This document shows, piece after piece, positions 1 to 64,000 of a DNA stretch of 64,000 bases. The DNA is from Planomonospora sp. ID82291. GTDB lineage: Bacteria; Actinomycetota; Actinomycetes; Streptosporangiales; Streptosporangiaceae. Positions within the stretch are counted from its first letter, which is position 1, and each line of letters starts with the position of its first letter. The notes beneath the pieces were generated by a model. It was not told the DNA's origin. It did not search any database and saw only the letters and a program-made list of their open reading frames with translations. Where the stretch lies: contig NZ_JABTEX010000001.1 of the NCBI RefSeq assembly GCF_015711645.1, positions 1,674,001-1,738,000 on the forward strand. The letters are read 5' to 3'. A program made the position numbers and the translations under genes.

Positions 1-277
1 CCAGGATGGCCTGCTCGTCCAGCTCGGCCTGCGCCTGCTCCGTGCGGCCGGCCCCGCCGAATGCCTCGGCCGCCTCGCGGCGCTTCTTGGCCTCCTTCGT
101 CAGCACCTTGACGATCTCGTCGTCGGTCAGCTCGCGCGAGGTCCTGCCCGAGACCTCCTCGACGTTCACCGCCGCGAGGGCCATCCGGATCGTCCGGGTG
201 CGGATCTCGTCCCTGCTCTTCATCGAGGCCGTCAGATCGGCCTTCAGCTTGTCCTTCAATGCGCTCATGCGGTCCAT
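1..277 (-). CDS. GatB/YqeY domain protein, C-terminus cut by window edge
   Basis: The minus strand reads MDRMSALKDKLKADL followed by a helical, charged sequence with a segment reading RTIRMALAAVNVEE, which is the start of the YqeY family. YqeY resembles the tRNA-binding tail domain of the GatB amidotransferase subunit; its own role is unclear. About 92 codons are present and the rest lies before base 1. Two in-frame ATGs (277 and 268) are possible. I prefer 277, because a weak GGTGAG lies upstream of it and nothing RBS-like precedes 268. It is divergent from the metallophosphoesterase. Confidence 0.8.
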   Translation of the reverse strand, partial: MDRMSALKDKLKADLTASMKSRDEIRTRTIRMALAAVNVEEVSGRTSRELTDDEIVKVLTKEAKKRREAAEAFGGAGRTEQAQAELDEQAIL

Positions 278-348
278 CTTGCCGTCTCACCAGCCCGGCT
301 GTATTCCGGGTTTCCCTCCGGCGGGCCGGATCGGCGGCCCGGCTCGGG

Positions 349-354
349 CATGAT
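349..354 (+). promoter_or_regulatory. Putative -10 box of a leaderless metallophosphoesterase transcript
   Basis: CATGAT lies six bases before the GTG at 361, the same spacing seen at many other genes in this window. A GGGAGG fills the gap, but it is too close to the start to act as a normal ribosome binding site. No clear -35. Confidence 0.35.
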
Positions 355-360
355 GGGAGG

Positions 361-1284
361 GTGAGGAAAGCAGCCGCGGTACCCCTGTCCCTGCTCGGCG
401 CCGGTCTGGCCGGTCTGGCCTACGCCTCCGTCATCGAGCGCAACGCGTTCCGGCTGCGGCGCTTCGACGTGCCGGTGCTGGAGCCCGGACAGCGCCCGGT
501 GCGCATCCTCCACCTCTCCGACCTGCACCTCACCCCCGGGCGGCGGCTGCTCATCGAGTGGGTCCGCTCCCTGGGCGACCTCCGGCCCGACCTGGTGGTG
601 AACACCGGCGACTCCATCGCCCACCCCGAGGCGGTCCCCGCGCTGCTGCACGCCCTGGAGCCCCTGCTGGAGCGTCCGGGCCTGTTCGTGTACGGCTCCA
701 ACGACCTCTACTCCCCGCGCCCCAAGAACCCCGCCCGCTACCTGTGGCGGACCTCCAAGGGCGACAACAGCCGCAACACGCCCGACCTGCCCTGGGAGGA
801 ACTCGGCGCCGGGATGGCCGCCGAGGGCTGGCTCGACGTGAACAACACCACCGCCCGCATCAAGGTCGCCGACCTCGACGTGGCCGTGGGCGGCATCCAC
901 GACTCCCACATCGACTACGACCGCTACGACCGGATCGCCGGTCCCGCCCCCGCGGACGCCGACCTCCGCCTGGGCGTGATGCACTCCCCCGAGCCCCGCA
1001 ACATGACCCGCTTCGCCGCCGACGGCTACCAGCTCCTGCTGGCCGGGCACACCCACGGCGGCCAGCTCTGCATCCCGTTCTACGGCGCGCTCGTCACCAA
1101 CTGCGGTATCGACCGGGCCCGGGTCAAGGGCCTGAGCCGCCACGACTCCGCCTACCTCCACGTCTCCGCCGGCCTCGGCACCAGCCCGTACTCCCCGGTC
1201 CGGTTCGCCTGCTTCCCGGAGGCCTCGCTCCTGACGCTCGTGCCGCGCCGCCGGAGTGGCACAAGCATCCACGAAGTCCGCTAG
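361..1284 (+). CDS. Metallophosphoesterase, membrane-anchored
   Basis: A 307-residue calcineurin-like phosphoesterase. After a short basic start, an N-terminal hydrophobic segment (about residues 5-20) looks like a signal anchor. The metal-binding blocks follow in order: HLSDLHL, NTGDS, a GSND block in place of the usual GNHD, and GHTHGG near the C-terminus. The two-metal centre should hydrolyse a phosphoester; the substrate cannot be told from sequence. The family often acts at the cell surface (YkuE type). GTG at 361 is chosen because the frame upstream is not protein-like and a -10-like box lies just before it. The gene is followed at once by tRNA-Pro. Confidence 0.85.
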   Translation: MRKAAAVPLSLLGAGLAGLAYASVIERNAFRLRRFDVPVLEPGQRPVRILHLSDLHLTPGRRLLIEWVRSLGDLRPDLVVNTGDSIAHPEAVPALLHALEPLLERPGLFVYGSNDLYSPRPKNPARYLWRTSKGDNSRNTPDLPWEELGAGMAAEGWLDVNNTTARIKVADLDVAVGGIHDSHIDYDRYDRIAGPAPADADLRLGVMHSPEPRNMTRFAADGYQLLLAGHTHGGQLCIPFYGALVTNCGIDRARVKGLSRHDSAYLHVSAGLGTSPYSPVRFACFPEASLLTLVPRRRSGTSIHEVR

Positions 1285-1316
1285 ACTTTCCCAAGCACGA
1301 GCAAGACGGCGTGCAC

Positions 1317-1391
<75 letters not shown>

Positions 1392-1411
1392 GTTGCAGTG
1401 AATTCCCGAGG

Positions 1412-1457
1412 CCGAGGGCCCGGTCGCCGGAGACGGCGACCGGGCCCTCGGTCGTTT
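1412..1457 (+). terminator. Strong intrinsic terminator after tRNA-Pro
   Basis: A perfect 18-bp stem (1412-1429 with 1434-1451) closed by a GAGA tetraloop and followed by a short T run (GTCGTTT). It lies 21 bases past the tRNA and ends its transcript. Confidence 0.9.
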
Positions 1458-1488
1458 CCCCCGCGGACCGTCCGGCGGTGCGGGGCCC

Positions 1489-1566
1489 GACCGTCAGGCG
1501 GCGCGGTGCGCGGGCGGCGCGGACCGTCAGGCGGCGCGGACCGTCAGGCGGCGCGGTGCGCGGTGC
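1489..1566. repeat. Tandem repeat spanning the stop codon of the MBL/rhodanese gene
   Basis: Three copies of GACCGTCAGGCGGCGCG begin at about 1489, 1522 and 1539. Read on the minus strand each copy carries a TGA; the one at 1544 is the real stop codon. The other copies lie downstream of the gene. Confidence 0.8.
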
Positions 1567-2977
1567 GGGCGGCGAGCACGTCGGGGATCCCGGCGTCCGT
1601 CAGCACGACGGGCCGATAGCCCTCTCCCGCCAGCAGCGTCGCGGCGATGGAGGCCCGGCGGCCGGAACCGCAGGCGACCAGCACGGGGCGGTCCCGGTCG
1701 AGGCCGTCCGGGACGCCCTCGGTCACCAGGTCGGGCAGGAAGCGCTCCACCGCGCCGGCCAGCCGCGCCGCCCGCCGCTCGGCGGGCATCCGCACGTCGA
1801 GCACCTGTGCGCCGGGCAGGGCGAGATGCCGGAGGAAGGCGGGCAGGTCCACGAGCGTGAAGGTCTGCGTGGCCGCCGGGCCGAGGTCCCGGACGACGCC
1901 GCGGACCGTGTCCATCCCGATCCGCGCGAGCTGGACGACCTCCTCGGTGACGTCCTGCTCCCGCTCGGCGACCAGCACCAGCGGCGCCCGGTAGGGCAGC
2001 AGCCAGCCGGCCCAGCTGCCCAGGTCGTCACCCGGCTCGATCCCGACGGATCCGGGGAGGGCGCCCCGCGCCTGCGCCCTCCGAGAGCGGACGTCCACCA
2101 CCCGCGCCCCGTCGGGCACGGCGGTGACGGTGAGCTCGGGGACCCTCGGAGAGGGCATCGGCGGCACGCCGAGGACGTTGGCCCGGCCCATGTGCCGGTA
2201 GAACGCCGGGATCGGCATCGGATCGGCGAGCAGGGCGTCGGCGAAGGCCTCCGCGGCGGCGTCGGCGCCTGCGGATGCCGCGGATGCCGCGGAGTCGGCG
2301 CCTGCGGATGCCGCGGAGGTCGCGGAAGCGGCGGAGGCCGCACCGCCGACGGCGAGGGCCAGCAGCGGGTTCCCGGTGAGTTCCTCCCCGATGGTGGAGG
2401 TGTGCCGGCCCGCGCCGGAGGCGGTGCAGAACGAGCCCTGGCCGTGGGTGGGGAACAGGCGGGTCCGCGGGGGCAGGGCCGCCAGCCGGCGCAGCGAGCC
2501 GTACTGCAGACGGGCCAGGGTGCGGGCCCGCTCGGGACCCAGCAGATCGGGGCGGCCGGCCGAGGCCACCAGCAGGCTGCCGCCGGAGAACACGGCCGCG
2601 GGCTCGCCGTCGGCCAGCACCAGGTAGCCGGTGTGCTCGGGGGTGTGGCCCGGCGTGTGGATCGGGCGGACGACCAGGCCCCGGCCGGCCGCGAGGTCCT
2701 CCAGGTGGAAGGCGGGGGTGTGGCGGTAGGCGGCCGCCGCCGCGGCGGGCAGCACCAGTTCGGCCCCGGTGCGCAGCGCGGCCTGCTCGGCGCCCGAGAC
2801 GTAGTCGTTGTGCAGGTGGGTCTCCAGCACGAACCGCAGCTCCACGTCCCGCTCGGCGACGGCCCGCAGGAACCGGTCGACGTCGCGCTGGGGGTCGACG
2901 AGCACCCCCAGACCCTCGTGGACCAGCAGATGGCTCTGGTCGCCCAGGCCCGGAGTACGGAACGACACGATCTCCAT
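1544..2977 (-). CDS. MBL-fold persulfide dioxygenase-like protein with two rhodanese domains
   Basis: A 477-residue fusion. Residues 1-250 are a metallo-beta-lactamase fold with the metal motif THLHND and later histidines in HTPGHTPEHTG, as in ETHE1-type persulfide dioxygenases. An Ala/Ser/Gly-rich repetitive linker follows (DNA about 2240-2345). Two rhodanese domains come next: the first lacks a catalytic cysteine, the second has the active-site loop CGSGRRA. Such fusions oxidise glutathione- or mycothiol-type persulfide and move sulfane sulfur in the cytoplasm. The start at 2977 is chosen because the MBL homology begins there and GGCGAGG lies upstream. The linker repeats look like local slippage expansion. 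Confidence 0.85.
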   Translation of the reverse strand: MEIVSFRTPGLGDQSHLLVHEGLGVLVDPQRDVDRFLRAVAERDVELRFVLETHLHNDYVSGAEQAALRTGAELVLPAAAAAAYRHTPAFHLEDLAAGRGLVVRPIHTPGHTPEHTGYLVLADGEPAAVFSGGSLLVASAGRPDLLGPERARTLARLQYGSLRRLAALPPRTRLFPTHGQGSFCTASGAGRHTSTIGEELTGNPLLALAVGGAASAASATSAASAGADSAASAASAGADAAAEAFADALLADPMPIPAFYRHMGRANVLGVPPMPSPRVPELTVTAVPDGARVVDVRSRRAQARGALPGSVGIEPGDDLGSWAGWLLPYRAPLVLVAEREQDVTEEVVQLARIGMDTVRGVVRDLGPAATQTFTLVDLPAFLRHLALPGAQVLDVRMPAERRAARLAGAVERFLPDLVTEGVPDGLDRDRPVLVACGSGRRASIAATLLAGEGYRPVVLTDAGIPDVLAARTAHRAA

Positions 2978-3126
2978 TGCCTCGCCCCCGCTCGGTCGGT
3001 CCACGGCACCGACGGCCCCTTACCGGTTCGGCCCCTCACCGGTTCATACCCGCACGGAAGGGAGGAAGCCTCGCGGAAGCACTCCGGATCCGGCCTCCGG
3101 ACCGCCCCGCTCCGCCGGCTGTGGCG

Positions 3127-3600
3127 TCATCCCGTCCCGCGGGCTCCGGAGCCGGTGGGGTCCGTGCCGTTCATCCGGTTCAGCGCGAGGGCGAGCGCCG
3201 CGCCGTACACCACATGGGCCGCGCCCATCACCAGGGGGCGTCCCGGACGGTCGTGCGGGATCGAGGGCAGGATCCCCAGGCGGGGAACCCAGCCCGCGTA
3301 GCTGCCGACCCAGATCCCCAGGGCGTAGACGACGCCGAGCGGCGGGGCGACCGGCCTCCCGCGGGAGAGCAGGCCGTACAGCGCGCCGGCGGTGGCGCCG
3401 AACCCGATGTGCGCGATCGCGCCCAGGACCCCTTCACCGGGTTTGGGCCGGTACCGGTGTCCGGGGAGGGCGGCGCGGACGATGCGCTTGGGCGGCTGGT
3501 CGCCCATCAGCCCGGCCCTCTCCCCGGCGACCATGACCACGCTCATCACCGCGGTGGCGAGCACGCCTCCTGCGGCCCCTCTGACCAGGTTGCGCATCAT
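3127..3600 (-). CDS. Small integral membrane protein (DUF6789-like)
   Basis: 157 residues with about four hydrophobic segments: residues 8-25, a Gly/Ala-rich stretch near 60-80, one near 88-105, and one near 125-143. It resembles the actinobacterial DUF6789/DUF1440 type of unknown membrane proteins, which share an N-terminal GxxATxxMS motif and a central GxxxG stretch. No catalytic motif is visible. Two adjacent ATG codons (3600 and 3597) open the frame. The gene points the same way as the MBL/rhodanese gene 150 bases downstream, but a shared operon is uncertain. Confidence 0.65.
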   Translation of the reverse strand: MMRNLVRGAAGGVLATAVMSVVMVAGERAGLMGDQPPKRIVRAALPGHRYRPKPGEGVLGAIAHIGFGATAGALYGLLSRGRPVAPPLGVVYALGIWVGSYAGWVPRLGILPSIPHDRPGRPLVMGAAHVVYGAALALALNRMNGTDPTGSGARGTG

Positions 3601-3729
3601 GACGGGCGAATGCCCTCATCCCGGCGGGGAAAACCGGCGCGCGGGCACCGCTCCCGGGGGCGGGACCTGCCTGCCGAAGGATCGGGAAGGCTCCTTTCCG
3701 ACCGGGGGTTCCGTTGATACGGTCGATTG

Positions 3730-4929
3730 ATGTCGGACGCCGCGCAGTTCCCGTTCGCCCCCGGCCCGCACCAGGGCCCTCCCACCGAGTACGGCCGCCG
3801 TCACCGCGAGGAGCCCCTCGGACCGGTCGAGATGCCCAGCGGGGACCGCGCCCTACTGGCCGTACGGTACGACGACGTCGCCACGGTCCTGAGCGACCCG
3901 CGGTTCTCCCGGGAGCTCGACTATCCCGGGGCGCCGCGCTTCCTTCCGGGGTTCGACATCGCCGACGCCCCCGGGAGCATCATCTCCATGGACCCGCCGC
4001 GCCACACCCGGCTGCGGCGGCTGCTGTCCGGGACCTTCACCCCCCGGCAGATCGGGGCGTGGCGTCCCCGGGTGCGCGCGATCGCGCACCGGCTGGTGGA
4101 CGGGATGCTGGAGCAGGACGGCCCGGTCGACTTCGTCTCCGCCTTCGCCTTCCCCCTGCCGGTCCAGGTGATCTGCGACGTCATGGGCGTCGAGGACCTC
4201 GACGTCGCGCGGGTCCGCGAGTGGTCCGACGCCGCGCTCTCCACGTCGGCGCTCACCCCCGACGAGCAGATCTCCGCGATGATCGAGTTCGGGGCCTACA
4301 TCGCCGAACTCATCGCCGCGCACCGCCTCCGTCCCGGTGACGGACTGCTCACCGCGCTCATCGAGGCCCACGACGAGGGCGACAAGCTCGACGAGGAGGA
4401 GCTGATCCGCATCACGCTCGGGCTCTTCCTCGCCGGTCACGAGACGACGGCCTCGGTGCTGTCCCGCGCCCTGCTCCGGCTGCTGGGCCCGGACGGCGCG
4501 TACGCCCGCCTGGTGGCCTCTCCCGAGCTGGTCGCACCCGCCGTCGAGGAACTGCTCCGGATGGAGGAGCCCGGGGACGTCGGCCTGCTCCGCGTCGCCA
4601 CCGAGGACGTCGAGCTCTCCTGCGGCCGCGTACGGCGGGGCGAGGCCGTCATGGCCCCGCCCTGCGCGGCCAACCACGACCCGGCGGCCTTCCCCGAACC
4701 CGACCGCTTCGTCATCGGCCGCGACGGTCCGGGGCACCTGGCGTTCGGCCGCGGCGCCCACTACTGCCTCGGCGCGAACCTGGCCCGCCTGGAGCTGGTC
4801 GAGGCGCTCGCCGTGCTGACCGAGCGGCTCCCCGGCCTGGCCCTCGCCGAACCGGCGGACGCCGTGCCGTGGACCACCGGGCACATCGTCCGGCGTCCGG
4901 AGCGGCTCCCGGTCGTCCCGAAGGGGTGA
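3730..4929 (+). CDS. Cytochrome P450
   Basis: A 399-residue soluble bacterial P450. It has the I-helix oxygen-activation motif AGHETT (E238, T239-T240), the K-helix ExxR in EELLR, and the haem-binding loop FGRGAHYCLG with the axial cysteine at C346. Length and motifs fit the CYP105/CYP107-like actinobacterial families. It should hydroxylate a small hydrophobic molecule using electrons from a ferredoxin, but no ferredoxin or reductase gene is next to it. ATG at 3730 is preferred over the TTG at 3727. A TGATAC hexamer ends nine bases upstream, suggesting a very short leader. No biosynthetic neighbours suggest a substrate. Confidence 0.93.
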   Translation: MSDAAQFPFAPGPHQGPPTEYGRRHREEPLGPVEMPSGDRALLAVRYDDVATVLSDPRFSRELDYPGAPRFLPGFDIADAPGSIISMDPPRHTRLRRLLSGTFTPRQIGAWRPRVRAIAHRLVDGMLEQDGPVDFVSAFAFPLPVQVICDVMGVEDLDVARVREWSDAALSTSALTPDEQISAMIEFGAYIAELIAAHRLRPGDGLLTALIEAHDEGDKLDEEELIRITLGLFLAGHETTASVLSRALLRLLGPDGAYARLVASPELVAPAVEELLRMEEPGDVGLLRVATEDVELSCGRVRRGEAVMAPPCAANHDPAAFPEPDRFVIGRDGPGHLAFGRGAHYCLGANLARLELVEALAVLTERLPGLALAEPADAVPWTTGHIVRRPERLPVVPKG

Positions 4930-5004
4930 CCGTCCGGCCGGGGGCGCCTCCGCCGGCCCGGCCGGACCACAGGACCGGCCGGACCACACACCGGGGCAGC
5001 GGCC

Positions 5005-5174
5005 TGCTGCGCCGCCCGGCCCGCGCCGCCGAGGGTCACGATCCCGAACCGACGGCCTGCCTGATCGACAGCCAGAGCATCAAGACCTCCGGCGACGCAC
5101 CCGCCGCCGCCCAGGGCATCGACGCCGGCAAGAAGATCGTCGGCCGCAAGCGCAACATCGTCTCAGTGATGTGA
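5005..5174 (+). mobile_element. IS5-family transposase fragment
   Basis: A frame ending at 5174 reads DPEPTACLIDSQSIKT and then GIDAGKKIVGRKRNIV. This is the stretch around the first catalytic aspartate of IS5-type DDE transposases. Everything N-terminal and C-terminal is gone; similarity stops at about 5162, exactly where the multicopper oxidase tail begins on the other strand. It is a dead remnant. No terminal inverted repeats were found. Confidence 0.8.
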
Positions 5175-5615
5175 CGGGTGTTCACCAGGGAGGAGCGCCG
5201 GTTCGGCGGCCTGACCCGGGGCGAGGACGAAAAACTGACCCATCGTTCCCTCGTTCTCGTGGTACAGCAAGTGGCAGTGGAACATGTAGGGCCAGTGGGG
5301 GTCGGCGTAGTCGGCGAAGCGCATGATGAGTCGCATCCGAGTTCCCGGCGGAAGCAGGACGGTGTCCTTCCGGACAGTTCCGGAGGCGGTCTGCGGTCGT
5401 CGACCGCCAGGACTTGGAACTGCACGTCGTGCCCGTGGAAGGTGTGCAGGGTGCTGTCGCCGCTACGCACCTCCCAGATCTCGGTGGTGTCCTTGCCGAC
5501 GTGCGCGTCGATCCGACGGGGATCCATCTTCCTGCCGTTGATGTGGTGTTCGGCGAGTTCGAAGGTCCGGGTGCGGACGGCCGTATGCGCCGGCAGCGGC
5601 GATATGGCGGCCGGG
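5163..5615 (-). pseudogene. Multicopper oxidase, 3' fragment with a frameshift
   Basis: On the minus strand one frame reads RTFELAEHHINGRKM and then HTFHGHDVQFQVL. Near 5375 the reading must shift to another frame to continue as KDTVLLPPGTRMRL and the copper-binding block MFHCHLLYHEN, ending at a TGA at 5163-5165. These are the C-terminal cupredoxin motifs of laccase/bilirubin-oxidase type enzymes. The N-terminal two thirds are missing and the frameshift separates the copper ligands, so no working enzyme can be made. The right end runs into the truncated membrane gene. Confidence 0.82.
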
Positions 5616-5828
5616 CAGCTCGGGCGAGCCGGCCAGAACGGCGCCCAGGAGGTTGAGCAGCACGACGAGGACGACGGTTCCAGCCAGGACGCCGTGCGCC
5701 GTCAGACCGGCGGACACCGAGGCCAGCAGGAGACCGGCCGTCACCGCCTGCGCGAGAAGGGCGGCCGATTGCAGGACGGTGGTGACGCGCATCAGACGCA
5801 GCGGATCGCGGGTATGCCATTCGAGCAT
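5463..5828 (-). pseudogene. Truncated small membrane protein joined to oxidase remnant
   Basis: The open frame starts at ATG 5828 with a good GGAG ten bases upstream. The first 70 or so residues are natural-looking: two hydrophobic helices (about residues 15-38 and 44-64), like small DoxX-sized actinobacterial membrane proteins. After the segment ending PELPGRHIA the frame runs out of phase through the oxidase fragment and becomes Arg/His-rich nonsense to residue 121. The gene has therefore lost its 3' end in a deletion that fused it to the oxidase tail. It starts 32 bases after the amidohydrolase stop and probably shared its transcript. Confidence 0.6.
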
Positions 5829-5860
5829 GGAAGTCGCTCCTGGACGGGTGCGGGAGGTGG

Positions 5861-7012
5861 TCAGCGGGACTGCCTGACGCCGCGCCGCCAGACCTCGGTG
5901 ATGGTGGCGATGGTGGTGATGTCCTGGGTGGGATCGCCTTTCACCAGAATCAGGTCGGCGCGTAGACCGGGGGCGATGCGACCGCGGTCGGACAGGCCGA
6001 AGTGGTGTGCGGGAAGGCTGGTCGCCGCGGCCAGCGCTTCTTGCGGGCTGAGCCCGGCCTCGGTGAGGAGGCGCAGTTCGCGGTGCATCCCGGCGCCGTG
6101 GGCGGGCGCGAACGGAGTGGCGTCGGTTCCGGCGAGAAGGGGCGCACCGGCGTGCCGCAGGGCTCGCATCGCGCCGGCGGCGTTGGCGGAGCTGCCGGGC
6201 CGGGCACAGTCGGCGGTCTGGACGTGCTGGGCGGTGATCGCCTCGAAGTAGGCGAGCGTGGTGACCACGAAGACCCCCTGGGCGCGAACCCTTTCGGCCA
6301 GCAGCCGTGAGGCGGGGTCGTCCGGTGCGAGGTCGGTCCACACGTGGGCCAGACCGTCCACGCCGGCATCGATCGCGATCGCCGCTTCGGCGGCTGTGAT
6401 CGCGTGGGCGATGACCCGCAGCCCCGCCTCGTGCGCCGCCGCGGTGAGGGCGGCGATGGTCCTCGGCCTCATCGCGGGAAGGTCGGCGCCGTGCACCGCG
6501 CCGTCGTCGATAACGATCTTGAGGTAGTCGGCTCCTTCGGCCAGCCTGGCCGCCACGAAGGCCGGCGCCTGCGCCGGATCGGAGACGAAGTCGATCGCTG
6601 TTGCGTCGATGCCATCCAGGACAGTGCCGGCCAGGGCCGCGAGCAGTTGCGTGGGATGTCCGCCGGGCGCGGTGGCCAGGGTGCCCGCGCTGCGGAAGTC
6701 GGCGACGTCGTCGTTCTCGGCGGCCAGTCGCCGCTGCTTCGGCAGCGTCTGCGGAAGGCAGAACATGTCGAGCTCGGTGGTGACCCCGTAGCGCAGGGCT
6801 TCTGCCAGGCTGCCGTCGAAGACGTGCGTGTGCGCGTCGATCAGCCCCGGAAGAAGCGTCCCGCCGGTCCCGTCGACCTCGACGTCGGCCCGAAGACCGG
6901 CACCGGCGTCAGCACCGACCGAGGCGATCCGATCGCCCTCCAGCACCACATCTGTCGGCGCGATGGTGCGCTCGCCGTCGAACACCTTGGCGTCACGGAT
7001 CAAAGTACGCAT
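5861..7012 (-). CDS. Amidohydrolase family protein
   Basis: A 383-residue metal-dependent hydrolase of the imidazolonepropionase-like branch. An N-terminal beta-sandwich segment (VFDGERTIAPTDVVLEG) leads to the metal motif DAHTH. A conserved Lys is in ADYLKIVIDDG, His residues are in VIAHAIT and GLAHVW, and the catalytic Asp is in LAGTDATPF. The C-terminal sandwich closes the protein. It should hydrolyse a cyclic amide or related C-N bond; the substrate is unknown. The start at 7012 has AGGAG seven bases upstream. It is divergent from an ECF41 sigma gene, with a paired TGTCACA-type motif between them, so it may be the target of that sigma factor. Confidence 0.88.
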   Translation of the reverse strand: MRTLIRDAKVFDGERTIAPTDVVLEGDRIASVGADAGAGLRADVEVDGTGGTLLPGLIDAHTHVFDGSLAEALRYGVTTELDMFCLPQTLPKQRRLAAENDDVADFRSAGTLATAPGGHPTQLLAALAGTVLDGIDATAIDFVSDPAQAPAFVAARLAEGADYLKIVIDDGAVHGADLPAMRPRTIAALTAAAHEAGLRVIAHAITAAEAAIAIDAGVDGLAHVWTDLAPDDPASRLLAERVRAQGVFVVTTLAYFEAITAQHVQTADCARPGSSANAAGAMRALRHAGAPLLAGTDATPFAPAHGAGMHRELRLLTEAGLSPQEALAAATSLPAHHFGLSDRGRIAPGLRADLILVKGDPTQDITTIATITEVWRRGVRQSR

Positions 7013-7068
7013 CGAACATCTCCTGCGGATCGTGATTTCGGACGCCACCAGAGAGGGATGCCGGCCGC

Positions 7069-7133
7069 CGAGTGTGACATCGCCGCAGCAGATCGTGTCC
7101 TGGATCACATTCGAGGCGTCCATGTCACACTCG
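7069..7133. promoter_or_regulatory. Inverted pair of ECF41-like -35 motifs between divergent genes
   Basis: CGAGTGTGACAT (7069-7080) and ATGTCACACTCG (7122-7133) are perfect 12-base inverted copies, each holding the ECF41 -35 core TGTCACA pointing towards one of the two divergent genes. I do not see the matching CGTC at the expected 16-base spacing on either side, so they could instead be binding sites for a regulator. Confidence 0.55.
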
Positions 7134-7185
7134 CGGGATCAGGGGACTCTTCGGTCGCGAGAGATGAGGATGAGAAGGGGACACC

Positions 7186-8100
7186 ATGGCATCGGCTCCA
7201 CAGCACACGACCGGCGAAGCGGTCACCGAGCAGTTCCTCGACCATCGCGAACTGCTGTTCTCGGTGGTCTATAACATGCTCGGCAGCCTCGCCGACACCG
7301 AGGACGCGCTGCAGGAGGTCTGGCTGGCCTGGTCCGCCCGGCACCGGACGCCGGACGCCGCACCGGTCGAGAACCACCGGGCCTACCTGGTGCGGATCGC
7401 GATGAACCAGGCGCTCGCCCGCCGCGCAGAAGTCGTCCGCCGTCAGGAAACCTACGTCGGCCCCTGGCTGCCCGAACCGCTGGTCACCACCCAGGAAGAC
7501 GTCGCCGACGCCGCCTCACGCGCCGAATCGTTGTCCATGGCGATGCTGGTGGTACTGGAGACCCTGTCACCGCTGGAACGGGCGGTTTTCGTGCTGCACG
7601 AGGTGTTCGGGTTCGGCCACCCGGAGACCGCCGACATCCTCGGCCGCTCCCCGGCGGCCGTCCGCCAGCTCGCCGCCCGCGCACGCCGCCACGTCCAGGC
7701 GCGCCGTCCCCGGCACCGGCCCGCGCCCGACGTGCACTCCCAGGTCACCGAACGGTTCGCCGCGGCCGCCCTCGGCGGCGACCTGCGCGCCCTGCTGGAA
7801 CTGCTCGCCCCCGACGTGACCCTGTGGACCGACGGCGGCGGCAAGGGACCCGCCACCAGCCTGCGCCCCGTGCACGGCCGCGACCGGGTGGCCGCGCTGT
7901 TCATGTCGGTCGCCGCGACGCTACCCGCCGACGGACTGGACATCCGCTACCGGCGCGTTGCCGGTGACCCATGTGCGCTGGTCTTCTCCGGAGACAGCCC
8001 GATCGCGGTGGTCATCGTCGACCTCACCCCCGACGGCGACCAGATCGTGAGCATCTACTCAATCACCAATCCCGACAAGCTCCCCCAAGCCCAGCGGTGA
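7186..8100 (+). CDS. ECF41-type sigma factor with SnoaL-like C-terminal domain
   Basis: A 304-residue sigma factor. Region 2 covers about residues 15-85 (DHRELLFSVVYNMLG, then DALQEVWLAW) and region 4 about 120-175. The C-terminal SnoaL-like domain (about 185-300) ends in ITNPDKL, a variant of the NPDKL signature typical of ECF41. In that group the C-terminal domain acts as a built-in regulator in place of a separate anti-sigma factor. The start at 7186 has AAGGGG upstream. Unlike classic ECF41 loci, no AhpD-type or oxidoreductase gene follows; the divergent neighbour is an amidohydrolase. It is closely similar to the second ECF41 gene at 9539. Confidence 0.9.
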   Translation: MASAPQHTTGEAVTEQFLDHRELLFSVVYNMLGSLADTEDALQEVWLAWSARHRTPDAAPVENHRAYLVRIAMNQALARRAEVVRRQETYVGPWLPEPLVTTQEDVADAASRAESLSMAMLVVLETLSPLERAVFVLHEVFGFGHPETADILGRSPAAVRQLAARARRHVQARRPRHRPAPDVHSQVTERFAAAALGGDLRALLELLAPDVTLWTDGGGKGPATSLRPVHGRDRVAALFMSVAATLPADGLDIRYRRVAGDPCALVFSGDSPIAVVIVDLTPDGDQIVSIYSITNPDKLPQAQR

Positions 8101-8201
8101 CGCTCCCTCATCCGGCTCGCCAAGCCGAACCGGTTACGCCGCCTCCAGTGCTGCCCGGCCATCCCGCCTACCAGCAGCTTCTAACGGCCTTCGCCGACCT
8201 C

Positions 8202-8912
8202 TCAGTCCCGGCCCTGCCAGGTCGTGACGCAGACCTCGTTGCCCTCCGCGTCCGCCAGAACCCAGAAGGACGGGGCGTGCCCGTCGGACAGGAGCACACC
8301 ACCGGCGGCCAGGGCCGCCTCGATCCGGCGGGGCGCCTCGTCGTGCGGGACGGACACGTCCAGGTGGATGCGGTTGCGCTGCGGGCGGGCCTCGTCCATC
8401 CGCTGGAACCAGATCGCCGGGCCGTGGCGGAGCGGGTCGACGATCGGGTCCTGCGGGCCGTCCGCGCCGACCTCGTCGACGTAGCCCATCACCGCCTTCC
8501 AGAAAGGGCGGATCCGCGCGGCGTCCAGCGCGTCGATCGCGATCTCGACGAGCTGGACCGAGCGCGGCTCCGGGTCGGCGACCCCGGGCGAGAGCCGCAG
8601 GCCGAGTTCCCGCACGGCCGCGGAGATCCGGCCGGCGAGCTCCACCTCCGCGGAGGTCACCGTCGCCGCGGCGAGCGACTGCAGCGTGAGCACCAGCCGG
8701 TCGCCGCGCACGTCCATCCAGAGAGCGCCGTCGGCCTCCGCACCGGCCGCCGCCACCACACGCGCGGCGACGTCGGCCGCCCGGCGCAGCGAGGGCACCC
8801 GGAGCTGCGTCTGCAGGGCGCCCAGGACGTACCGCCACCCCAGGTCGCCGACGGCCTCGGAGATCTCCCGCCTGCTCGGCCTCCCTGCCGCGTTCCCGCC
8901 GTTCTCGGTCAT
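8202..8912 (-). CDS. VOC-family protein with pterin dehydratase-like N-terminal domain
   Basis: 236 residues. The N-terminal half (about 10-110, with GWRYVLGAL and VELAGRISAAVRELGL) resembles the 4a-hydroxytetrahydrobiopterin dehydratase fold. The C-terminal half (about 120-236) is a glyoxalase/VOC module ending in WVLADAEGNEVCVTTW. Fusions of this type are common in actinobacteria, but their reaction is not known. In the N-terminal part I do not see the full catalytic histidine set of true pterin dehydratases. A GATCAT box six bases before the ATG suggests a leaderless message. No operon partner is evident. Confidence 0.75.
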   Translation of the reverse strand: MTENGGNAAGRPSRREISEAVGDLGWRYVLGALQTQLRVPSLRRAADVAARVVAAAGAEADGALWMDVRGDRLVLTLQSLAAATVTSAEVELAGRISAAVRELGLRLSPGVADPEPRSVQLVEIAIDALDAARIRPFWKAVMGYVDEVGADGPQDPIVDPLRHGPAIWFQRMDEARPQRNRIHLDVSVPHDEAPRRIEAALAAGGVLLSDGHAPSFWVLADAEGNEVCVTTWQGRD

Positions 8913-8984
8913 CCCGGCATGATCGCAGAGAACACCCGTCCCCCGGGAGGCCTCGCGTCGCGGAGAACGTCCGCTCTCCCCGGG

Positions 8985-9083
8985 GAGGCCGTACGGGGTC
9001 GGGGAGGGGCTGTACGGGACCGGAGGCCGTACGGGGTCGGGGAGGGGCCGTATGGGACCGGAGGCCGTCAGGACCGGAGGCCG
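8985..9083. repeat. Imperfect GC-rich tandem repeats reaching the AhpD gene stop
   Basis: Units such as GCCGTACGGGGTCGGGGAGG and GGACCGGAGGCCGTCA recur head to tail. The last unit overlaps the stop codon of the gene ending at 9084, and the neighbouring unit supplies a second TGA in the same setting. Confidence 0.75.
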
Positions 9084-9542
9084 TCAGGACCGGCGGTAGG
9101 AGCCGGCGATCTGCCGGGTGGTCACGCAGATGCGGTTCCATGCGTTGATCGTGGCGATCGCCACGACCAGCGCCGCCAGCGTCTTCTCGTCGTGGTGCCG
9201 GGCGGCCTCCTCCCACACCGCGTCGGGCACGGCCTCGCCCCGGTCGGCCAGCCGGGTGGCCTCCTCGGCCAGGGCGAGCGCCGCCCGCTCGGCGTCGGTG
9301 AAGTACGGCGCCTCCCGCCAGGCCGCCACCGCGAAGAGCCGCTCGTCGCTCTCCCCGGCCTTCTTCGCCTCATGGCTGTGCATGTCCACGCAGAACCCGC
9401 AGCCGTTGATCTGGCTGGCGCGCAGCTTCACCAATTCCAGCGTGGCGTGCGGCAGCGTGCTGCTGCGCAGGAACCCCTCCAGGCCCAGCATCGCCTGGTA
9501 CGCCTCCGGAGCCAGCTCCGCGACGCTCATCCGTGCCTTCAT
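9084..9542 (-). CDS. AhpD-like carboxymuconolactone decarboxylase family protein
   Basis: 152 residues with the AhpD-like redox centre CGFCVDMH (C48, C51, H55). This is the active site of thiol-dependent alkylhydroperoxidase-type proteins, which act in the cytoplasm. The ATG at 9542 overlaps the stop of the upstream sigma factor gene as ATGA, which implies translational coupling. A CMD-domain protein is the standard partner of ECF41 sigma factors and a known ECF41 target, so context and sequence agree. The exact substrate is unknown. Its 3' end is embedded in tandem repeats. Confidence 0.9.
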   Translation of the reverse strand: MKARMSVAELAPEAYQAMLGLEGFLRSSTLPHATLELVKLRASQINGCGFCVDMHSHEAKKAGESDERLFAVAAWREAPYFTDAERAALALAEEATRLADRGEAVPDAVWEEAARHHDEKTLAALVVAIATINAWNRICVTTRQIAGSYRRS

Positions 9543-10408
9543 CGGACTCTCCTCAGTTTCTCGGGATTCATCACGGTGTCGATCTCGGTGATCCGGCCGT
9601 CCGCGACGGTCAGCCCCATCACCCCGACGAGTTCCTTCCCCTGGAAGCGGAGCAGGCCCGGCCGGCCGTTGACCGTGGACGGCCGCAGGCGGTGGCGGGC
9701 GCCGAAGCGCTCGGCCACGCCGAGCACGAAGCGGGCCACCCGGTCCGCGCCGAGGATCGGCCGCCGGGCGGCCCTGACGACTCCGCCGCCGTCGCTGCGC
9801 AGCACCACGTCCGGGTCGAGCAGCGCCAGCAGGGCACCGAGGTCCCGGCCCGCCGACGCCGCGGCGAAGGCGTCCACCACTCTGCGGTGCTCGGCGGCGT
9901 CCACGTCGAACCTGGGCGCGCGGGCCGAGACGTGCCGGCGCGCGCGGGCCGCCAACTGGCGGCAGGCCGCGGGCGTGCGCCCGACCGCCTCACCCACCTC
10001 GGCGAACGGGAGGCCGAACACGTCGTGCAGCACGAACGCGGTGCGCTCGGCCGGGCTGAGCGACTCCAGCACGACCAGCATCGCCAGGCTCATCGACTCG
10101 TCCAGCGTCACCCGCTCGGCGGGGTCGGACTCCTGCACCACCGGTTCGGGCAGCCACGGACCCACGTACTCCTCCCGGCGCACGCGCGCCGAGCGGAGCA
10201 CGTCCAGGGCGAGCCGGGAGACCGTGACCACCAGCCAGCCGGTGACGTCCCGGATCTCCGTCCGGTCGGTCCGGACCAGGCGCAGCCACGCGTCCTGCAC
10301 CACGTCGTCGGCCTCGTCCACGGTGCCGAGCAGCCCGTAGGCCACTCCCACCAGCCGGGGCCGGATCGCGTGGAACTCCGCGGCGAGGCCGTCGAGATCG
10401 TCGTTCAC
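9539..10408 (-). CDS. ECF41 sigma factor, autoregulated
   Basis: 289 residues with region 2 (about 10-75, with VVQDAWLRL), region 4 (about 110-160), and a SnoaL-like regulatory C-terminal domain ending in VMNPEKL. The frame is open back to an ATG at 10444. However, a perfect ECF41 promoter (TGTCACA, 16 bases, CGTC) lies inside that extension, so the first usable start is GTG at 10408, eight bases after the -10 element; this implies a leaderless mRNA. It forms a two-gene operon with the AhpD-like gene. The family is self-activating, with the C-terminal domain controlling activity. Confidence 0.9.
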   Translation of the reverse strand: MNDDLDGLAAEFHAIRPRLVGVAYGLLGTVDEADDVVQDAWLRLVRTDRTEIRDVTGWLVVTVSRLALDVLRSARVRREEYVGPWLPEPVVQESDPAERVTLDESMSLAMLVVLESLSPAERTAFVLHDVFGLPFAEVGEAVGRTPAACRQLAARARRHVSARAPRFDVDAAEHRRVVDAFAAASAGRDLGALLALLDPDVVLRSDGGGVVRAARRPILGADRVARFVLGVAERFGARHRLRPSTVNGRPGLLRFQGKELVGVMGLTVADGRITEIDTVMNPEKLRRVR

Positions 10409-10416
10409 GCCATGAG

Positions 10417-10443
10417 GACGGGACAGCCCTCGACCGTGTGACA
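10417..10443 (-). promoter_or_regulatory. ECF41 promoter of the sigma/AhpD operon
   Basis: On the minus strand TGTCACA (10443-10437) is followed after exactly 16 bases by CGTC (10420-10417). This matches the published ECF41 consensus. The GTG start follows eight bases later. Confidence 0.88.
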
Positions 10444-10599
10444 TCCGTACCCCGCCTTCCGGTCCGCACCGGGTCCGATGCTCGCATCCGCGGCGCCCCC
10501 GGACGGTACGGGGAGGGCCCGGAGCGGGCCCGGGTGCGTTCGGGGAGAGGCCGAGGCCCTGACCCGCGACCGGACGAGCCGGTCCCCATCCGGATCGCC

Positions 10600-10745
10600 C
10601 TCAGCTCCGGGCGGGCGCGGCGGGACCGACGGACCCCTCAGCTCCGGGCGGGCGCGGCGGGATCAGCGGACCCCTCAGCTCTGGGCGGGCGCGGCGGGAC
10701 CGACGGACCCCGCGGGATCGGCGGACCCCGCGGGATGAGCGGACC
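10600..10745. repeat. Minisatellite at the 3' end of the gene ending at 10675
   Basis: About three copies of a 36 to 38-bp unit whose core is CCTCAGCTCCGGGCGGGCG, then shorter GGACCCCGCGGGAT units. On the minus strand each long unit contains a TGA; the third copy supplies the real stop at 10675. The short units encode the PAGSADPAGS tail of the protein. Confidence 0.85.
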
Positions 10746-11529
10746 CGACGGGACCGGGATCCCGGACCGCGCCGTCGAGCGGCGAGCCGGTCTGCCAGGC
10801 GTGCTCGAACTGCTGGAGCCAGTAGGCGTACCAGTGCGGACTGTTCTCCCTGGTGAGCTCCAGGTGCATGCGGGAGGCGGTCGAGGTGTTGCGGAACCCG
10901 TGCGTCTCGACGATGACCTTCCCGTGGGCGGTGTCCGGGTCCAGCGCGATGAGACTGAAACCGGGGCTGTAGGGCAGCAGCCGCGCTCCGAAGTCGCCCT
11001 TCACCTGCCAGCGGCCCATGGCCCGCAGATGGCCGACGGTGGTGCGCACCGCGTCGGGCAGCCGCTGCACGGGCAGGTCGACCGAGTCGTCGAGCTGGGC
11101 CGAGGCGATCCCGACCGCCGCGGTCTCCGCGGGATCGAGGACGAGCACCCGCACCGTGCCGTCCGCGCGGGACAGCACGGTGCTCCGCAGCAGCTCGCAG
11201 GTCTGCGGCGAGAGGAGGTTCACCGCCGAGGGGGCGAGGATCCGCACGTCCCGCGCCTGGCGGAAGCGGACGTGCAGCGGGACGTGCTCGTAGGCCGAGC
11301 GGTCGCCCAGCAGGTCGTCCTGCTTGGCCGCGGGCTCGGGAGGCACCGCGACCCGGTAGACGAGCAGGCCGATCCCGGCCAGGACGACGGTCCACTTGAG
11401 GTTGTCGGGCAGGATGTCGCCGATGGTCGACAGGACCGCGAAGAGCACGGTGACGGCGGCCACGGCGTACACGTCCAGGTTGCGGCGGGCCTTGATGTCC
11501 CCGGCGACCTTGCGGAACCCGACGGCCAT
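10675..11529 (-). CDS. Membrane-anchored protein of unknown function (possible PLD-like domain)
   Basis: 284 residues. After a basic start (MAVGFRKVAGDIKARR) two hydrophobic segments (about 18-35 and 42-58) form a membrane hairpin. The cytoplasmic part (about 85-255) contains DVRILAPSAVNLLS and TVRVLVLDP, which resemble phospholipase D-like or DUF5919 folds, but no HKD motif is present. The last 25 residues are low-complexity Gly/Ser/Pro repeats produced by a DNA minisatellite. The start at 11529 is preferred because the upstream frame is not protein-like and GGAGAGG precedes it. I cannot assign a function. Confidence 0.6.
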   Translation of the reverse strand: MAVGFRKVAGDIKARRNLDVYAVAAVTVLFAVLSTIGDILPDNLKWTVVLAGIGLLVYRVAVPPEPAAKQDDLLGDRSAYEHVPLHVRFRQARDVRILAPSAVNLLSPQTCELLRSTVLSRADGTVRVLVLDPAETAAVGIASAQLDDSVDLPVQRLPDAVRTTVGHLRAMGRWQVKGDFGARLLPYSPGFSLIALDPDTAHGKVIVETHGFRNTSTASRMHLELTRENSPHWYAYWLQQFEHAWQTGSPLDGAVRDPGPVGSAHPAGSADPAGSVGPAAPAQS

Positions 11530-11616
11530 AGTCCCGTCCTCTCCGGCTCGAACCACCCGCGACCTCTTGATCCCAGGATGCCCCATGGATCACCGCTCCG
11601 CCGCGGCGTTCCGGTG

Positions 11617-12915
11617 TCAGCGGGATGCCTCCAGCAGCTTCTCGGTGGCGACGAGCCGCACGCACACGGTCAGGCCGGTGATGGCGAGCTCCAGCTCCTC
11701 CGGCTCCGGGTAGCTGGGTGCGATGCGGATGGTGCTGTCGCGGGGGTCCTTCCCGTACGGGTGGGTCGCCCCGGCGGGCGTCAGGGCGATGCCCGCCTCG
11801 GCCGCGCGGCGCACCACCTCGCGCGCGCAGCCCTCCAGCACGTCGAGGCCGACGAAGTAGCCGCCCGCCGGGCGCGACCAGGTGGCCAGCCCCGTGCCGC
11901 CCAGTTCCTTGCTCAGGATCGCCTCCACCGCGTCGAACTTCGGCCGCAGCAGCTCGCGGTGGCGCTCCATGTGCGCGAGCACGCCGTCGGCGTCGCGGAG
12001 GAACTCCACGTGGCGGAGCTGGTTGACCTTGTCCGGGCCGATGGTGCCCTTGCCCAGGTTGCCGATCAGCCAGGCCACGTTGTCCGGGGAGGAGCCGAAG
12101 AAGGCGACCCCGGCACCGGCGAAGGTGATCTTCGAGGTGGAGCCGAAGACGAACGCCCGGTCGGGGTTGCCGCTCTCGGCGCAGAGCGCCAGCAGGTCGG
12201 CGATCTCCACGCGCTCGTCGGTCAGGTGGTGGACGGCGTAGGCGTTGTCCCAGAAGATCCGGAAATCCGGGGCCGCGGTCGGCATGGCGGCCAGGCGGCG
12301 CACGGTCGCGTCGCCGTAGCAGGCGCCGTCGGGGTTGCTGTACTTCGGCACGCACCAGATGCCCTTGATCTGGGCGTCCTCGCGGACCAGGCCCTCCACC
12401 ACGTCCATGTCGGGGCCGTCGGCGGTCATCGGCACCGGGATCAGCTCGATGCCGAACCGCTCGCACAGGGCGAAGTGCCGGTCGTATCCGGGGACCGGGC
12501 ACAGGAAGGCGATCCGGGGCTCGTCCGCCCAGCGGCGATCGGCGCCCGGCAGGCGGCTGAGCAGCGCGTGCACGACGGAGTCGTGCATCAGGGTGAGACT
12601 GGAGTTTCCCGCCGCCACCAGCTGCGCCGCCGGGACCTGCAGGAGGCCGCTGAAGATCTCCCGAAGCTCCGGCAGGCCCTGCAGTCCGCCGTAGTTGCGG
12701 GTGTCGGTCCCGTCGGCGGCGCGGTGGCCGCCCGAGGGCAGCGTCAGCAGCGCCTGGGCGAGGTCGAGCTGGCGCGGCGACGGCTTGCCCCGCGTGAGGT
12801 CGAGGGAGAGGCCGCGCCGGACCAGCTCCTCGTAGTCGCGCCGGGCGCGGTCGCGCTCGGCGGTCGGCGCCGCCGTGTTCGGAGCCGGGGAGGGGGAAGA
12901 GGCCGAGGAGGTCAC
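11617..12915 (-). CDS. Aspartate-type aminotransferase (subgroup Ic, MocR-like fold type I)
   Basis: 432 residues. After a disordered Ser/Pro/Ala-rich start come the family blocks: DLTRGKPSPRQLDLA, NYGGLQGLPELR, a pyridoxal-pocket WDNAYAVHHL, and the PLP-lysine block STSKITFAGAGVAFF. The C-terminal part has the carboxylate-binding Arg in RIAPSYP. This is the actinobacterial subgroup Ic of aminotransferases (Aminotran_MocR), whose Corynebacterium member is the main aspartate aminotransferase. It should interconvert aspartate and 2-oxoglutarate with oxaloacetate and glutamate in the cytoplasm. No partner gene is close. Confidence 0.88.
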   Translation of the reverse strand: MTSSASSPSPAPNTAAPTAERDRARRDYEELVRRGLSLDLTRGKPSPRQLDLAQALLTLPSGGHRAADGTDTRNYGGLQGLPELREIFSGLLQVPAAQLVAAGNSSLTLMHDSVVHALLSRLPGADRRWADEPRIAFLCPVPGYDRHFALCERFGIELIPVPMTADGPDMDVVEGLVREDAQIKGIWCVPKYSNPDGACYGDATVRRLAAMPTAAPDFRIFWDNAYAVHHLTDERVEIADLLALCAESGNPDRAFVFGSTSKITFAGAGVAFFGSSPDNVAWLIGNLGKGTIGPDKVNQLRHVEFLRDADGVLAHMERHRELLRPKFDAVEAILSKELGGTGLATWSRPAGGYFVGLDVLEGCAREVVRRAAEAGIALTPAGATHPYGKDPRDSTIRIAPSYPEPEELELAITGLTVCVRLVATEKLLEASR

Positions 12916-13011
12916 GAGGGTTCCTTCGCCTGCCGGATCGGGGGTGGGGTGGGATTGAAAGAATAGAAGACCCCCGGCGGCGCCGGGCTTCCGGGTCCGG
13001 TGACGCCCCCG

Positions 13012-13095
13012 GCGGCGTCACCGGACCCGCGGCCGTCCCCGCAGACGCCCGCACGGCCGTCCCCGCAGACGCCCGCACGGCCGTCCCCGCAGCCG
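13012..13095. repeat. Tandem repeat upstream of the DUF4429 gene
   Basis: Three copies of a 27-bp unit built on GGCCGTCCCCGCAGACGCC lie just before the -10 box of the next gene. Confidence 0.8.
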
Positions 13096-13114
13096 GAGAA
13101 ATCCCGTTTCTGCA

Positions 13115-13120
13115 TAAGAT
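13115..13120 (+). promoter_or_regulatory. -10 box of a leaderless transcript
   Basis: TAAGAT sits seven bases before the ATG at 13128, so transcription should begin at or very near the start codon. Confidence 0.65.
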
Positions 13121-13127
13121 CAGGCGT

Positions 13128-14054
13128 ATGGCGGAGGTCATGGGGCGTGACGGGACGTGGACGTTCGACGGGGAGATCCTGCGGATCGTGCCCGGCCGTG
13201 ACCGGGGGGTGCACAAACTGCGGCAGTCGCTCGGCGAGGTGACCGTGCCGCTGGAGGCGGTGGCCGGTGTCTCCTACGAGCCCGGCAAGAAGGGCGGGCG
13301 GCTCCGGCTGCGCCTGCGCGAGGGCGCCGACCCGTTCATCCAGGCCGCACGCGGTCGCATCCCGGACTCGGCCGATCCCTACCAGCTGGCCGTCGAGCCC
13401 GATCGCACCGGCGTCGCCGAGTACTTCGTGGACGAGGTGCGCAACGCCCTGGTCATCGAGCAGGTGCCGGACGCGCCGGTCTCCCGCTACCTGATGCCCG
13501 GCCCGAGCGTGCCGCTGACGGCCGCGGCAGGGGACGGGACCGCGACCTTCGACGGCGACTCGGTCCGCCTGGAGTGGAACTGGACGGTGGAGTCGACCAA
13601 GAAGTCCGCCGGTCCGCAGCGGATCCCCCTGTCCGAGCTGACCGGTGTGGAGTGGATCCCGGCCGCCGGACTGGAGAACGGGCACATCCGCTTCCACGTC
13701 CACGGCTCGACGCACCGGCTCGCCCCCAAGTACGACCCGCACTGCCTGGTGCTGTGGGGCATGGACAAGGAGACCCGGACGATCGCGCTGCTCCTCGCGG
13801 CCCTGACCGCCCGGCTGCCGCACCCGTCGGCTCCCGCGCCGCCCGCCGCGGAACGGGCCGCCCTCACCGCGCAGGCCACCGCGACCGGAACCGGGGAAGG
13901 CCCGGCGGAGCGGGCCGGGAAGGGGAGCGAGCAGCCGGACGACCACGACACGCTCCTGCGGCGGCTGCGCGAGCTGGGCGGCCTCCACCGGGACGGCGTG
14001 CTCACCGACGAGGAGTTCGCCCAGGCCAAGCAGGCGATCCTCCGGCGCTTCTGA
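13128..14054 (+). CDS. DUF4429 protein with C-terminal SHOCT motif
   Basis: 308 residues with two DUF4429 repeats (about 1-120 and 125-235), each beginning with a pattern like GxxGTxxFDGxxxRI. An Ala/Pro linker follows, and a C-terminal SHOCT motif (LRELGGLHRDGVLTDEEF) spans about 272-300. SHOCT segments are short oligomerisation motifs often found in membrane-linked actinobacterial proteins. DUF4429 has a PH-like fold and no known reaction. The protein has no membrane segment. The start fits the -10 box at 13115. Confidence 0.85.
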   Translation: MAEVMGRDGTWTFDGEILRIVPGRDRGVHKLRQSLGEVTVPLEAVAGVSYEPGKKGGRLRLRLREGADPFIQAARGRIPDSADPYQLAVEPDRTGVAEYFVDEVRNALVIEQVPDAPVSRYLMPGPSVPLTAAAGDGTATFDGDSVRLEWNWTVESTKKSAGPQRIPLSELTGVEWIPAAGLENGHIRFHVHGSTHRLAPKYDPHCLVLWGMDKETRTIALLLAALTARLPHPSAPAPPAAERAALTAQATATGTGEGPAERAGKGSEQPDDHDTLLRRLRELGGLHRDGVLTDEEFAQAKQAILRRF

Positions 14055-14079
14055 GCCCGGCGGCTCCCGGCTCCCACCG

Positions 14080-14226
14080 GTCCCACCTCCCGCCGCTCCG
14101 GTCCCGCCGCTCCAGTCCCGCCGCTCCGGTCCCACCACGCCGGCCCCACCGTTTCAGTCCCACCACGCCGGCCCCGCGGCGTCCTCGGGCCCCGCGGCAT
14201 CCCCGAGCCCCGCGGCATCCCCGGGC
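14080..14226. repeat. GC-rich tandem repeats between convergent genes
   Basis: Short head-to-tail units (GGTCCCGCCGCTCC, CCACCACGCCGGCCCC, CCCCGCGGCATCCCCG) fill the gap between the DUF4429 and HNH nuclease genes and run up to the latter's stop codon. Confidence 0.75.
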
Positions 14227-14958
14227 TCAGCGGCACTGGGCGAGCATGGCGGCCTTGTCGGCCTGCGTCACCGGGAGGCCGTACTTCAGGGCGACCTGGG
14301 CGAACCGGACGGCGTAGGCGCAGCGGACCCTGCGCCGGGGCGGGAGCCAGGCGGCCGGGCCGGACCCGCCCTTGGCCTCGTTCGCGTCGCCGTACACGGG
14401 CATGAGGTTGAGCGGGTCGTTGGCGATCCGTTCCCGCTTGGTCCTGGACCAGCGCGAGGCGCCCATCCGCCACTCGTAGGAGAGCGGGACGACGTGGTCG
14501 ACCTGGACCTCGTCCGCGCGGCGCTTGCTCCAGCGGATGGTCCTGCCCGTGTAGGGGTCGCGCAGGTCCAGTCCGACCACCACGCACCGCGACCCCCTGC
14601 GGTAGCGCACGTTCTCTCCGTCGCGGGCGAGCAGGTCGTCGCGGGTCCGGCAGCCGTTGCGCGCGTACGGCACGCCCGCGGCGGTGTCGGCCCAGTTCTC
14701 CCCGAACCGGGCTCGGGAGTAACCGGACTTCGGCCCCATCGGCGCGGTCCTCAACCGCTTGATCAACCGCACCGCCCTGGCCCTGTCTCCGCCGGTGACA
14801 GGGGCCAGGCCGGGCCTGACGCCGTCGGGGTTCTGCAGGGGCGCGGCCCGCACCACGGCGCCCGAGGGCGCGGTCGCCGCCCCGGTCTCCTGCCGTGTCA
14901 CGGCCGCGAACATCACCGCGGCGACCAGGACGGCGGTGACCACCCCCCGCGTGCTCAC
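14227..14958 (-). CDS. Secreted HNH endonuclease family protein (DUF1524-like)
   Basis: 243 residues beginning with a signal peptide: VSTRG, then a hydrophobic core VVTAVLVAAVMFAAV (about 6-20). The nuclease part has VDHVVPLSYEW (the His of the HNH core) and the later NDPLNLMPVYGDANEAKG, as in the exported actinobacterial HNH/DUF1524 family. It should be a cell-surface or extracellular DNase, perhaps for nutrient scavenging. GTG at 14958 is chosen because GGAGG lies seven bases upstream and the signal peptide starts there. It is convergent with the DUF4429 gene. Confidence 0.85.
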   Translation of the reverse strand: MSTRGVVTAVLVAAVMFAAVTRQETGAATAPSGAVVRAAPLQNPDGVRPGLAPVTGGDRARAVRLIKRLRTAPMGPKSGYSRARFGENWADTAAGVPYARNGCRTRDDLLARDGENVRYRRGSRCVVVGLDLRDPYTGRTIRWSKRRADEVQVDHVVPLSYEWRMGASRWSRTKRERIANDPLNLMPVYGDANEAKGGSGPAAWLPPRRRVRCAYAVRFAQVALKYGLPVTQADKAAMLAQCR

Positions 14959-15074
14959 CCATGACCTCCGAGTACCGTCCCTTGACCGGCACTTCACCGA
15001 TTCCCTGAATCGGCCCCGGTGACACGGCGGCGGCCCGGAAAGGCCACCGGCGCGGGCTCCGCCGGATCCTCCGG

Positions 15075-15208
15075 GCCGTCTCCCGGAGAGGGCGCCTCCC
15101 GAAGAGGGCGCCTCCCGAAGAGGGCGCCTCCCGAAGAGGGCGCCTCCGACGGGCCGTCAGAGCAGATCGTCAGCACCGGCCGTCAGAGCAGGTCGTCAGC
15201 ACCGGTCG
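15075..15208. repeat. Two adjacent minisatellites downstream of the first CorA gene
   Basis: Four copies of GAAGAGGGCGCCTCCC (about 15075-15145) are followed by three copies of a 25-bp unit around CGTCAGAGCAGGTCGTCAGC that run into the stop codon of the CorA gene at 15209. Each copy of the second unit repeats the TGA stop on the minus strand. Confidence 0.85.
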
Positions 15209-16177
15209 TCAGAGCCAGTCGCGTCTCCGGAACTCCCGGTAGAGCAGGACCGTGCCCGCGACGATCAGAGCCGTCGAGATCCAGAAGCCCGCCGGCTCTC
15301 CCGAACCGGGGTAGGGCACGTTCTGCCCGTAGAACCCGGTGATCAGGGTGGGCACCGCGATGATGGCGGCCCAGCTGGTGACCTTCTTCATGATCTCGTT
15401 GAGCTTGAAGCCCTGCTGGTTCTGGTGGGCCTCGCGGATGTTGCCCACCAGCTCCCGCAGGGAGTCGGTCCACTCGGCGGCGCGCAGGATGTGGTCGTAG
15501 ACGTCCTGGTAGTACGGGATCAGCACCGGGTCGACCGTCTCGGGGCCCCGGCGGAGCAGGGTGCCGACGACCTCCCGCATCGGCATCGCCAGCCGGCGGA
15601 ACTGCACCAGGGTCTTGCGGAGCTCGAACGTCTGGCGGTGGCGGGTGCGCAGGTCGCCGTCGACCCCGTCGAAGAGCTCGTCCTCCAGTTCCTCGATCTG
15701 GTCGTCCAGCGGCTGCAGCACCTCGAAATAGCCGTCCACGATGTGGTCGAGCAGGCCGTGCAGCAGGTAGGCCACGCCGTGCCGGGCCATCGCGGCGTTG
15801 GCGTCCCAGCGCCGGAGCACCCCCTCGATGTCGAAGCCGTCGCTGTCGCGCACCGTGACCAGGGCGTTCTCCGTCACGAAGACCGACAGCTCGGTGAGGT
15901 CGATCCGGCGCTCCGCCAGCCGTGCCGCGTAGACGGTGATGAACAGGTGGCTGTCGTAGGTGTCGAGCTTCGGGCGCTGGCGGTCGTGGAGCGCGTCCTC
16001 GACGGCCAGCTCGTGCAGGCCGAGCTCCTCGCTGATCTTCGCCAGCTCCGCGTCCGTGGGCGCGCAGAGGTCGAACCACACGACGGCGCCGGGCTCGGCG
16101 ACGCACTCCGACACGTCGTCGATGGGGAAGTTCTCCCGCACCAGGACGCCGTCACGGTACAGGCGGGTGCGATCCAT
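15209..16177 (-). CDS. CorA-family divalent cation transporter with GQN motif
   Basis: 322 residues with the large cytoplasmic CorA domain, a long helix near 195-265, and two C-terminal membrane helices. The loop after the first helix reads FYGQNVPYPGS, so the family signature GMN is GQN here (G284-Q285-N286). It should form a pentameric Mg2+ or Co2+ channel, but the altered selectivity motif leaves the ion open. The start at 16177 is chosen because TACCCT lies six bases upstream, as in other leaderless genes here; a longer start at 16234 would overlap the divergent gene and has no RBS. A second CorA at 55970 keeps GMN. Confidence 0.85.
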   Translation of the reverse strand: MDRTRLYRDGVLVRENFPIDDVSECVAEPGAVVWFDLCAPTDAELAKISEELGLHELAVEDALHDRQRPKLDTYDSHLFITVYAARLAERRIDLTELSVFVTENALVTVRDSDGFDIEGVLRRWDANAAMARHGVAYLLHGLLDHIVDGYFEVLQPLDDQIEELEDELFDGVDGDLRTRHRQTFELRKTLVQFRRLAMPMREVVGTLLRRGPETVDPVLIPYYQDVYDHILRAAEWTDSLRELVGNIREAHQNQQGFKLNEIMKKVTSWAAIIAVPTLITGFYGQNVPYPGSGEPAGFWISTALIVAGTVLLYREFRRRDWL

Positions 16178-16183
16178 CCCGTA

Positions 16184-16189
16184 AGGGTA
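16184..16189 (-). promoter_or_regulatory. -10 box of the leaderless CorA transcript
   Basis: TACCCT on the minus strand, six bases before the ATG at 16177. Confidence 0.55.
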
Positions 16190-16325
16190 ACCAGACGGAA
16201 CGCCACCGGCCTCGACGATCTCAACGTCCGTCATGTCCGAACAAAACCCGGCCCGGCCGACGAATAATCCGGCACGCCCCGGGAAGCAGAAGCTCCGCAA
16301 CATCCGCAGCCGAGATGAGGTCACG

Positions 16326-16826
16326 ATGATAGTGCTGGGACTTCTCCTGATCGTGCTCGCGGGTGCGGCCGTGATCGCGGTCTCCTGGGACGAGGCCGCC
16401 ACATCCACCGCCACCGCGTCGTTCACGGTCTTCGACCGCACCTTCCAGCTCTCGCAGCTGGAGTTCTTCTTCGCCGGCGTCGTCACCGGCGCCGTCTTCC
16501 TGCTCGGCATCGCGCTGATGCTCGCCGGCATGCGGCACGCCGCCGCGCGCCGCCGCCGGCTGCGCGAGTCCCGGATGGAGGCGCGTGACCGCGTCACCCG
16601 TCTGGAGGAGGAGAAGCGCGAGCTGGAGCGCAAGCTCCACGAGACCCCCGACCCCGCCGCCGCTCCGGCCGCCCCGCCCGTGAGCCGGGACCGCGACCGG
16701 GACGGCGTCGACGACCGGGACGAGCCCACGGCCCCCCACCCGAGGGTCGACGTCCCCCGCCAGTCCGGTCGGCCCACCGACCAGCTGGTCGCCGGCCGCC
16801 ACCAGCGCACCTCGCACCACCGGTAG
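16326..16826 (+). CDS. Two-helix membrane protein with coiled-coil tail, function unknown
   Basis: 166 residues. Hydrophobic helices lie at about 1-20 and 43-66. A basic, charged region follows (about 70-105, rich in Arg/Glu heptads) that should form a coiled coil, then a Pro/Asp/Arg-rich disordered tail. The topology resembles LapA-like or DUF1049 membrane proteins, but I see no defining motif. ATG 16326 has GAGG seven bases upstream; an in-frame ATG at 16233 would add 31 residues and overlap a possible CorA extension, so it is less likely. It is divergent from CorA. Confidence 0.6.
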   Translation: MIVLGLLLIVLAGAAVIAVSWDEAATSTATASFTVFDRTFQLSQLEFFFAGVVTGAVFLLGIALMLAGMRHAAARRRRLRESRMEARDRVTRLEEEKRELERKLHETPDPAAAPAAPPVSRDRDRDGVDDRDEPTAPHPRVDVPRQSGRPTDQLVAGRHQRTSHHR

Positions 16827-16834
16827 GCGCCCGC

Positions 16835-16883
16835 GGACGACTCCGCCGGTACGGCTCCGCGCCCCGTACCGGCGGAGTCGTCC
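16835..16883. terminator. Bidirectional hairpin terminator
   Basis: A perfect 20-bp stem (16835-16854 with 16864-16883) with a nine-base loop lies between two convergent genes. There is no T run, as is common in high-GC actinomycetes. Confidence 0.8.
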
Positions 16884-16912
16884 GTACGGCCCCGCCGGGC
16901 GATGCCCACCGG

Positions 16913-18226
16913 TCACCGTCGGCCGACCTCTCGGAACGGCTCCCCGGACGTCCCCGCTTCGGACGGCTCCCCGGGCGTCTCCGCTTCGGACGGCTCCCCG
17001 GGCGTCTCTGCTTCGGACGGCTCCCCGGGCGTCTCCGCCGAGGTCTCCCCGGCCGCCTCCGCCGGCGCGGTCCGGGGAGGCGTCGGGCGGTGGTGCAGCA
17101 GGGTCATCAGCCCGCCCGCGACCAGGCCCCAGAAGGCCGCGCCCACCCCGAGCAGCGTCATCCCCGACGCGGTGACCGCGAAGGTGACCACGGCGGCCTG
17201 GACGCGGCCGGGTTCGGCGACGGCCGCGGTGACCGCAGAGGCGAGCGCGCCCAGCAGCGCGAGCCCGGCGACCGCTTCGACGAGTACCGGCGGGGAGAGC
17301 AGGACCAGGGCCGTCGCCAGCCCGGCCCCGATCCCCAGGACGACCATCGAGGCCCCGGCCGTGACGGAGGCGATCCACCGGCGGCCGGGGTCGGGGCCCG
17401 CGTCGGGCCCGGCGGCCAGGGCCGCGGTGATCGCGGCCAGGTTCACCGCGTGCCCGCCGAAGAACGCGCCGAGAGTGCTCGCCGCGCCGGTGCCGGCCAG
17501 GACGGTGCGCAGCGGAGGGCGGTAGCCGTACCCGGCGAGGACCGCCATGCCCGGCACGTTCTGCGCGGCCATGGTGACCAGGAACAGCGGGAGCGCGATG
17601 CCGATCATCGCCGGGGCGTTCCAGGACGGCGCGGTCAGCTCGACCACTGGGCGCGCGTCCACCGCGCCCAGGCCCGGCCCGGTCAGCGCGATGCCCGCGA
17701 CGGCGGCCAGCAGGGCCCCGGGCACCGCCCAGATCCGGGCGAACCGGCTGAGCAGCGCCCAGACGAGAACCACGGGACCGGCCACCGCGGGCACCTCGAC
17801 GAGCGCCCGGACCGGTGCGATGCACAGGTTCAGCAGGACCCCCGCCAGCATCGCCCCGGCGATCGGGGCGGGGATGGACGCGATCCAGCGGCCGAGAGGC
17901 GGGAAGAGGCCGGCCACAGTGAGGAGCACGCCGCAGACGGCGAACGCGCCGACCGCCGCCGGGAACCCGCCCTCGACCGCGCCGGTGGAGACCAGCAGCG
18001 CCGCGCCCGGCGTGGACCAGGCGACGCTGACCGGGATGCGCAGCCGCAGGCCGAGCCAGATCGCGGTGGCACCGGCGGCGACGCAGAGCGCGAGCAGGCC
18101 GGAGGCCGCCTGGTCCCGGTCGGCGCCCACCGCCCGGAGCCCGGCCAGGACGACGGCGAAGGAGCTGGCGAAGCCCACCAGGGCGGTCACCACACCGGCC
18201 AGCACGGGCTGCAGCAGGCGGTTCAT
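16913..18226 (-). CDS. BenE-family benzoate/proton symporter-like transporter
   Basis: 437 residues with about 11-12 membrane helices of the BenE/NCS2-like fold. Landmarks are AWSTPGAALL, AMLAGVLLNLC and GYGYRPP. It should import an aromatic acid or related anion with protons. The C-terminal 45 residues are a soluble tail built from four copies of a GEPSEAETP-type repeat, encoded by a 30-bp DNA repeat (about 16925-17040), which looks like recent slippage. The start at 18226 follows GAGGGG. It is divergent from an XRE-cupin regulator, with a palindrome between them, so that regulator probably controls it. Confidence 0.82.
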   Translation of the reverse strand: MNRLLQPVLAGVVTALVGFASSFAVVLAGLRAVGADRDQAASGLLALCVAAGATAIWLGLRLRIPVSVAWSTPGAALLVSTGAVEGGFPAAVGAFAVCGVLLTVAGLFPPLGRWIASIPAPIAGAMLAGVLLNLCIAPVRALVEVPAVAGPVVLVWALLSRFARIWAVPGALLAAVAGIALTGPGLGAVDARPVVELTAPSWNAPAMIGIALPLFLVTMAAQNVPGMAVLAGYGYRPPLRTVLAGTGAASTLGAFFGGHAVNLAAITAALAAGPDAGPDPGRRWIASVTAGASMVVLGIGAGLATALVLLSPPVLVEAVAGLALLGALASAVTAAVAEPGRVQAAVVTFAVTASGMTLLGVGAAFWGLVAGGLMTLLHHRPTPPRTAPAEAAGETSAETPGEPSEAETPGEPSEAETPGEPSEAGTSGEPFREVGRR

Positions 18227-18251
18227 CGTCGTCCCCTCACGTTTCCGGAGT

Positions 18252-18267
18252 GTTCCGTAAACGGAAC
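18252..18267. promoter_or_regulatory. Palindromic operator between BenE and the XRE-cupin regulator
   Basis: GTTCCGTAAACGGAAC is a perfect 16-base palindrome. It lies 25 bases before the transporter start and 25 bases before the regulator start, where a repressor would block both promoters. Confidence 0.75.
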
Positions 18268-18292
18268 GGGCATCATGCTGCACGATAGCCGT

Positions 18293-18853
18293 ATGAGGTC
18301 CGACGCACCAAACCCCCAGCCCGGGGCGGACACCCCCACGACCGACATGTCAGACGTCGGGCGGCGGATCCGCGGACTGCGGGAGGAGCGCGGCCTGTCC
18401 CTGTCGGAGCTGGCCCGGCGTGCCGGGATCGGCAAGGCGACGCTCTCCGGTCTGGAGAACGGCACCCGCAACCCGACCCTGGAGACCCTGTGGGCGGTCA
18501 CCGCCCAGCTGGGCGTGCCCCTGGCCGCCGCCGTCGGCACCGGCCCCGTCGTCCACGGCGCGGCCGTGCAGGGCGTGCTGCTGGAGGTCTTCGAGGAGAC
18601 GGGCGCCGTCTTCGAGCTCTACCGGCTCGTCGTGCCGGCGGGCTCGGCGCAGACCTCGCCCGCCCACCCGGAGGGCGTCACCGAGCACCTCACCGTCTTC
18701 GCCGGGACGCTGCGCGCCGGACCTGCCGACGCGCCCCTGCTCGCCGGGCCCGGCGAGCACGTCTCGTGGCGCTCCGACGTCCCGCACGTCTACGCCGCCG
18801 GGGACCAGGACGTCCACGCCGGCCTCCTGATCCGCTATCCCCGGCGGCCCTGA
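18293..18853 (+). CDS. XRE-family regulator with cupin domain
   Basis: 186 residues. After a disordered start, residues 20-78 form a helix-turn-helix (VGRRIRGLREERGLSLSELA, then GIGKATLSGLENGTRNPT). Residues 95-185 form a cupin beta-barrel with His residues suited to bind a small ligand. This architecture usually represses genes for uptake or use of the ligand. The divergent BenE transporter and the palindrome at 18252 are the likely targets. A CACGAT hexamer six bases before the ATG suggests a leaderless message. Confidence 0.88.
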   Translation: MRSDAPNPQPGADTPTTDMSDVGRRIRGLREERGLSLSELARRAGIGKATLSGLENGTRNPTLETLWAVTAQLGVPLAAAVGTGPVVHGAAVQGVLLEVFEETGAVFELYRLVVPAGSAQTSPAHPEGVTEHLTVFAGTLRAGPADAPLLAGPGEHVSWRSDVPHVYAAGDQDVHAGLLIRYPRRP

Positions 18854-18947
18854 GCCCGGAGACCCGGCGCGGACCGCGCCTCCTCCGGATGCACCCGTCG
18901 GCGCCGTCCGCGGCGACCCCCTGTCGGCGGCAGAAAGTTAGCAAAAG

Positions 18948-18953
18948 TAATAT
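18948..18953 (+). promoter_or_regulatory. -10 box of the leaderless MFS transcript
   Basis: TAATAT, seven bases before the ATG at 18961; the best -10 match in the window. Confidence 0.7.
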
Positions 18954-18960
18954 TCGGGCC

Positions 18961-20178
18961 ATGACGCCACGGTCCACAGCGCTGCTCTTCTGGGTCACCG
19001 GCGTCATCGCCTACGTCATCGCCGTCTTCCACCGCCAGTCCCTCGGCGTCGCCGGTCTGGAGGCCGCCGCCCGGCTGGGGGTCGGCGCGTCCGGGCTCTC
19101 CCTGCTCGCCATGCTGCAGCTCCTGTTCTACGCGGGCATGCAGGTGCCCGTCGGCGTCCTGGTCGACCGCCTCGGCTCCAAGCGCATGCTGGTCATCGGA
19201 GCCGCGGTGATGACCTGCGGCGAACTCGTCTTCGCCTTCTCGTCCGGCCTGCTCCCGGGGGCCGCCGGACGGGCCCTGATCGGCTGCGGCGACGCGATGA
19301 CGTTCATCAGCGTGATCCGCCTGGTCAGCCTCCACTTCCCGGCCCGGCGCAACCCGGTGATGGTCCAGCTCACCGGCATCATCGGGCAACTCGGCGCGCT
19401 CGCCTCCGCGGTCCCGCTGATCCACTCCCTGAGCGTGTACGGCTGGACCCCCACCTTCCTGGGCGCGGCCGGGCTCGGCGTGGCGGCCGCGGTCCTGCTC
19501 CTGGCGGTCCTGCGCGACTCCCGCCCCGACGGGGCGGCGGAGCGGGCCCCCGGGCTGAGGGCCGCCTGGGCCGAGCCCGGCACCCGCCTGGGCATGTGGA
19601 CCCACGCGGCCACCCAGTGCTCGGCCGCCGCGTTCCTGCTGCTGTGGGGATATCCGTTCCTGGTCCAGGCGCAGGGGCTGGACCCGTCCACCGCGGGCGT
19701 GCTGCTGTCCGCGCTGACCCTGTGCGGCATGGCCTGCGGGCCGGTGCTCGGCTACCTCGCCGGACGGTTCCCGTTCCACCGCTCCCGGCTGGTCCTCACC
19801 GTGATCGGCGGCACCGCCGGGGCGTGGACCGCGGTGCTGGCCTGGCCGGGACGGGCCCCGCTGTGGCTGCTGGCCGTCCTCGTGGTGGCGCTCTCCGCCA
19901 ACGGCCCCGGTTCGATGATCGGCTTCGACTACGCCCGGACCTTCAACCCGGCCGACCGGATCGGCGCGGCGAGCGGCATCGTGAACGGCGGCGGCTTCGT
20001 CGCCTCCATGTCGGTGATCGCCCTCGTCGGCGTCGCCCTCGACCTGCACGGCGGGACCGGCCCCGACGCCTTCCGCTGGGCGTTCGCCGTGCAGTATCCG
20101 TTCTGGCTGCTCGGCGCGGTGCAGGTGCTGCGCTACCGGACGATCACCCGCCGCCTGCTCGCGGCCCAGTCCTCCTAG
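18961..20178 (+). CDS. MFS transporter
   Basis: 405 residues with 12 predicted helices. The loop between helices 2 and 3 has GVLVDRLGSKRML, the MFS A-motif. The sequence resembles the NNP/OFA-like or sugar-phosphate branch of drug and metabolite carriers, but the substrate is unknown. The last 188 bases, including the stop codon, are repeated almost exactly at 21657-21844. The upstream XRE regulator ends 107 bases before it; the strong -10 at 18948 suggests its own promoter. Confidence 0.87.
   Translation: MTPRSTALLFWVTGVIAYVIAVFHRQSLGVAGLEAAARLGVGASGLSLLAMLQLLFYAGMQVPVGVLVDRLGSKRMLVIGAAVMTCGELVFAFSSGLLPGAAGRALIGCGDAMTFISVIRLVSLHFPARRNPVMVQLTGIIGQLGALASAVPLIHSLSVYGWTPTFLGAAGLGVAAAVLLLAVLRDSRPDGAAERAPGLRAAWAEPGTRLGMWTHAATQCSAAAFLLLWGYPFLVQAQGLDPSTAGVLLSALTLCGMACGPVLGYLAGRFPFHRSRLVLTVIGGTAGAWTAVLAWPGRAPLWLLAVLVVALSANGPGSMIGFDYARTFNPADRIGAASGIVNGGGFVASMSVIALVGVALDLHGGTGPDAFRWAFAVQYPFWLLGAVQVLRYRTITRRLLAAQSS
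19991..20178 (+). repeat. 188-bp direct repeat, copy 1 (3' end of the MFS gene)
   Basis: It matches 21657-21844 with two differences by my reading (CGC to CAC and ACG to GCG, changing Arg to His and Thr to Ala). The match ends exactly at the stop codon. Confidence 0.95.
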
Positions 20179-20276
20179 CCCTGCGACCGGAAGCCCGCGC
20201 AGGACCGTGGTGATCACGGTGCCGGCGCCGGCTCGGCACGCGCATGGAGGAGGCAGGGCGGGGTGGCGCCAACCGC

Positions 20277-20426
20277 ATGGCGTGCCGTATCAGCGAGCTG
20301 GTCATCGACAGCCGGGATCCCGAGCGCCTCGCCGCGTTCTGGTGCGACGTGCTCGGCTACGTCGTCCTCGATCGGGCCGGGGGCGGCGCCGAGATCGGTC
20401 CGGTGCGCGAAGGCTTCGGCTCGTAG
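20277..20426 (+). pseudogene. Truncated VOC/glyoxalase-family gene
   Basis: The frame begins MACRISELVIDSRDPERLAA and continues FWCDVLGYVVLDR, the first beta-alpha unit of actinobacterial VOC proteins. It stops at 49 residues, whereas full members are about 120. The second VOC module and the metal-binding glutamate are missing. It lies at the left edge of the accessory block bounded by the 188-bp repeats. Confidence 0.75.
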
Positions 20427-20450
20427 GGAGACCCGTACTCCGTACGGAAC

Positions 20451-20699
20451 CTAGGGCCGGTCTTCGCGGGACGCCGTCACCCGCTTGTGCCGGGCGTCCA
20501 GGACCGCGATCACGGCGAGAGCGGCGACCGTCGCGCCCGCGGCCGCGACATAGCACCAGGGTTCAGGAAGATAGTTCGCCGCCGTCAGGATATTCGGCTC
20601 TTTGTCGGTGAAAAGCCGGAAGATGACGGCCATCGGGCCTTCCCAGATGCCCGCAGCGAGCGTCAGAAGCATCCCCAGGCGGTACCAGGCCTCGTCCAT
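20451..20699 (-). CDS. Small two-helix membrane protein, unknown
   Basis: 82 residues. Hydrophobic segments lie at about 9-30 and 48-66, followed by a basic tail (LDARHKRVTASREDRP). A GGGGAG sits seven bases before the ATG at 20699. I recognise no family. It lies within the block bounded by the 188-bp repeats, and the DNA upstream of it (20725-20815) is much more AT-rich than the rest of the window, which suggests transfer. Confidence 0.6.
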   Translation of the reverse strand: MDEAWYRLGMLLTLAAGIWEGPMAVIFRLFTDKEPNILTAANYLPEPWCYVAAAGATVAALAVIAVLDARHKRVTASREDRP

Positions 20700-20804
20700 C
20701 GCCGATCTCCCCTCGTTCCATTGTGATACGAACGTATCAATTTTCTTTCACACATTCACCGCTTTATCAGCTGTATTAGCTATTTACGTCACACAATTTT
20801 GAGA

Positions 20805-20810
20805 TATTAT
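20805..20810 (+). promoter_or_regulatory. -10 box of the leaderless TetR transcript
   Basis: TATTAT, six bases before the ATG at 20817, in an unusually AT-rich stretch (20725-20815). Confidence 0.65.
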
Positions 20811-20816
20811 GTCGGC

Positions 20817-21572
20817 ATGCGTGATGAAACAAAGTCGGCCTGCCGGGTCTGCGGGACCTCGCTGCCCGCGGCGGGGCGGGGCAGGCCCCGCGCATACTGC
20901 TCACGCGGCTGTCAGGCCAAGGCGTACCGGCGGCGGAGGAGTCCGCCCCCGCCGGCGGCCGGACCGGCCACGACGGATCTCCGGTCACCCCGGCGCCGGC
21001 AGATAGCCGAGGCCGTCTGGCGCATCGCCGCCGAGCGTGGACTGCAGGCGGCGAGCATGCGCGAGGTCGCGCTGGAGGCCGGAGTGTCGCTGCGCGTGGT
21101 CCAGTACCACTTCACCGGCAAGCACCGGCTCCTGGTCACCGCGCTGTACCTGCTGCACGAGGACAACGAGCGCCGCGCCCGGGAGCGGATCGGGGCTCTG
21201 CGCGACCCCGTCACCCCGCGCGCACTGTTGCAGGCGATCATGAGCGAGTTCCTGCCGCTGGACGACCGGCGGCGCACGGCGCTCCGGGTGTTCGCCGCCT
21301 ACTACGCACGCAGCCTCACCGATCCCGCTCTGGCCGCGGTCTTCCTGTCCGACGCCGACCCCCTGGAGCAGCTGGTCGCCGCGGTCATCCGGCAGGCGCA
21401 GGAGCAGGGGGCCGCGCCGGCACGGCTCGATCCCGGGCACGAGGCCGATCTCCTGGTGTCCGGCGTCTCCGGCCTGGGAATGGACGTCCTGCACGGCCGG
21501 CGCACCATCGCGCAGGTCCGGCGCGTGATCGACTATCACCTCGACCGGATCCTCGCCCCGACCGGCGGCTGA
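20817..21572 (+). CDS. TetR-family regulator with N-terminal zinc-ribbon-like motif
   Basis: 251 residues. Residues 5-40 hold four cysteines in a CxxC...CxxxC pattern (CRVCGTSL, YCSRGCQ) with a basic tail, like short zinc ribbons fused to some actinobacterial regulators. The TetR helix-turn-helix follows (about 60-110: ALEAGVSLRVVQYHFTGK), then an all-helical ligand domain. It would repress genes in response to a small molecule; likely targets are its own promoter and the divergent small membrane gene. It lies inside the repeat-bounded accessory block. Confidence 0.85.
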   Translation: MRDETKSACRVCGTSLPAAGRGRPRAYCSRGCQAKAYRRRRSPPPPAAGPATTDLRSPRRRQIAEAVWRIAAERGLQAASMREVALEAGVSLRVVQYHFTGKHRLLVTALYLLHEDNERRARERIGALRDPVTPRALLQAIMSEFLPLDDRRRTALRVFAAYYARSLTDPALAAVFLSDADPLEQLVAAVIRQAQEQGAAPARLDPGHEADLLVSGVSGLGMDVLHGRRTIAQVRRVIDYHLDRILAPTGG

Positions 21573-21974
21573 CCCCGACCCGGTCTCCCCGCCCTCGGCG
21601 GGCGCGGCCCGCAGCACCGACCTCCGGGTTCAGGGCGACCGGGTGAAGGGCTCCGCGCGGCTTCGTCGCCTCCATGTCGGTGATCGCCCTCGTCGGCGTC
21701 GCCCTCGACCTGCACGGCGGGACCGGCCCCGACGCCTTCCACTGGGCGTTCGCCGTGCAGTATCCGTTCTGGCTGCTCGGCGCGGTGCAGGTGCTGCGCT
21801 ACCGGGCGATCACCCGCCGCCTGCTCGCGGCCCAGTCCTCCTAGGGCCCGCGCCGATGACCGGCTCGGCGGAGCCACCGGATGCGGCGTGCAGGTCGACG
21901 ACGTGCTCACCCGCCGAAGAGCCCTCCCGCCTCCGCCCGGCGGCCGGCCGTAGAGACCGGGGCCGGGCCCGTCA
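21573..21974. other. Gap of 402 bp with no intact gene
   Basis: It holds the orphan 3' end of an MFS gene (21657-21844) between short GC-rich spacers. No other coding signal or hairpin was seen. Confidence 0.7.
21657..21844 (+). repeat. 188-bp direct repeat, copy 2 (orphan MFS 3' end)
   Basis: A near-identical copy of 19991-20178 with no gene in front of it. The frame encodes the last 61 residues of the transporter and its TAG stop. Together the copies bound 20179-21656. Confidence 0.95.
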
Positions 21975-23000
<1,026 letters not shown>

Positions 23001-23324
23001 CGGTGGCAGGATGGGGCGTCCTTCTGGGAGCCCGTTTCCCCGATCCCCCTTCCGTGTCGGTGATCATCGTATGGGATTCCGTGCGGCGCGGAGCGGATCG
23101 GACGGCTCGCTCCTCAGGGGTGATCGGGCCGCATGAGCACAGCAGACCCGCCGGCACGCCCTCCCGCCGCCGAATCCCCTCACTCCGGCCCCTGCTCGCA
23201 GGCAGGGTCATCCCGCGGCGTTCCCGACACGATCGGTTCTCCGCGCCTCCGCGACAGATCGCCGCCGTGGGGCAGAGCCCGTGCCGCCGGGTCGAGCCCG
23301 TGCCGTCAGACCGAGCCCGTGCCG
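23001..23324. other. Gap of 324 bp without a gene
   Basis: No convincing coding signal. The right end (about 23285-23330) holds a two-copy repeat of GAGCCCGTGCCGTCAGACC that runs into the stop codon of the MBL gene. Confidence 0.6.
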
Positions 23325-24068
23325 TCAGGACAGAGAGGTGAAGGGCTCCGCGAAGTGGGCGGTGGCGATCAGCCCGCCCTCCGCCCTGACCCGGTCCAGC
23401 ACCTCGGCGCGGGTCCGCGCGGCGAGCTCCGGATCGTCGTCGTAGAGGTAGGGCACCCCCGGGTCGGCGAGCTGGACGGGGTGCAGCACCAGGTCCCCGG
23501 TGAGGGCCAGGCCGCCCACCCGGACGATCTGGTGGCCGGGGGTGTGGCCCGGCGTGTGGAGCACCCGGAGGCCGCGGGACAGGTCCGCGTCCCCGTCGAC
23601 CACCCGGACCCGCTCGCCCAGCGGCCGGACCACGCCGTCGAGGACCGCCCCGGAGGCCGCGGCGATCTCGGCGCGCTGGAGCACGTACTCCGCGTTCGGG
23701 AAGACCGGCGCCCCGTCCGCCACCGCCCCGCCGGCATGGTCGCTGTGCAGGTGCGTGATGACCACGGTGTCCACCTCCTCCGGTGCGGTCCCCACCCGGG
23801 CGAGCTCGGCCGCCAGCGTCCCCGGGACCGGGGCCCAGCTCGCCGCCAGGCCGTCCTGCGGGCCGATCCCGGTGTCCACCAGGACGGTACGGCCCGCCGC
23901 GTCGCGCAGCAGGTAGCAGTGGAAGTGCAGGATCCACTCCCCGTCGTGGTGGCAGCCGCCGGGGAACATCTCCGGCAGCGGGCGCCGGATCGTCTCCCCC
24001 ATCGGGCCGACGGCGTCGCACAGCGGGAACACCTCGACGCCCGCGACGGTCATGGGCTGGTGCGGCAT
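23325..24068 (-). CDS. MBL-fold metallo-hydrolase
   Basis: 247 residues. The two-metal motif is THLHSDHAGG, with further ligands in HTPGHTPGHQ, TGDLVLHP and the C-terminal TAHFAEP. The layout resembles quorum-quenching lactonases and related MBL hydrolases of the glyoxalase II superfamily, but substrate cannot be assigned. The start at 24068 (MPHQPMTVAGVEV) fits the fold; AAAGGAG lies upstream. The gene stands alone. Confidence 0.85.
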   Translation of the reverse strand: MPHQPMTVAGVEVFPLCDAVGPMGETIRRPLPEMFPGGCHHDGEWILHFHCYLLRDAAGRTVLVDTGIGPQDGLAASWAPVPGTLAAELARVGTAPEEVDTVVITHLHSDHAGGAVADGAPVFPNAEYVLQRAEIAAASGAVLDGVVRPLGERVRVVDGDADLSRGLRVLHTPGHTPGHQIVRVGGLALTGDLVLHPVQLADPGVPYLYDDDPELAARTRAEVLDRVRAEGGLIATAHFAEPFTSLS

Positions 24069-24142
24069 CCGGTCTCCTTTCCAGGAACGGGCTGCCGGTG
24101 GTACGGCGGCAGCGGGTGTGACGCACTGCCGACCAGGCCGCG

Positions 24143-24373
24143 TGCGAACGATCCGCCCCTTTTACCGCATCGACGCGCGGTTCCACCACCGCGATCACCC
24201 GCCATGGCCGCGACGAGATCCTGCTCGACTCCGAAGAGCTCCGGCTCATCGGGCGGTTGCGCCGCACCCTCGGCGGTCTGGAGCGGCAGCAGGCCCTCGA
24301 ACTCCTCCTCGACCGCCTCCGCGAGACCCCCTCCAACGCCGCCTTCCTCCGGCAGATCTCCCAGTCCGCCTGA
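24143..24373 (+). pseudogene. 3' fragment of a rho-like termination factor gene
   Basis: A frame ending at the TGA 24371-24373 reads TRHGRDEILLDSEELRLIG, followed by RLRRTLGGLERQQALELLLD and RLRETPSNAAFL. These are the last 60 residues of transcription termination factor Rho. Nothing of the ATPase core is present upstream, and no start codon with an RBS was found. It is an orphan 3' end, similar in kind to the orphan MFS 3' end at 21657. Confidence 0.6.
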
Positions 24374-24379
24374 CCCGGC

Positions 24380-24898
24380 TCAGCCTCCCGGCGTGCCGAA
24401 TCGTCGGATCCTCTTGATCGGGAGAACCAGATGAAGGGGATCCGTCGGGCTGACCTCGAACTCCGCCAGTTGCAGGTAGAAGGCGCGCGCCGACTCGCTC
24501 TCGCAGTGAACCATCAGGGCCCGTACTCCCACCTGGTCCGCCACGCCCACGACTCTGCGCATCACATCGGCCACCAATGCCCGGCCGAGACCCATGCCCT
24601 GGACACGATGATCAACTCCCAGCCGGGCCAAGAGCACCACCGGCTGGTCGTACAACCCGGCGCCCTTCATCAATCTCGCGGGAGCATCGGCCGGCTTGAC
24701 GCACCCTGCCGCCAACGCGTAGTAGCCCACCACCTCGTCATCGGTGTCCACATCCCGGATCACGTAGACCCGTGACATCCCTCCGGACTGGGACTGCAAC
24801 GCGTGGCGCCGCAACCAGTCGTTCTGCATCGGTGAACCGCAGTCGAACTCCTCCAGCCGATGCCCGCGGTTGAGGAGCTCGACGGCCGAGAGCTTCAC
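24380..24898 (-). CDS. GNAT acetyltransferase toxin, TacT-like
   Basis: 172 residues of the GNAT fold. The acetyl-CoA loop is VDHRVQGMGLGRAL and the catalytic Tyr is in ARAFYLQL. TacT-type toxins acetylate the amino acid on charged tRNA and stop translation; the pattern CGSPMQNDWLRRHA near the start and the partner gene support that group. GTG at 24898 overlaps the antitoxin stop as GTGA, implying coupled translation. Which tRNA is hit is unknown. Confidence 0.87.
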   Translation of the reverse strand: MKLSAVELLNRGHRLEEFDCGSPMQNDWLRRHALQSQSGGMSRVYVIRDVDTDDEVVGYYALAAGCVKPADAPARLMKGAGLYDQPVVLLARLGVDHRVQGMGLGRALVADVMRRVVGVADQVGVRALMVHCESESARAFYLQLAEFEVSPTDPLHLVLPIKRIRRFGTPGG

Positions 24899-25167
24899 TC
24901 GATCCCGTCGAGAATGGTCGGCGTGGTGAGGAGCTCGCGGAGCTTGGGCATGTCCTCGGGAACTCTGTCCAGGATGGCGTCGAAGGCCTCCCACTGCTCC
25001 TGGTCCAGCCGGAAGACCGTGCGGTCCGCCAGCGCGTGCTGCGCCGCGATCGTCGCCGCGTCGACGATGAACGCCGACATCGAGACGCCCGTCGCCCCGC
25101 TCGCGGTCTCGAACAGCCGCTTCTTCTCGGCGTCCACCCGCAGATTGATGCGCTCATCCTTGGCCAT
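24895..25167 (-). CDS. DUF1778 antitoxin, TacA-like
   Basis: 90 residues. The N-terminal ribbon-helix-helix is KDERINLRVDAEKKRLFETA, followed by SMSAFIVDAA; the C-terminal tail (about 55-90) would neutralise the toxin. It binds DNA and should repress its own operon. ATG 25167 is preferred because TACACT (25179-25174) lies six bases upstream, giving a leaderless message; an ATG at 25197 would add ten residues. Together with the gene at 24380 it forms a complete TacAT-type pair. Confidence 0.88.
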   Translation of the reverse strand: MAKDERINLRVDAEKKRLFETASGATGVSMSAFIVDAATIAAQHALADRTVFRLDQEQWEAFDAILDRVPEDMPKLRELLTTPTILDGIE

Positions 25168-25173
25168 GAGCGC

Positions 25174-25202
25174 AGTGTATGTACGTTGTGCATCCATGAA
25201 AA
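25174..25202 (-). promoter_or_regulatory. Promoter of the TacAT-like operon
   Basis: On the minus strand TTTTCA, a 17-base spacer and TACACT (25179-25174) end six bases before the antitoxin ATG. The stretch has partly palindromic features suited to autoregulation. Confidence 0.5.
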
Positions 25203-25253
25203 GCAAGCTACACCGCCGTTCACCGAACGTTTCCATCGGATAACCAACGGTTA

Positions 25254-25814
25254 TCAAGGCCGGTCGTGATCGGCTCCCGCACTCCGCCCGGCCCCTCGCG
25301 CTTCCTCTGCTCGCCGTACGGCTCGCCGCCCGGAGCCGAGCGCGAGCACCATCGGCACGACCGCGGCCAACTGCCAGAGATCCCCTCCGGCCTCGGAGCG
25401 GAACGACCCCTGCGGCCCCCACGGCCCCGTGCGCCCTTCGACCGCGTCCACCAAGAAGAGCAGGGGGCGGAGGGCGTACACCATGACCAGCACGACGGCG
25501 AGGAGCCCGGCGAGCATCCGGCCCGCCTTCGGACCGCCCAGCCGGGCGGCGAGCACGCACGCCCCGAGGCCGAGCAGCACGTACGGCGCGGCGCCGAGGG
25601 CGAAGGCGGGGCCGTCGTGGATGTACCGGCTCAGCCGGCCGGCGGTCAGGTAGCCGTCACCGGGGTACGTCAGGACCATTCCGTAGACGGCCGAATCACC
25701 GTACTCCAGGGCAGGGGACAGCCGTTCCCGGATCTCCGCGTACCCCGGATGGACGGCCGGAACCACCGCCCACAGCACGGCGGCGGTCCACAGCATCCAT
25801 GATCGTCGCGTCAC
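25254..25814 (-). CDS. Integral membrane protein, unknown
   Basis: 186 residues with about four hydrophobic helices (near 7-24, 68-90, 98-116 and 145-160). The loop between the first two holds YLTAGRLSRYIHDGPAF. The C-terminus is basic and Ala/Gly-rich. I recognise no family motif. ATG 25814 fits the start of the first helix (MTRRSWMLWTAAVL). It stands alone, upstream of the toxin-antitoxin pair on the same strand. Confidence 0.65.
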   Translation of the reverse strand: MTRRSWMLWTAAVLWAVVPAVHPGYAEIRERLSPALEYGDSAVYGMVLTYPGDGYLTAGRLSRYIHDGPAFALGAAPYVLLGLGACVLAARLGGPKAGRMLAGLLAVVLVMVYALRPLLFLVDAVEGRTGPWGPQGSFRSEAGGDLWQLAAVVPMVLALGSGRRAVRRAEEARGAGRSAGADHDRP

Positions 25815-25922
25815 GCCGGACGACTTTAACCGGGCGCGGCGGCGGTTCCGTCACGGCCGTCCCCCGGGGCCGTGAGCGGTGCCCCGGGGCACGGCGGCCC
25901 CGGGATCACGAACGGCGCCCGC

Positions 25923-26375
25923 CTACTGCGGCCAGCCGGCGACGGTGGAGGCCTTGATGACGTCGGTGTGGCACTTGAAGATCGCGTTGGTCCGGTGGCT
26001 GACCAGGCAGACCCGCACGTCCACCCGGTCGACCTCGCCGTCCGACGACAGCGTGAAGGCCGCGCCCTTCGAGGAGCAGGTGTAGCGGACCTGCGACCAG
26101 CCGGTGCCGCCGCCGGCGTAGTGGAACCGGGCGCGGACGTAGCCGCAGTGGCCGCTGTGCCGGTCGCGGTCGCGGAGGGTGCCGGAGACGGTGAACCGCT
26201 CGGAGTCGAAGTCGCTCAGCCAGACGTCGGCCTTGGCGTACCCGCCGTGGCCGGCCGCGGACTGCACGGGACCCCAGTGGTGGACGGGGGCCGCGGCGGC
26301 GCTCGCCGTTCCGGCCGGCCCCCCGGCGAGCACGAGCGCGAACAGACCGGCACCGATGACAGTTCTCTTCCTCAT
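25923..26375 (-). CDS. Small secreted protein, unknown
   Basis: 150 residues with a classic signal peptide: MRKRTVIGAGLFALVLAG followed by an Ala-rich cleavage zone (TASAAAAP). The mature part of about 120 residues has four cysteines (in HCGYVR, YTCSSKG, VCLVSH and FKCHTD), probably two disulfides, and alternating beta-type sequence. It resembles small exported actinobacterial proteins of unknown role. MRKRTV at 26375 is chosen as the start because the signal peptide begins there; upstream residues are not signal-like. Confidence 0.7.
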   Translation of the reverse strand: MRKRTVIGAGLFALVLAGGPAGTASAAAAPVHHWGPVQSAAGHGGYAKADVWLSDFDSERFTVSGTLRDRDRHSGHCGYVRARFHYAGGGTGWSQVRYTCSSKGAAFTLSSDGEVDRVDVRVCLVSHRTNAIFKCHTDVIKASTVAGWPQ

Positions 26376-26425
26376 GGGACACATGTGTACCGGTCGCCGC
26401 TTGAAACCCCCTTGCACACCACTTG

Positions 26426-27325
26426 TCACCTATCGACCGGATAGACCATGACGAGGAACCGCTCGACGGCGCCCATGTCCCACTGCTCCGCGGCATCCTC
26501 GCTGCCGCGCACGTGGACACGGACCCGGTAGCGGCCCTTTCCTCCGACCGTGAGGTCGCCGAGCCGCTTGCCGCCGTAGAAGTCCACGAACTCCAGCCGC
26601 CCCCGGGTGCTCCGGTAGGGGATCTCCCTCACCTGGTCCCAGCCGCGCCGCTCCAGCGGGGGCCTGCGGTCGTACACCTCGACCGCGACGCACACCGTCG
26701 AGAGCTCCTCGGCCACCGTGATCTGCAGGAGGCCGGGCTCGGCCCCGACGAGGCCCTCCACCCGGAGCGGGCCGGCCTCGATCAGCTCCAGCTCGTCCTC
26801 CTCGTGGGCGACGAGCGCGTGGTAGTCGGTCTCGACGGTCCCCCGCGCCCGCCGTACCGGGCGGATGCGGGGGCGGTGCGGAGGGTACGCCACGCACCTG
26901 CGCTCGAGCTCCTCCCGCTCCCGCTCCTCGGCCAGACGCTCCCGCTCCTCCCCGGCCTCGCGGAACCCGACCGCCTGCGGGCAGATCGCTTCGAGCGCCT
27001 GGGCCAGGCTCACGCTGTACGGCAGCCCCACCGCCTCGTACGCCGGGGCGGAGTGATAGACGTCCTGACCGGTCTTCACCACCTCGGCGCACAGGTGGCG
27101 GCCGTAGACGAGCACCTGCTCGTCCGTCATCCCGTCGAAGCCGGCGATTCCGCCCTGGTCCCACTCGGTGCCGCGCGCCGTGCAAAAGCGGCGGCCCACT
27201 GGAACCACGCCGCCCTCCTGACGGGGACCGCCACGGGGCCTCCGGCCACGACCGCTCCTTCCGGAAACCCGTCCCCGCGCCTTCCCGGCACGGATCGAGA
27301 TCGACTCACTGGTACGGCGGGCCAT
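26426..27325 (-). CDS. Hypothetical protein with DUF732-like helix region
   Basis: 299 residues, soluble. The N-terminal 60 residues are basic and Gly/Arg-rich. Residues about 65-120 (MTDEQVLVYGRHLCAEVV, then ICPQAVG) look like DUF732, a small helical domain with a conserved Cys pair. A highly charged Glu/Arg coiled-coil stretch follows, then a beta-rich C-terminal half with LQITVAEEL and GKGRYRVRVHVRG. The start is uncertain: ATG 27325 and ATG 27346 are both in frame and neither has a clean RBS. Function unknown. Confidence 0.6.
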   Translation of the reverse strand: MARRTSESISIRAGKARGRVSGRSGRGRRPRGGPRQEGGVVPVGRRFCTARGTEWDQGGIAGFDGMTDEQVLVYGRHLCAEVVKTGQDVYHSAPAYEAVGLPYSVSLAQALEAICPQAVGFREAGEERERLAEEREREELERRCVAYPPHRPRIRPVRRARGTVETDYHALVAHEEDELELIEAGPLRVEGLVGAEPGLLQITVAEELSTVCVAVEVYDRRPPLERRGWDQVREIPYRSTRGRLEFVDFYGGKRLGDLTVGGKGRYRVRVHVRGSEDAAEQWDMGAVERFLVMVYPVDR

Positions 27326-27556
27326 CGTAGGGGCACGAGGCGACATTCCACCTTTTCGGGGAAACGAGCCGGATGCGTCTCCGGGAGAACGAGCCGGATG
27401 CGTCATGACGAGGCCGCTCCGGACCGGAGGGTCACCCGCGCGAGGAGGGAGCACGCGCCCCCGGGAGGAGCCGCCCCGGGGCGCGGGAACCCGGACCGGG
27501 CCCGCCCCGGCGGGCACCGGGACCGGCCGTGCCGTCAGGGGCGGGATGATGGGGGC

Positions 27557-28510
27557 ATGCTGGCCGACATCGTCGAACATCTCGCCTGCCCGGTCTGCGG
27601 GGACCGGCTGGCCCTCGGGGAGCGGGCGCTGCGCTGCCCGGCCGGGCACGCGTTCGACGTCGCCCGGCAGGGTTACGTCAGCCTGCTGACCGGCTCGCAG
27701 GCCCCCGGGACGGCCGACAGCCCGGCCATGGTGGCGGCCAGGGACGCCTTCCTCGGGGCGGGGCACTTCGCCCCGCTCGCCGACGCGGTCGCCGACGCCT
27801 GCCGTACGGCGGCGACGGCCGGGAGCACGGGACCGGCGGGCACGGGCACGACGGCGGGCACGGGCACGACGGCGGGCACGGGCACGACGGCGGGCACGGG
27901 CACGACGGCGGGGACGACCGGCGCGGCGACGGCGAGGGCGGTGGTCGCGGACGCGGGGGCGGGGACGGGGTACTACCTGGCCCGGGTGCTCGACCGGCTG
28001 CCCGGCGCCGCCGGGATCGCGCTGGACGTCTCCAAGCACGCCGTCCGGCGGGCCGCGCGCGCCCATCCCCGGCTGGGCGCGGTGGTGGCCGACGTGTGGC
28101 GCCCGCTACCGGTCGCGAGCGGCGCGGTGGACGTGCTCCTCAACGTCTTCGCCCCGCGCAACGGCGCGGAGTTCGCACGGATCCTGCGCCCCGGCGGCGT
28201 GCTCGTCGTCGTGACCCCCACCGCCCGGCACCTGGAGCCGCTGGTGCAGCGGCTGGGCCTGCTCTCGGTGGACCCGTCGAAGGAGCGCCGGACGGCCGAG
28301 AGCCTCGGCGGCCGGTTCACCGCGACCGGCCGGAGCACCTGCGAGTTCTCCATGCGCCTGCGGCACGCCGACGTCGAGGCGGTGGCGGGCATGGGCCCGA
28401 GCGCCTGGCACGTCGACGCCGAGGCCGTGCGGAGGGAGATCGCGGATCTCCCGGAGACGAGTACGGTGACCGCCTCTTTCCACGTGTCTACCTTTGAGCC
28501 ATATCCATGA
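27557..28510 (+). CDS. 23S rRNA (guanine-N1) methyltransferase, RlmA/TlrB-like
   Basis: 317 residues. A zinc knuckle (C11, C14, C27, H31 in CPVCG and CPAGHAF) is followed by GYVSLLTG. The SAM-binding domain has VVADAGAGTGYYLARVL and ALDVSKHAVRRAA, then the family block NVFAPRNGAEFARILRPGG. The RlmA family methylates G745 or G748 in 23S rRNA; some members give tylosin resistance. A slippage-prone insert of repeated Gly-Thr-Thr-Ala units (DNA 27838-27920) separates the two domains. GATGAT lies six bases before the ATG, suggesting a leaderless message. Confidence 0.88.
   Translation: MLADIVEHLACPVCGDRLALGERALRCPAGHAFDVARQGYVSLLTGSQAPGTADSPAMVAARDAFLGAGHFAPLADAVADACRTAATAGSTGPAGTGTTAGTGTTAGTGTTAGTGTTAGTTGAATARAVVADAGAGTGYYLARVLDRLPGAAGIALDVSKHAVRRAARAHPRLGAVVADVWRPLPVASGAVDVLLNVFAPRNGAEFARILRPGGVLVVVTPTARHLEPLVQRLGLLSVDPSKERRTAESLGGRFTATGRSTCEFSMRLRHADVEAVAGMGPSAWHVDAEAVRREIADLPETSTVTASFHVSTFEPYP
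27838..27920 (+). repeat. In-frame 18-bp tandem repeat in the rRNA methyltransferase gene
   Basis: About four and a half copies of GGCACGGGCACGACGGCG encode repeated GTGTTA units between the zinc and SAM domains. The period is a multiple of three, so copy number can change without breaking the frame. Confidence 0.9.
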
Positions 28511-28523
28511 TCAAGAGCGGCAC

Positions 28524-28552
28524 TTGACAGCCACCTTCGTATCACATGTAAC
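28524..28552 (+). promoter_or_regulatory. Sigma-70 type promoter upstream of the S9 peptidase
   Basis: A consensus -35 TTGACA (28524-28529), a 17-base spacer and TGTAAC (28547-28552). The surrounding 28500-28600 is more AT-rich than the window. It leaves a leader of about 125 bases before the ATG at 28687. Confidence 0.6.
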
Positions 28553-28686
28553 TGAAGTGGCATTTAGTCCGAAATTACACACATTCACCAAGCAAACTGC
28601 TGCGGGAGGCTCCATACTGGACGGCAACCCGGCGGGCCCGCGCCCATGTCCGCGCGAGCCGGCGCCTTGACGGAGGGACGCGTCCT

Positions 28687-30453
28687 ATGAAGGCGGAGGA
28701 ACGCTGGCAGTCCAGGTTCCGGGCGCCACGCGTGACGCTGCCCGTCTGGGCGCGGCACGCCCCCGCCCGCGCCGTGTACCGCAGCAACGCCTCCGGCGCC
28801 TGGGAGGTCTACGCCTGGGACCGCGCGGAGGGTGCCGTGCGCCAGGTGACCGCGCGGCCCAAGGGCACCTCGCACGGGACCGTCGACCCCACGGGCCGGT
28901 GGATCTGGTGGTTCGCCGACACCGACGGCGACGAGTGGGGCGGCTGGATGCGCCAGCCCTTCACCGGGGGCCCCGACGAGCCGGTCGACCTCGGTCCCGG
29001 CCACCCCGCCGGGATCGCCCTGGCCGCGACGGGCGACGCGGTGATCGGCCTGGCCCGGCCCGGCGAGGGCTTCACCGTCTACGTCGTACGGCCCGGCTCC
29101 CCCGCCCGGGTGGTCTACACGCACGCCGAGGCCGCCTCCGTGGCCGCGGTCTCCCTGGACGGCTCGCTGATCGCGATCAACCACAGCGAGCACGGCGACA
29201 CCCGGCACCCCTCGCTGCGGGTGCTGCGGCAGTCCGGCGAGACGGTCGGCGAACTGGGCGACGGCCCCGGCAAGGGCGTCGTCGGCCTGCGCTTCGCCCC
29301 CGTCTCCGGCGACCGGCGGCTGCTCGCCCTGCACGAGCGCCGGGGCCGCCGCGAGCCGCTGGTCTGGGACCCGGTGAGCGGCGAGCAGCGGGAGATCTGG
29401 CTGCCCGACCCCGGGGAGATCACCGCCGACTGGTACGGCGACGGCCGCGCCCTGCTCGTCGTCCGGGCCAGCCGAGGCCGCACCCACCTGCACCGCTACG
29501 ACCTGGCCGGGGGCGTCATGGCGCCGATCGAGACCAAGCACGGCGTGATCGACGCCGCCGCGCCCCGTCCCGACGGCTCGGTGGAGTACTCCTGGTCCAG
29601 CGGCGCCCATCCACCGGTGATCCGGTCGAGCAACGGCCAGGTGGTGATGAACCACGGCGGGCCGTCCTCGCCGCCCTCCGTCCCGGTCGAGGACGTGGAC
29701 GTGGAGGGACCCGGCGGGCGCGTCCACGCCCTGGTCTCCCGGCCCGAACGCGGCGCCGGGCCGTACCCGACCGTCTTCCTCCTGCACGGCGGGCCCACCT
29801 CGCAGGACGACGACTCCTTCCTCCCACAGGTGGCGGCCTGGGTGGACTTCGGCTTCGCGGTCGTGCGGGTCAACTACCGGGGCTCCACCGGGTACGGCTC
29901 CGCCTGGCGGGACGCGCTGGCGGGCGACGTCGGCCACATCGAGCTGTCCGACGTGACCGCCGTGCGCGAGGCGATGGTGGCGCGCGGCCTGGCCGACCCG
30001 GACCGCCTGGTGCTGGCCGGAGCGTCCTGGGGCGGCTACCTCACGCTGCTCGGGCTGGGCACGCAGCCGAAGACGTGGGCGGCGGGCGTCGCGACGGTGC
30101 CGATCGCCGACCACCTGGCGGCCTACGAGGACGAGCCCGAGTCGCTGCGGGCCCACCACCGCGCGCTGCTCGGCGGTTCGCCCGCCGAGCAGCCGGAGCG
30201 CTACGCGCACTGCTCGCCGATCACCTACGTCGACCGGGTCGAGGCGCCGCTGCTGATCCTGGCCGGCGAGAACGACCCGCGCTGCCCGATCCGCCAGATC
30301 GAGGCCTACGTGTCCCGGCTCGCCGCGCGCGGGCACGAGCACGAGGTCTACCGGTACGGCGCGGGCCACGGCTCGCTGGTCGTCGCCGAGCGCATCGCCC
30401 AGATGGCCGCCCAGCTCGACTTCGTCCGCCGGCACGTGAAGACGGACGCCTGA
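28687..30453 (+). CDS. S9-family serine peptidase (prolyl oligopeptidase fold)
   Basis: 588 residues. The N-terminal 340 residues form a beta-propeller (repeating units such as SHGTVDPTGRWIWW). The C-terminal alpha/beta hydrolase has the oxyanion block LLHGGPTSQ, the nucleophile in GASWGGY, the Asp in ENDPRCP and the His in GHGSLV. It should be a cytoplasmic acylaminoacyl or dipeptidyl peptidase cutting short peptides. AGGGACG precedes the ATG. Members of this family mature some lanthipeptides, but this gene is 20 kb from the lanthipeptide locus, so a link is only a guess. Confidence 0.9.
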   Translation: MKAEERWQSRFRAPRVTLPVWARHAPARAVYRSNASGAWEVYAWDRAEGAVRQVTARPKGTSHGTVDPTGRWIWWFADTDGDEWGGWMRQPFTGGPDEPVDLGPGHPAGIALAATGDAVIGLARPGEGFTVYVVRPGSPARVVYTHAEAASVAAVSLDGSLIAINHSEHGDTRHPSLRVLRQSGETVGELGDGPGKGVVGLRFAPVSGDRRLLALHERRGRREPLVWDPVSGEQREIWLPDPGEITADWYGDGRALLVVRASRGRTHLHRYDLAGGVMAPIETKHGVIDAAAPRPDGSVEYSWSSGAHPPVIRSSNGQVVMNHGGPSSPPSVPVEDVDVEGPGGRVHALVSRPERGAGPYPTVFLLHGGPTSQDDDSFLPQVAAWVDFGFAVVRVNYRGSTGYGSAWRDALAGDVGHIELSDVTAVREAMVARGLADPDRLVLAGASWGGYLTLLGLGTQPKTWAAGVATVPIADHLAAYEDEPESLRAHHRALLGGSPAEQPERYAHCSPITYVDRVEAPLLILAGENDPRCPIRQIEAYVSRLAARGHEHEVYRYGAGHGSLVVAERIAQMAAQLDFVRRHVKTDA

Positions 30454-30488
30454 CCGGGCCGGAGGCGCCCGCCCCGGTCCTCCGCCCG

Positions 30489-31088
30489 TCAGGCGGACGC
30501 CTGGACGGCCCCGCCGATCCGCGCCGCGCCTCCGCCCTCCTCCTGCGCCGACCAGAGCCGGGCCGCCATCAGTGCGATCCCGGCCGCGGCGACGACCAGG
30601 CCGACGAGGTAGACGGGCAGGGGCACCGCGCTGCGCAGTGAGCCGGGGATCATCCCGATGACGTAGAGCGCGACCCCGGCCGCGGGCAGCGCCCGGGAGC
30701 GCAGCGCCGCCGCACCGAGGGCCAGGACGCCGGTGATCAGCACGACCCCGGTCACCAGGAACGCCTTGCCGGTGCCGCCCGCCACCAGCCCGGCGACGGT
30801 GTCGCCCGGCAGGTACGGGAAGACGTAGTGCAGCGTGAACTCGATGCCGAACGCCCCCGCCAGGCCGGCCGAGTTGAGCAGGTAGCCGACCAGGCCGAGC
30901 GTCCCCGAACGGTGGCGGATGAGCAGGTAGATGCCGGTGACCGCGAACAGCCCGGTGAGCGGGGCGAAGGGCGCGACCGCGCCGGTGACCACGGTCTCGG
31001 GCACCAGACCGCCCTTGCGGCCGGCGTTGAGCACGAGCAGGGCCGCGCAGGCGAAGCCGGCGGCGCCGGTGATGCGCAGGATGGACAT
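30489..31088 (-). CDS. Six-helix membrane protein paired with a TetR regulator
   Basis: 199 residues with six hydrophobic helices spread over the chain (starts near 5, 35, 62, 95, 128 and 150). No charged motif points to transport. It resembles actinobacterial DUF4386-like or unnamed membrane proteins that are divergently paired with TetR repressors. GAGGAG lies six bases before ATG 31088. The perfect TetR-type operator at 31110 sits just upstream, so the divergent regulator should repress it. It is convergent with the S9 peptidase. Confidence 0.7.
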   Translation of the reverse strand: MSILRITGAAGFACAALLVLNAGRKGGLVPETVVTGAVAPFAPLTGLFAVTGIYLLIRHRSGTLGLVGYLLNSAGLAGAFGIEFTLHYVFPYLPGDTVAGLVAGGTGKAFLVTGVVLITGVLALGAAALRSRALPAAGVALYVIGMIPGSLRSAVPLPVYLVGLVVAAAGIALMAARLWSAQEEGGGAARIGGAVQASA

Positions 31089-31109
31089 GCCGATCTCCTC
31101 TTCGTTGCT

Positions 31110-31123
31110 ATAACGATCGTTAT
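31110..31123. promoter_or_regulatory. TetR-type operator
   Basis: ATAACGATCGTTAT is a perfect 14-base palindrome in the divergent promoter region, 22 bases before the membrane gene. A further half site, CGTTAT, follows at about 31130, and a -10 (TAGAGT) for the regulator at 31142. Confidence 0.85.
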
Positions 31124-31141
31124 TATGCTCGTTATCGCAGC

Positions 31142-31147
31142 TAGAGT
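31142..31147 (+). promoter_or_regulatory. -10 box of the leaderless TetR transcript
   Basis: TAGAGT, the actinomycete -10 consensus, seven bases before the GTG at 31155. Confidence 0.7.
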
Positions 31148-31154
31148 GAGGGCC

Positions 31155-31826
31155 GTGGCCAGGAACGTAAGCACTTCGAAAGAACTGGTGGAGGCGGGCC
31201 TCCGGGTCCTGCGCGAGCACGGGGCGGCCGAGCTCACCCTGCGCCGCGTGGCCGAGGCGGCGGGAGCGTCCACGATGGGGATCTACACCGGCTTCGGCGG
31301 CCGGACGGGCCTGCTGGAGGCCATCTACCTCCGCGGGTTCGAGTCCCTCCGGGACGCCCTGGAGCCCCATGCCGGAAGCACCGCCGAAAACACCACCGGG
31401 AGCACCGCCGGTGGCTCGGACGGCACCCCGGACGGCGCCCCGGACGGCGCCCCGGTCGAGCGGATCCGGGCGGTGGCCCTCGCCTACCGCCGCTTCGCCC
31501 TGGCCGACCCCGAGCTGTACGCCCTGATGTTCGAGCGGCCCATCCCCGACTTCGACCCCTCGCCCGACCTGCGGCGCCGCGCGCTCGGCATGACCTTCGG
31601 CCTGCTCACCGACGCCACGCGGGACGCCGTCCGGGCCCGGCTCATCTCGGCGGCCGACCCGGTCCGCGCCGCCTACCTGGTGTGGACCGCCATCCACGGC
31701 ATGGTCGGCATCGAGCTGACCCACTCGCTCCGCAGCCCGCTGCCCGGCTGGTTCCTCGACGGCCCCGAGGCCGGTGAGAAGGTCCTCGCGGACGGCGTCG
31801 ACGCGCTGCTCCGCGGTCTCCGCTGA
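31155..31826 (+). CDS. TetR-family regulator
   Basis: 223 residues. The helix-turn-helix (about 22-55) reads LTLRRVAEAAGASTMGIYTG. The ligand-binding C-terminal half belongs to the TetR_C WHG-like group (LADPELYALMFERPIP). A low-complexity Ser/Gly/Thr/Pro insert (about 78-105) lies between them. It should bind the palindrome at 31110 and repress itself and the divergent membrane gene. GTG at 31155 is chosen from the -10 seven bases upstream. It is convergent with the SpoIIE phosphatase gene, separated by a stop-anchored repeat. Confidence 0.9.
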   Translation: MARNVSTSKELVEAGLRVLREHGAAELTLRRVAEAAGASTMGIYTGFGGRTGLLEAIYLRGFESLRDALEPHAGSTAENTTGSTAGGSDGTPDGAPDGAPVERIRAVALAYRRFALADPELYALMFERPIPDFDPSPDLRRRALGMTFGLLTDATRDAVRARLISAADPVRAAYLVWTAIHGMVGIELTHSLRSPLPGWFLDGPEAGEKVLADGVDALLRGLR

Positions 31827-31829
31827 CGG

Positions 31830-31917
31830 CACCGGCAGGACGCACGACCGCCCCCCGGACCCTCAGCGGACGCACGGCACCGGCAGGACGTGCGACCGGC
31901 CGCCGGACCCTCAGCGG
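31830..31917. repeat. Two-copy 47-bp repeat reaching the SpoIIE gene stop
   Basis: Two copies of a unit that begins GGCACCGGCAGGACG and ends CCGGACCCTCAGCGG. On the minus strand both contain TGA; the one at 31911 is the real stop codon. Confidence 0.85.
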
Positions 31918-33452
31918 GCGCGCAGCACCACGATCGCCATGTCGTCCGCGCTCGGCTCGGTGGTGAACTCCTGCACCGCCCGGCGGATCCGCGCCGCCAC
32001 GGCCCCCGCGGACAGGCCCACGCACTCGGCGAGCAGCCGGGCCAGGCCCCCGTCGTCGTCGAGCAGCCGCTCGCCCTGGCGCCGCTCGGTCACCCCGTCG
32101 GTCACCGCCAGCAGCACGTCGCCGTGGTCGAGGTGGACCAGGTCCGCCTCGAAGTCCACCTCGGGGAAGACGCCCAGCAGCGACTGGGAGGTCACCACCG
32201 GCTCCACGACGCCGCTGGGCTTGAGCCGCAGCGCCTCCGGGTGCCCGGCCGAGACCAGCCGCAGCTCCAGGCCGGTCGGCACGGGCCGGATCTCCCCGTG
32301 GAGCAGCGTGAGGAACCGGGCCCGCTCGCCCTCCTCCAGGATCGCCTGGTTGAGGCGGCTCAGGACGGCGGCCACGCCGTACCCCTCGCGGGCGAGCAGG
32401 CGCAGCGTGTGGCGGGCCAGGCCGGTGACCGCGGCGGCCACCGGGCCGGTCCCGCAGACGTCGCCGACCGCGAACCGCCAGGACCCGTCCCCGGCCGCGA
32501 ACAGGTCGTAGAAGTCGCCGCCGACCTCGTTGGTCTCCCCCGCCGGCTCGTAGACCACCGCGTGGTCCAGCCCCGGGATCTCGCCGGGGTCGTCGGGCGG
32601 GAGCAGGCTGCGCTGCAGCGCCCGGTTGGCCGCGGCCTGCTGGGCGTAGAGCAGGGAGTTGTCCAGGGCCAGGGCCGCGCGGCGGCCGATGTCCTCGGCG
32701 TACTGCATGACGTCGTCGGTGAAGTGGTCGGGGCGGCCCAGGCACATCGCGCCGAGCGAGCGCCCCCGCGCCAGCAGCGGGACGGCCAGCACGTGGGAGT
32801 CGCCGAGCTGCATCGAGCCGCCCCCCTCGGGGATGCGGCTGCCGGCCAGCACCTCGCGCAGCTCGTCGATGCGCCCCTCGTCGGCGTGCCACAGATAGGC
32901 CGGGCGCTGCGGCCCGCCGCCGTCGGTCCAGGTGAAGACCGCGCACCAGGCGGCCAGCCGGGGCACGGCGATCTGCGCGATGATCGCGGGCACCATGTCC
33001 GGGTCGAGCGTCCCGGCCAGCAGGTCGCTGGCGTCGGCCAGGAAGCGCAGCCAGATCGGCCCCCGGCCGGAGTCGTCCTCCTCGGCCCACTCCGCGGTCA
33101 CCTGGTCGTGGGAGCCGGGCAGCGGCAGCCGGGCCCAGTGGGTGCGGTGCTCCGCGCCGAAGGTGACGCCCCACTCCTCCACCGGCACGTCGGGGGCGCC
33201 GGGATGCGCCTCCGAGGGGCTCTTCTGCCGCACCTCCACCTGCACCCGGTCGCCGAGGTGGGTCCACACGACCTCGAACGGCACGTCGGCGACCTGCGCG
33301 GCCAGCTCCCCGCAGAGCTGCTCGGCCATGGCCAGGACGGACCCGGCGGCCCAGGCGGTCATCACCTCCCGGGTGAACCGCTTGACCTCGGAGACGGCGG
33401 TGTCTCCCGGCGTGAAGGACGCGGCCAGGAGCGCGCGTGGAGCAGTGGTCAT
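31911..33452 (-). CDS. SpoIIE-type PP2C phosphatase with GAF domain
   Basis: 513 residues. The N-terminal 130 resemble a degenerate anti-sigma-type ATP-binding domain. A GAF domain spans about 150-275. The SpoIIE PP2C domain (about 290-510) has the metal-binding GGDFYDLF and AVGDVCGTGPVAA, then TDGVTERR and SADDMAIVVLRAR. It should dephosphorylate an anti-sigma antagonist (STAS) protein in response to a signal sensed by GAF. It is divergent from the hybrid kinase/response regulator operon, 121 bases apart, and probably belongs to the same stress-signalling pathway. Confidence 0.88.
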   Translation of the reverse strand: MTTAPRALLAASFTPGDTAVSEVKRFTREVMTAWAAGSVLAMAEQLCGELAAQVADVPFEVVWTHLGDRVQVEVRQKSPSEAHPGAPDVPVEEWGVTFGAEHRTHWARLPLPGSHDQVTAEWAEEDDSGRGPIWLRFLADASDLLAGTLDPDMVPAIIAQIAVPRLAAWCAVFTWTDGGGPQRPAYLWHADEGRIDELREVLAGSRIPEGGGSMQLGDSHVLAVPLLARGRSLGAMCLGRPDHFTDDVMQYAEDIGRRAALALDNSLLYAQQAAANRALQRSLLPPDDPGEIPGLDHAVVYEPAGETNEVGGDFYDLFAAGDGSWRFAVGDVCGTGPVAAAVTGLARHTLRLLAREGYGVAAVLSRLNQAILEEGERARFLTLLHGEIRPVPTGLELRLVSAGHPEALRLKPSGVVEPVVTSQSLLGVFPEVDFEADLVHLDHGDVLLAVTDGVTERRQGERLLDDDGGLARLLAECVGLSAGAVAARIRRAVQEFTTEPSADDMAIVVLRAR

Positions 33453-33573
33453 TGTTCCCTGATTACCACACTCCGTGGTGACGTGGGGTAAAACGAAGGC
33501 GGGACCGGGGCGTGTGCATCGTGACAGACTGGGATGACCCGAGGCTGCCCCCCTCGGGACTCAAGGAGGTCTC

Positions 33574-36500
33574 ATGACCACGGCCGACACGGTGCCCCAC
33601 GCCGAGGAGCGGCGCTACAGCGAGTCCGACCTGCAGCCGCTCCTGGAGACGCTCTTCGCCTGGCGTGACGGCGACTTCCGCCGCCGCGTGCCGTACGCCC
33701 CCGACGGGGTCCTCAGCGAGATCCGCCTGCTGCTCAACGAGGTCGCCGACCGCCGCGAGCACCTGGCCAACGAGCTGATGCGGGTCCGCCGCGAGGTGGT
33801 CAAGGAGGGCCGCTTCGGCGAGCGCCTGACCCCGGGGCCCGGCGTGGGCGCCTGGGCCGAGAGCGTGCACTCGGTCAACGACCTCATCGAGGCCCTGTCC
33901 GGCCCGGTCAGCGGGGCCGCCGACGTGATCGACGCCGTGGCCAAGGGCGACCTGTCCCGCCGTATCGACCTCGACCGCGGCGCCCGGGGCGAGGTGCGGC
34001 GCCTCGGCAAGGCGATCAACGGCATGGTGGACCAGCTGTCCCTGTTCACCTCCGAGGTGACGCAGGTGGCGCGCGAGGTCGGCACCGAGGGCCGGCTGGG
34101 CGGCCAGGCGCAGATCCGGGGCATGTCGGGCAGCTGGCGCGACCTGACCGAGGCGGTGAACGCCATGTCGACCCGCGTCTCGGCCCAGGTCCGCGACATC
34201 GCGCTGGTCACCACCGCGGTCGCCAGGGGCGACCTGAGCCGCAAGGTCACCGTCGACGCGGTCGGCGAGATGCTCGAACTGAAGAACACCGTGAACACCA
34301 TGGTCGACCAGCTCTCCGCCTTCGCCGAGGAGGTCACCCGGGTGGCCCGCGAGGTCGGCACCGAGGGCCGGCTGGGCGGTCAGGCGCAGGTCCGGGGCGT
34401 CTCCGGCGTCTGGAAGGACCTCACCGACAACGTCAACGTCATGGCGGGCAACCTGACGACCCAGGTGCGGGCCATCGCGGCGGTCTCCACGGCCGTCGCC
34501 CAGGGCGACCTGTCGAAGAAGATCACCGCCGACGCGCAGGGCGAGATCCTCCAGCTCAAGGACACCCTCAACACGATGGTCGACCAGCTGTCGATGTTCG
34601 CCGACGAGGTCACCCGGGTGGCCCGCGAGGTCGGCACCGAGGGCCAGCTCGGCGGCCAGGCCCGTGTCCGCGGCGTGTCCGGCGTCTGGAAGGACCTCAC
34701 CGACAACGTCAACTCGATGGCCAACAACCTGACCTACCAGGTGCGCAACATCGCCGAGGTCACCACCGCCGTCGCCAACGGCGACCTGACCCGCAAGATC
34801 GACGTCAACGCCCAGGGCGAGATCCTCGCCCTCAAGACCACCATCAACACGATGGTCGACCAGCTGTCGTCCTTCGCCTCCGAGGTCACCCGGGTGGCCC
34901 GCGAGGTCGGCTCCGAGGGCCGGCTGGGCGGCCAGGCGCAGGTGCAGGGCGTCTCCGGCACCTGGAAGGACCTCACCGACAACGTCAACGTCATGGCCAA
35001 CAACCTGACGACCCAGGTCCGCCAGATCGCCGCGGTCTCCACCGCCGTCGCCCAGGGCAACCTGTCGAAGAAGATCACCGCCGACGCGCAGGGCGAGATC
35101 CTCCAGCTCAAGGACACCCTCAACACGATGGTGGACCAGCTGTCGATGTTCGCCGACGAGGTCACCCGGGTGGCCCGCGAGGTCGGCACCGAGGGCCAGC
35201 TCGGCGGCCAGGCCCGCGTCCGGGGCGTCTCCGGAGTCTGGAAGGACCTCACCGACAACGTCAACTCGATGGCCAACAACCTGACCTACCAGGTGCGCAA
35301 CATCGCCGAGGTCACCACCGCCGTCGCGCAGGGCAACCTGACCCGCAAGATCGACGTCAACGCCCAGGGCGAGATCCTCGCCCTCAAGACCACCATCAAC
35401 ACCATGGTCGACCAGCTGTCGTCCTTCGCCTCCGAGGTCACCCGGGTGGCCCGCGAGGTCGGCTCCGAGGGCAACCTCGGCGTCCAGGCCCGGGTCGAGG
35501 GCGCCGAGGGCATCTGGAAGCGCCTCACCGAGAGCGTGAACGACCTCGCCGGCCGCCTCACCACCCAGGTCCGCGCGATCGCCGAGGTCACCACCGCCGT
35601 CGCCCAGGGCGACCTGACGCGCTCGATCACCGTCGACGCCGAGGGCGAGATCGGCGAGCTGAAGGACAACATCAACACGATGGTGTCCGTGCTGCGCTCC
35701 ACCACGACCGCCAACCAGGAGCAGGACTGGCTCAAGTCCAACCTGGCCCGGATCTCCCGCCTCATGCAGGGCCACCGCGACCTCATGGAGGTCGCCAAGC
35801 TCATCATGAGCGAGCTGACCCCGCTGGTCTCCGCCCAGTACGGCGCCTTCTACCTCGCCGAGCCCGCCGGCGAGCACGACCTGCACCTCATCGCCGGGTA
35901 CGGCACCCGCCCGGGTTCCGGCCCCCGGCAGCGCTTCGCGACCGGCGAGGGGATCGTCGGCCAGGCCGCGCTGGAGGGCAAGCGGATCATCCTGCGCGAC
36001 GTGCCGGAGCGCTACCTCACCGTGGCCAGCGGTCTCGGCGGCGGGACGCCCGCGCAGATCGTGGTGCTGCCGGTCCTGTTCGAGAACCAGGTGCTCGGCG
36101 TGCTGGAGCTGGCCTCGCTCTACGAGTTCAGCGAGGTCCACCACGACTTCCTGGTCCAGCTCGTGGAGACCATCGGCGTCACGATGAACACCATCATCGC
36201 CAACTCCCGGACCGAGGACCTGCTCACCGAGTCCCAGCGCCTCACCACCGAGCTGCGGGAGCGCTCCGACGAGCTCCAGCGCCAGCAGGAGGAGCTGCGC
36301 CGCTCCAACGCCGAGCTGGAGGACAAGGCCGCGCTGCTCGCCAAGCAGAACCGGGCCATCGAGATCCAGAACTTCCAGATCGAGCAGGCCCGCCGCACGC
36401 TGGAGGAGCGCGCCGAGCAGCTCGCGGTCTCCTCGCGCTACAAGTCCGAGTTCCTGGCCAACATGTCCCACGAGCTGCGCACCCCGCTGAACAGCCTGCT

Positions 36501-37755
36501 GGTGCTGGCCAAGCTGCTCACCGAGAACGCCGAGGGCAACCTCACGCCCCAGCAGGTGGAGTTCGCCAAGACCATCCACGGGGCCGGGTCCGCGCTGCTC
36601 CAGCTGATCAACGACATCCTCGACCTGTCCAAGGTCGAGGCCGGGCGCATGGACATCCACCCGCAGCAGATCTCGCTGCCCAAGCTCGTCGACTACTTCG
36701 AGGCCACCTTCACGCCGCTGGCCCACGACAAGGGCCTGTCCTTCGCGGTCGAGGTGGAGCCGTCCGTCCCGCAGGAGCTCCGCACCGACGAGCAGCGCCT
36801 CCAGCAGGTGCTGCGCAACCTGCTCTCCAACGCGATCAAGTTCACCCCCAAGGGCGAGGTACGGCTCCGCGTGCTCTGCGCCCCGCGCGGCGTCGCCTTC
36901 GTGGACGAGACGCTGCGCGGCGTCGACGGCATCCTGGCCTTCGAGGTCGTGGACACCGGCATCGGCATCGCCGCCGACAAGCTGGAGGTCATCTTCGAGG
37001 CGTTCCGGCAGGCCGACGGCACCACCAGCCGCAAGTACGGCGGGACCGGCCTGGGCCTGTCCATCTGCCGGGAGATCGCCCGGCTGCTCGGCGGCGAGAT
37101 CCACGTGGTGAGCGAGGTGGGCCGGGGCAGCTCCTTCACCCTCTACCTCCCGCCCGCCTACGCGGGCCCGCTGGCCTCGCGCGACGGCGGGGCGGCGACG
37201 CCGAGCGCCGTCCAGCGCCCGCCGATGATCATCTCGGGCGAACTGGAGCGGACCGCCGAGCCGGCCGAGGCCCCGACGGCGGAGAGCCCGGCCGTCCCGG
37301 ACCACCCGCCGGCGGACGGGCCGGTGTGGACGGGCGGCGAGGACCCGCTCGCCGGCGCCAAGATCCTCATCGTGGACGACGACATCCGCAACGTCTTCGC
37401 GCTGACCAGCGTGCTGGAGCGGTACGGCTCCACGGTGGTCTACGCCGAGAACGGCCGGGAGGGCATCGAGCAGCTGGAGCGCAACGAGGACGTCACCCTG
37501 GTCCTGATGGACATCATGATGCCGGAGATGGACGGCTGGGCGACCACGTCGGCGATCCGCCGGATGCCGCAGTTCGCCGATCTGCCGATCATCGCGCTTA
37601 CCGCTAAGGTCATGCAGGGGGACCGGGAGAAGAGCATCGCGTCCGGCGCCTCCGACTACATCCCCAAGCCCGTGGACGTCGACCGCCTGCTGGAGCGCCT
37701 GCGCGGCTGGCTCACCCGCGGGCGGACGGCCGACGACCCCCGTGAAGGTGCCTGA
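33574..37755 (+). CDS. Poly-HAMP hybrid histidine kinase
   Basis: 1393 residues without a membrane segment. Residues 1-715 are a chain of about 13 alternating HAMP-like units (seven of the type GDLSRKI plus six [11 protein letters not shown] units), with a 92-residue period per pair. A GAF domain (about 745-880), a long coiled coil, HisKA with SHELRTPLN (His 966), HATPase_c ([13 protein letters not shown]) and a receiver domain (MDIMMP, Asp 1313) follow. Soluble poly-HAMP kinases resemble the fungal osmosensing group III kinases. AAGGAGGT precedes the ATG. Two of the HAMP pairs are almost identical in DNA with a 552-bp shift. Confidence 0.93.
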
Positions 37756-37758
37756 CCG

Positions 37759-38391
37759 ATGCCGGACCGTGCCAAGATCCTCCTGGTCGACGACCGGGAG
37801 GAGAACCTGATCGCCCTCGAGGCCATCCTCAGCTCCCTCGACCTGGTCCCGGTCCGGGCCAAGTCGGGCGAGGAGGCGCTGAAGGCGCTGCTCAGCACGG
37901 AGTTCGCGCTGATCCTGCTGGACGTCCGGATGCCCGGCATGGACGGGTTCGAGACCGCCTCCCACATCAAGCGGCGTGAGCGCACCCGGAACATCCCGAT
38001 CATCTTCCTGACCGTGGTCGACAGCGCCCCGGACTACGCCTTCCGCAGCTACGCCGCCGGGGCGGTCGACTACCTCACCAAGCCGTTCGACCCGTGGGTG
38101 CTCCGGGCCAAGGTGGCGGTCTTCGTCGAGCTCTACAACATGAACCGCCGCCTGGCCGAGCAGGCCTCCATGCTCCGCGAGCGCCTCAACGGCGAGCTGC
38201 CGCCGGGCCGGGACGGCGACCAGGCCGCCGTGCTCCCCGAGCTCTCCCGCCGCCTCACCGCCGTCGAGGAGGAGCTCACCCGGGTCCGCGAGGCCGCCCG
38301 CACGACCGACGACCCCACCCTGACCGGTTCCCTGTCCGATCTGACGGACCGCCTCAAGCACCTGCGCGCGGGTCTCGACGCGTTGTCCTGA
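37759..38391 (+). CDS. Response regulator with C-terminal coiled coil
   Basis: 210 residues. The receiver domain (about 1-125) has the acidic pocket DDREEN, the phospho-acceptor in LLDVRMPG (Asp 55) and the Lys in LTKPFDP. There is no DNA-binding domain; the rest is helical and charged (LTAVEEELTRVREAA). It starts four bases after the kinase stop, so the two are one operon and the kinase should phosphorylate it. Output is likely through protein contact, perhaps with the divergent SpoIIE phosphatase pathway. Confidence 0.9.
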   Translation: MPDRAKILLVDDREENLIALEAILSSLDLVPVRAKSGEEALKALLSTEFALILLDVRMPGMDGFETASHIKRRERTRNIPIIFLTVVDSAPDYAFRSYAAGAVDYLTKPFDPWVLRAKVAVFVELYNMNRRLAEQASMLRERLNGELPPGRDGDQAAVLPELSRRLTAVEEELTRVREAARTTDDPTLTGSLSDLTDRLKHLRAGLDALS

Positions 38392-38714
38392 ACCCGGCCG
38401 GGTCCCTTTCGGCGGCCGACCGGCCGGGTCCCTTTCGGCGGCCGACCGGCCGGGTCCCCTGATTCGTGCCGGCTGGTTCTCATGCGCGCCGCGGTTGTTC
38501 GCCGCGCGTACCTTCAGAGCGGTCGGTGCGCACGTCGGTGGTGCGGTGGGTTGGCGGTGGTTTTGCTTGGTGCGCGCGGAGGCGGGCCGTACCCCTGCGG
38601 ACCGTAGTCGCTTCCTCTCCGGCCGCCCAGCGGTCCCGCCGACGCTGAAGCGATCCGTACGGAGACCGTTCAGGGCGGCTCGCCGTGGCTGAAGCCACCC
38701 TGTCGGAAAGGAGC
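38392..38714. other. Gap of 323 bp: tandem repeat and left inverted repeat
   Basis: No gene. It holds the 26-bp tandem repeat at 38396-38462 and most of the left copy of the long inverted repeat (38600-38745) that flanks the ABC-F gene. Confidence 0.7.
38396..38462. repeat. 26-bp tandem repeat, 2.5 copies
   Basis: The unit contains CCGGCCGGGTCCCTTTCGGC and is repeated head to tail just after the response regulator. Each unit has inner symmetry (CCGGCCGG), so the transcript may fold and help end transcription. Confidence 0.85.
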
Positions 38715-38745
38715 TCAGGACCGGGCGCCGCAGGGGGCCGCGTCG
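38600..38745. repeat. Long inverted repeat, left copy
   Basis: It pairs in inverted orientation with about 40655-40800. The best-kept 100 bases include GACGCTGAAGCG, GGTTCAGGGCGGCTCGCCGT-like sequence and CTGTCGGAAAGGAGCTCAGG. The inner edge covers the last codons of the ABC-F gene. Confidence 0.85.
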
Positions 38746-40394
38746 GGAGCGGCGGGTCGCGGTGGTGCGCCGTTCAGGGCCAGGGCGGACCAGTGGGTGA
38801 CGTCGCGGCGGAGCCGCCGGTCGTGGGTCGCGAGCACGACCGCCGCATCGGTCGCCTCAAGGGCCTGGGTCAGCTCGTCGACGAGCGCGATCGAGAGGTG
38901 GTTGGTCGGCTCGTCCAGCAGGAGGACGTGCGGGCGGGCGGCGAGCGCCATGGCCAGGTCGAGGCGGCGCTGCTGCCCCATCGAGAGTTCACCGACGAGC
39001 CTGTCCAGATCCGCCGGGGCGAGGATGCCGAGCGACTGCAGCGGAACGGCGTCGCCGTCCCGCAGGATCCCCCGGCTGACGAGCCGTCCGAGGCGGGCCT
39101 CGTAGACGTCGCGGGCCCGCCGCCCGGCGGGCGGCGACGACTCCTGGGCCAGCAGTTCCACCCGCACGTCCCGGCCGACGCGCAGCGTCCCGGCCGACGG
39201 CTCCTGCCGGCGGGCGAGCACGGACAGCAGCGTCGACTTGCCCGAGCCGTTGGGTCCGCTGACGACCAGCCGCGCCCCGGAGTCGAGGACGAGCGTGGCG
39301 GGCCGGTCCAGGCGTCCGGCGACGGTGATCCCGGCGGCGCGGAGCAGGGTGACGCCGGGACGTCCGGGCAGATCGGGCATCCGCAGCCGCAGCGGGGGTT
39401 CGGGCACCGTGACCGCGTGCTCCTCCAGTTCGTCGCGGCGCCGGTTGACCGACCGGACGAGGCCCGGCGCACGGGTGGCGCGCTGATGTCTGCCGGTGCC
39501 CTTGTCGGGACGCCAGCCGGTCACGAGCCGGTCCTGCGCCTTGGCCAGGTCCTCGGTGAGGCGGCCGTGCTCGGCCCGCTGCCGTTCGTACTCCTCCTCC
39601 CACCGGTCCCGTTCGGCCCTCCGTCCCTCCTGGTACCCGGCGTATCCGCCGCCGTAGACGCGGGGGCGTCCGTCGCGGCTGGGGTCGAGGTCGAGCATCG
39701 ACGTGGCCACGTCGGACAACAGCGCCCGGTCGTGGCTGACCAGCACGACCCCGCCGGACAGCCCGCGCAACCGCGCGGTGAGGTACTCCAGCCCGTCCTG
39801 ATCGAGGTGGTTCGTCGGCTCGTCGAGCAGCAGGAAGTCGTGTTCCGCGCCGAGCAGGCACGCCAGCCGTACCCGGTAGCGCTGACCCACCGACATCTCG
39901 TCGAGAGGCCGGGAGCGGTCGGTGACGGCACCGAGCGCTTCGAGCGCGACGTCGACACGGCGGTCGGCGTCCCACGCGTCGAGTGTCTCGGCGGCGGCGA
40001 GCGCGACGGCGTACTCCTCGGTGGCGCCGGGCCGTTCTTCAGCCAGGTGCGCGGCACCGCGGTCGAGGGCGCGCAGTGCCGCACGGACGTCGGCGAGCTC
40101 GGAGTCGACGAGGTCGCCGACGGTCCGGCCGCCGCTGACGGCCATCTCCTGCTCGGCGGTCCCGAGCGTGCCGACCCGATGGACCCTCCCGGAGTCCGGC
40201 GGGAGGATCCCGGCGAGGATGTGGAGCAGCGTGGACTTGCCCCGGCCGTTCTCGCCGACGACGCCCCAGCGGGAACCGGGGGAGACGGTCAGGTCGACGC
40301 CTTCGAGGACCTTGCGGCCACCACGGCTGATGTGGATGTCGGATGCCATGAGCTGCGCGTGGGCACGCGCGGGCAGGGTTACGGTGTTGATCAT
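38715..40394 (-). CDS. ABC-F ribosome-protection ATPase (antibiotic resistance type)
   Basis: 559 residues with two ABC domains and no membrane part. Walker A motifs are GENGRGKST and GPNGSGKST; signatures are MSVGQRYRV and LSMGQQRRL; Walker B/D-loop are [12 protein letters not shown] and [11 protein letters not shown]. The interdomain linker (about 235-330) is charged and helical, as in ARE ABC-F proteins such as Msr, TlrC or CarA, which push macrolides, lincosamides or related drugs off the ribosome. A short leader ORF (40543-40566) and a foldable leader upstream suggest antibiotic-induced attenuation. The gene is flanked by long inverted repeats. Confidence 0.9.
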
Positions 40395-40490
40395 GTCTCT
40401 TCCTGCGGAGGCGCACTCATCCCCTGGACGGGTGGACGGAGACGCTCTCGGTCACTGACGGGCGGCCGGTCGGCCGATGGAATCGGCGAA

Positions 40491-40530
40491 CAGCCCGCTG
40501 CCTCGGCCTACGGGCGCGAGGGGCGGGCTG
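40491..40530 (-). promoter_or_regulatory. Hairpin in the ABC-F leader RNA
   Basis: A perfect 8-bp stem (CAGCCCGC, 40491-40498, with GCGGGCTG, 40523-40530) forms 13 bases after the leader ORF stop. Smaller hairpins (CCGAT/ATCGG) follow before the ABC-F start. A stalled ribosome on the leader ORF could change this folding. Confidence 0.5.
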
Positions 40531-40542
40531 GACGGGCCCTCG

Positions 40543-40566
40543 TCAGAGGAAGAACAGATATTGCAC
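40543..40566 (-). CDS. Putative leader peptide VQYLFFL upstream of ABC-F
   Basis: A seven-codon frame (GTG to TGA) lies 149 bases before the ABC-F start on the same strand, with TACCTT six bases before the GTG. This matches the leaderless pattern of this genome and would place translation of the peptide at the very 5' end of the mRNA. Drug-sensing leader peptides of this size control many ribosome-protection genes. The hydrophobic sequence and position are the only evidence. Confidence 0.5.
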   Translation of the reverse strand: MQYLFFL

Positions 40567-40572
40567 GACCCC

Positions 40573-40578
40573 AAGGTA
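40573..40578 (-). promoter_or_regulatory. -10 box of the ABC-F leader transcript
   Basis: TACCTT on the minus strand, six bases before the leader GTG. No convincing -35. Confidence 0.5.
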
Positions 40579-40654
40579 ACAAACCGGCGTCCGTGAATCG
40601 ACCGCTTATTCGGACCCCGCCGGTCCGATCAGGAGGCCGCGCTCCCGGCGGGCC

Positions 40655-40800
40655 CTCTGCGGCGCCCGGCCCTGAGCTCCTTTCCGACAGGATGGCTTCA
40701 GCTACGGCGAGCCGCCCTGAACCGGACCCGCACGGACCGCTTCAGCGTCGCCGAGGACACCGGGCGGCCCGAAAGCGAGCGGCTACGGCCCGCATCGGTG
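40655..40800. repeat. Long inverted repeat, right copy
   Basis: The inverted partner of 38600-38745. On the plus strand its inner edge reads like a second ABC-F C-terminus (CTCTGCGGCGCCCGGCCC then TGA), so it is the 3' end and downstream flank of an ABC-F gene in inverted orientation, without the gene itself. Confidence 0.8.
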
Positions 40801-40820
40801 GGCGCGGTACCGGCCCGCGG

Positions 40821-42389
40821 TCAGTGGCGCGCGCGTTCCAGGGCGTCCCAGAAACCACGGCGCAGGGCGTGCCGAACCTCGTCGTGCAGGAGGAAGTCGA
40901 TCGGCAGGGAGGAGCCCTGCAGAAGGCGGGCCTCCAGGTCGGAGGGCATGCGGGGCTTGCGGGCCAGGACGGCTTCCAGCCACAGGGCGGGCGCGTCCTT
41001 GGCGACGGACTCGCCGAAGTCGTGCCCCTCCTTGTGCGCCGACTTCACCGCGTCGGCCAGCGTGGTCGTCCCGCCGGTCGCCACGTTGACCGGCACGGGA
41101 GCGGCCTGCGGCCCCGTGTAGGGCCCGATGGGCTGCGGCTGTGACTGCGGCTGTGACTGCGGCAGGGGGGAGGCCGAGGACTGCGGACCCGTGTAGGACG
41201 CGGGAAGCTGGTAGCTCGGCGCGCCGCCCGTTCCGCCGGTGCCGTACGGCGTGACGGCCGGCATCGAACCGGTCGAGCCGTGGTGTCCGGGCTGCGCCCC
41301 CGACCGCGATCCCGGGGAGGCGGGGGGGACGGCCGGAGCCGGAGACGTGGCCGGGGACTCCTGCGCGTAGCCCGGGTAGGCGGGCGGCGACGGGTTGCCC
41401 CGGGCGGACCGGCCCTGCGGCGTGGAACCGTCCGGCGAGACGCCCGCCGGCGGAGTGCCGCCGGGCGGGACGCCGTTGCCCGCCGTGAGGTCGTAGCCGT
41501 GTCCTCCGCCGTGCCCTCCGCCGTGCCCTCCGCCGTTGCCGGACGGCACGCCCCGGTGCGACGGCACGCCGCTGCCGGGCGCGGCACCGCCGTAGGTCAG
41601 CGGCACGGGCCCCTCCGGCGACGTCCCGTTCCCGGAGGGGGCCCCGTTCAGAGCGGCGGCGCCGTTCGGGGAGGAGACCCCGCCCGCCGTGTCGTAGCCG
41701 GACCGGGCGCCGTTGCCAGCGGGCGTCCCGTATCCGGATGCCGGGGCGACCTCGTATCCGGCGCGGGACCCGTTGCCGGAGGAGGCTCCGTGGTTCAGTG
41801 CCACGGCGGTTCCGGGAACACCCGGGGACCCCGGGGAGGACGCCTCGCCAGCCCCGGAGAGCAGGGTGACGTACGGCCGGAGGTCGCCGCCGCCGATCTC
41901 GATCAGGTCGTCGCACTCCTGGCGGAGCGAGCGGGACACGCCCCAGCCGCCGTCGGCGGCGATGTGCACCAGCGTCACCCGGATGCCCAGGTCCTGCGCG
42001 TCGCAGACGACCTGGGTCAGGTCCTCGTCCCCGCTGATCACGACCGCGTCGCAGATCGCGTTGTTGCGGGCGAGCGTCATCAGGTCGCGGTGGACCTGCG
42101 CGTCGACGCCCTCCCGGCGGCCGGGCCGGATGCGCGAGAGCCGGAGCTTCAGGCCCGGGATGTCGCCCAGCGTGTCGTGCTCGGGGGTGTGGCGGCCCTC
42201 GACGGTCGCCTCGTACCAGTAGCAGCGCAGCACCGGCAGCCCGGTGCGCTCCCGGCACAGGTCGTCGAGCAGGTGGAGCAGGCCGGCGTAGTCCCACGAG
42301 ACGGCCTCACGATGCCGGGTCCCGTGCGCGGCCATCGCTCCGTCTGCCAGCAGGTAGCCAGCGTCCACGAACAGCGCGCAGCGATCCAC
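40821..42389 (-). CDS. NYN-domain protein with long disordered linker
   Basis: 522 residues. The N-terminal NYN/PIN-like nuclease fold (about 1-165) has FVDAGYLLADG with the first acidic residue, DAQVHRDLM, and VVISGDEDLTQVV with the conserved acidic cluster. A Gly/Ser/Pro-rich disordered region (about 180-430) contains short GGGH repeats. The conserved helical C-terminus (about 435-522) ends DEVRHALRRGFWDAL. NYN proteins are predicted RNases, so it may process RNA. No RBS decides the start, but ATG 42389 (MDRCALFVDAGYLL) fits the domain edge. Confidence 0.85.
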   Translation of the reverse strand: MDRCALFVDAGYLLADGAMAAHGTRHREAVSWDYAGLLHLLDDLCRERTGLPVLRCYWYEATVEGRHTPEHDTLGDIPGLKLRLSRIRPGRREGVDAQVHRDLMTLARNNAICDAVVISGDEDLTQVVCDAQDLGIRVTLVHIAADGGWGVSRSLRQECDDLIEIGGGDLRPYVTLLSGAGEASSPGSPGVPGTAVALNHGASSGNGSRAGYEVAPASGYGTPAGNGARSGYDTAGGVSSPNGAAALNGAPSGNGTSPEGPVPLTYGGAAPGSGVPSHRGVPSGNGGGHGGGHGGGHGYDLTAGNGVPPGGTPPAGVSPDGSTPQGRSARGNPSPPAYPGYAQESPATSPAPAVPPASPGSRSGAQPGHHGSTGSMPAVTPYGTGGTGGAPSYQLPASYTGPQSSASPLPQSQPQSQPQPIGPYTGPQAAPVPVNVATGGTTTLADAVKSAHKEGHDFGESVAKDAPALWLEAVLARKPRMPSDLEARLLQGSSLPIDFLLHDEVRHALRRGFWDALERARH

Positions 42390-42587
42390 GCGACACCGCC
42401 CTTCCTACGTCGCCCGGCCCTACGGCTCGGACGCGCTTGAAAACGCCCCGAAAGGCCGGACCGGTGGGCCTTCCCCAGGGTAGTCAAGCAACGGAGTGCC
42501 CGAGGGCGAATCCCGCCGATTCCACCCTCAACCGACCACCTGCCGGGGCGTTCACGCCGACCGTACCAGTTTGTCCATTTATAGAAA

Positions 42588-42604
42588 CCGTTCATCACGA
42601 ACGG
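42588..42604 (-). terminator. Hairpin over the stop codon of the membrane sigma gene
   Basis: A 6-bp stem (42588-42593 with 42599-42604) whose five-base loop contains the TGA stop, followed on the minus strand by TTTCTATAAA. It is a compact intrinsic terminator embedded in the end of the gene. Confidence 0.6.
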
Positions 42605-45228
42605 GTCTGCACGGTCACGGCCGCCGCCCCGAACAGGACCGCGTCCCGGCGGGTGCTCAGCCGGAGCACCGGAGCGCGCCCCAGGGAGGTGTGGAAGCGG
42701 TCGACGTCCACGCCCGGGGTGAGGTCGACTCCCACCGACCCCGTGGAGGAGCCGTCGAAGGGGTTGTCCGGGTTCCGGTCGCCGCCCTCGGGCCGGAGCG
42801 GTCCCGCCCCCACGCTCACCCGGTCGCCGCGGAGGTCGGCGTCGCCCTCCCAGGCCACCACGTCCAGCCGCGCGGGCCCGGCCCCGCGGGCCAGCCCGTC
42901 GAGCGGCAGGCGCACCGGCGTGCCCGCGCCGACCAGGGCCGCGGTGTCGACGACCACGGCCTGGCCGTACGGCCGGCGCGGGTCGGCCGCGATGACCACC
43001 AGGCTCCATCCGGCGTGCCGGGAGACCCCGGGCCGGAGGGGGACGTCGGCCACCCAGTACGTGCCCCGGAGCCTGCGCACCAGGCCGGTCACGTCGGCGA
43101 ACGCCTGGTAGGCCCGGCCGGACGGCAGGGCCCGCTCGACCACGTTCGCAGCGCTCACCTGCGTGTAGCCGGCGCTCCCCGGGGCCTTGAACTTGACCCC
43201 TCCGGCGGCGGGCGCGCTCGCCGACCAGTAGAGCCCGGCCCAGACGACCCTGCCGCGGCCGGGCAGGTCCAGCCGGGCGGCGCTGGAACTCTTCGTCGAC
43301 GGGTCCCCGTCCCGGTCGAAGAGCCGCATGGGCGCCTGGTCGTTGTCGCGCTCGTCGCCGTCCCGCGCCCGCACCGCCCGGCACATGCGGCCGGCGGGCG
43401 CCCGGGTCAGCAGGGTGTTGCCGATCGCCGCGGTGACCACCCTGCCCTCGGCGGCGAAGCGGGCCGGAGCCCCGAAGGCCCGCACCCCGCTCTCCGACTC
43501 CGCCCTGGCCTGCTCGCCCCCGCCGCCGACCCGCAGCGAGAGCGGCCTGCCCAGGGCCGCCGTCGGCGAGACCTTCACCCGCAGGAAGACCGAGGTGGCC
43601 TGGCCCGGGGCCAGGGGGCCGCGGACGCAGCGCACGTTCCGGCCCGCGCCCCGGCAGGACCACCCGTCCACCGTGCCGACGGCCCCGCCCGCACCGGCGG
43701 GGCGCCCCGGGCTCCCGCCCGCCGGCATCGTCACCCCGTCCGGCAGGCCGATCCGGGCCACCAGTCCGCCGCTCCCGCCCAGGCCCGCGTTGCGCAGCCG
43801 TACGGCCACCATGCCCGGCTGGGCCCTGACCAGCGCGCCCAGCACCTCGATCCCGGCGACCAGACGCGGAGCGGGCACCCCGATCCGCCCCCGCTGGTAC
43901 GCCGGGTCCGGCGCCTGCCGGGGCGCGGCCTGCACCGGCCGGGCTGGCGGCGCGGGCGCCGGGGCCCCGCTCCGGGCGCTCCCGGGGGGCCGCACCGCCG
44001 CCGAGGGCCGCACGGACGCGGACGGCCGCACGGACGCGGACGGCCGCACGGGCACGGAGGGCCGCGGACCGCCGGGAGCGCGGGTGGGCCCGGTGCCGCG
44101 CGACGGGTCCGCCGGAAGCGCCGGCGTGCTCCCCTGCGAGGCCGTCGAGGACTCCGGTCCGTCGAGGAGAGGCTCGGGCTGCGCGACGATCGGCGGCGGC
44201 GCCGGCGGCGCGGGAAGCGGTCCCGGGGCCGGCCGGTGGGAGGCCGGATCGCCGGAGGTCACCAGCACGAGCCCCGTCGCCGTGGCGAGCGCGAGGACGG
44301 CCGCGCTCGCCGCGACGGCCTGCTGCCGTCCGCGGGAGGTGTGCCGCGCCCAGCCCGCCGCGCCGCCGAGGGTGCCGCCGAGGGTGCCCAGGCCGGCGAT
44401 GAGGCCCCCCGCGGGCGCGCAGCCCGCGGGCGCACCGCCCGCCTTGCCGAGCGCCGTGAGATATCCGTCCAGGACCAGCCCGGCGATGAGCGGGCCGACG
44501 ATGACCCGCAGGCCCCGGTCGACGTCGGTCAGCTCCAGGTACACGGCCCGGCAGTCGGTGCAGCCCTCCATGTGCCGGTCGATGAGCCGGGTCTCCCGTT
44601 TGACCAGGCCGCCCCGGACGTAGGCGCCCATCTTCGACAGCGACGGGCGGCACCCCTTGCGCGGCGCCCCGGACAGGTGCACCTTCAGGCAGGCCTGGCG
44701 CAGCCCCTCCTTCGCCCGGCCGACGAGCTCGGCCACCTGGCCGGCGGGGAGCCCGAGCAGCGGGGCGACGTCGCCGGGCCCGGACCTCTCCACCTCGACG
44801 TGCCACAGCAGCAGCTGCCAGCGCTCGGGCAGCGACAGGAAGGCCCGGGCCACCAGCGAGCGCTCCAGGCCGGTCAGCGCCGGGTCCACGAAGGGCACCC
44901 CGGGGTCGAACAGCTCCGCCTCCCCCGCGGACACCTCGCCGCTCGCGGTGCGGCGCCGCTCCCGGTCGTGGACCGTACGGCGGACCGCGGTGAGCAGGTG
45001 CACCCGGAAGGCCTCCTTGGGGCCGCCGCCCCGCCGGGTCAGGTCGAGGATCCGGGTGAACGTCTCCGCCACGACGTCCTCGGCCTCGGCCGCGCTCCGG
45101 ACGAGCTGCCGGGCCAGGGCGCGCGCCGCCGGCGCGTGCCGTTCGTAGAGGCCGCCGTAGGCCGCCGCGTTCCCGCTGCGGGTCGCGGCGAGCAACTCGG
45201 CGTCGCCTTGAGACGTTTCAACACTCAT
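42595..45228 (-). CDS. ECF sigma factor fused to zinc finger, membrane helix and extracytoplasmic domain
   Basis: 877 residues. Sigma region 2 is about 15-90 and region 4 about 125-185. A zinc-binding anti-sigma-like motif (HMEGCTDC: H219, C223, C226) follows. A membrane helix (about 304-326) leads to a Pro/Ser/Arg-rich stalk with RPSASV repeats (330-460) and a beta-rich outer domain of about 400 residues (GLYWSASAPAAGG). It resembles the actinobacterial ECF52/53 types, where sigma, anti-sigma and sensor are one chain. Release of the sigma part would need proteolysis or a shape change. GAGG lies seven bases before ATG 45228. Confidence 0.85.
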   Translation of the reverse strand: MSVETSQGDAELLAATRSGNAAAYGGLYERHAPAARALARQLVRSAAEAEDVVAETFTRILDLTRRGGGPKEAFRVHLLTAVRRTVHDRERRRTASGEVSAGEAELFDPGVPFVDPALTGLERSLVARAFLSLPERWQLLLWHVEVERSGPGDVAPLLGLPAGQVAELVGRAKEGLRQACLKVHLSGAPRKGCRPSLSKMGAYVRGGLVKRETRLIDRHMEGCTDCRAVYLELTDVDRGLRVIVGPLIAGLVLDGYLTALGKAGGAPAGCAPAGGLIAGLGTLGGTLGGAAGWARHTSRGRQQAVAASAAVLALATATGLVLVTSGDPASHRPAPGPLPAPPAPPPIVAQPEPLLDGPESSTASQGSTPALPADPSRGTGPTRAPGGPRPSVPVRPSASVRPSASVRPSAAVRPPGSARSGAPAPAPPARPVQAAPRQAPDPAYQRGRIGVPAPRLVAGIEVLGALVRAQPGMVAVRLRNAGLGGSGGLVARIGLPDGVTMPAGGSPGRPAGAGGAVGTVDGWSCRGAGRNVRCVRGPLAPGQATSVFLRVKVSPTAALGRPLSLRVGGGGEQARAESESGVRAFGAPARFAAEGRVVTAAIGNTLLTRAPAGRMCRAVRARDGDERDNDQAPMRLFDRDGDPSTKSSSAARLDLPGRGRVVWAGLYWSASAPAAGGVKFKAPGSAGYTQVSAANVVERALPSGRAYQAFADVTGLVRRLRGTYWVADVPLRPGVSRHAGWSLVVIAADPRRPYGQAVVVDTAALVGAGTPVRLPLDGLARGAGPARLDVVAWEGDADLRGDRVSVGAGPLRPEGGDRNPDNPFDGSSTGSVGVDLTPGVDVDRFHTSLGRAPVLRLSTRRDAVLFGAAAVTVQTRS

Positions 45229-45309
45229 TGTTACCTCACGATTACTCACAGTCGTCGCGCCCATACATTCCGCAGTCCGCGTGATGGCTAAACCGGAGTC
45301 GGGGCTTTG

Positions 45310-45405
45310 CCTTCGGCCGCGACCTCCGACCGTGGCCTCCGGTGGCCTCCGACCGCGACCTCCGACCGTGGCCTCCGGTGGCCTCCGACCGCGACCTCCG
45401 ACCGG
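45310..45405. repeat. Tandem repeat upstream of pyrE
   Basis: Nested units of CGACCTCCGACCGTGGCCTC and GGTGGCCTC form two and a half copies of a 48-bp period. They lie between the divergent sigma and pyrE genes. Confidence 0.85.
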
Positions 45406-45431
45406 CGCGGGGACGCCGCAGGGGGCGGCCC

Positions 45432-45437
45432 TACCCT
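45432..45437 (+). promoter_or_regulatory. -10 box of the leaderless pyrE transcript
   Basis: TACCCT, seven bases before the ATG at 45445. Confidence 0.6.
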
Positions 45438-45444
45438 TGGTGCC

Positions 45445-45981
45445 ATGAGCGATCGTGAGAACCTGCTGGCCGAGATCAAGGGCAAGGGCGTCGTGCACGG
45501 CCGGGTCGTGCTGTCCTCCGGCAAGGAGGCGGACTTCTATGTGGACCTGCGCCGGGTGACCCTCGACGGGAGGGCGGCCCCCCTGGTCGGCCGGGTGATG
45601 CTGGATCTCACCGCCGACCTCGACTACGACGCCGTGGGCGGCCTGACCCTCGGCGCCGACCCGGTGGCGACGGCCATGCTGCACGCGGCGGCGGCGCGGG
45701 GCCGCGCGCTCGACGCGTTCGTGGTCCGCAAGGCGGCCAAGGCGCACGGCATGCAGCGGCGGATCGAGGGGCCGGACGTCGCCGGGCGCCGGGTGCTGGC
45801 GGTGGAGGACACCTCCACGACCGGCGGATCACCGCTGACCGCGGTGGAGGCGCTGCGCGAGGCGGGCGCCGAGGTCGTGGCGGTCGCCACGATCGTGGAC
45901 CGGGGGGCGGCCTCCGCCGTCGCCGCGGCCGGCCTGCCGTACCGCACCGCCTACACGCTGGAGGACCTGGGCCTGTCCTGA
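45445..45981 (+). CDS. pyrE: Orotate phosphoribosyltransferase
   Basis: 178 residues with the type I PRTase fold. The substrate loop is SSGKEADFYVDLRRVTLDG, the catalytic flexible loop has RKAAKAHG, and the PRPP-binding motif is VLAVEDTSTTGGS. It joins orotate to PRPP to make orotidine monophosphate in pyrimidine synthesis. Length is normal. The start fits the -10 seven bases upstream. The other pyr genes are not nearby; in mycobacteria pyrE also lies close to fba, and this order is kept here. Confidence 0.95.
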   Translation: MSDRENLLAEIKGKGVVHGRVVLSSGKEADFYVDLRRVTLDGRAAPLVGRVMLDLTADLDYDAVGGLTLGADPVATAMLHAAAARGRALDAFVVRKAAKAHGMQRRIEGPDVAGRRVLAVEDTSTTGGSPLTAVEALREAGAEVVAVATIVDRGAASAVAAAGLPYRTAYTLEDLGLS

Positions 45982-46036
45982 GGCGTCCCGCGCGCCGGGA
46001 GACGGCGTCCGGGGCGCGGAGCGCCTGCCTCCTGCC

Positions 46037-46480
46037 CTACTTCCTGGCGGCCGTGAACTCCTGCCGCTCCCCGGGTCCGCCCGGGGGGCGCACGGCGCCG
46101 TTCACCTGGACGCGGACGGTGGACGCGTCGGTCAGCACGACGTCCACCTTGTCGTCGAAGGACTGCGTCTGCTCCCCGCGGGCCATCTCCCGGTCGTGCA
46201 GCACGTCACCGCCGGCCACCTTCAGGAAGACGGTGGGACAGCTCTCCTCGACGCACTCGACGAGCACCGTGGGGACCCGGCCGGAGGCGGCGGAGGGGGC
46301 CGGGGTGGCGGAGGGGATGGCGGAGGTGGCGGGGGCCGGGGTGGCGGACGCGGGCCCGGAGCCGAGCGCGCCGATCAGCGACCTGCCGCCCAGCGCGATC
46401 AGGAACAACAGGGCCAGCACCGCGAGCCCGGCGAGGGCGAGGCGGGCGATGCCCATCGGGTCGGACCTGTGGCGTCCCAC
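46037..46480 (-). CDS. Membrane-anchored DUF4115-like protein
   Basis: 147 residues. One membrane helix (about 10-32) is followed by an Ala/Pro/Ser linker and an outer domain (about 70-140: VFLKVAGGDVLHDREMARGE, then VVLTDASTVRVQVNGA) like the RodZ C-terminal DUF4115 beta-fold. The role may be cell-shape or envelope related, by analogy only. GTG 46480 is preferred over ATG 46456 because TACCCT lies seven bases upstream. It is convergent with pyrE. Confidence 0.75.
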   Translation of the reverse strand: MGRHRSDPMGIARLALAGLAVLALLFLIALGGRSLIGALGSGPASATPAPATSAIPSATPAPSAASGRVPTVLVECVEESCPTVFLKVAGGDVLHDREMARGEQTQSFDDKVDVVLTDASTVRVQVNGAVRPPGGPGERQEFTAARK

Positions 46481-46487
46481 ACACTGG

Positions 46488-46493
46488 AGGGTA
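46488..46493 (-). promoter_or_regulatory. -10 box of a leaderless transcript
   Basis: TACCCT on the minus strand, seven bases before the GTG at 46480. Confidence 0.6.
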
Positions 46494-46755
46494 GCGGCAC
46501 CGGCGGCGGGTCCGTCACCGGCCCCGCGCCCGGCCCCCCGGGCGGCCCCCCGTCCAGCCCTCTGACCAGCACTGACCCGGATCCGGTCGCCGGCCCCGGC
46601 ACCACCGGGCCGGGCGGGCGACCCACCGGGGCCGAGGAGTGGCGAAACTACCGGGTCGGGGCGTAAAGAGGAATACTGGCTGTTGGGCCGTGTCCCGCGA
46701 GGGTTCCGCCAGGCTCGGCCGATTCGCACTTGCCTTCTTCCAGGGAGTTGAAACG

Positions 46756-47778
<1,023 letters not shown>

Positions 47779-47793
47779 TCCGCCCCATCCCCT

Positions 47794-47846
47794 GGCCCGG
47801 AGCGGCGGGCGGGCGCCCCACCGGCGCCCGCCCGCCGCTCCGGGCC
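47794..47846 (+). terminator. Strong terminator after fbaA
   Basis: A perfect 24-bp GC-rich stem (47794-47817 with 47823-47846) with the loop CCACC, starting 16 bases after the stop. No T run. Confidence 0.9.
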
Positions 47847-47917
47847 GACGAGACCCCGAAGAGGAGGGACGGCTCCTCCGACCCGCTCACCGGGCGGGCC
47901 GGGCGCGCCAGAAGACC

Positions 47918-48337
47918 ATGGAATCCCACGAGAACCTTCTCGCCGGCCCCCCGCCCACCCTGCTCCCGGACCTGCCCGAGGCCAGGGAGGCGCTGGCGTC
48001 CGGGGCCAAGTCGTCCGACGTCGCCGCGAGCTTCCCGGCCCATCCGGCGGCCTGGGCCGCCCTGTCCGAGGAGTACTTCGCGGCGGGGCACGCGGTGACG
48101 TCGTACGCGTTCGCCCGCACCGGCTACCACCGCGGACTCGACCAGCTGCGCCGCGCCGGGTGGAAGGGCCACGGCCCGATCCCCTGGGAGCACGAGCCCA
48201 ACCGCGGGTTCCTGCGCTGCCTGTACGCCCTGGCCCGGGCCGCGCAGAGCATCGGGGAGAAGGACGAGGCCGAGCGCTGCATGACCTTCCTGAAGGACTC
48301 CAGCGCCGAGGCGTACGCCGCGCTGGCCGGCCGCTGA
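47918..48337 (+). CDS. DUF3151 protein
   Basis: 139 residues, soluble and helical. The family block reads [20 protein letters not shown] and then [22 protein letters not shown]3151 is found in actinobacteria next to fba and purA, as here; its role is unknown. The sequence is complete from [10 protein letters not shown] to ALAGR. The next gene, purA, starts 150 bases downstream after its own promoter. Confidence 0.92.
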
Positions 48338-48416
48338 CCGGTCGCCGAGAGCCCGGTCCGCACGCGGGGGATCCCCCTCCGGCAGGAGGGGCGATCCCCT
48401 TTCCGGAGCCGGTCGG

Positions 48417-48469
48417 GTATTCTCTCCTCGCAAGAGCCCCTGTCGCGATTGCGCCAGGGGTTTCGTTTT
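48417..48469 (+). promoter_or_regulatory. purA promoter and leader hairpin
   Basis: TATTCT (48417-48422) looks like a -10. The transcript would begin with a hairpin (CCCCTG 48437-48442 with CAGGGG 48455-48460) followed by TTTCGTTTTG, like an intrinsic terminator, 17 bases before the purA start. It may be an attenuator for purA or the terminator of the DUF3151 gene. Confidence 0.55.
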
Positions 48470-48486
48470 GTGGTGGGAGACTAACG

Positions 48487-49770
48487 ATGCCGGCTGTCGT
48501 TCTCTTCGGCGCCCAGTGGGGCGACGAAGGCAAGGGTAAGGCGACCGACCTGCTCGGCGACAAGGTTGACTACGTCGTCAGATACCAGGGCGGGAACAAC
48601 GCGGGCCACACGGTCGTCATCGGCGACCAGAAGTACGCCCTGCACCTGCTGCCGACGGGGGTGCTGTCGCCGAACGTCGTCCCGGTGATCGGCAACGGCG
48701 TCGTCATCGACCCGGGTGTGCTGCTGAGCGAGATCGAGGGCCTTGAGGCCCGCGGGGTCTCCTCCGAGCGGCTGCTGATCTCCGCCAACGCGCACCTGAT
48801 CATGCCCCACCACAAGGCCCTCGACAAGGTCTCCGAGCGCTACCTCGGCAAGGCCCGGATCGGCACGACGGGCCGCGGCATCGGCCCGGCCTACGGCGAC
48901 AAGATCTACCGGATGGGCGTGCGGGTCCAGGACCTGCTCGACCCGGGCATCCTGCAGAAGAAGATCGAGGTCGCCCTCGGCGAGAAGAACCAGATCCTCA
49001 CCAAGATCTACAACCGCCGGTCGCTCGAACCGGCCAAGGTCCTGGAGGAGTACCTCGGTTACGCCGAGCGCCTCAAGCCGCACATCGCCGACACCTCGCT
49101 GATCCTGAGCCGGGCGCTGGACGACGGCAAGGTCGTGCTGCTGGAGGGCGGGCAGGGCAACCTGCTCGACATCGACCACGGCACCTACCCGTTCGTCACC
49201 TCCTCCTCGCCGACCTCGGGCGGCGCGTGCGCGGGCGCGGGCATCCCGCCGACCCGCATCAGCCGGGTGATCGGCATCCTGAAGGCCTACACCACCCGGG
49301 TCGGCTCCGGCCCGTTCCCGACCGAGCTCACCGACGAGACGGGCGACTGGCTGCGCACCACCGGCGGCGAGTACGGCGTGACCACCGGCCGCAACCGCCG
49401 CTGCGGCTGGTTCGACGCGGTGATCGCCCGCTACGCCACCCGGATCAACGGCGTCACCGACTTCTTCCTCACCAAGCTGGACGTGCTGTCCGGCCTGGAG
49501 AAGATCCCGGTCTGCGTGGCCTACGAGGTGGACGGCGTGCGCCACGACGAGATCCCGATGACGCAGACGGACTTCCACCACGCCACGCCGGTCTACGAGG
49601 AGTTCCCCGGCTGGCAGGAGGACATCTCCGGCGCCACGTCCTTCGACGACCTGCCCGCCAACGCCCGCGCCTACGTCCGGGCCCTGGAGGAGCTGAGCGG
49701 CGCGCCGATCTCCGCCATCGGCGTCGGTCCCGGCCGCACCGAGACCCTCCAGCTCCGCCCGCTGATCTGA
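48487..49770 (+). CDS. purA: Adenylosuccinate synthetase
   Basis: 427 residues. The GTP-binding start [11 protein letters not shown], the IMP-binding [20 protein letters not shown], the switch loop and the C-terminal TKLDVLSG are complete. It joins IMP and aspartate with GTP, the first step from IMP to AMP. GGGAG lies nine bases before the ATG. A leader hairpin upstream may regulate it. A terminator follows at 49778. purD and purC lie 8 and 12 kb further on. Confidence 0.98.
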
Positions 49771-49777
49771 GCCGCCC

Positions 49778-49811
49778 GCCGGGCGTCTCCGCCGGTGCGG
49801 AGCCGCCCGGC
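49778..49811 (+). terminator. Terminator after purA
   Basis: A bulged stem: GCCGGGCG/CGCCCGGC outside and CTCCGC/GCGGAG inside, with loop CGGT, starting eight bases past the stop. It overlaps nothing coding. Confidence 0.75.
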
Positions 49812-49823
49812 GCGGCCACTCGG

Positions 49824-49829
49824 TAGGGT
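49824..49829 (+). promoter_or_regulatory. -10 box of the leaderless GDPD transcript
   Basis: TAGGGT, seven bases before the GTG at 49837. Confidence 0.65.
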
Positions 49830-49836
49830 CCGGGGT

Positions 49837-50769
49837 GTGCATGCCGAGATCCACGGTCACCGCGGAGCCCGAGGGCTCCGCCCGGAGAACACCCTGCCCG
49901 GGCTCGCCCACGCCCTGGAACTGGGCGTCGACGCGCTGGAGCTCGACGTCGCGCTGACGGCCGACCGGCGGCTCGTGCTCACCCACGACCTCACCGTCTC
50001 CCGGGTGACCAGCGCCGACACCGGCCCGGCCTGGGCGGACGACCCGCTCTTCCCCTATGTGGGCAGGCCCGTCGGCGCGCTCACCCTGGCGCAGCTGCGC
50101 ACCCTGGAGTGCGGGATCCGGCTGCCGCGCGACCCCGGCGACCGCTTCGCCGCCACCCAGGTCCCGGTGCCCCGCACCCGGATGCCGACGCTGAGCGCGG
50201 TGCTGGGCCTGGTGGACGCCTACGGCGCCGACGGGGTGCGGCTGCACGTGGAGCTCAAGTCCGACCCGACCCGGCCGGAGCTGACCGCCGACCCGCGGGA
50301 GTTCACCGAGCTGGTGGTCGCCGAGCTCGACCGGCACGACCGGCTGGGCGGGACCGCGGTCCTCAGCTTCGACTGGCGGATCCTGGCCGCCGCGCGGGAG
50401 CTCGCCCCGCGTGCGCAGCGCTACGCCCTGATCGAGCTGGACACGCTCGGCAGCGCGTGGCTGAACGGCCTGGATCTGGCGGACTTCGGCGGTGACGTCC
50501 CGGCCGCCGCCGCGGCGGCAGGGGGCACCGCGGTCTCGCCGGAGCACGTGATGGTGGACGGGGAGTTCATGAAGCGGGCGGACGCCGCCGGGCTGCCGGT
50601 GGTCCCGTGGACCGTCAACGAGCCCGGCCGTGCGGCGGAGCTGCTCGACCTCGGCGTGGCCGGGATCGTCACCGACTACCCCGACCGGATGCGCGCTCTG
50701 TGGGCCGGGCGCGGCCTCTCCCTGCCGACCCCGCTCTCCCTCCCGGGCCGGCCCACCGCCGCGGTCTGA
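49837..50769 (+). CDS. Glycerophosphodiester phosphodiesterase
   Basis: 310 residues of the GDPD TIM barrel. The catalytic HGHRGARGLRPENT, ELDVALTADRRLVLTHD and the later HVELKSD carry the metal and acid/base residues. The C-terminal GIVTDYPDRM is the family end. It cleaves glycerophosphodiesters to glycerol 3-phosphate and an alcohol. There is no signal peptide, so it is cytoplasmic. GTG 49837 is set by the -10 seven bases upstream; the frame upstream of it is not part of the fold. Confidence 0.93.
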   Translation: MHAEIHGHRGARGLRPENTLPGLAHALELGVDALELDVALTADRRLVLTHDLTVSRVTSADTGPAWADDPLFPYVGRPVGALTLAQLRTLECGIRLPRDPGDRFAATQVPVPRTRMPTLSAVLGLVDAYGADGVRLHVELKSDPTRPELTADPREFTELVVAELDRHDRLGGTAVLSFDWRILAAARELAPRAQRYALIELDTLGSAWLNGLDLADFGGDVPAAAAAAGGTAVSPEHVMVDGEFMKRADAAGLPVVPWTVNEPGRAAELLDLGVAGIVTDYPDRMRALWAGRGLSLPTPLSLPGRPTAAV

Positions 50770-51013
50770 CCCCGCCGTCTCCCTCCCGGGCCATTACTTC
50801 CCGCTGCGGGCGGACCCGCTTTCTTCTGACAGAATCCGCCCTTTCCCGGCAGACCAGAAAGCGCTCACCTGGACCCAAGTACGATTCAAGTCGGTTGCAA
50901 GACAACTGAACAAACCTCACTCGCAGGACGGAAAGAGCCGGAGGTCCTCCGGGGAATCCTCGCTCCGCCCGTTCACATGTACGGCGACCCACGGCGACCG
51001 GGAGTGAGACCAG
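50770..51013 (+). other. Leader region of the lanthipeptide synthetase
   Basis: A 244-bp gap without a gene. The middle (50810-50930) is less GC-rich and probably holds the cluster promoter, for example around GATTCAAGTCGGTTGCAAGA, but I cannot pick a clear -10. GGGAG lies ten bases before the synthetase GTG. Confidence 0.4.
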
Positions 51014-53677
51014 GTGACCACCGCTGCGGAAGACCTCGACCTCCTCCGGGACATCGTGGCCGCCGAACTCGGCCGCGCCGGCGACCGGGGGTGGTCGACC
51101 GCCGAGGACGACTTCTGGTGCAGGGTCACCCCGGAAGGGGGCGTCCTCCCCCGTCAGGGATGGAAGCTGCACGTCTCCGCGACGATGCTCTCCGCCCCTG
51201 TGGTCCTCTCCCGGGTCTCGCGCGTCCTCGTCGGAGCGGGCTGCGCGTTCAAGTTCCCCGCGCGGCTGAGCGGTTACTGGGAGCTCCTCGAAGCGCACTG
51301 CAGCCGGGCGCAGGCCGGGAAGTTCGTCACCGTCTACCCGCGCGACGACGCGGAGGCGGTGCGCCTGGCCGCGCTCCTGGACGAGGCCACCCTGGGCCTG
51401 CCCGGCCCCGCGATCCTCTCCGACCGCCCCTACCGGCCCGGCGGGATCGTGCACTACCGCTACGGCGCCTTCGGCGGTCACCGGGTACTGGGCAACGACG
51501 GGTTCTACGAGATCAGGCTGCGCTCCCCGGAGGGCCGGTTCGTGCTCGACGAGCGGCTGCCGCGGTACTCTCCGCCGCCGTTCGCGGCCTGCCCGTTCGA
51601 GGCCCCGGAGGCGGAGCGGCGTCCCGGAGCCGGCGCGGTCATGCTGAACGACCGGTTCGTCGTCCGCGAAGCCGTACGGCACGCCAACCGCGGCGGGGTG
51701 TACCTCGCCGAGGACACCAAGACCGGCAGGCAGGTGGTCGTCAAGGAGGGCCGCCCGCACGCCTGCGCCGACCTGAGCGGCGGGGACGCGCGGGACCGCA
51801 TCCGGCTGGAACACTCCGTCCTGGAGCGGCTGGCCGGGAGCGGGGCGGTGCCCGCCCTGGTGGACTTCTTCGAGCACGGCGGGCACGCCTTCCTCGTCGA
51901 GGAGTTCCTTCCCGGGACCACGCTCCAGCGCTGGTCGGGCCGGCACGCCGGCCCGCTCGGGGCCGACGGGTTCGGCGACCGCGTGGAGCGGGTGCTGCCG
52001 ATCGCCGGCCGGCTGGTCGGACTGCTGCGGGCGGTGCACGAGCACGGCCTCGTGTTCCGCGACCTGTCGCCGAACAACGTCATGGTGCTGCCCGACGGCG
52101 GCCTCCGGCTCATCGACCCGGAGTGCGCCGCGGTGCCGGGCACCGTCGTCATGGTGAGCGGGACCCGGGGCTACCTGGCTCCGGAACTGGCGGCCCACTG
52201 GAAGAGGTTCCGGCCCGCGCCGGAGGCGAGCGCCGACCTCTACGCCCTCGGCGCCGTGGTGTACTTCCTGGCGGTCGGCGCGGACCCGGACCCGTCGACC
52301 CCGTCCCGGATCGCGGCGGTGTCCGAGGCGAACCCCACGCTGGCCCTGCTGCGCCCCCTTGTCGAGGGCCTGATGGCGGCGGAGCCCGAACGGCGCTGGC
52401 CGCTGGAGCGGTGCGAGCGCTTCCTCGCCGGGCTCACCCCGGCGACGCCCCTGTCCGGGGCGGGGAGCCGGGCCCCCGGGTCGGTCGACCGCCTGATCGG
52501 CGATGGGATCGCGCACCTGGTGGAGACGGTGGAGGCGCTCGGCGACGGCCTGTCACCGTGGCCGGGCCCGGCCTCCGGGGACGAGCCGGATCCGTGCTCG
52601 GTGAGCGGCGGCGCGGCCGGACTCCTCGGCGTGCTGACCCGGGCGCTGCCCGAGGCGGACACGGCCGGCGCGGTCACCGCGCTCTCCGGGCGGCTGCGGC
52701 GGCGGCTGGCGGAGGAGGACGAGTGGCGGCCCGGCCTGTACTTCGGACGCTCCGGAGCGGTGTGGGCGCTGTACGACGCGGCCACGGCCCTGGGCGACGC
52801 GGACCTGGCGCGGTTCGCGGTGCGCGCGGCGGCCCTGCTGCCGACGGACCACCCCAGCCCCGACGTCACCCACGGACTGGCCGGCTGCGGCATGGCGGTC
52901 CTGCACCTCGCGCTGCGGACCGGGGACCCGGTGCTGCGGGAACGCGCCACCGCGACCTTCCAGCACCTGCACGACGCGCGCTCCTCCCTGGACGGGCATC
53001 CGCACTGGCCGACGCCCGCGGACTTCGACTCCGGCCTCGCCGGCGCCGACCACTTCGGCTTCGCGCACGGCATCGCCGGCATCGGGACCGCGCTGCTCCA
53101 CGCGAGCCTGGTCCTGGACCGGCCGGACTGGGCGGCGACCGCCGACGGGATCGCCCGCGCCCTCTCCGCCTACGCGGACCTCGACGGCGACACCGCCTGG
53201 TGGGCCACGCTCCGCGCCGAGCCGGAGAGCACGCGTCCGCGCTGGCCGCACTGGTGCAGCGGATCGTCGGGGATCGGTTCCTTCCTGGTGCGGCACTGGA
53301 ACGCGACCGGTGACGAGCGCAGCCTGGTCCTCGCCCGGGCCGCGGCGGCGGCGGTGCACCGCACCCGATGGCGGTCGGACACGGCGTGGTGCCACGGGCT
53401 TCCCGGAGACGCCGAGTTCCTGCTCGACATGGCCGACTTCACCGGTGACGACCGCTACCGCCTCCAGGCCGCGGACCTGGCCGCCTGCCTGGAGACCCGG
53501 GCGGCCGAGCACTCCGGCCTGCTGCTCGTCTCCGACCGGGGCGACCGCCCCGGCCCGGCCTTCCTCGGAGGTACGGCGGGCACCGTCGCCTTCCTCCTCC
53601 GGCTGCGTCAGCGGCGTCCCCGGTTGTGGATGCTCGACGACGCCCTCGAACCCACCTCCCCCGCCGGGGGACGGTGA
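51014..53677 (+). CDS. lanL: Class IV lanthipeptide synthetase (LanL)
   Basis: 887 residues with three domains. The N-terminal phosphoSer/phosphoThr lyase (about 1-205) has WKLHVSATM, CAFKFPARL and GKFVTVYP. The Ser/Thr kinase (about 215-480) has K244 in VVVKEG, the catalytic FRDLSPNN (D350) and LIDPE (D368). The LanC-like cyclase (about 520-880) keeps the zinc triad: C748 in HWCSGSSG and C793-H794 in WCHGLPG. Class III enzymes lack this triad, so this is class IV. It phosphorylates and eliminates Ser/Thr in the precursor and closes thioether rings. The precursor gene starts 53 bases downstream. Confidence 0.93.
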   Translation: MTTAAEDLDLLRDIVAAELGRAGDRGWSTAEDDFWCRVTPEGGVLPRQGWKLHVSATMLSAPVVLSRVSRVLVGAGCAFKFPARLSGYWELLEAHCSRAQAGKFVTVYPRDDAEAVRLAALLDEATLGLPGPAILSDRPYRPGGIVHYRYGAFGGHRVLGNDGFYEIRLRSPEGRFVLDERLPRYSPPPFAACPFEAPEAERRPGAGAVMLNDRFVVREAVRHANRGGVYLAEDTKTGRQVVVKEGRPHACADLSGGDARDRIRLEHSVLERLAGSGAVPALVDFFEHGGHAFLVEEFLPGTTLQRWSGRHAGPLGADGFGDRVERVLPIAGRLVGLLRAVHEHGLVFRDLSPNNVMVLPDGGLRLIDPECAAVPGTVVMVSGTRGYLAPELAAHWKRFRPAPEASADLYALGAVVYFLAVGADPDPSTPSRIAAVSEANPTLALLRPLVEGLMAAEPERRWPLERCERFLAGLTPATPLSGAGSRAPGSVDRLIGDGIAHLVETVEALGDGLSPWPGPASGDEPDPCSVSGGAAGLLGVLTRALPEADTAGAVTALSGRLRRRLAEEDEWRPGLYFGRSGAVWALYDAATALGDADLARFAVRAAALLPTDHPSPDVTHGLAGCGMAVLHLALRTGDPVLRERATATFQHLHDARSSLDGHPHWPTPADFDSGLAGADHFGFAHGIAGIGTALLHASLVLDRPDWAATADGIARALSAYADLDGDTAWWATLRAEPESTRPRWPHWCSGSSGIGSFLVRHWNATGDERSLVLARAAAAAVHRTRWRSDTAWCHGLPGDAEFLLDMADFTGDDRYRLQAADLAACLETRAAEHSGLLLVSDRGDRPGPAFLGGTAGTVAFLLRLRQRRPRLWMLDDALEPTSPAGGR

Positions 53678-53730
53678 CGGTAAGGGGACCGCACAGGGCG
53701 GCCCCTCCACCACGACAAGGAGGTACGACC

Positions 53731-53856
53731 ATGTCCTTCGACATCCAGGACCTGCAGGTGCTCCCCGAGCGCGAGCCCGCCGGCAACGAGGCGGGGCGCG
53801 CGACCAACTGCAAGACGCAGCAGTGGTTCGGCTGCACCAACGGCGGCGACTTCTGA
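53731..53856 (+). CDS. lanA: Lanthipeptide precursor (LanA), 41 residues
   Basis: A small frame with a perfect AAGGAGG nine bases before the ATG. The leader (about 1-23, MSFDIQDLQVLPEREPAG...) has the IQDLQ helix seen in class III/IV leaders, where it docks on the synthetase. The probable core ATNCKTQQWFGCTNGGDF holds T25, C27, T29, C35 and T36. Candidate thioether rings are T29-C35 and T25-C27 or T25-C35, with T36 possibly left as dehydrobutyrine. The exact cleavage site is unknown; EAGR/ATNC is a guess. It lies between the synthetase and the transporter, as expected. Confidence 0.88.
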   Translation: MSFDIQDLQVLPEREPAGNEAGRATNCKTQQWFGCTNGGDF

Positions 53857-53862
53857 TGTGAC

Positions 53863-53896
53863 GGCTCCGCCCGCCCGGTCCCGGGCGGGCGGAGCC
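53863..53896 (+). terminator. Hairpin between lanA and the transporter
   Basis: A perfect 16-bp stem (53863-53878 with 53881-53896) directly after the precursor stop, without a T run. Such hairpins usually let only part of transcription through and protect the precursor mRNA, giving more precursor than transporter. Confidence 0.8.
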
Positions 53897-53924
53897 CCTC
53901 CCCGTCCTCCAGAGAAGGAACAGC

Positions 53925-55868
53925 GTGGCCGTGCCCGACCGCTCCCCCTCCGGTCCGCAGACCCCCCGGGGCCGAGGCCCTCGGGATCCCGGGACCCGGC
54001 GCAGGATCGTACGGCTGTTCACGCCGCACCGGTCCGCGCTCTGCCTCGTCGTCCTGGTCCTCGTCGCCTACTCCGTCCTGAGCGCCGCCGTACCGCTGCT
54101 GACGCAGGCGGTCTTCGACCGCGCGCTCTTCGGCGCGGGCGGCCCCGACCTGCCCCTGCTCGCCCTGCTCGCCGCGGCCGCGGCCGCGCTGGCCTGCGGG
54201 ATGGGAGCCCTGGACCTCTGGCAGGCCTGGCTGACGGGCCGCGTGGCGCAGCGGGTGGTGCACACGCTGCGGACGGAGATGTTCGGCCGCGTCCAGCGCA
54301 TGCCGCTCTCCTTCTTCGCCACCGAGCGGAGCGGTGAGATCCAGGCACGGCTGACCGGCGACACCGCGCAGATCGAACGCGCGGTCAGGGACACGCTGCC
54401 CGAGATCCTGCTGACCGTCGTCGGCTTCGCCGCCGCGACGGGCGCGATGTTCCTGCTGTCCCCGGCGCTGGCGGGCGCCGCCCTGGTGCTCGCCCCGCTC
54501 GTCCTGCTGGTGTTCTCCCGCTCGGGACGGGCGCTGGAGCGGCTCTCGGTCGCGGGCCAGCGCAGCCGGGCGGAGCTCTCCGCCGTCGTCGCCGAGCGCC
54601 TCTCTCCCGGCGGCACCGCCCTGGCCCGGGTGCACGGCAGGCGCGACGACGAGGCCGCCCGGTTCGCGGCGGAGAGCGAACGGCTGGCACGGCTGGAGGT
54701 GCGCTCGGGGATGACGGCCCAGTGGGTGATGAGCGCGGGCCACGTCTTCTTCACGCTCACCCCCTACCTGGTCTTCCTGGCGGCCGGCGCGACGGACGGG
54801 ATCACCCCGGGCACCCTCGCCGCCTTCACCGTGCTGCAGGCCAGGACCTACCAGCCCCTCGGGCGGATGCTGCAGGTCTCCACCGACCTCCGCTCCGTCC
54901 ACGGGGCCTTCCGGCGGGCCTTCGGCTACCTCGACCTGCGGCCGGAAGCGGATCCGGGACACGCCCCCCGAGCGGAGCGGGGACGCGAGCCCCGAGCGGA
55001 GCGGGGACGCGAGCCCCGAGCGGAGCGGGGACGCGAGCCCCGAGCGGAGCGGGAGCGGAACCTCCGAACGGAGCGGGGACGAAAGGACGCGAAGGACAAG
55101 GCGGAACGGGAGCCTGGGCGGGACCCGGCCCGCCGATCCGGCGCGCTCACCGTCCGCGAGGTCTGCTTCCGCTACCCCGGGGCGCGGGAGGACCGTCCCG
55201 CGCTGTCCGGCGTGAGCCTCGACATCCCGGCCGGATCCGCCACCCTGCTCGTCGGCCCGAGCGGGTCCGGCAAGACGACGCTGGGCCACCTGCTCGCGGG
55301 TCTTCACCCGCCGGCCGAGGGGAGGGTCCTGCTCGACGGGGCGGAGATCGGTGCGCCGCTGCCCGGCCGGATCTGCATCGCCGTACAGGACCCCTTCCTC
55401 TTCCAGGGGTCCGTCGCCGAGAACCTGCGGTACGCCGCCCCCCGCGCCACGGCGGGCGACCTGGTCCGGGTCTGCCGGATCGCCGGCGTCCACGACCGGA
55501 TCGCGGCGCTCCCCGGCGGTTACGACTCCCCGGTGGGCGAGCGGGGCGCGCTGCTCTCCGGCGGCGAGCGGCAGCGCATCGCCCTGGCCCGCGCCCTGCT
55601 GGCCGACACGCCCGTGCTCGTGCTCGACGAGGCGACGTCCGCGCTCGACCCGATCACCGAGGCGGAGGTGGTCGGGGCGGTCCTGGCCGAACGGCGGGGA
55701 CGGACGACCGTGATGATCACCCACCGGTTCGGTGTGCTGGAGTCCTTCGACACCGTCGTGGCCCTGGACGGCGGGCAGGTGGTCCAGCAGGGCACCCGCC
55801 CGGACCTCCTGCGCGACCGGCACGGTCTGTACGCGCGGATGGTGCGCGCCCAGACCGGTGCCGCCTGA
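53925..55868 (+). CDS. lanT: Lanthipeptide ABC exporter (LanT-like)
   Basis: 647 residues. Six membrane helices (about 35-320) are followed by an ATPase with Walker A LVGPSGSGKTT, signature LLSGGERQR and Walker B VLVLDEATSALD. It lacks the N-terminal C39 peptidase domain found in bifunctional LanT proteins, so the leader is removed by another protease. Between the two halves (about residues 345-385) is a basic linker of four RAERGREP repeats, encoded by a DNA tandem repeat (about 54962-55050). GTG 53925 follows AGAAGGA. It should export the modified peptide. Confidence 0.9.
   Translation: MAVPDRSPSGPQTPRGRGPRDPGTRRRIVRLFTPHRSALCLVVLVLVAYSVLSAAVPLLTQAVFDRALFGAGGPDLPLLALLAAAAAALACGMGALDLWQAWLTGRVAQRVVHTLRTEMFGRVQRMPLSFFATERSGEIQARLTGDTAQIERAVRDTLPEILLTVVGFAAATGAMFLLSPALAGAALVLAPLVLLVFSRSGRALERLSVAGQRSRAELSAVVAERLSPGGTALARVHGRRDDEAARFAAESERLARLEVRSGMTAQWVMSAGHVFFTLTPYLVFLAAGATDGITPGTLAAFTVLQARTYQPLGRMLQVSTDLRSVHGAFRRAFGYLDLRPEADPGHAPRAERGREPRAERGREPRAERGREPRAERERNLRTERGRKDAKDKAEREPGRDPARRSGALTVREVCFRYPGAREDRPALSGVSLDIPAGSATLLVGPSGSGKTTLGHLLAGLHPPAEGRVLLDGAEIGAPLPGRICIAVQDPFLFQGSVAENLRYAAPRATAGDLVRVCRIAGVHDRIAALPGGYDSPVGERGALLSGGERQRIALARALLADTPVLVLDEATSALDPITEAEVVGAVLAERRGRTTVMITHRFGVLESFDTVVALDGGQVVQQGTRPDLLRDRHGLYARMVRAQTGAA
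54962..55050 (+). repeat. In-frame 24-bp tandem repeat in the lanthipeptide exporter
   Basis: About four copies of GAGCGGGGACGCGAGCCCCG-type units encode a basic RAERGREP linker between membrane and ATPase domains. The period is a multiple of three. Confidence 0.88.
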
Positions 55869-55969
55869 CGCGGACCGGCCGGTCGGCGCTCCGCCCCGGG
55901 GCCGTGTCCGGAGCCGCACCCGAAGCCGTGTCCGGAGCCGCCCGCACCGGAGGCTCGCGGTCCCGGCCC

Positions 55970-57088
55970 CTACATCCAGCCGTTGCGGCGGAATCCCCGG
56001 TAGAGCAGGGTGCAGGCGATCGCCATGACGCCGAGCACGATCGGGTAGCCGAAGACGGAGTCGAGCTCGGGCATGTGCTCGAAGTTCATGCCGTAGATCC
56101 CGGCGATCATCGTGGGGACGGCCATGATGGCCACCCAGGCGGAGATCTTGCGCATGTCCTCGTTGGCGAGGGCGTTGGAGCGGGCGAGCGCCGCCTGCAG
56201 CACGGAGTTGCAGAGTTCGTTGGACGACTCGACCTGCTCGCAGACGCGGGCGAGGTGGTCGACGACGTCGCGGAAGTACTCCCGCATCTCGGAGGGGATC
56301 ATCCGGCGCTGGGCCAGCGTGGACAGCGGCGACTGGAGCGGGGTGACCGCCCGCTTGAGCTCGATCATCTCGCGCTTGAGGTTGTAGATCCGGCTGATGT
56401 CCCGGGCGCTGACGTCGGCGAAGACCATGGCCTCCACCTCCTCCAGCTCGGCCTGCATGTCGTCGGCCACGTGCAGGTAGCGGTCCACGACGTGGTCGGC
56501 GATGGCGTGCAGCACGCCGGTCGGGCCCCGGCCGAGCAGCTTGGGCTTGGCCTCCAGGCGCTCGCGCACCTCCGCCAGCGGGCAGTAGCGGCCGTGCCGC
56601 ACGGTCACCACGAAGTCGGGGCCGACGAAGGCCATGATCTCGCCGGTGCCGATGATCTCGCTGGTCGCGGTCAGCTCCGGGTGCTCCAGGTAGGCGACGG
56701 TCTTCAGCACCACGAAGAGCGAGTCGTCGTAGCGTTCGACCTTGGGCCGCTGGTGAGCCTTGACGGCGTCCTCGACGGCGAGCGGATGGAGGTCGAAGAC
56801 CTCGGCCAGCCACTCGACCTCGGGGGCGTCGGGCTCGTGCAGGCCGACCCAGACGAAGGCGTCGGCCTTCTCCCGGCCGGCGTTGTGCGCGCGGACGAGC
56901 TCCAGGGCGTCCGGGATGCCCAGGGCCTCGACCCGCTTGCCGCCGACGTAGGCGGCGTACTCGACGAGGGACTCGCTCGGCGGGACGCAGGTGCCGTTCA
57001 GGCGGTCACGGACCGGGACGGAGGGAGCGTGGGGCGCACGGACCGTGCGCACGTGCCGAATACGGGGAAAAAGGAGCGAGGAACGCAT
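55970..57088 (-). CDS. CorA-family magnesium transporter
   Basis: 372 residues. A large cytoplasmic domain, a long stalk helix (about 225-290) and two C-terminal helices are present, with the canonical YGMNFEHMPEL loop (G333-M334-N335). It should be the main Mg2+ channel, unlike the GQN paralogue at 15209. The start at 57088 (MRSSLLFPRIRHVR) has AAAGG upstream; the first 30 residues are basic and variable. A leader of about 200 bases with inverted repeats precedes it, suggesting RNA-level control, perhaps by Mg2+. Confidence 0.9.
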   Translation of the reverse strand: MRSSLLFPRIRHVRTVRAPHAPSVPVRDRLNGTCVPPSESLVEYAAYVGGKRVEALGIPDALELVRAHNAGREKADAFVWVGLHEPDAPEVEWLAEVFDLHPLAVEDAVKAHQRPKVERYDDSLFVVLKTVAYLEHPELTATSEIIGTGEIMAFVGPDFVVTVRHGRYCPLAEVRERLEAKPKLLGRGPTGVLHAIADHVVDRYLHVADDMQAELEEVEAMVFADVSARDISRIYNLKREMIELKRAVTPLQSPLSTLAQRRMIPSEMREYFRDVVDHLARVCEQVESSNELCNSVLQAALARSNALANEDMRKISAWVAIMAVPTMIAGIYGMNFEHMPELDSVFGYPIVLGVMAIACTLLYRGFRRNGWM

Positions 57089-57302
57089 GACATGCCTTTC
57101 CCGCCCAACCTGACACCTATCCACGCGCGAAGCGATGTCACCTCAGTTCGAACGGAATGCGCGCAGGGCAGATCGGGCACCGATTGAAGAAATGGTCGAG
57201 ATTGCGCACGACGACGTGCGCGGGCACGTACTGCTGGGATCACCAGAGGACATCCCGAACCACCTCCAATCGGTAAGAGGCACGCAAAGACGCCCAAATC
57301 TA
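57089..57302 (-). promoter_or_regulatory. Long structured leader of the second CorA gene
   Basis: A -10 TAGATT (57302-57297 on the minus strand) would start a leader of about 200 bases. Within it, ACCGATTG (57179-57186) and CAATCGGT (57267-57274) can pair and enclose an inner hairpin GCGCAC/GTGCGC (about 57197-57214 region). I do not recognise a known Mg riboswitch class. Confidence 0.5.
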
Positions 57303-57399
57303 CCACAGAACGGGGGAACGGCTTCCAGCCTACCCCCGGCCGCCGCGGACGATCAGGCGTCACCGGAAATCACCGCCGCCCGGGGGCCTCCCCTTCCGC

Positions 57400-57495
57400 C
57401 GCTCCCCGCGCCGGAACGCCCTCCCCGGCCCGGCGTTCCCGGCCCCGGAACGCCCTCCCCGGCCCGGCGTTCCCGGCCCCGGAACACCCTCCCCG
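57400..57495. repeat. 34-bp tandem repeat, 2.5 copies, upstream of purD
   Basis: The unit contains CCCCGGCCCGGCGTTCCCGG and GGAACGCCCTC; the last copy is partly diverged. Confidence 0.88.
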
Positions 57496-57559
57496 GCCCG
57501 GCGGCACCCGCGTCGTTCCGTCCCCGGGCCGTGGACGGAACGACGCGGGCCGCGGCCGA

Positions 57560-57565
57560 TAGGCT
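57560..57565 (+). promoter_or_regulatory. -10 box of the leaderless purD transcript
   Basis: TAGGCT, seven bases before the GTG at 57573. Confidence 0.65.
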
Positions 57566-57572
57566 CTCGCGC

Positions 57573-58808
57573 GTGCGCATTCTTGTGATCGGATCCGGCG
57601 GGCGTGAACACGCCCTGTGCCGGTCGTTGACAGCAGACCCCCAGGTCGCCGAGGTCCACTGTGCTCCCGGAAACGCGGGCATCGCGCAGGTCGCGACCCT
57701 GCACCCGGTGGCGCCGGCCGACCCGGCCGCGGTCGCCGCGCTGGCGGTGGAGCTGGGGGCGGACCTGGTCGTGGTCGGCCCCGAGGCCCCGCTGGTCGCC
57801 GGGGTCGCCGACGCGGTGCGGCAGGCGGGGATCGCCTGCTTCGGCCCGTCGGCCCAGGCCGCGCGGATCGAGGGCTCCAAGGCCTTCGCCAAGGAGGTCA
57901 TGGCCGCGGCCGGCGTGCCCACCGCCCGGTCCCGCACCTGCGCCACGCCCGAGGAGGCCGCCGCCGCCCTCGCGGAGTTCGGCGCGCCGTACGTGGTCAA
58001 GGACGACGGGCTGGCCGCCGGCAAGGGCGTGGTGGTCACCGGCGACCTCGACGAGGCGCTCCGGCACGCCGCCGCCTGCGGCCGGGTCGTCATCGAGGAG
58101 TTCCTCGACGGCCCCGAGGTCTCGCTCTTCGCGCTCTGCGACGGCGCCACGGCCGTGCCGCTGCTGCCCGCCCAGGACCACAAGCGCGCCTACGACGGCG
58201 ACGCCGGTCCCAACACCGGCGGCATGGGCGCCTACACGCCGCTGCCGTGGGCCCCGCGGGACCTGGCCGAGCGGGTCATGGCCGAGACGGTCGTCCCGAC
58301 GGTGGCGGAGCTGGCCCGGCGCGGCACGCCGTACACCGGGGTCCTCTTCGTCGGCCTGGCGCTGACCTCCGGCGGCCCGAAGGTGATCGAGTTCAACGCG
58401 CGGTTCGGCGACCCGGAGACCCAGGTCGTGCTGGACCGGCTGGAGACCCCGCTCGCCGGGCTGCTGCTCGCCTGCGCGACCGGGGAGCTGGAGTCCTTCG
58501 GTCCCCTGTCCTACCGCGGCGGCGCGGCGGTGACCGTGGTGGTCGCCGCGGAGGGCTACCCGGCCGACCCGGTCAAGGGCGACGTGATCGAGGGCCTCGA
58601 CGAGAAGGTCGAGGGCGCCTACGTGCTGCACGCCGGCACGGCCGCAGGCGCCGACGGCCGGGTCGTCTCGGCCGGCGGGCGCGTGCTCAGCGTGGTCGGC
58701 ACCGGGCCCGACGTCGCCGCGGCCCGCGCCGCCGCCTACGAGCTGGTCGGCCGCATCCGGCTGCGCGGCTCCCACCACCGCACCGACATCGCCGCCCAGG
58801 CCCTGTAG
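57573..58808 (+). CDS. purD: Phosphoribosylamine-glycine ligase
   Basis: 411 residues of the ATP-grasp fold. The start [19 protein letters not shown] is the family N-terminus. [21 protein letters not shown] (ATP-binding) and [12 protein letters not shown] follow, then [12 protein letters not shown] with the metal ligands. It makes glycinamide ribonucleotide, the second step of purine synthesis. GTG 57573 is set by homology and the -10 seven bases upstream. A terminator follows, then the DUF262-HipA insert, then purC. Confidence 0.97.
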
Positions 58809-58821
58809 ACAGGCCTGCAGT

Positions 58822-58854
58822 GCTCCGCAGCGGCCGTTCGGGGCGCTGCGGAGC
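58822..58854 (+). terminator. Terminator after purD
   Basis: A perfect 11-bp stem GCTCCGCAGCG/CGCTGCGGAGC (58822-58832 with 58844-58854) with an 11-base loop, 13 bases past the stop. Confidence 0.82.
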
Positions 58855-59070
58855 GGGAAGCCGCCCTCCGTGGCAGCCTGTCCCGCATCCCCTTCCGCGG
58901 CTCCGATGGACGGCGGCAGCGCTCCGCGATCTCCCCCTACCCGTCTCAACGGTCAGGGCGTCGCGACCGCCCCGTTGAGCCCACGCGCCCTCTCCGTCGG
59001 CTCTCATCCTCGACATCCCGTTCGTCACCCTCATCACTTCAAAGGCCGGATAGACGGGCGTTTCCCACCT

Positions 59071-59096
59071 AGCATTGATCGGACCAGCAGGAGGTG
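59071..59096 (+). promoter_or_regulatory. Promoter and RBS of the DUF262-HipA operon
   Basis: TAGCAT near 59071-59076 looks like a -10 and AGGAGG lies about seven bases before the ATG at 59102, so this operon has a normal short leader, unlike purD before it. Confidence 0.5.
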
Positions 59097-59101
59097 CGGA
59101 C

Positions 59102-60727
59102 ATGGCCATGGCCATCCGGCCGAGAATAGAGCAGACACGGCCGGCCCAACTCGTCGAGTGGACGTTGTCCGGCCGCATTCGCATCCCGCCCTTCCAGCGT
59201 CCCTACGGTTGGAGGCACGAGAACGTCCTGGACCTCTTCCAAAGCGTCCTCCAGGGTTATCCCATCGGAAGCCTGATCGTCTGGCAGAGGCCCGCCGATG
59301 CGGAGACCCTGCGAATAGGGCCCCTGACGATTGCCGTAGAAGCCAGGCCGGACGCGTTGTGGGTGATCGACGGCCAGCAGCGCGTCGTCAGTCTGGTGGG
59401 CGTTCTCGCCGCCTCGCAGGAGACGGCCGATCCACGGTTCAGGATCTTCTTCGATCCCCGGAGGAACGGTTTCACCTCCGCCGAGCTGAACCAGCAGGCT
59501 CCCGACCATTGGTTCCCGATGTCAATGGCGCTGGACACCGCCGCGACACTGGCCTGGCAACGCGAACGTCCGTGGCTGACCGGTGCCGAGGTGGCGCGAT
59601 GTGACACCGTGGTGACAGCCGTGCGCGACTTCCCCATCTCCATGTACGTTCTCGAGGGAGACGGCGCCGGCCTTTCCCGTTATGCCGAGGTCTTCCAGAG
59701 GATCAACACCTCCGGCACCGCGTTGCGGCACGAGGAGATCGAGGCGGCTCGGCGGGCCTCCGTGCAGACCGCTCCCTCCGGTTTCGACATGCTGATCTCA
59801 GCCGTCAGGAACACAGGCTTCGGCGCGCTTCCAGAGCGCCTTCTCACCCAGTCGATCCTCGCTGTCCAGCACGGAGACGACAGCAGGGAACTCCTCACCG
59901 GCCCTGCCGGGGAAAAGGAACGGGACAGGGTCCTACGGGTCACCGCACGAGCGCTGGAAGCGACCATCGGTTTCCTCCGCGACGAGGCGGGCATCCCTCA
60001 CCTGCGGCTGCTGCCCTACCCGTTCGTCCTCCCGGTCCTGACCCGGTTCGTCGTTCTCTTCGGCCCCCCGCGGGGGCGAGCCGCGGAGCTCCTTCGGCGC
60101 TGGATCTGGCGCGGCGCGGTCCTCGGTGCGGCCCCGCGCGGCGATACTGCGGCACTGCGCGAGTACGACCAGGTAATCGAGGGGGATCCCGTGTCCAGCG
60201 CGGACCGGCTGCTCGCTCTGCTTCCGCCGTACGAAGCATGGGAACCCGACCTGAACGCCGTCCACCTCGATCAGGTGCAGGCAAAGGTCAATCTTCTCGG
60301 CCTGTTCTCCCTCCGTCCTCGGATCATTGGCCGGACCAGCGAGTTCGATGACCGGGCCAGCACGGTGATGGATCCGAACAGGCTGATGGAAGCGGAACCA
60401 CTCCCCTTAGTGAAGATCACTGTCCTCGGCGGGAAGGTTCCTGGGGGCCTTCTGGCCGACCGGGTGGTCCATCCCCAGGCGGTGTCCGGTGCGGACATCC
60501 ACCGGGCGCTGTTCCATGAACGGTTCGAACCCGGGGTCCTTGAGAGCCACCTCATCGACGCCGAGGGCCTGACCCTGCTGCGCCGAGGCCGAGAGCGCGA
60601 GTTCGCCGCCCATCGGGCCGAGCTCGTCCGTGCGGCCATCGCCGACCACGTCCAGGAGAATGCCCTGTTCGGCTTCCCCGACGGTCCTGACCTCACGAGC
60701 CTGATCATCCCCGGAGACGCCGGATGA
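59102..60727 (+). CDS. DUF262 (GmrS/ParB-like nuclease fold) protein
   Basis: 541 residues. The N-terminal DUF262 domain has RIRIPPFQRPYGWRHENV and the nucleotide-binding DGQQRVVSL (D90-R94), then FQRINTSGTAL. The C-terminal half, with LLADRVVHPQAV, VLESHLIDAEGL and EFAAHRAELV, matches the helical tail of full-length DUF262 proteins and lacks the HNH core of DUF1524. DUF262 forms the NTPase half of GmrSD-type modification-dependent restriction enzymes. The DNA is visibly less GC-rich than its neighbours, suggesting transfer. Its stop overlaps the HipA start as ATGA. Confidence 0.85.
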   Translation: MAMAIRPRIEQTRPAQLVEWTLSGRIRIPPFQRPYGWRHENVLDLFQSVLQGYPIGSLIVWQRPADAETLRIGPLTIAVEARPDALWVIDGQQRVVSLVGVLAASQETADPRFRIFFDPRRNGFTSAELNQQAPDHWFPMSMALDTAATLAWQRERPWLTGAEVARCDTVVTAVRDFPISMYVLEGDGAGLSRYAEVFQRINTSGTALRHEEIEAARRASVQTAPSGFDMLISAVRNTGFGALPERLLTQSILAVQHGDDSRELLTGPAGEKERDRVLRVTARALEATIGFLRDEAGIPHLRLLPYPFVLPVLTRFVVLFGPPRGRAAELLRRWIWRGAVLGAAPRGDTAALREYDQVIEGDPVSSADRLLALLPPYEAWEPDLNAVHLDQVQAKVNLLGLFSLRPRIIGRTSEFDDRASTVMDPNRLMEAEPLPLVKITVLGGKVPGGLLADRVVHPQAVSGADIHRALFHERFEPGVLESHLIDAEGLTLLRRGREREFAAHRAELVRAAIADHVQENALFGFPDGPDLTSLIIPGDAG

Positions 60728-61911
60728 GCGGCCGGACGACCGCCCGGGTCCTGATCGGCGACCGGGTCGTCGGCGTGCTGGAGCAGCGGGCGGGGAAGGT
60801 CTCCTTCCGCTACCTGGACCGCGCGCCGGACCGGCCCGTGCTGGGCCTGCACTACGAGTACAACCCGCGGAAGGTCGAGAACCCTCCGGGCGGTCAGCTG
60901 CCGCCGTGGTTCGCCAACCTGCTCCCGGAGCGGGAGTCCGGGCTGCGCCGCCTGGTCACCGCCCAGCTCGGACTCAAGTCCGTCAGCGACTTCGCCCTGC
61001 TCGTCCACCTCGGGCAGGACCTGCCCGGGGCCGTCCGGGTGATCAGTGAGGACACCGCCCCCGAGGCCCCGGCGGACGACGAGGCCCCGCGTTCCGGCGC
61101 GCAGAAGATGAGCTTCTCCCTGGCCGGCATGCAGGTGAAGCTCTCGATGGCCCGGACGCCCGCGGGATTCCGGTACGTCGGGGTCGGCGGCGACTGGATC
61201 GTGAAGTTCCCCAGCCGGAGCCACGGCCTCCTCCCGGAGAACGAGCACGCCATGATGACCTGGGCGGCGCTCGCCGGGATCGAGGTGCCCGACCACACCT
61301 TGGTCCCGGTCGGCGATCTGGAGAACGTCCCCGCCGAGCTGACGACCGTCGGCGGGACGGCCTTCGCCATCCGGCGTTTCGACCGGTCCGGCGGCGGGCG
61401 CGTCCACCAGGAGGACTTCGCCCAGGTCTTCGGGCTGCTGCCGTACGAGAAGGATCGCGGCCGGGCCGAGGACGTGGGCCGGATCATCCACCGCGAGTGC
61501 CCGGGCGACCTCGACCAGTACGTGCGGCGGCTGGCCGCCTGCGTGGTGATGGGGAACATCGACGAGCACCTGAAGAACTGGTCGCTGCAGTATCCCGGGG
61601 GACGGCTCCGGGGGCTCTCCCCCGCCTACGACTTCGTCTCCGTCATGTCCTATGAAGGCTTCCGGCGGGACGTCCTGACGCTTTCCCTGGCGGGCCAGCC
61701 CGACACCCGGTACATCACGCTGGAGCACTTCCGCGGCTTCGCGGAGACCGTCGGGGCCGACCCGGACGCGGTGGCGGCCGCCGCGCGGGACGTCGCCGCC
61801 GCGATGGCCGGCTCCTGGCCGGAGGTCGGGGAGCGCTGCCCCGTCCCGGATTTCGTCGCCGCCCACATCGAGGAACGGCTGCGAAGCCTTCCCCTCCTCA
61901 AGGAGTCCTGA
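60724..61911 (+). CDS. HipA-family Ser/Thr kinase (toxin type)
   Basis: 395 residues. The HipA N-terminal subdomain (about 1-105: LEQRAGKVSFRYLDR, then LPPWFANLLPE) precedes the kinase. The kinase has SFSLAGMQVKLSM (ATP loop), DWIVKFPS, FAIRRFDR, the catalytic GNIDEHLKNWSL (D280, K284, N285) and the metal-binding AYDFVSV (D303), so it looks active. HipA kinases phosphorylate GltX or other targets and cause growth arrest, normally held in check by HipB. No HipB-like gene is present; the coupled partner is a DUF262 protein. It ends 22 bases before purC. Confidence 0.9.
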   Translation: MSGRTTARVLIGDRVVGVLEQRAGKVSFRYLDRAPDRPVLGLHYEYNPRKVENPPGGQLPPWFANLLPERESGLRRLVTAQLGLKSVSDFALLVHLGQDLPGAVRVISEDTAPEAPADDEAPRSGAQKMSFSLAGMQVKLSMARTPAGFRYVGVGGDWIVKFPSRSHGLLPENEHAMMTWAALAGIEVPDHTLVPVGDLENVPAELTTVGGTAFAIRRFDRSGGGRVHQEDFAQVFGLLPYEKDRGRAEDVGRIIHRECPGDLDQYVRRLAACVVMGNIDEHLKNWSLQYPGGRLRGLSPAYDFVSVMSYEGFRRDVLTLSLAGQPDTRYITLEHFRGFAETVGADPDAVAAAARDVAAAMAGSWPEVGERCPVPDFVAAHIEERLRSLPLLKES

Positions 61912-61921
61912 GCCCTCCTGT

Positions 61922-61927
61922 CAGACT
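61922..61927 (+). promoter_or_regulatory. Possible -10 box of purC
   Basis: CAGACT, six bases before the GTG at 61934, fits the leaderless spacing but departs from the TANNNT consensus at its first base. Confidence 0.4.
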
Positions 61928-61933
61928 TGGGTC

Positions 61934-62770
61934 GTGAAGCACCTGCACTCCGGCAAGGTCCGCGACCTGTACCAGACCGATGACGGTCTGCTGCTGATGG
62001 TCGCCTCGGACCGCATCTCGGCCTTCGACCACGTCCTGACCCCCGACATCCCGGACAAGGGCACGATCCTCACCCGGATGTCGCTGTGGTGGTTCGAGCG
62101 GCTCGCCGACGTCGTGCCCAACCACGTGGTCGCCCCCGGCCCCGACGGGCGGAGCGTGCTGTGCCGGCCGCTGCGCATGGTGCCGGTGGAGTGCGTCGCG
62201 CGGGGCTACCTGACCGGCTCGGGCCTGATCGACTACCGGCGCGACGGCGCGGTCTCCGGGATCCGGCTGGAGCCCGGACTGGTGGACGGGTCCCGGCTCC
62301 CCGAGCCGGTCTTCACCCCCTCCACCAAGGCCCCCGTGGGCGAGCACGACGAGCCGATCGACTTCGAGCGGGTCGTGGCCGAGGTCGGCGCGGAGACGGC
62401 GGACGAGCTGCGCCGGATCACGCTGGAGGTCTACCGGCGCGGTGCGGAGACCGCCCTGGAGCGCGGCATCATCCTGGCCGACACGAAGATCGAGCTGGGC
62501 TGGGACGCCGACGGCGCGCTGACCCTCGGCGACGAGGTCCTGACCCCCGACTCCTCCCGCTTCTGGCCCCTCGACGCGTGGGAGCCCGGCCGCTCGCAGC
62601 CGTCCTTCGACAAGCAGTACGTCCGCGACTGGCTCACCTCCCCGGCCTCCGGTTGGGACCGCGCCTCCGGCGAGGCTCCGCCGCCGCTCCCGGAGGAGGT
62701 GGTCGAGCGGACCCGTGCCCGTTACGTGGAGGCGTACGAGAGACTGACTGGCCGATCGTTCACGGGGTAG
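61934..62770 (+). CDS. purC: SAICAR synthetase
   Basis: 278 residues. The start KHLHSGKVRDLYQTDDG and VASDRISAFDHVL are the ATP-binding part; VECVARGYLTGSG, FTPSTKAPVGEHDEPI and LADTKIELGWD follow. It joins CAIR and aspartate in purine synthesis. GTG 61934 matches the family start. It lies 22 bases after the HipA gene on the same strand, so read-through from that operon could affect it. Confidence 0.97.
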   Translation: MKHLHSGKVRDLYQTDDGLLLMVASDRISAFDHVLTPDIPDKGTILTRMSLWWFERLADVVPNHVVAPGPDGRSVLCRPLRMVPVECVARGYLTGSGLIDYRRDGAVSGIRLEPGLVDGSRLPEPVFTPSTKAPVGEHDEPIDFERVVAEVGAETADELRRITLEVYRRGAETALERGIILADTKIELGWDADGALTLGDEVLTPDSSRFWPLDAWEPGRSQPSFDKQYVRDWLTSPASGWDRASGEAPPPLPEEVVERTRARYVEAYERLTGRSFTG

Positions 62771-62809
62771 TGCCTCGGCGAAGTGACCGGGCACGGGGTG
62801 TCCACCGGC

Positions 62810-62815
62810 TACTGT
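62810..62815 (+). promoter_or_regulatory. -10 box of the MurA gene
   Basis: TACTGT lies 71 bases before the ATG at 62887, which gives a normal leader of about 65 bases with an AAGGAG ribosome site. Confidence 0.5.
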
Positions 62816-62886
62816 TGGGCCGACACTTCGGCTGCCGTCCCCCCGGCGCACGAGTCACACCTCCCCATCTGCAAGGAGCAAGACGC

Positions 62887-64000
62887 ATGGTCCGTTACCG
62901 TGTGCGCGGTGGCAACGCGCTGCGTGGAACCGCATTCATCCAGGGCGCGAAGAACGCCGTCCTGCCGATGATCGGCGCGGCACTGCTCGCGGCCAAGGGC
63001 CGCACGGTGCTGCGCAACGTCCCCATCATCGAGGACGTCCGCCGAGCGGTGGAACTGGCCGAGTCCATCGGCGCCAAGGTCGAGCTGCACGAGGCCGAGC
63101 GCACGCTGGTGATCGACGCCTCCCGGCTGACCAGCCCGGTGCTGCCCGCGGAGATCGCCCGCCGCTTCCGCGGCTCGGTGCTGTTCGTCCCCGCCCTGCT
63201 GCACCGCCTCGGCGAGGCGGTCATCGAGGGCGTCGGCGGCTGCAACCTGGGCAGCCGCAACCTCGACTTCCACTACCTGGGCTACAAGCGCCTGGGTGCG
63301 GCCGTGGAGGAGGAGGACACCGTCATCCGCGTCAAGAGCGGCGGGTTCACCGGCGCCAAGCTGTACCTCGACACCCCCTCGCACACCGGCACCGAGAACC
63401 TCATCATGGCGGCCGCCCTCGGACGCGGCACCACCGTGATCGAGAACGCCGCGCTGGAGCCCGAGGTCCTCGACGTCATCGAGATGCTGACCCGGATGGG
63501 TGCGAAGATCAGCGGCGGCGGCACCGGGTTCATCACCGTGGAGGGCGTCGAGGAGCTCCAGGCCGTCGAGCACACCGTGATGCCCGACCGGCTCGACGCG
63601 GGCGTGTTCGCCATGGCCGCGGCCATCACCGGCGGTGAGGTCAACCTGGTCGGCGCCGACCTCGACCACCTCGGCGTGGTCCGCTACAAGCTGGAGCAGA
63701 TGGGGGTGGAGTTCGCCGACCACGGCGCGGTGCTCCACGTGCGCCGGGACCGCCCGCTGCGCCCGATCAACGTGATCACCGACACCTACCCCGGGTTCGC
63801 CACCGACCTGCAGTCGCCGATCATGACGGTCGCCTGCCTCGCCGACGGCGCCAGCTACATCCACGAGCGCATCTTCGACGGCCGGTTCGCACTGGCCAGC
63901 GAGCTCAACAAGATGGGCGCGGACATCGCGGTGACGGAGAACCGCGCCGTCGTCCACGGTGCGACCCCGCTGAAGGGCACGCAGGTGACCGCGCACGACC
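62887..64000 (+). CDS. UDP-GlcNAc 1-carboxyvinyltransferase (MurA type), C-terminus cut by window edge
   Basis: 371 codons to the window end. The EPT fold shows GAKNAVLPM (K22, N23) and the catalytic loop GGCNLGSRNLDFHY (C119, R124). Later blocks include PSHTGTENLIMAAAL, PDRLDAGVFAMAAA and TDTYPGFATDLQSP. It adds enolpyruvate to UDP-GlcNAc, the first committed step of peptidoglycan synthesis, and keeps the fosfomycin-sensitive Cys. The usual RPVD after that Cys is RNLD here. Some actinomycetes carry two MurA genes, so it could be the second type. AAGGAG precedes ATG 62887. Confidence 0.9.
   Translation, partial: MVRYRVRGGNALRGTAFIQGAKNAVLPMIGAALLAAKGRTVLRNVPIIEDVRRAVELAESIGAKVELHEAERTLVIDASRLTSPVLPAEIARRFRGSVLFVPALLHRLGEAVIEGVGGCNLGSRNLDFHYLGYKRLGAAVEEEDTVIRVKSGGFTGAKLYLDTPSHTGTENLIMAAALGRGTTVIENAALEPEVLDVIEMLTRMGAKISGGGTGFITVEGVEELQAVEHTVMPDRLDAGVFAMAAAITGGEVNLVGADLDHLGVVRYKLEQMGVEFADHGAVLHVRRDRPLRPINVITDTYPGFATDLQSPIMTVACLADGASYIHERIFDGRFALASELNKMGADIAVTENRAVVHGATPLKGTQVTAHD

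Follow-up and report, generated by a model that had tools for sequence, protein, structure and literature searches.

A conserved DUF262–HipA gene pair between purD and purC of Planomonospora is a candidate toxin-kinase module

Hip kinases occur in diverse gene organisations, of which ten were described in 2021; the accessible part of that classification names none with DUF262, and states that Hip kinases with known targets phosphorylate tRNA synthetases (PMC8262856). In the HipAD system, deletion of the kinase ends phage defence and deletion of its DUF3037 partner is toxic (PMC12548924, PMC13092281). DUF262 proteins that lack DUF1524 are found in Menshen, Dazbog, PD-T4-2 and ptuXYZ (PMC10952713, PMC11980606). 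Our literature search, with preprints and most subscription papers beyond its reach, returned no description of a DUF262–HipA pair. Here, we describe such a pair in a 64,000-nucleotide stretch of the genome of Planomonospora sp. ID82291 (the window), where it lies between the housekeeping genes purD and purC (Table 1).

The two genes share an ATGA overlap of stop and start codons, and the coordinates given for this arrangement in the first-pass annotation are correct. An AGGAGG at 59089–59094 precedes the DUF262 ATG (59102) and closes a block shared with the nearest copies, which probably comprises a promoter of the module's own and its ribosome-binding site. The region upstream of the DUF262 gene has no match to a sigma-70-type promoter consensus, and Rfam and terminator scans of the module gave no match. 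Only 22 bp separate hipA from purC, leaving no space for a hipB gene there. Pfam finds no domain beyond PF03235 in the DUF262 protein, nor any beyond Couple_hipA and HipA_C in HipA. The DUF262 gene is, as first noticed, less GC-rich than its neighbours (66.7% versus 72–77%; GC3 80), with purD at 76.7%, purC at 72.3% and the window at 73.1%; GC is as low in 2 of 312 stretches of equal size. The hipA gene itself is not low, and its composition (72.1% GC, GC3 95) looks native, so that the low GC is confined to the DUF262 gene.

Table 1 Features of the DUF262–HipA locus, in positions of the window
Feature	Position	Strand	Description
purD	ends 58808	+	Upstream neighbour of the DUF262 gene
Segment that the corresponding site of a same-genus genome (G001/L228) lacks	58809..61900	.	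Alignment stops at 58808 and picks up again at 61901
Upstream block	59042..59094	+	AGGCCGGATA ... TAGCATTGATC ... AGGAGG; common to the Planomonospora and G210 copies
DUF262 gene	59102..60727	+	541 aa; PF03235, E 1.7e-22
DGQQR motif, residues 90–94	59369..59383	+	Predicted NTP-binding signature; 54/54 relatives
Stretch aligned to the DUF1524 HHIFP nuclease motif	60395..60439	+	PLPLVKITVLGG, no histidine
hipA	60724..61911	+	395 aa; HipA_C PF07804, E 9e-44; Couple_hipA PF13657, E 4e-18
Ser132	61117..61119	+	Corresponds to Ser150, where E. coli HipA autophosphorylates; Ser in 53/54
Lys161	61204..61206	+	Counterpart of E. coli Lys181 (ATP binding); 54/54
Catalytic loop DEHLKN, Asp280 to Asn285	61561..61578	+	D280, H282, K284 and N285 in 54/54
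Asp303	61630..61632	+	Counterpart of E. coli Asp332 (Mg binding); 54/54
purC	from 61934	+	Downstream neighbour of hipA

At module-free sites, purD and purC are spaced by 72 bp in the same-genus genome G001 and by 117 bp in G153 (L230). The nearest module copies, in Planomonospora (G058) and in G210, likewise follow purD directly, so that the module either has long occupied this position and was lost from some sister species, or has been exchanged there. Identity to the Planomonospora copy is 59% for DUF262 and 79% for HipA, next to 90% for purD and 92% for purC. DUF262 is thus the fastest-changing part, a pattern that would fit either a sensor or an antitoxin but proves neither. In G210 (L220, 4388–8900), purC lies elsewhere in the genome, and the gene after hipA begins almost identically, at the protein level, to the one that comes after purC in the window.

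The first-pass annotation had suggested a search for the same neighbourhood in other genomes, and the pair turns out to be common and to span phyla. We scanned 84,980 species genomes for DUF262 and took the best 80 relatives, 76 of which are immediately followed by a same-strand HipA gene; in most loci the two genes overlap or lie a few bases apart. Two of the remaining four sit at a contig edge (L111 and L128, the latter showing a hipA start). The other two are an Actinobaculum sp. locus in which DUF262 adjoins a truncated hipA (L109) and an Actinoalloteichus caeruleus locus with DUF262 alone, without hipA (L142). Across the 150 relatives examined, the best intact DUF262 relatives all adjoin hipA, and the G005 and G070 loci hold both genes as decayed copies. 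In a draw of 61 genomes from the phylum, HipA_C turned up in 6, whereas a HipA gene adjoins 76 of 80 DUF262 relatives, which rules out chance neighbours. The module is present in seven phyla (Actinomycetota, Pseudomonadota, Myxococcota, Acidobacteriota, Bacteroidota, Cyanobacteriota and Thermomicrobiota), with DUF262–HipA conserved as a two-gene unit across these distantly related lineages.

A tree of the kinases separates the paired ones, as a single clade, from HipA of E. coli K-12 and further unpaired HipAs; the base of this clade has moderate support (88, drawn open), and one kinase labelled as unpaired (L212) is in fact paired. Searched with a kinase profile, 299 genomes from the order yielded 22 clade kinases that have DUF262 immediately upstream, all intact (20 from the search, G058:C6 and the second G210 copy), and the module occurs in ~7% of genomes in the order. 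None of the HipA matches below ~140 bits in these 299 genomes is paired with DUF262 in such a layout. Four clade kinase loci are without DUF262, of which one is intact (G299) and three are broken (G027:C62, G034:C17 and G239). The contrast between 22 of 22 and one of four intact kinases gives a Fisher p of 0.0015; treating the G027 and G299 loci as a single case, since they occupy one position within one genus, raises it to 0.01. A search of the G299 genome for a DUF262 match found none; its intact solitary kinase argues that a kinase without its partner need not kill the cell, or that it is silent in this genome. We also looked for a natural DUF262–HipA fusion and found none. One locus in G237 (L218, 5484–6689) is a deletion remnant that joins DUF262 residues 2–243 to HipA residues 227–396.

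The histories of the two genes agree closely. Pairwise distances of DUF262 and HipA correlate with r 0.86 (all permutations at or below 0.14), and 25 of 49 splits are common to their trees, against a mean of 0.2 after shuffling. The shared splits include a clade, with supports of 100 and 99, in which actinobacterial sequences surround those of two gammaproteobacteria and one cyanobacterium. Because the two gene trees agree, DUF262 and hipA travel together, and their movement as a unit includes transfer between phyla. The pair is also carried by two Azospirillum plasmids, one of them conjugative, whose annotation lists a DUF262 protein and then a HipA family toxin, without HipB. A phage origin was rejected, as phage and viral collections yield partial matches only, at ~22–40% identity.

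The module could be a plain toxin–antitoxin (addiction) pair, in which DUF262 would simply neutralise HipA, without sensing phage, and the module would persist as its loss is costly. The plasmid copies and housekeeping neighbours fit this explanation, as does the usual decay of the kinase where DUF262 is gone. However, a protein of 541 residues with a conserved NTPase signature goes far beyond the size an antitoxin needs, and the module is commonly lost, with empty sites in G001 and G153 and remnants in G005, G070 and G237, so that any addiction would be weak. We consider simple addiction unlikely.

The DUF262 protein contains a GmrSD/BrxU-like ParB/Srx NTPase-type domain, a helical middle and a DUF1524-related C-terminal part without the HNH histidines. 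Its profile aligns end-to-end with that of a GmrSD-type family (hhalign, 99.9%, 482 columns). An AlphaFold2 model built from 54 sequences (pLDDT 89.3, pTM 0.73) retrieves BrxU (7p9k) as the first Foldseek match (E 2.2e-10), with SspE next; global TM-scores are low (~0.3), so these matches back local fold and order only. The NTPase-type domain holds the DGQQR motif, whose role is taken from earlier work (PMC4619093, PMC10952713). Its Asp90 is invariant in 54 of 54 aligned relatives, a conservation that is partly biased since DGQQR was among the search seeds. The GmrSD-type family used for comparison bears HHIFP in its C-terminal half, and in the aligned stretch a conserved histidine is found in 0 of 54 relatives of the window protein. 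Pfam misses DUF1524 even in that HHIFP-bearing family, and the argument for nuclease loss is therefore built on the motif rather than on the absent Pfam match. Taken together, the alignments place the DUF262 protein among the relatives of type IV restriction enzymes such as GmrSD, with a predicted NTPase-type core retained and the nuclease motif lost.

The apparent activity of HipA, proposed at first reading, is borne out by the predicted catalytic residues, among them Asp280, which corresponds to E. coli Asp309, and Asn285, the Asn of the catalytic loop, both kept in 54 of 54 relatives. Gly135 of the Gly-rich loop is likewise invariant (54/54). These residues lay outside the search seed, and their invariance thus offers unbiased evidence for a kinase that is probably active. 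The initial observation that HipB is missing also stands. No helix–turn–helix HipB domain is present in either protein (Pfam, NCBIfam), and no conserved small neighbour that could be a HipB candidate recurs across the 76 loci, which rules out a hidden HipB. A deltaproteobacterial copy (L119, 9542–13255) has a HipA with a C-terminal extension of ~350 residues of unknown family, followed by a second HipA gene.

A kinase that is active might serve as a regulator rather than a toxin, phosphorylating DUF262 or an invader protein to switch an NTPase or DNA-binding activity. Tight joint inheritance and the retention of Ser132 would agree with this. Nonetheless, the tRNA synthetase targets in the accessible part of the Hip classification (PMC8262856) speak against it, and the DUF262 protein has no nuclease motif left to control, so that the regulator would have no output; we judge this role less probable still than simple addiction.

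The genes around the module are mostly housekeeping. Defence-type genes account for approximately 6 of 137 neighbours, compared with 2 of 135 in control regions (p = 0.28); the counts are approximate, because genes were predicted with a basic in-house caller and the sets of neighbours entered the scan as mixed alignments. The enrichment is weak and not significant, and does not support the defence-island setting for which the first-pass annotation had proposed to look. No third conserved gene recurs in module loci beyond single genera. Position among genes such as purD and purC would accord with a housekeeping or stress-signalling pair to which foreign DNA is irrelevant. Patchy distribution (~7% of the order), empty sites in sister species, plasmid copies and inter-phylum transfer all oppose this explanation, which is the least probable of those we weighed.

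Other DUF262 genes are found in the same genome. On contig C8 (L058, 6948–10453), a hipI-like kinase of 325 residues and a HIRAN-domain hipN-like gene lie directly upstream of another DUF262. This link is not conserved, and the three genes did not turn up in this order in the further genomes examined: other hipIN loci are without DUF262, and hipIN is absent from the flanks seen around the nearest relatives of this DUF262. Contig C7 (L057, 7325–11297) carries a PDC-M55-like operon of an AAA_15 ATPase, a 321-residue protein and DUF262, and the genome therefore holds several DUF262 systems.

We favour a stand-alone toxin–antitoxin or abortive-infection-type module, in which a nuclease-dead DUF262 restrains HipA and senses a signal while HipA acts as the toxin kinase, and we give this a probability of roughly 0.55. 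The DUF262 protein, encoded first, would keep HipA in check and serve as the sensor. The trigger could be DNA that invades the cell or carries modifications, or else a change in the complex that depends on NTP; HipA, once set free or switched on, would then phosphorylate a host target and arrest growth. By analogy with other Hip kinases, this target would probably be in translation. Complex formation, toxicity, restraint by DUF262, the trigger, the target and a part in phage defence are all steps that we infer. This reading is supported by the 76 of 80 adjacency, the 22 of 22 versus one of four intact kinases, the kinases' own clade, joint inheritance and the lost nuclease motif. The conjugative plasmid copy, the relationship of DUF262 to that of PDC-M55C in a candidate defence operon and the HipAD precedent lend further support. 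Against it stand the few defence neighbours, the intact kinase that G299 keeps on its own, and the L142 and L109 loci.

A more specific possibility is immunity built on a type IV enzyme that has lost its nuclease and become a DNA- or NTP-sensing antitoxin, which would release HipA to halt infected cells. We rate this somewhat below even odds. The G299 kinase and the missing defence-island signal weigh against the stronger versions of the mechanism. The original proposal of DUF262 as sensor or antitoxin for HipA survives in part: the lost nuclease motif, joint inheritance and the HipAD analogue favour it, and its defence-island context is not supported. If the module does work in this manner, restriction machinery has been repurposed, in a compact pair that extends over seven phyla, as a widespread trigger of a toxin kinase. 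It would suggest that the DUF262 fold is a general sensor/NTPase part that drives a kinase here and a nuclease in its relatives.

Among known systems, HipAD (DS-6, PADLOC PDC-M66) is the nearest tested analogue, as it is likewise a two-gene unit of a HipA-type kinase and a non-HipB partner. Its partner is DUF3037, which is absent here, whereas PF03235 takes that place in the window; the window HipA has no match below E 0.05 to PADLOC models. The pair would be the second case, after HipAD, of a HipA partnered by a protein unrelated to HipB. The Hip kinases of the Gerdes classification, including hipBA, share the kinase motifs, the HipA N-subdomain and a bicistronic layout with the partner gene first. 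In contrast, the HTH, HIRAN, separate HipS and Stl-like partners given in the accessible part of that work have no counterpart here, and the pair adds a gene organisation missing from that part. E. coli hipBA has the HTH antitoxin HipB, which the window pair is without, and its kinase falls in a separate clade. GmrSD, BrxU and SspE resemble the DUF262 protein in their DGQQR-bearing core and end-to-end profile similarity, with BrxU as the top fold match, but GmrSD-type enzymes carry the DUF1524 HNH motif (HHIFP or DHIYP), the histidines of which are missing here, where a kinase gene is attached instead. The best PADLOC match of the DUF262 protein (174–232 bits) is the DUF262 component of PDC-M55, a candidate system of an AAA ATPase, a ~320-residue protein and DUF262. 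Clear PDC-M55C members score 770–850 bits and form a three-gene operon without HipA, whereas the window neighbours are purD, hipA and purC. Finally, ptuXYZ, Menshen, Dazbog and PD-T4-2 also have a DUF262 protein that lacks DUF1524, encoded in operons that are defensive or candidates for defence; their partners include an ATPase, a BECR RNase, an OLD nuclease and others, with no HipA kinase named among them, while in the window the partner of DUF262 is HipA.
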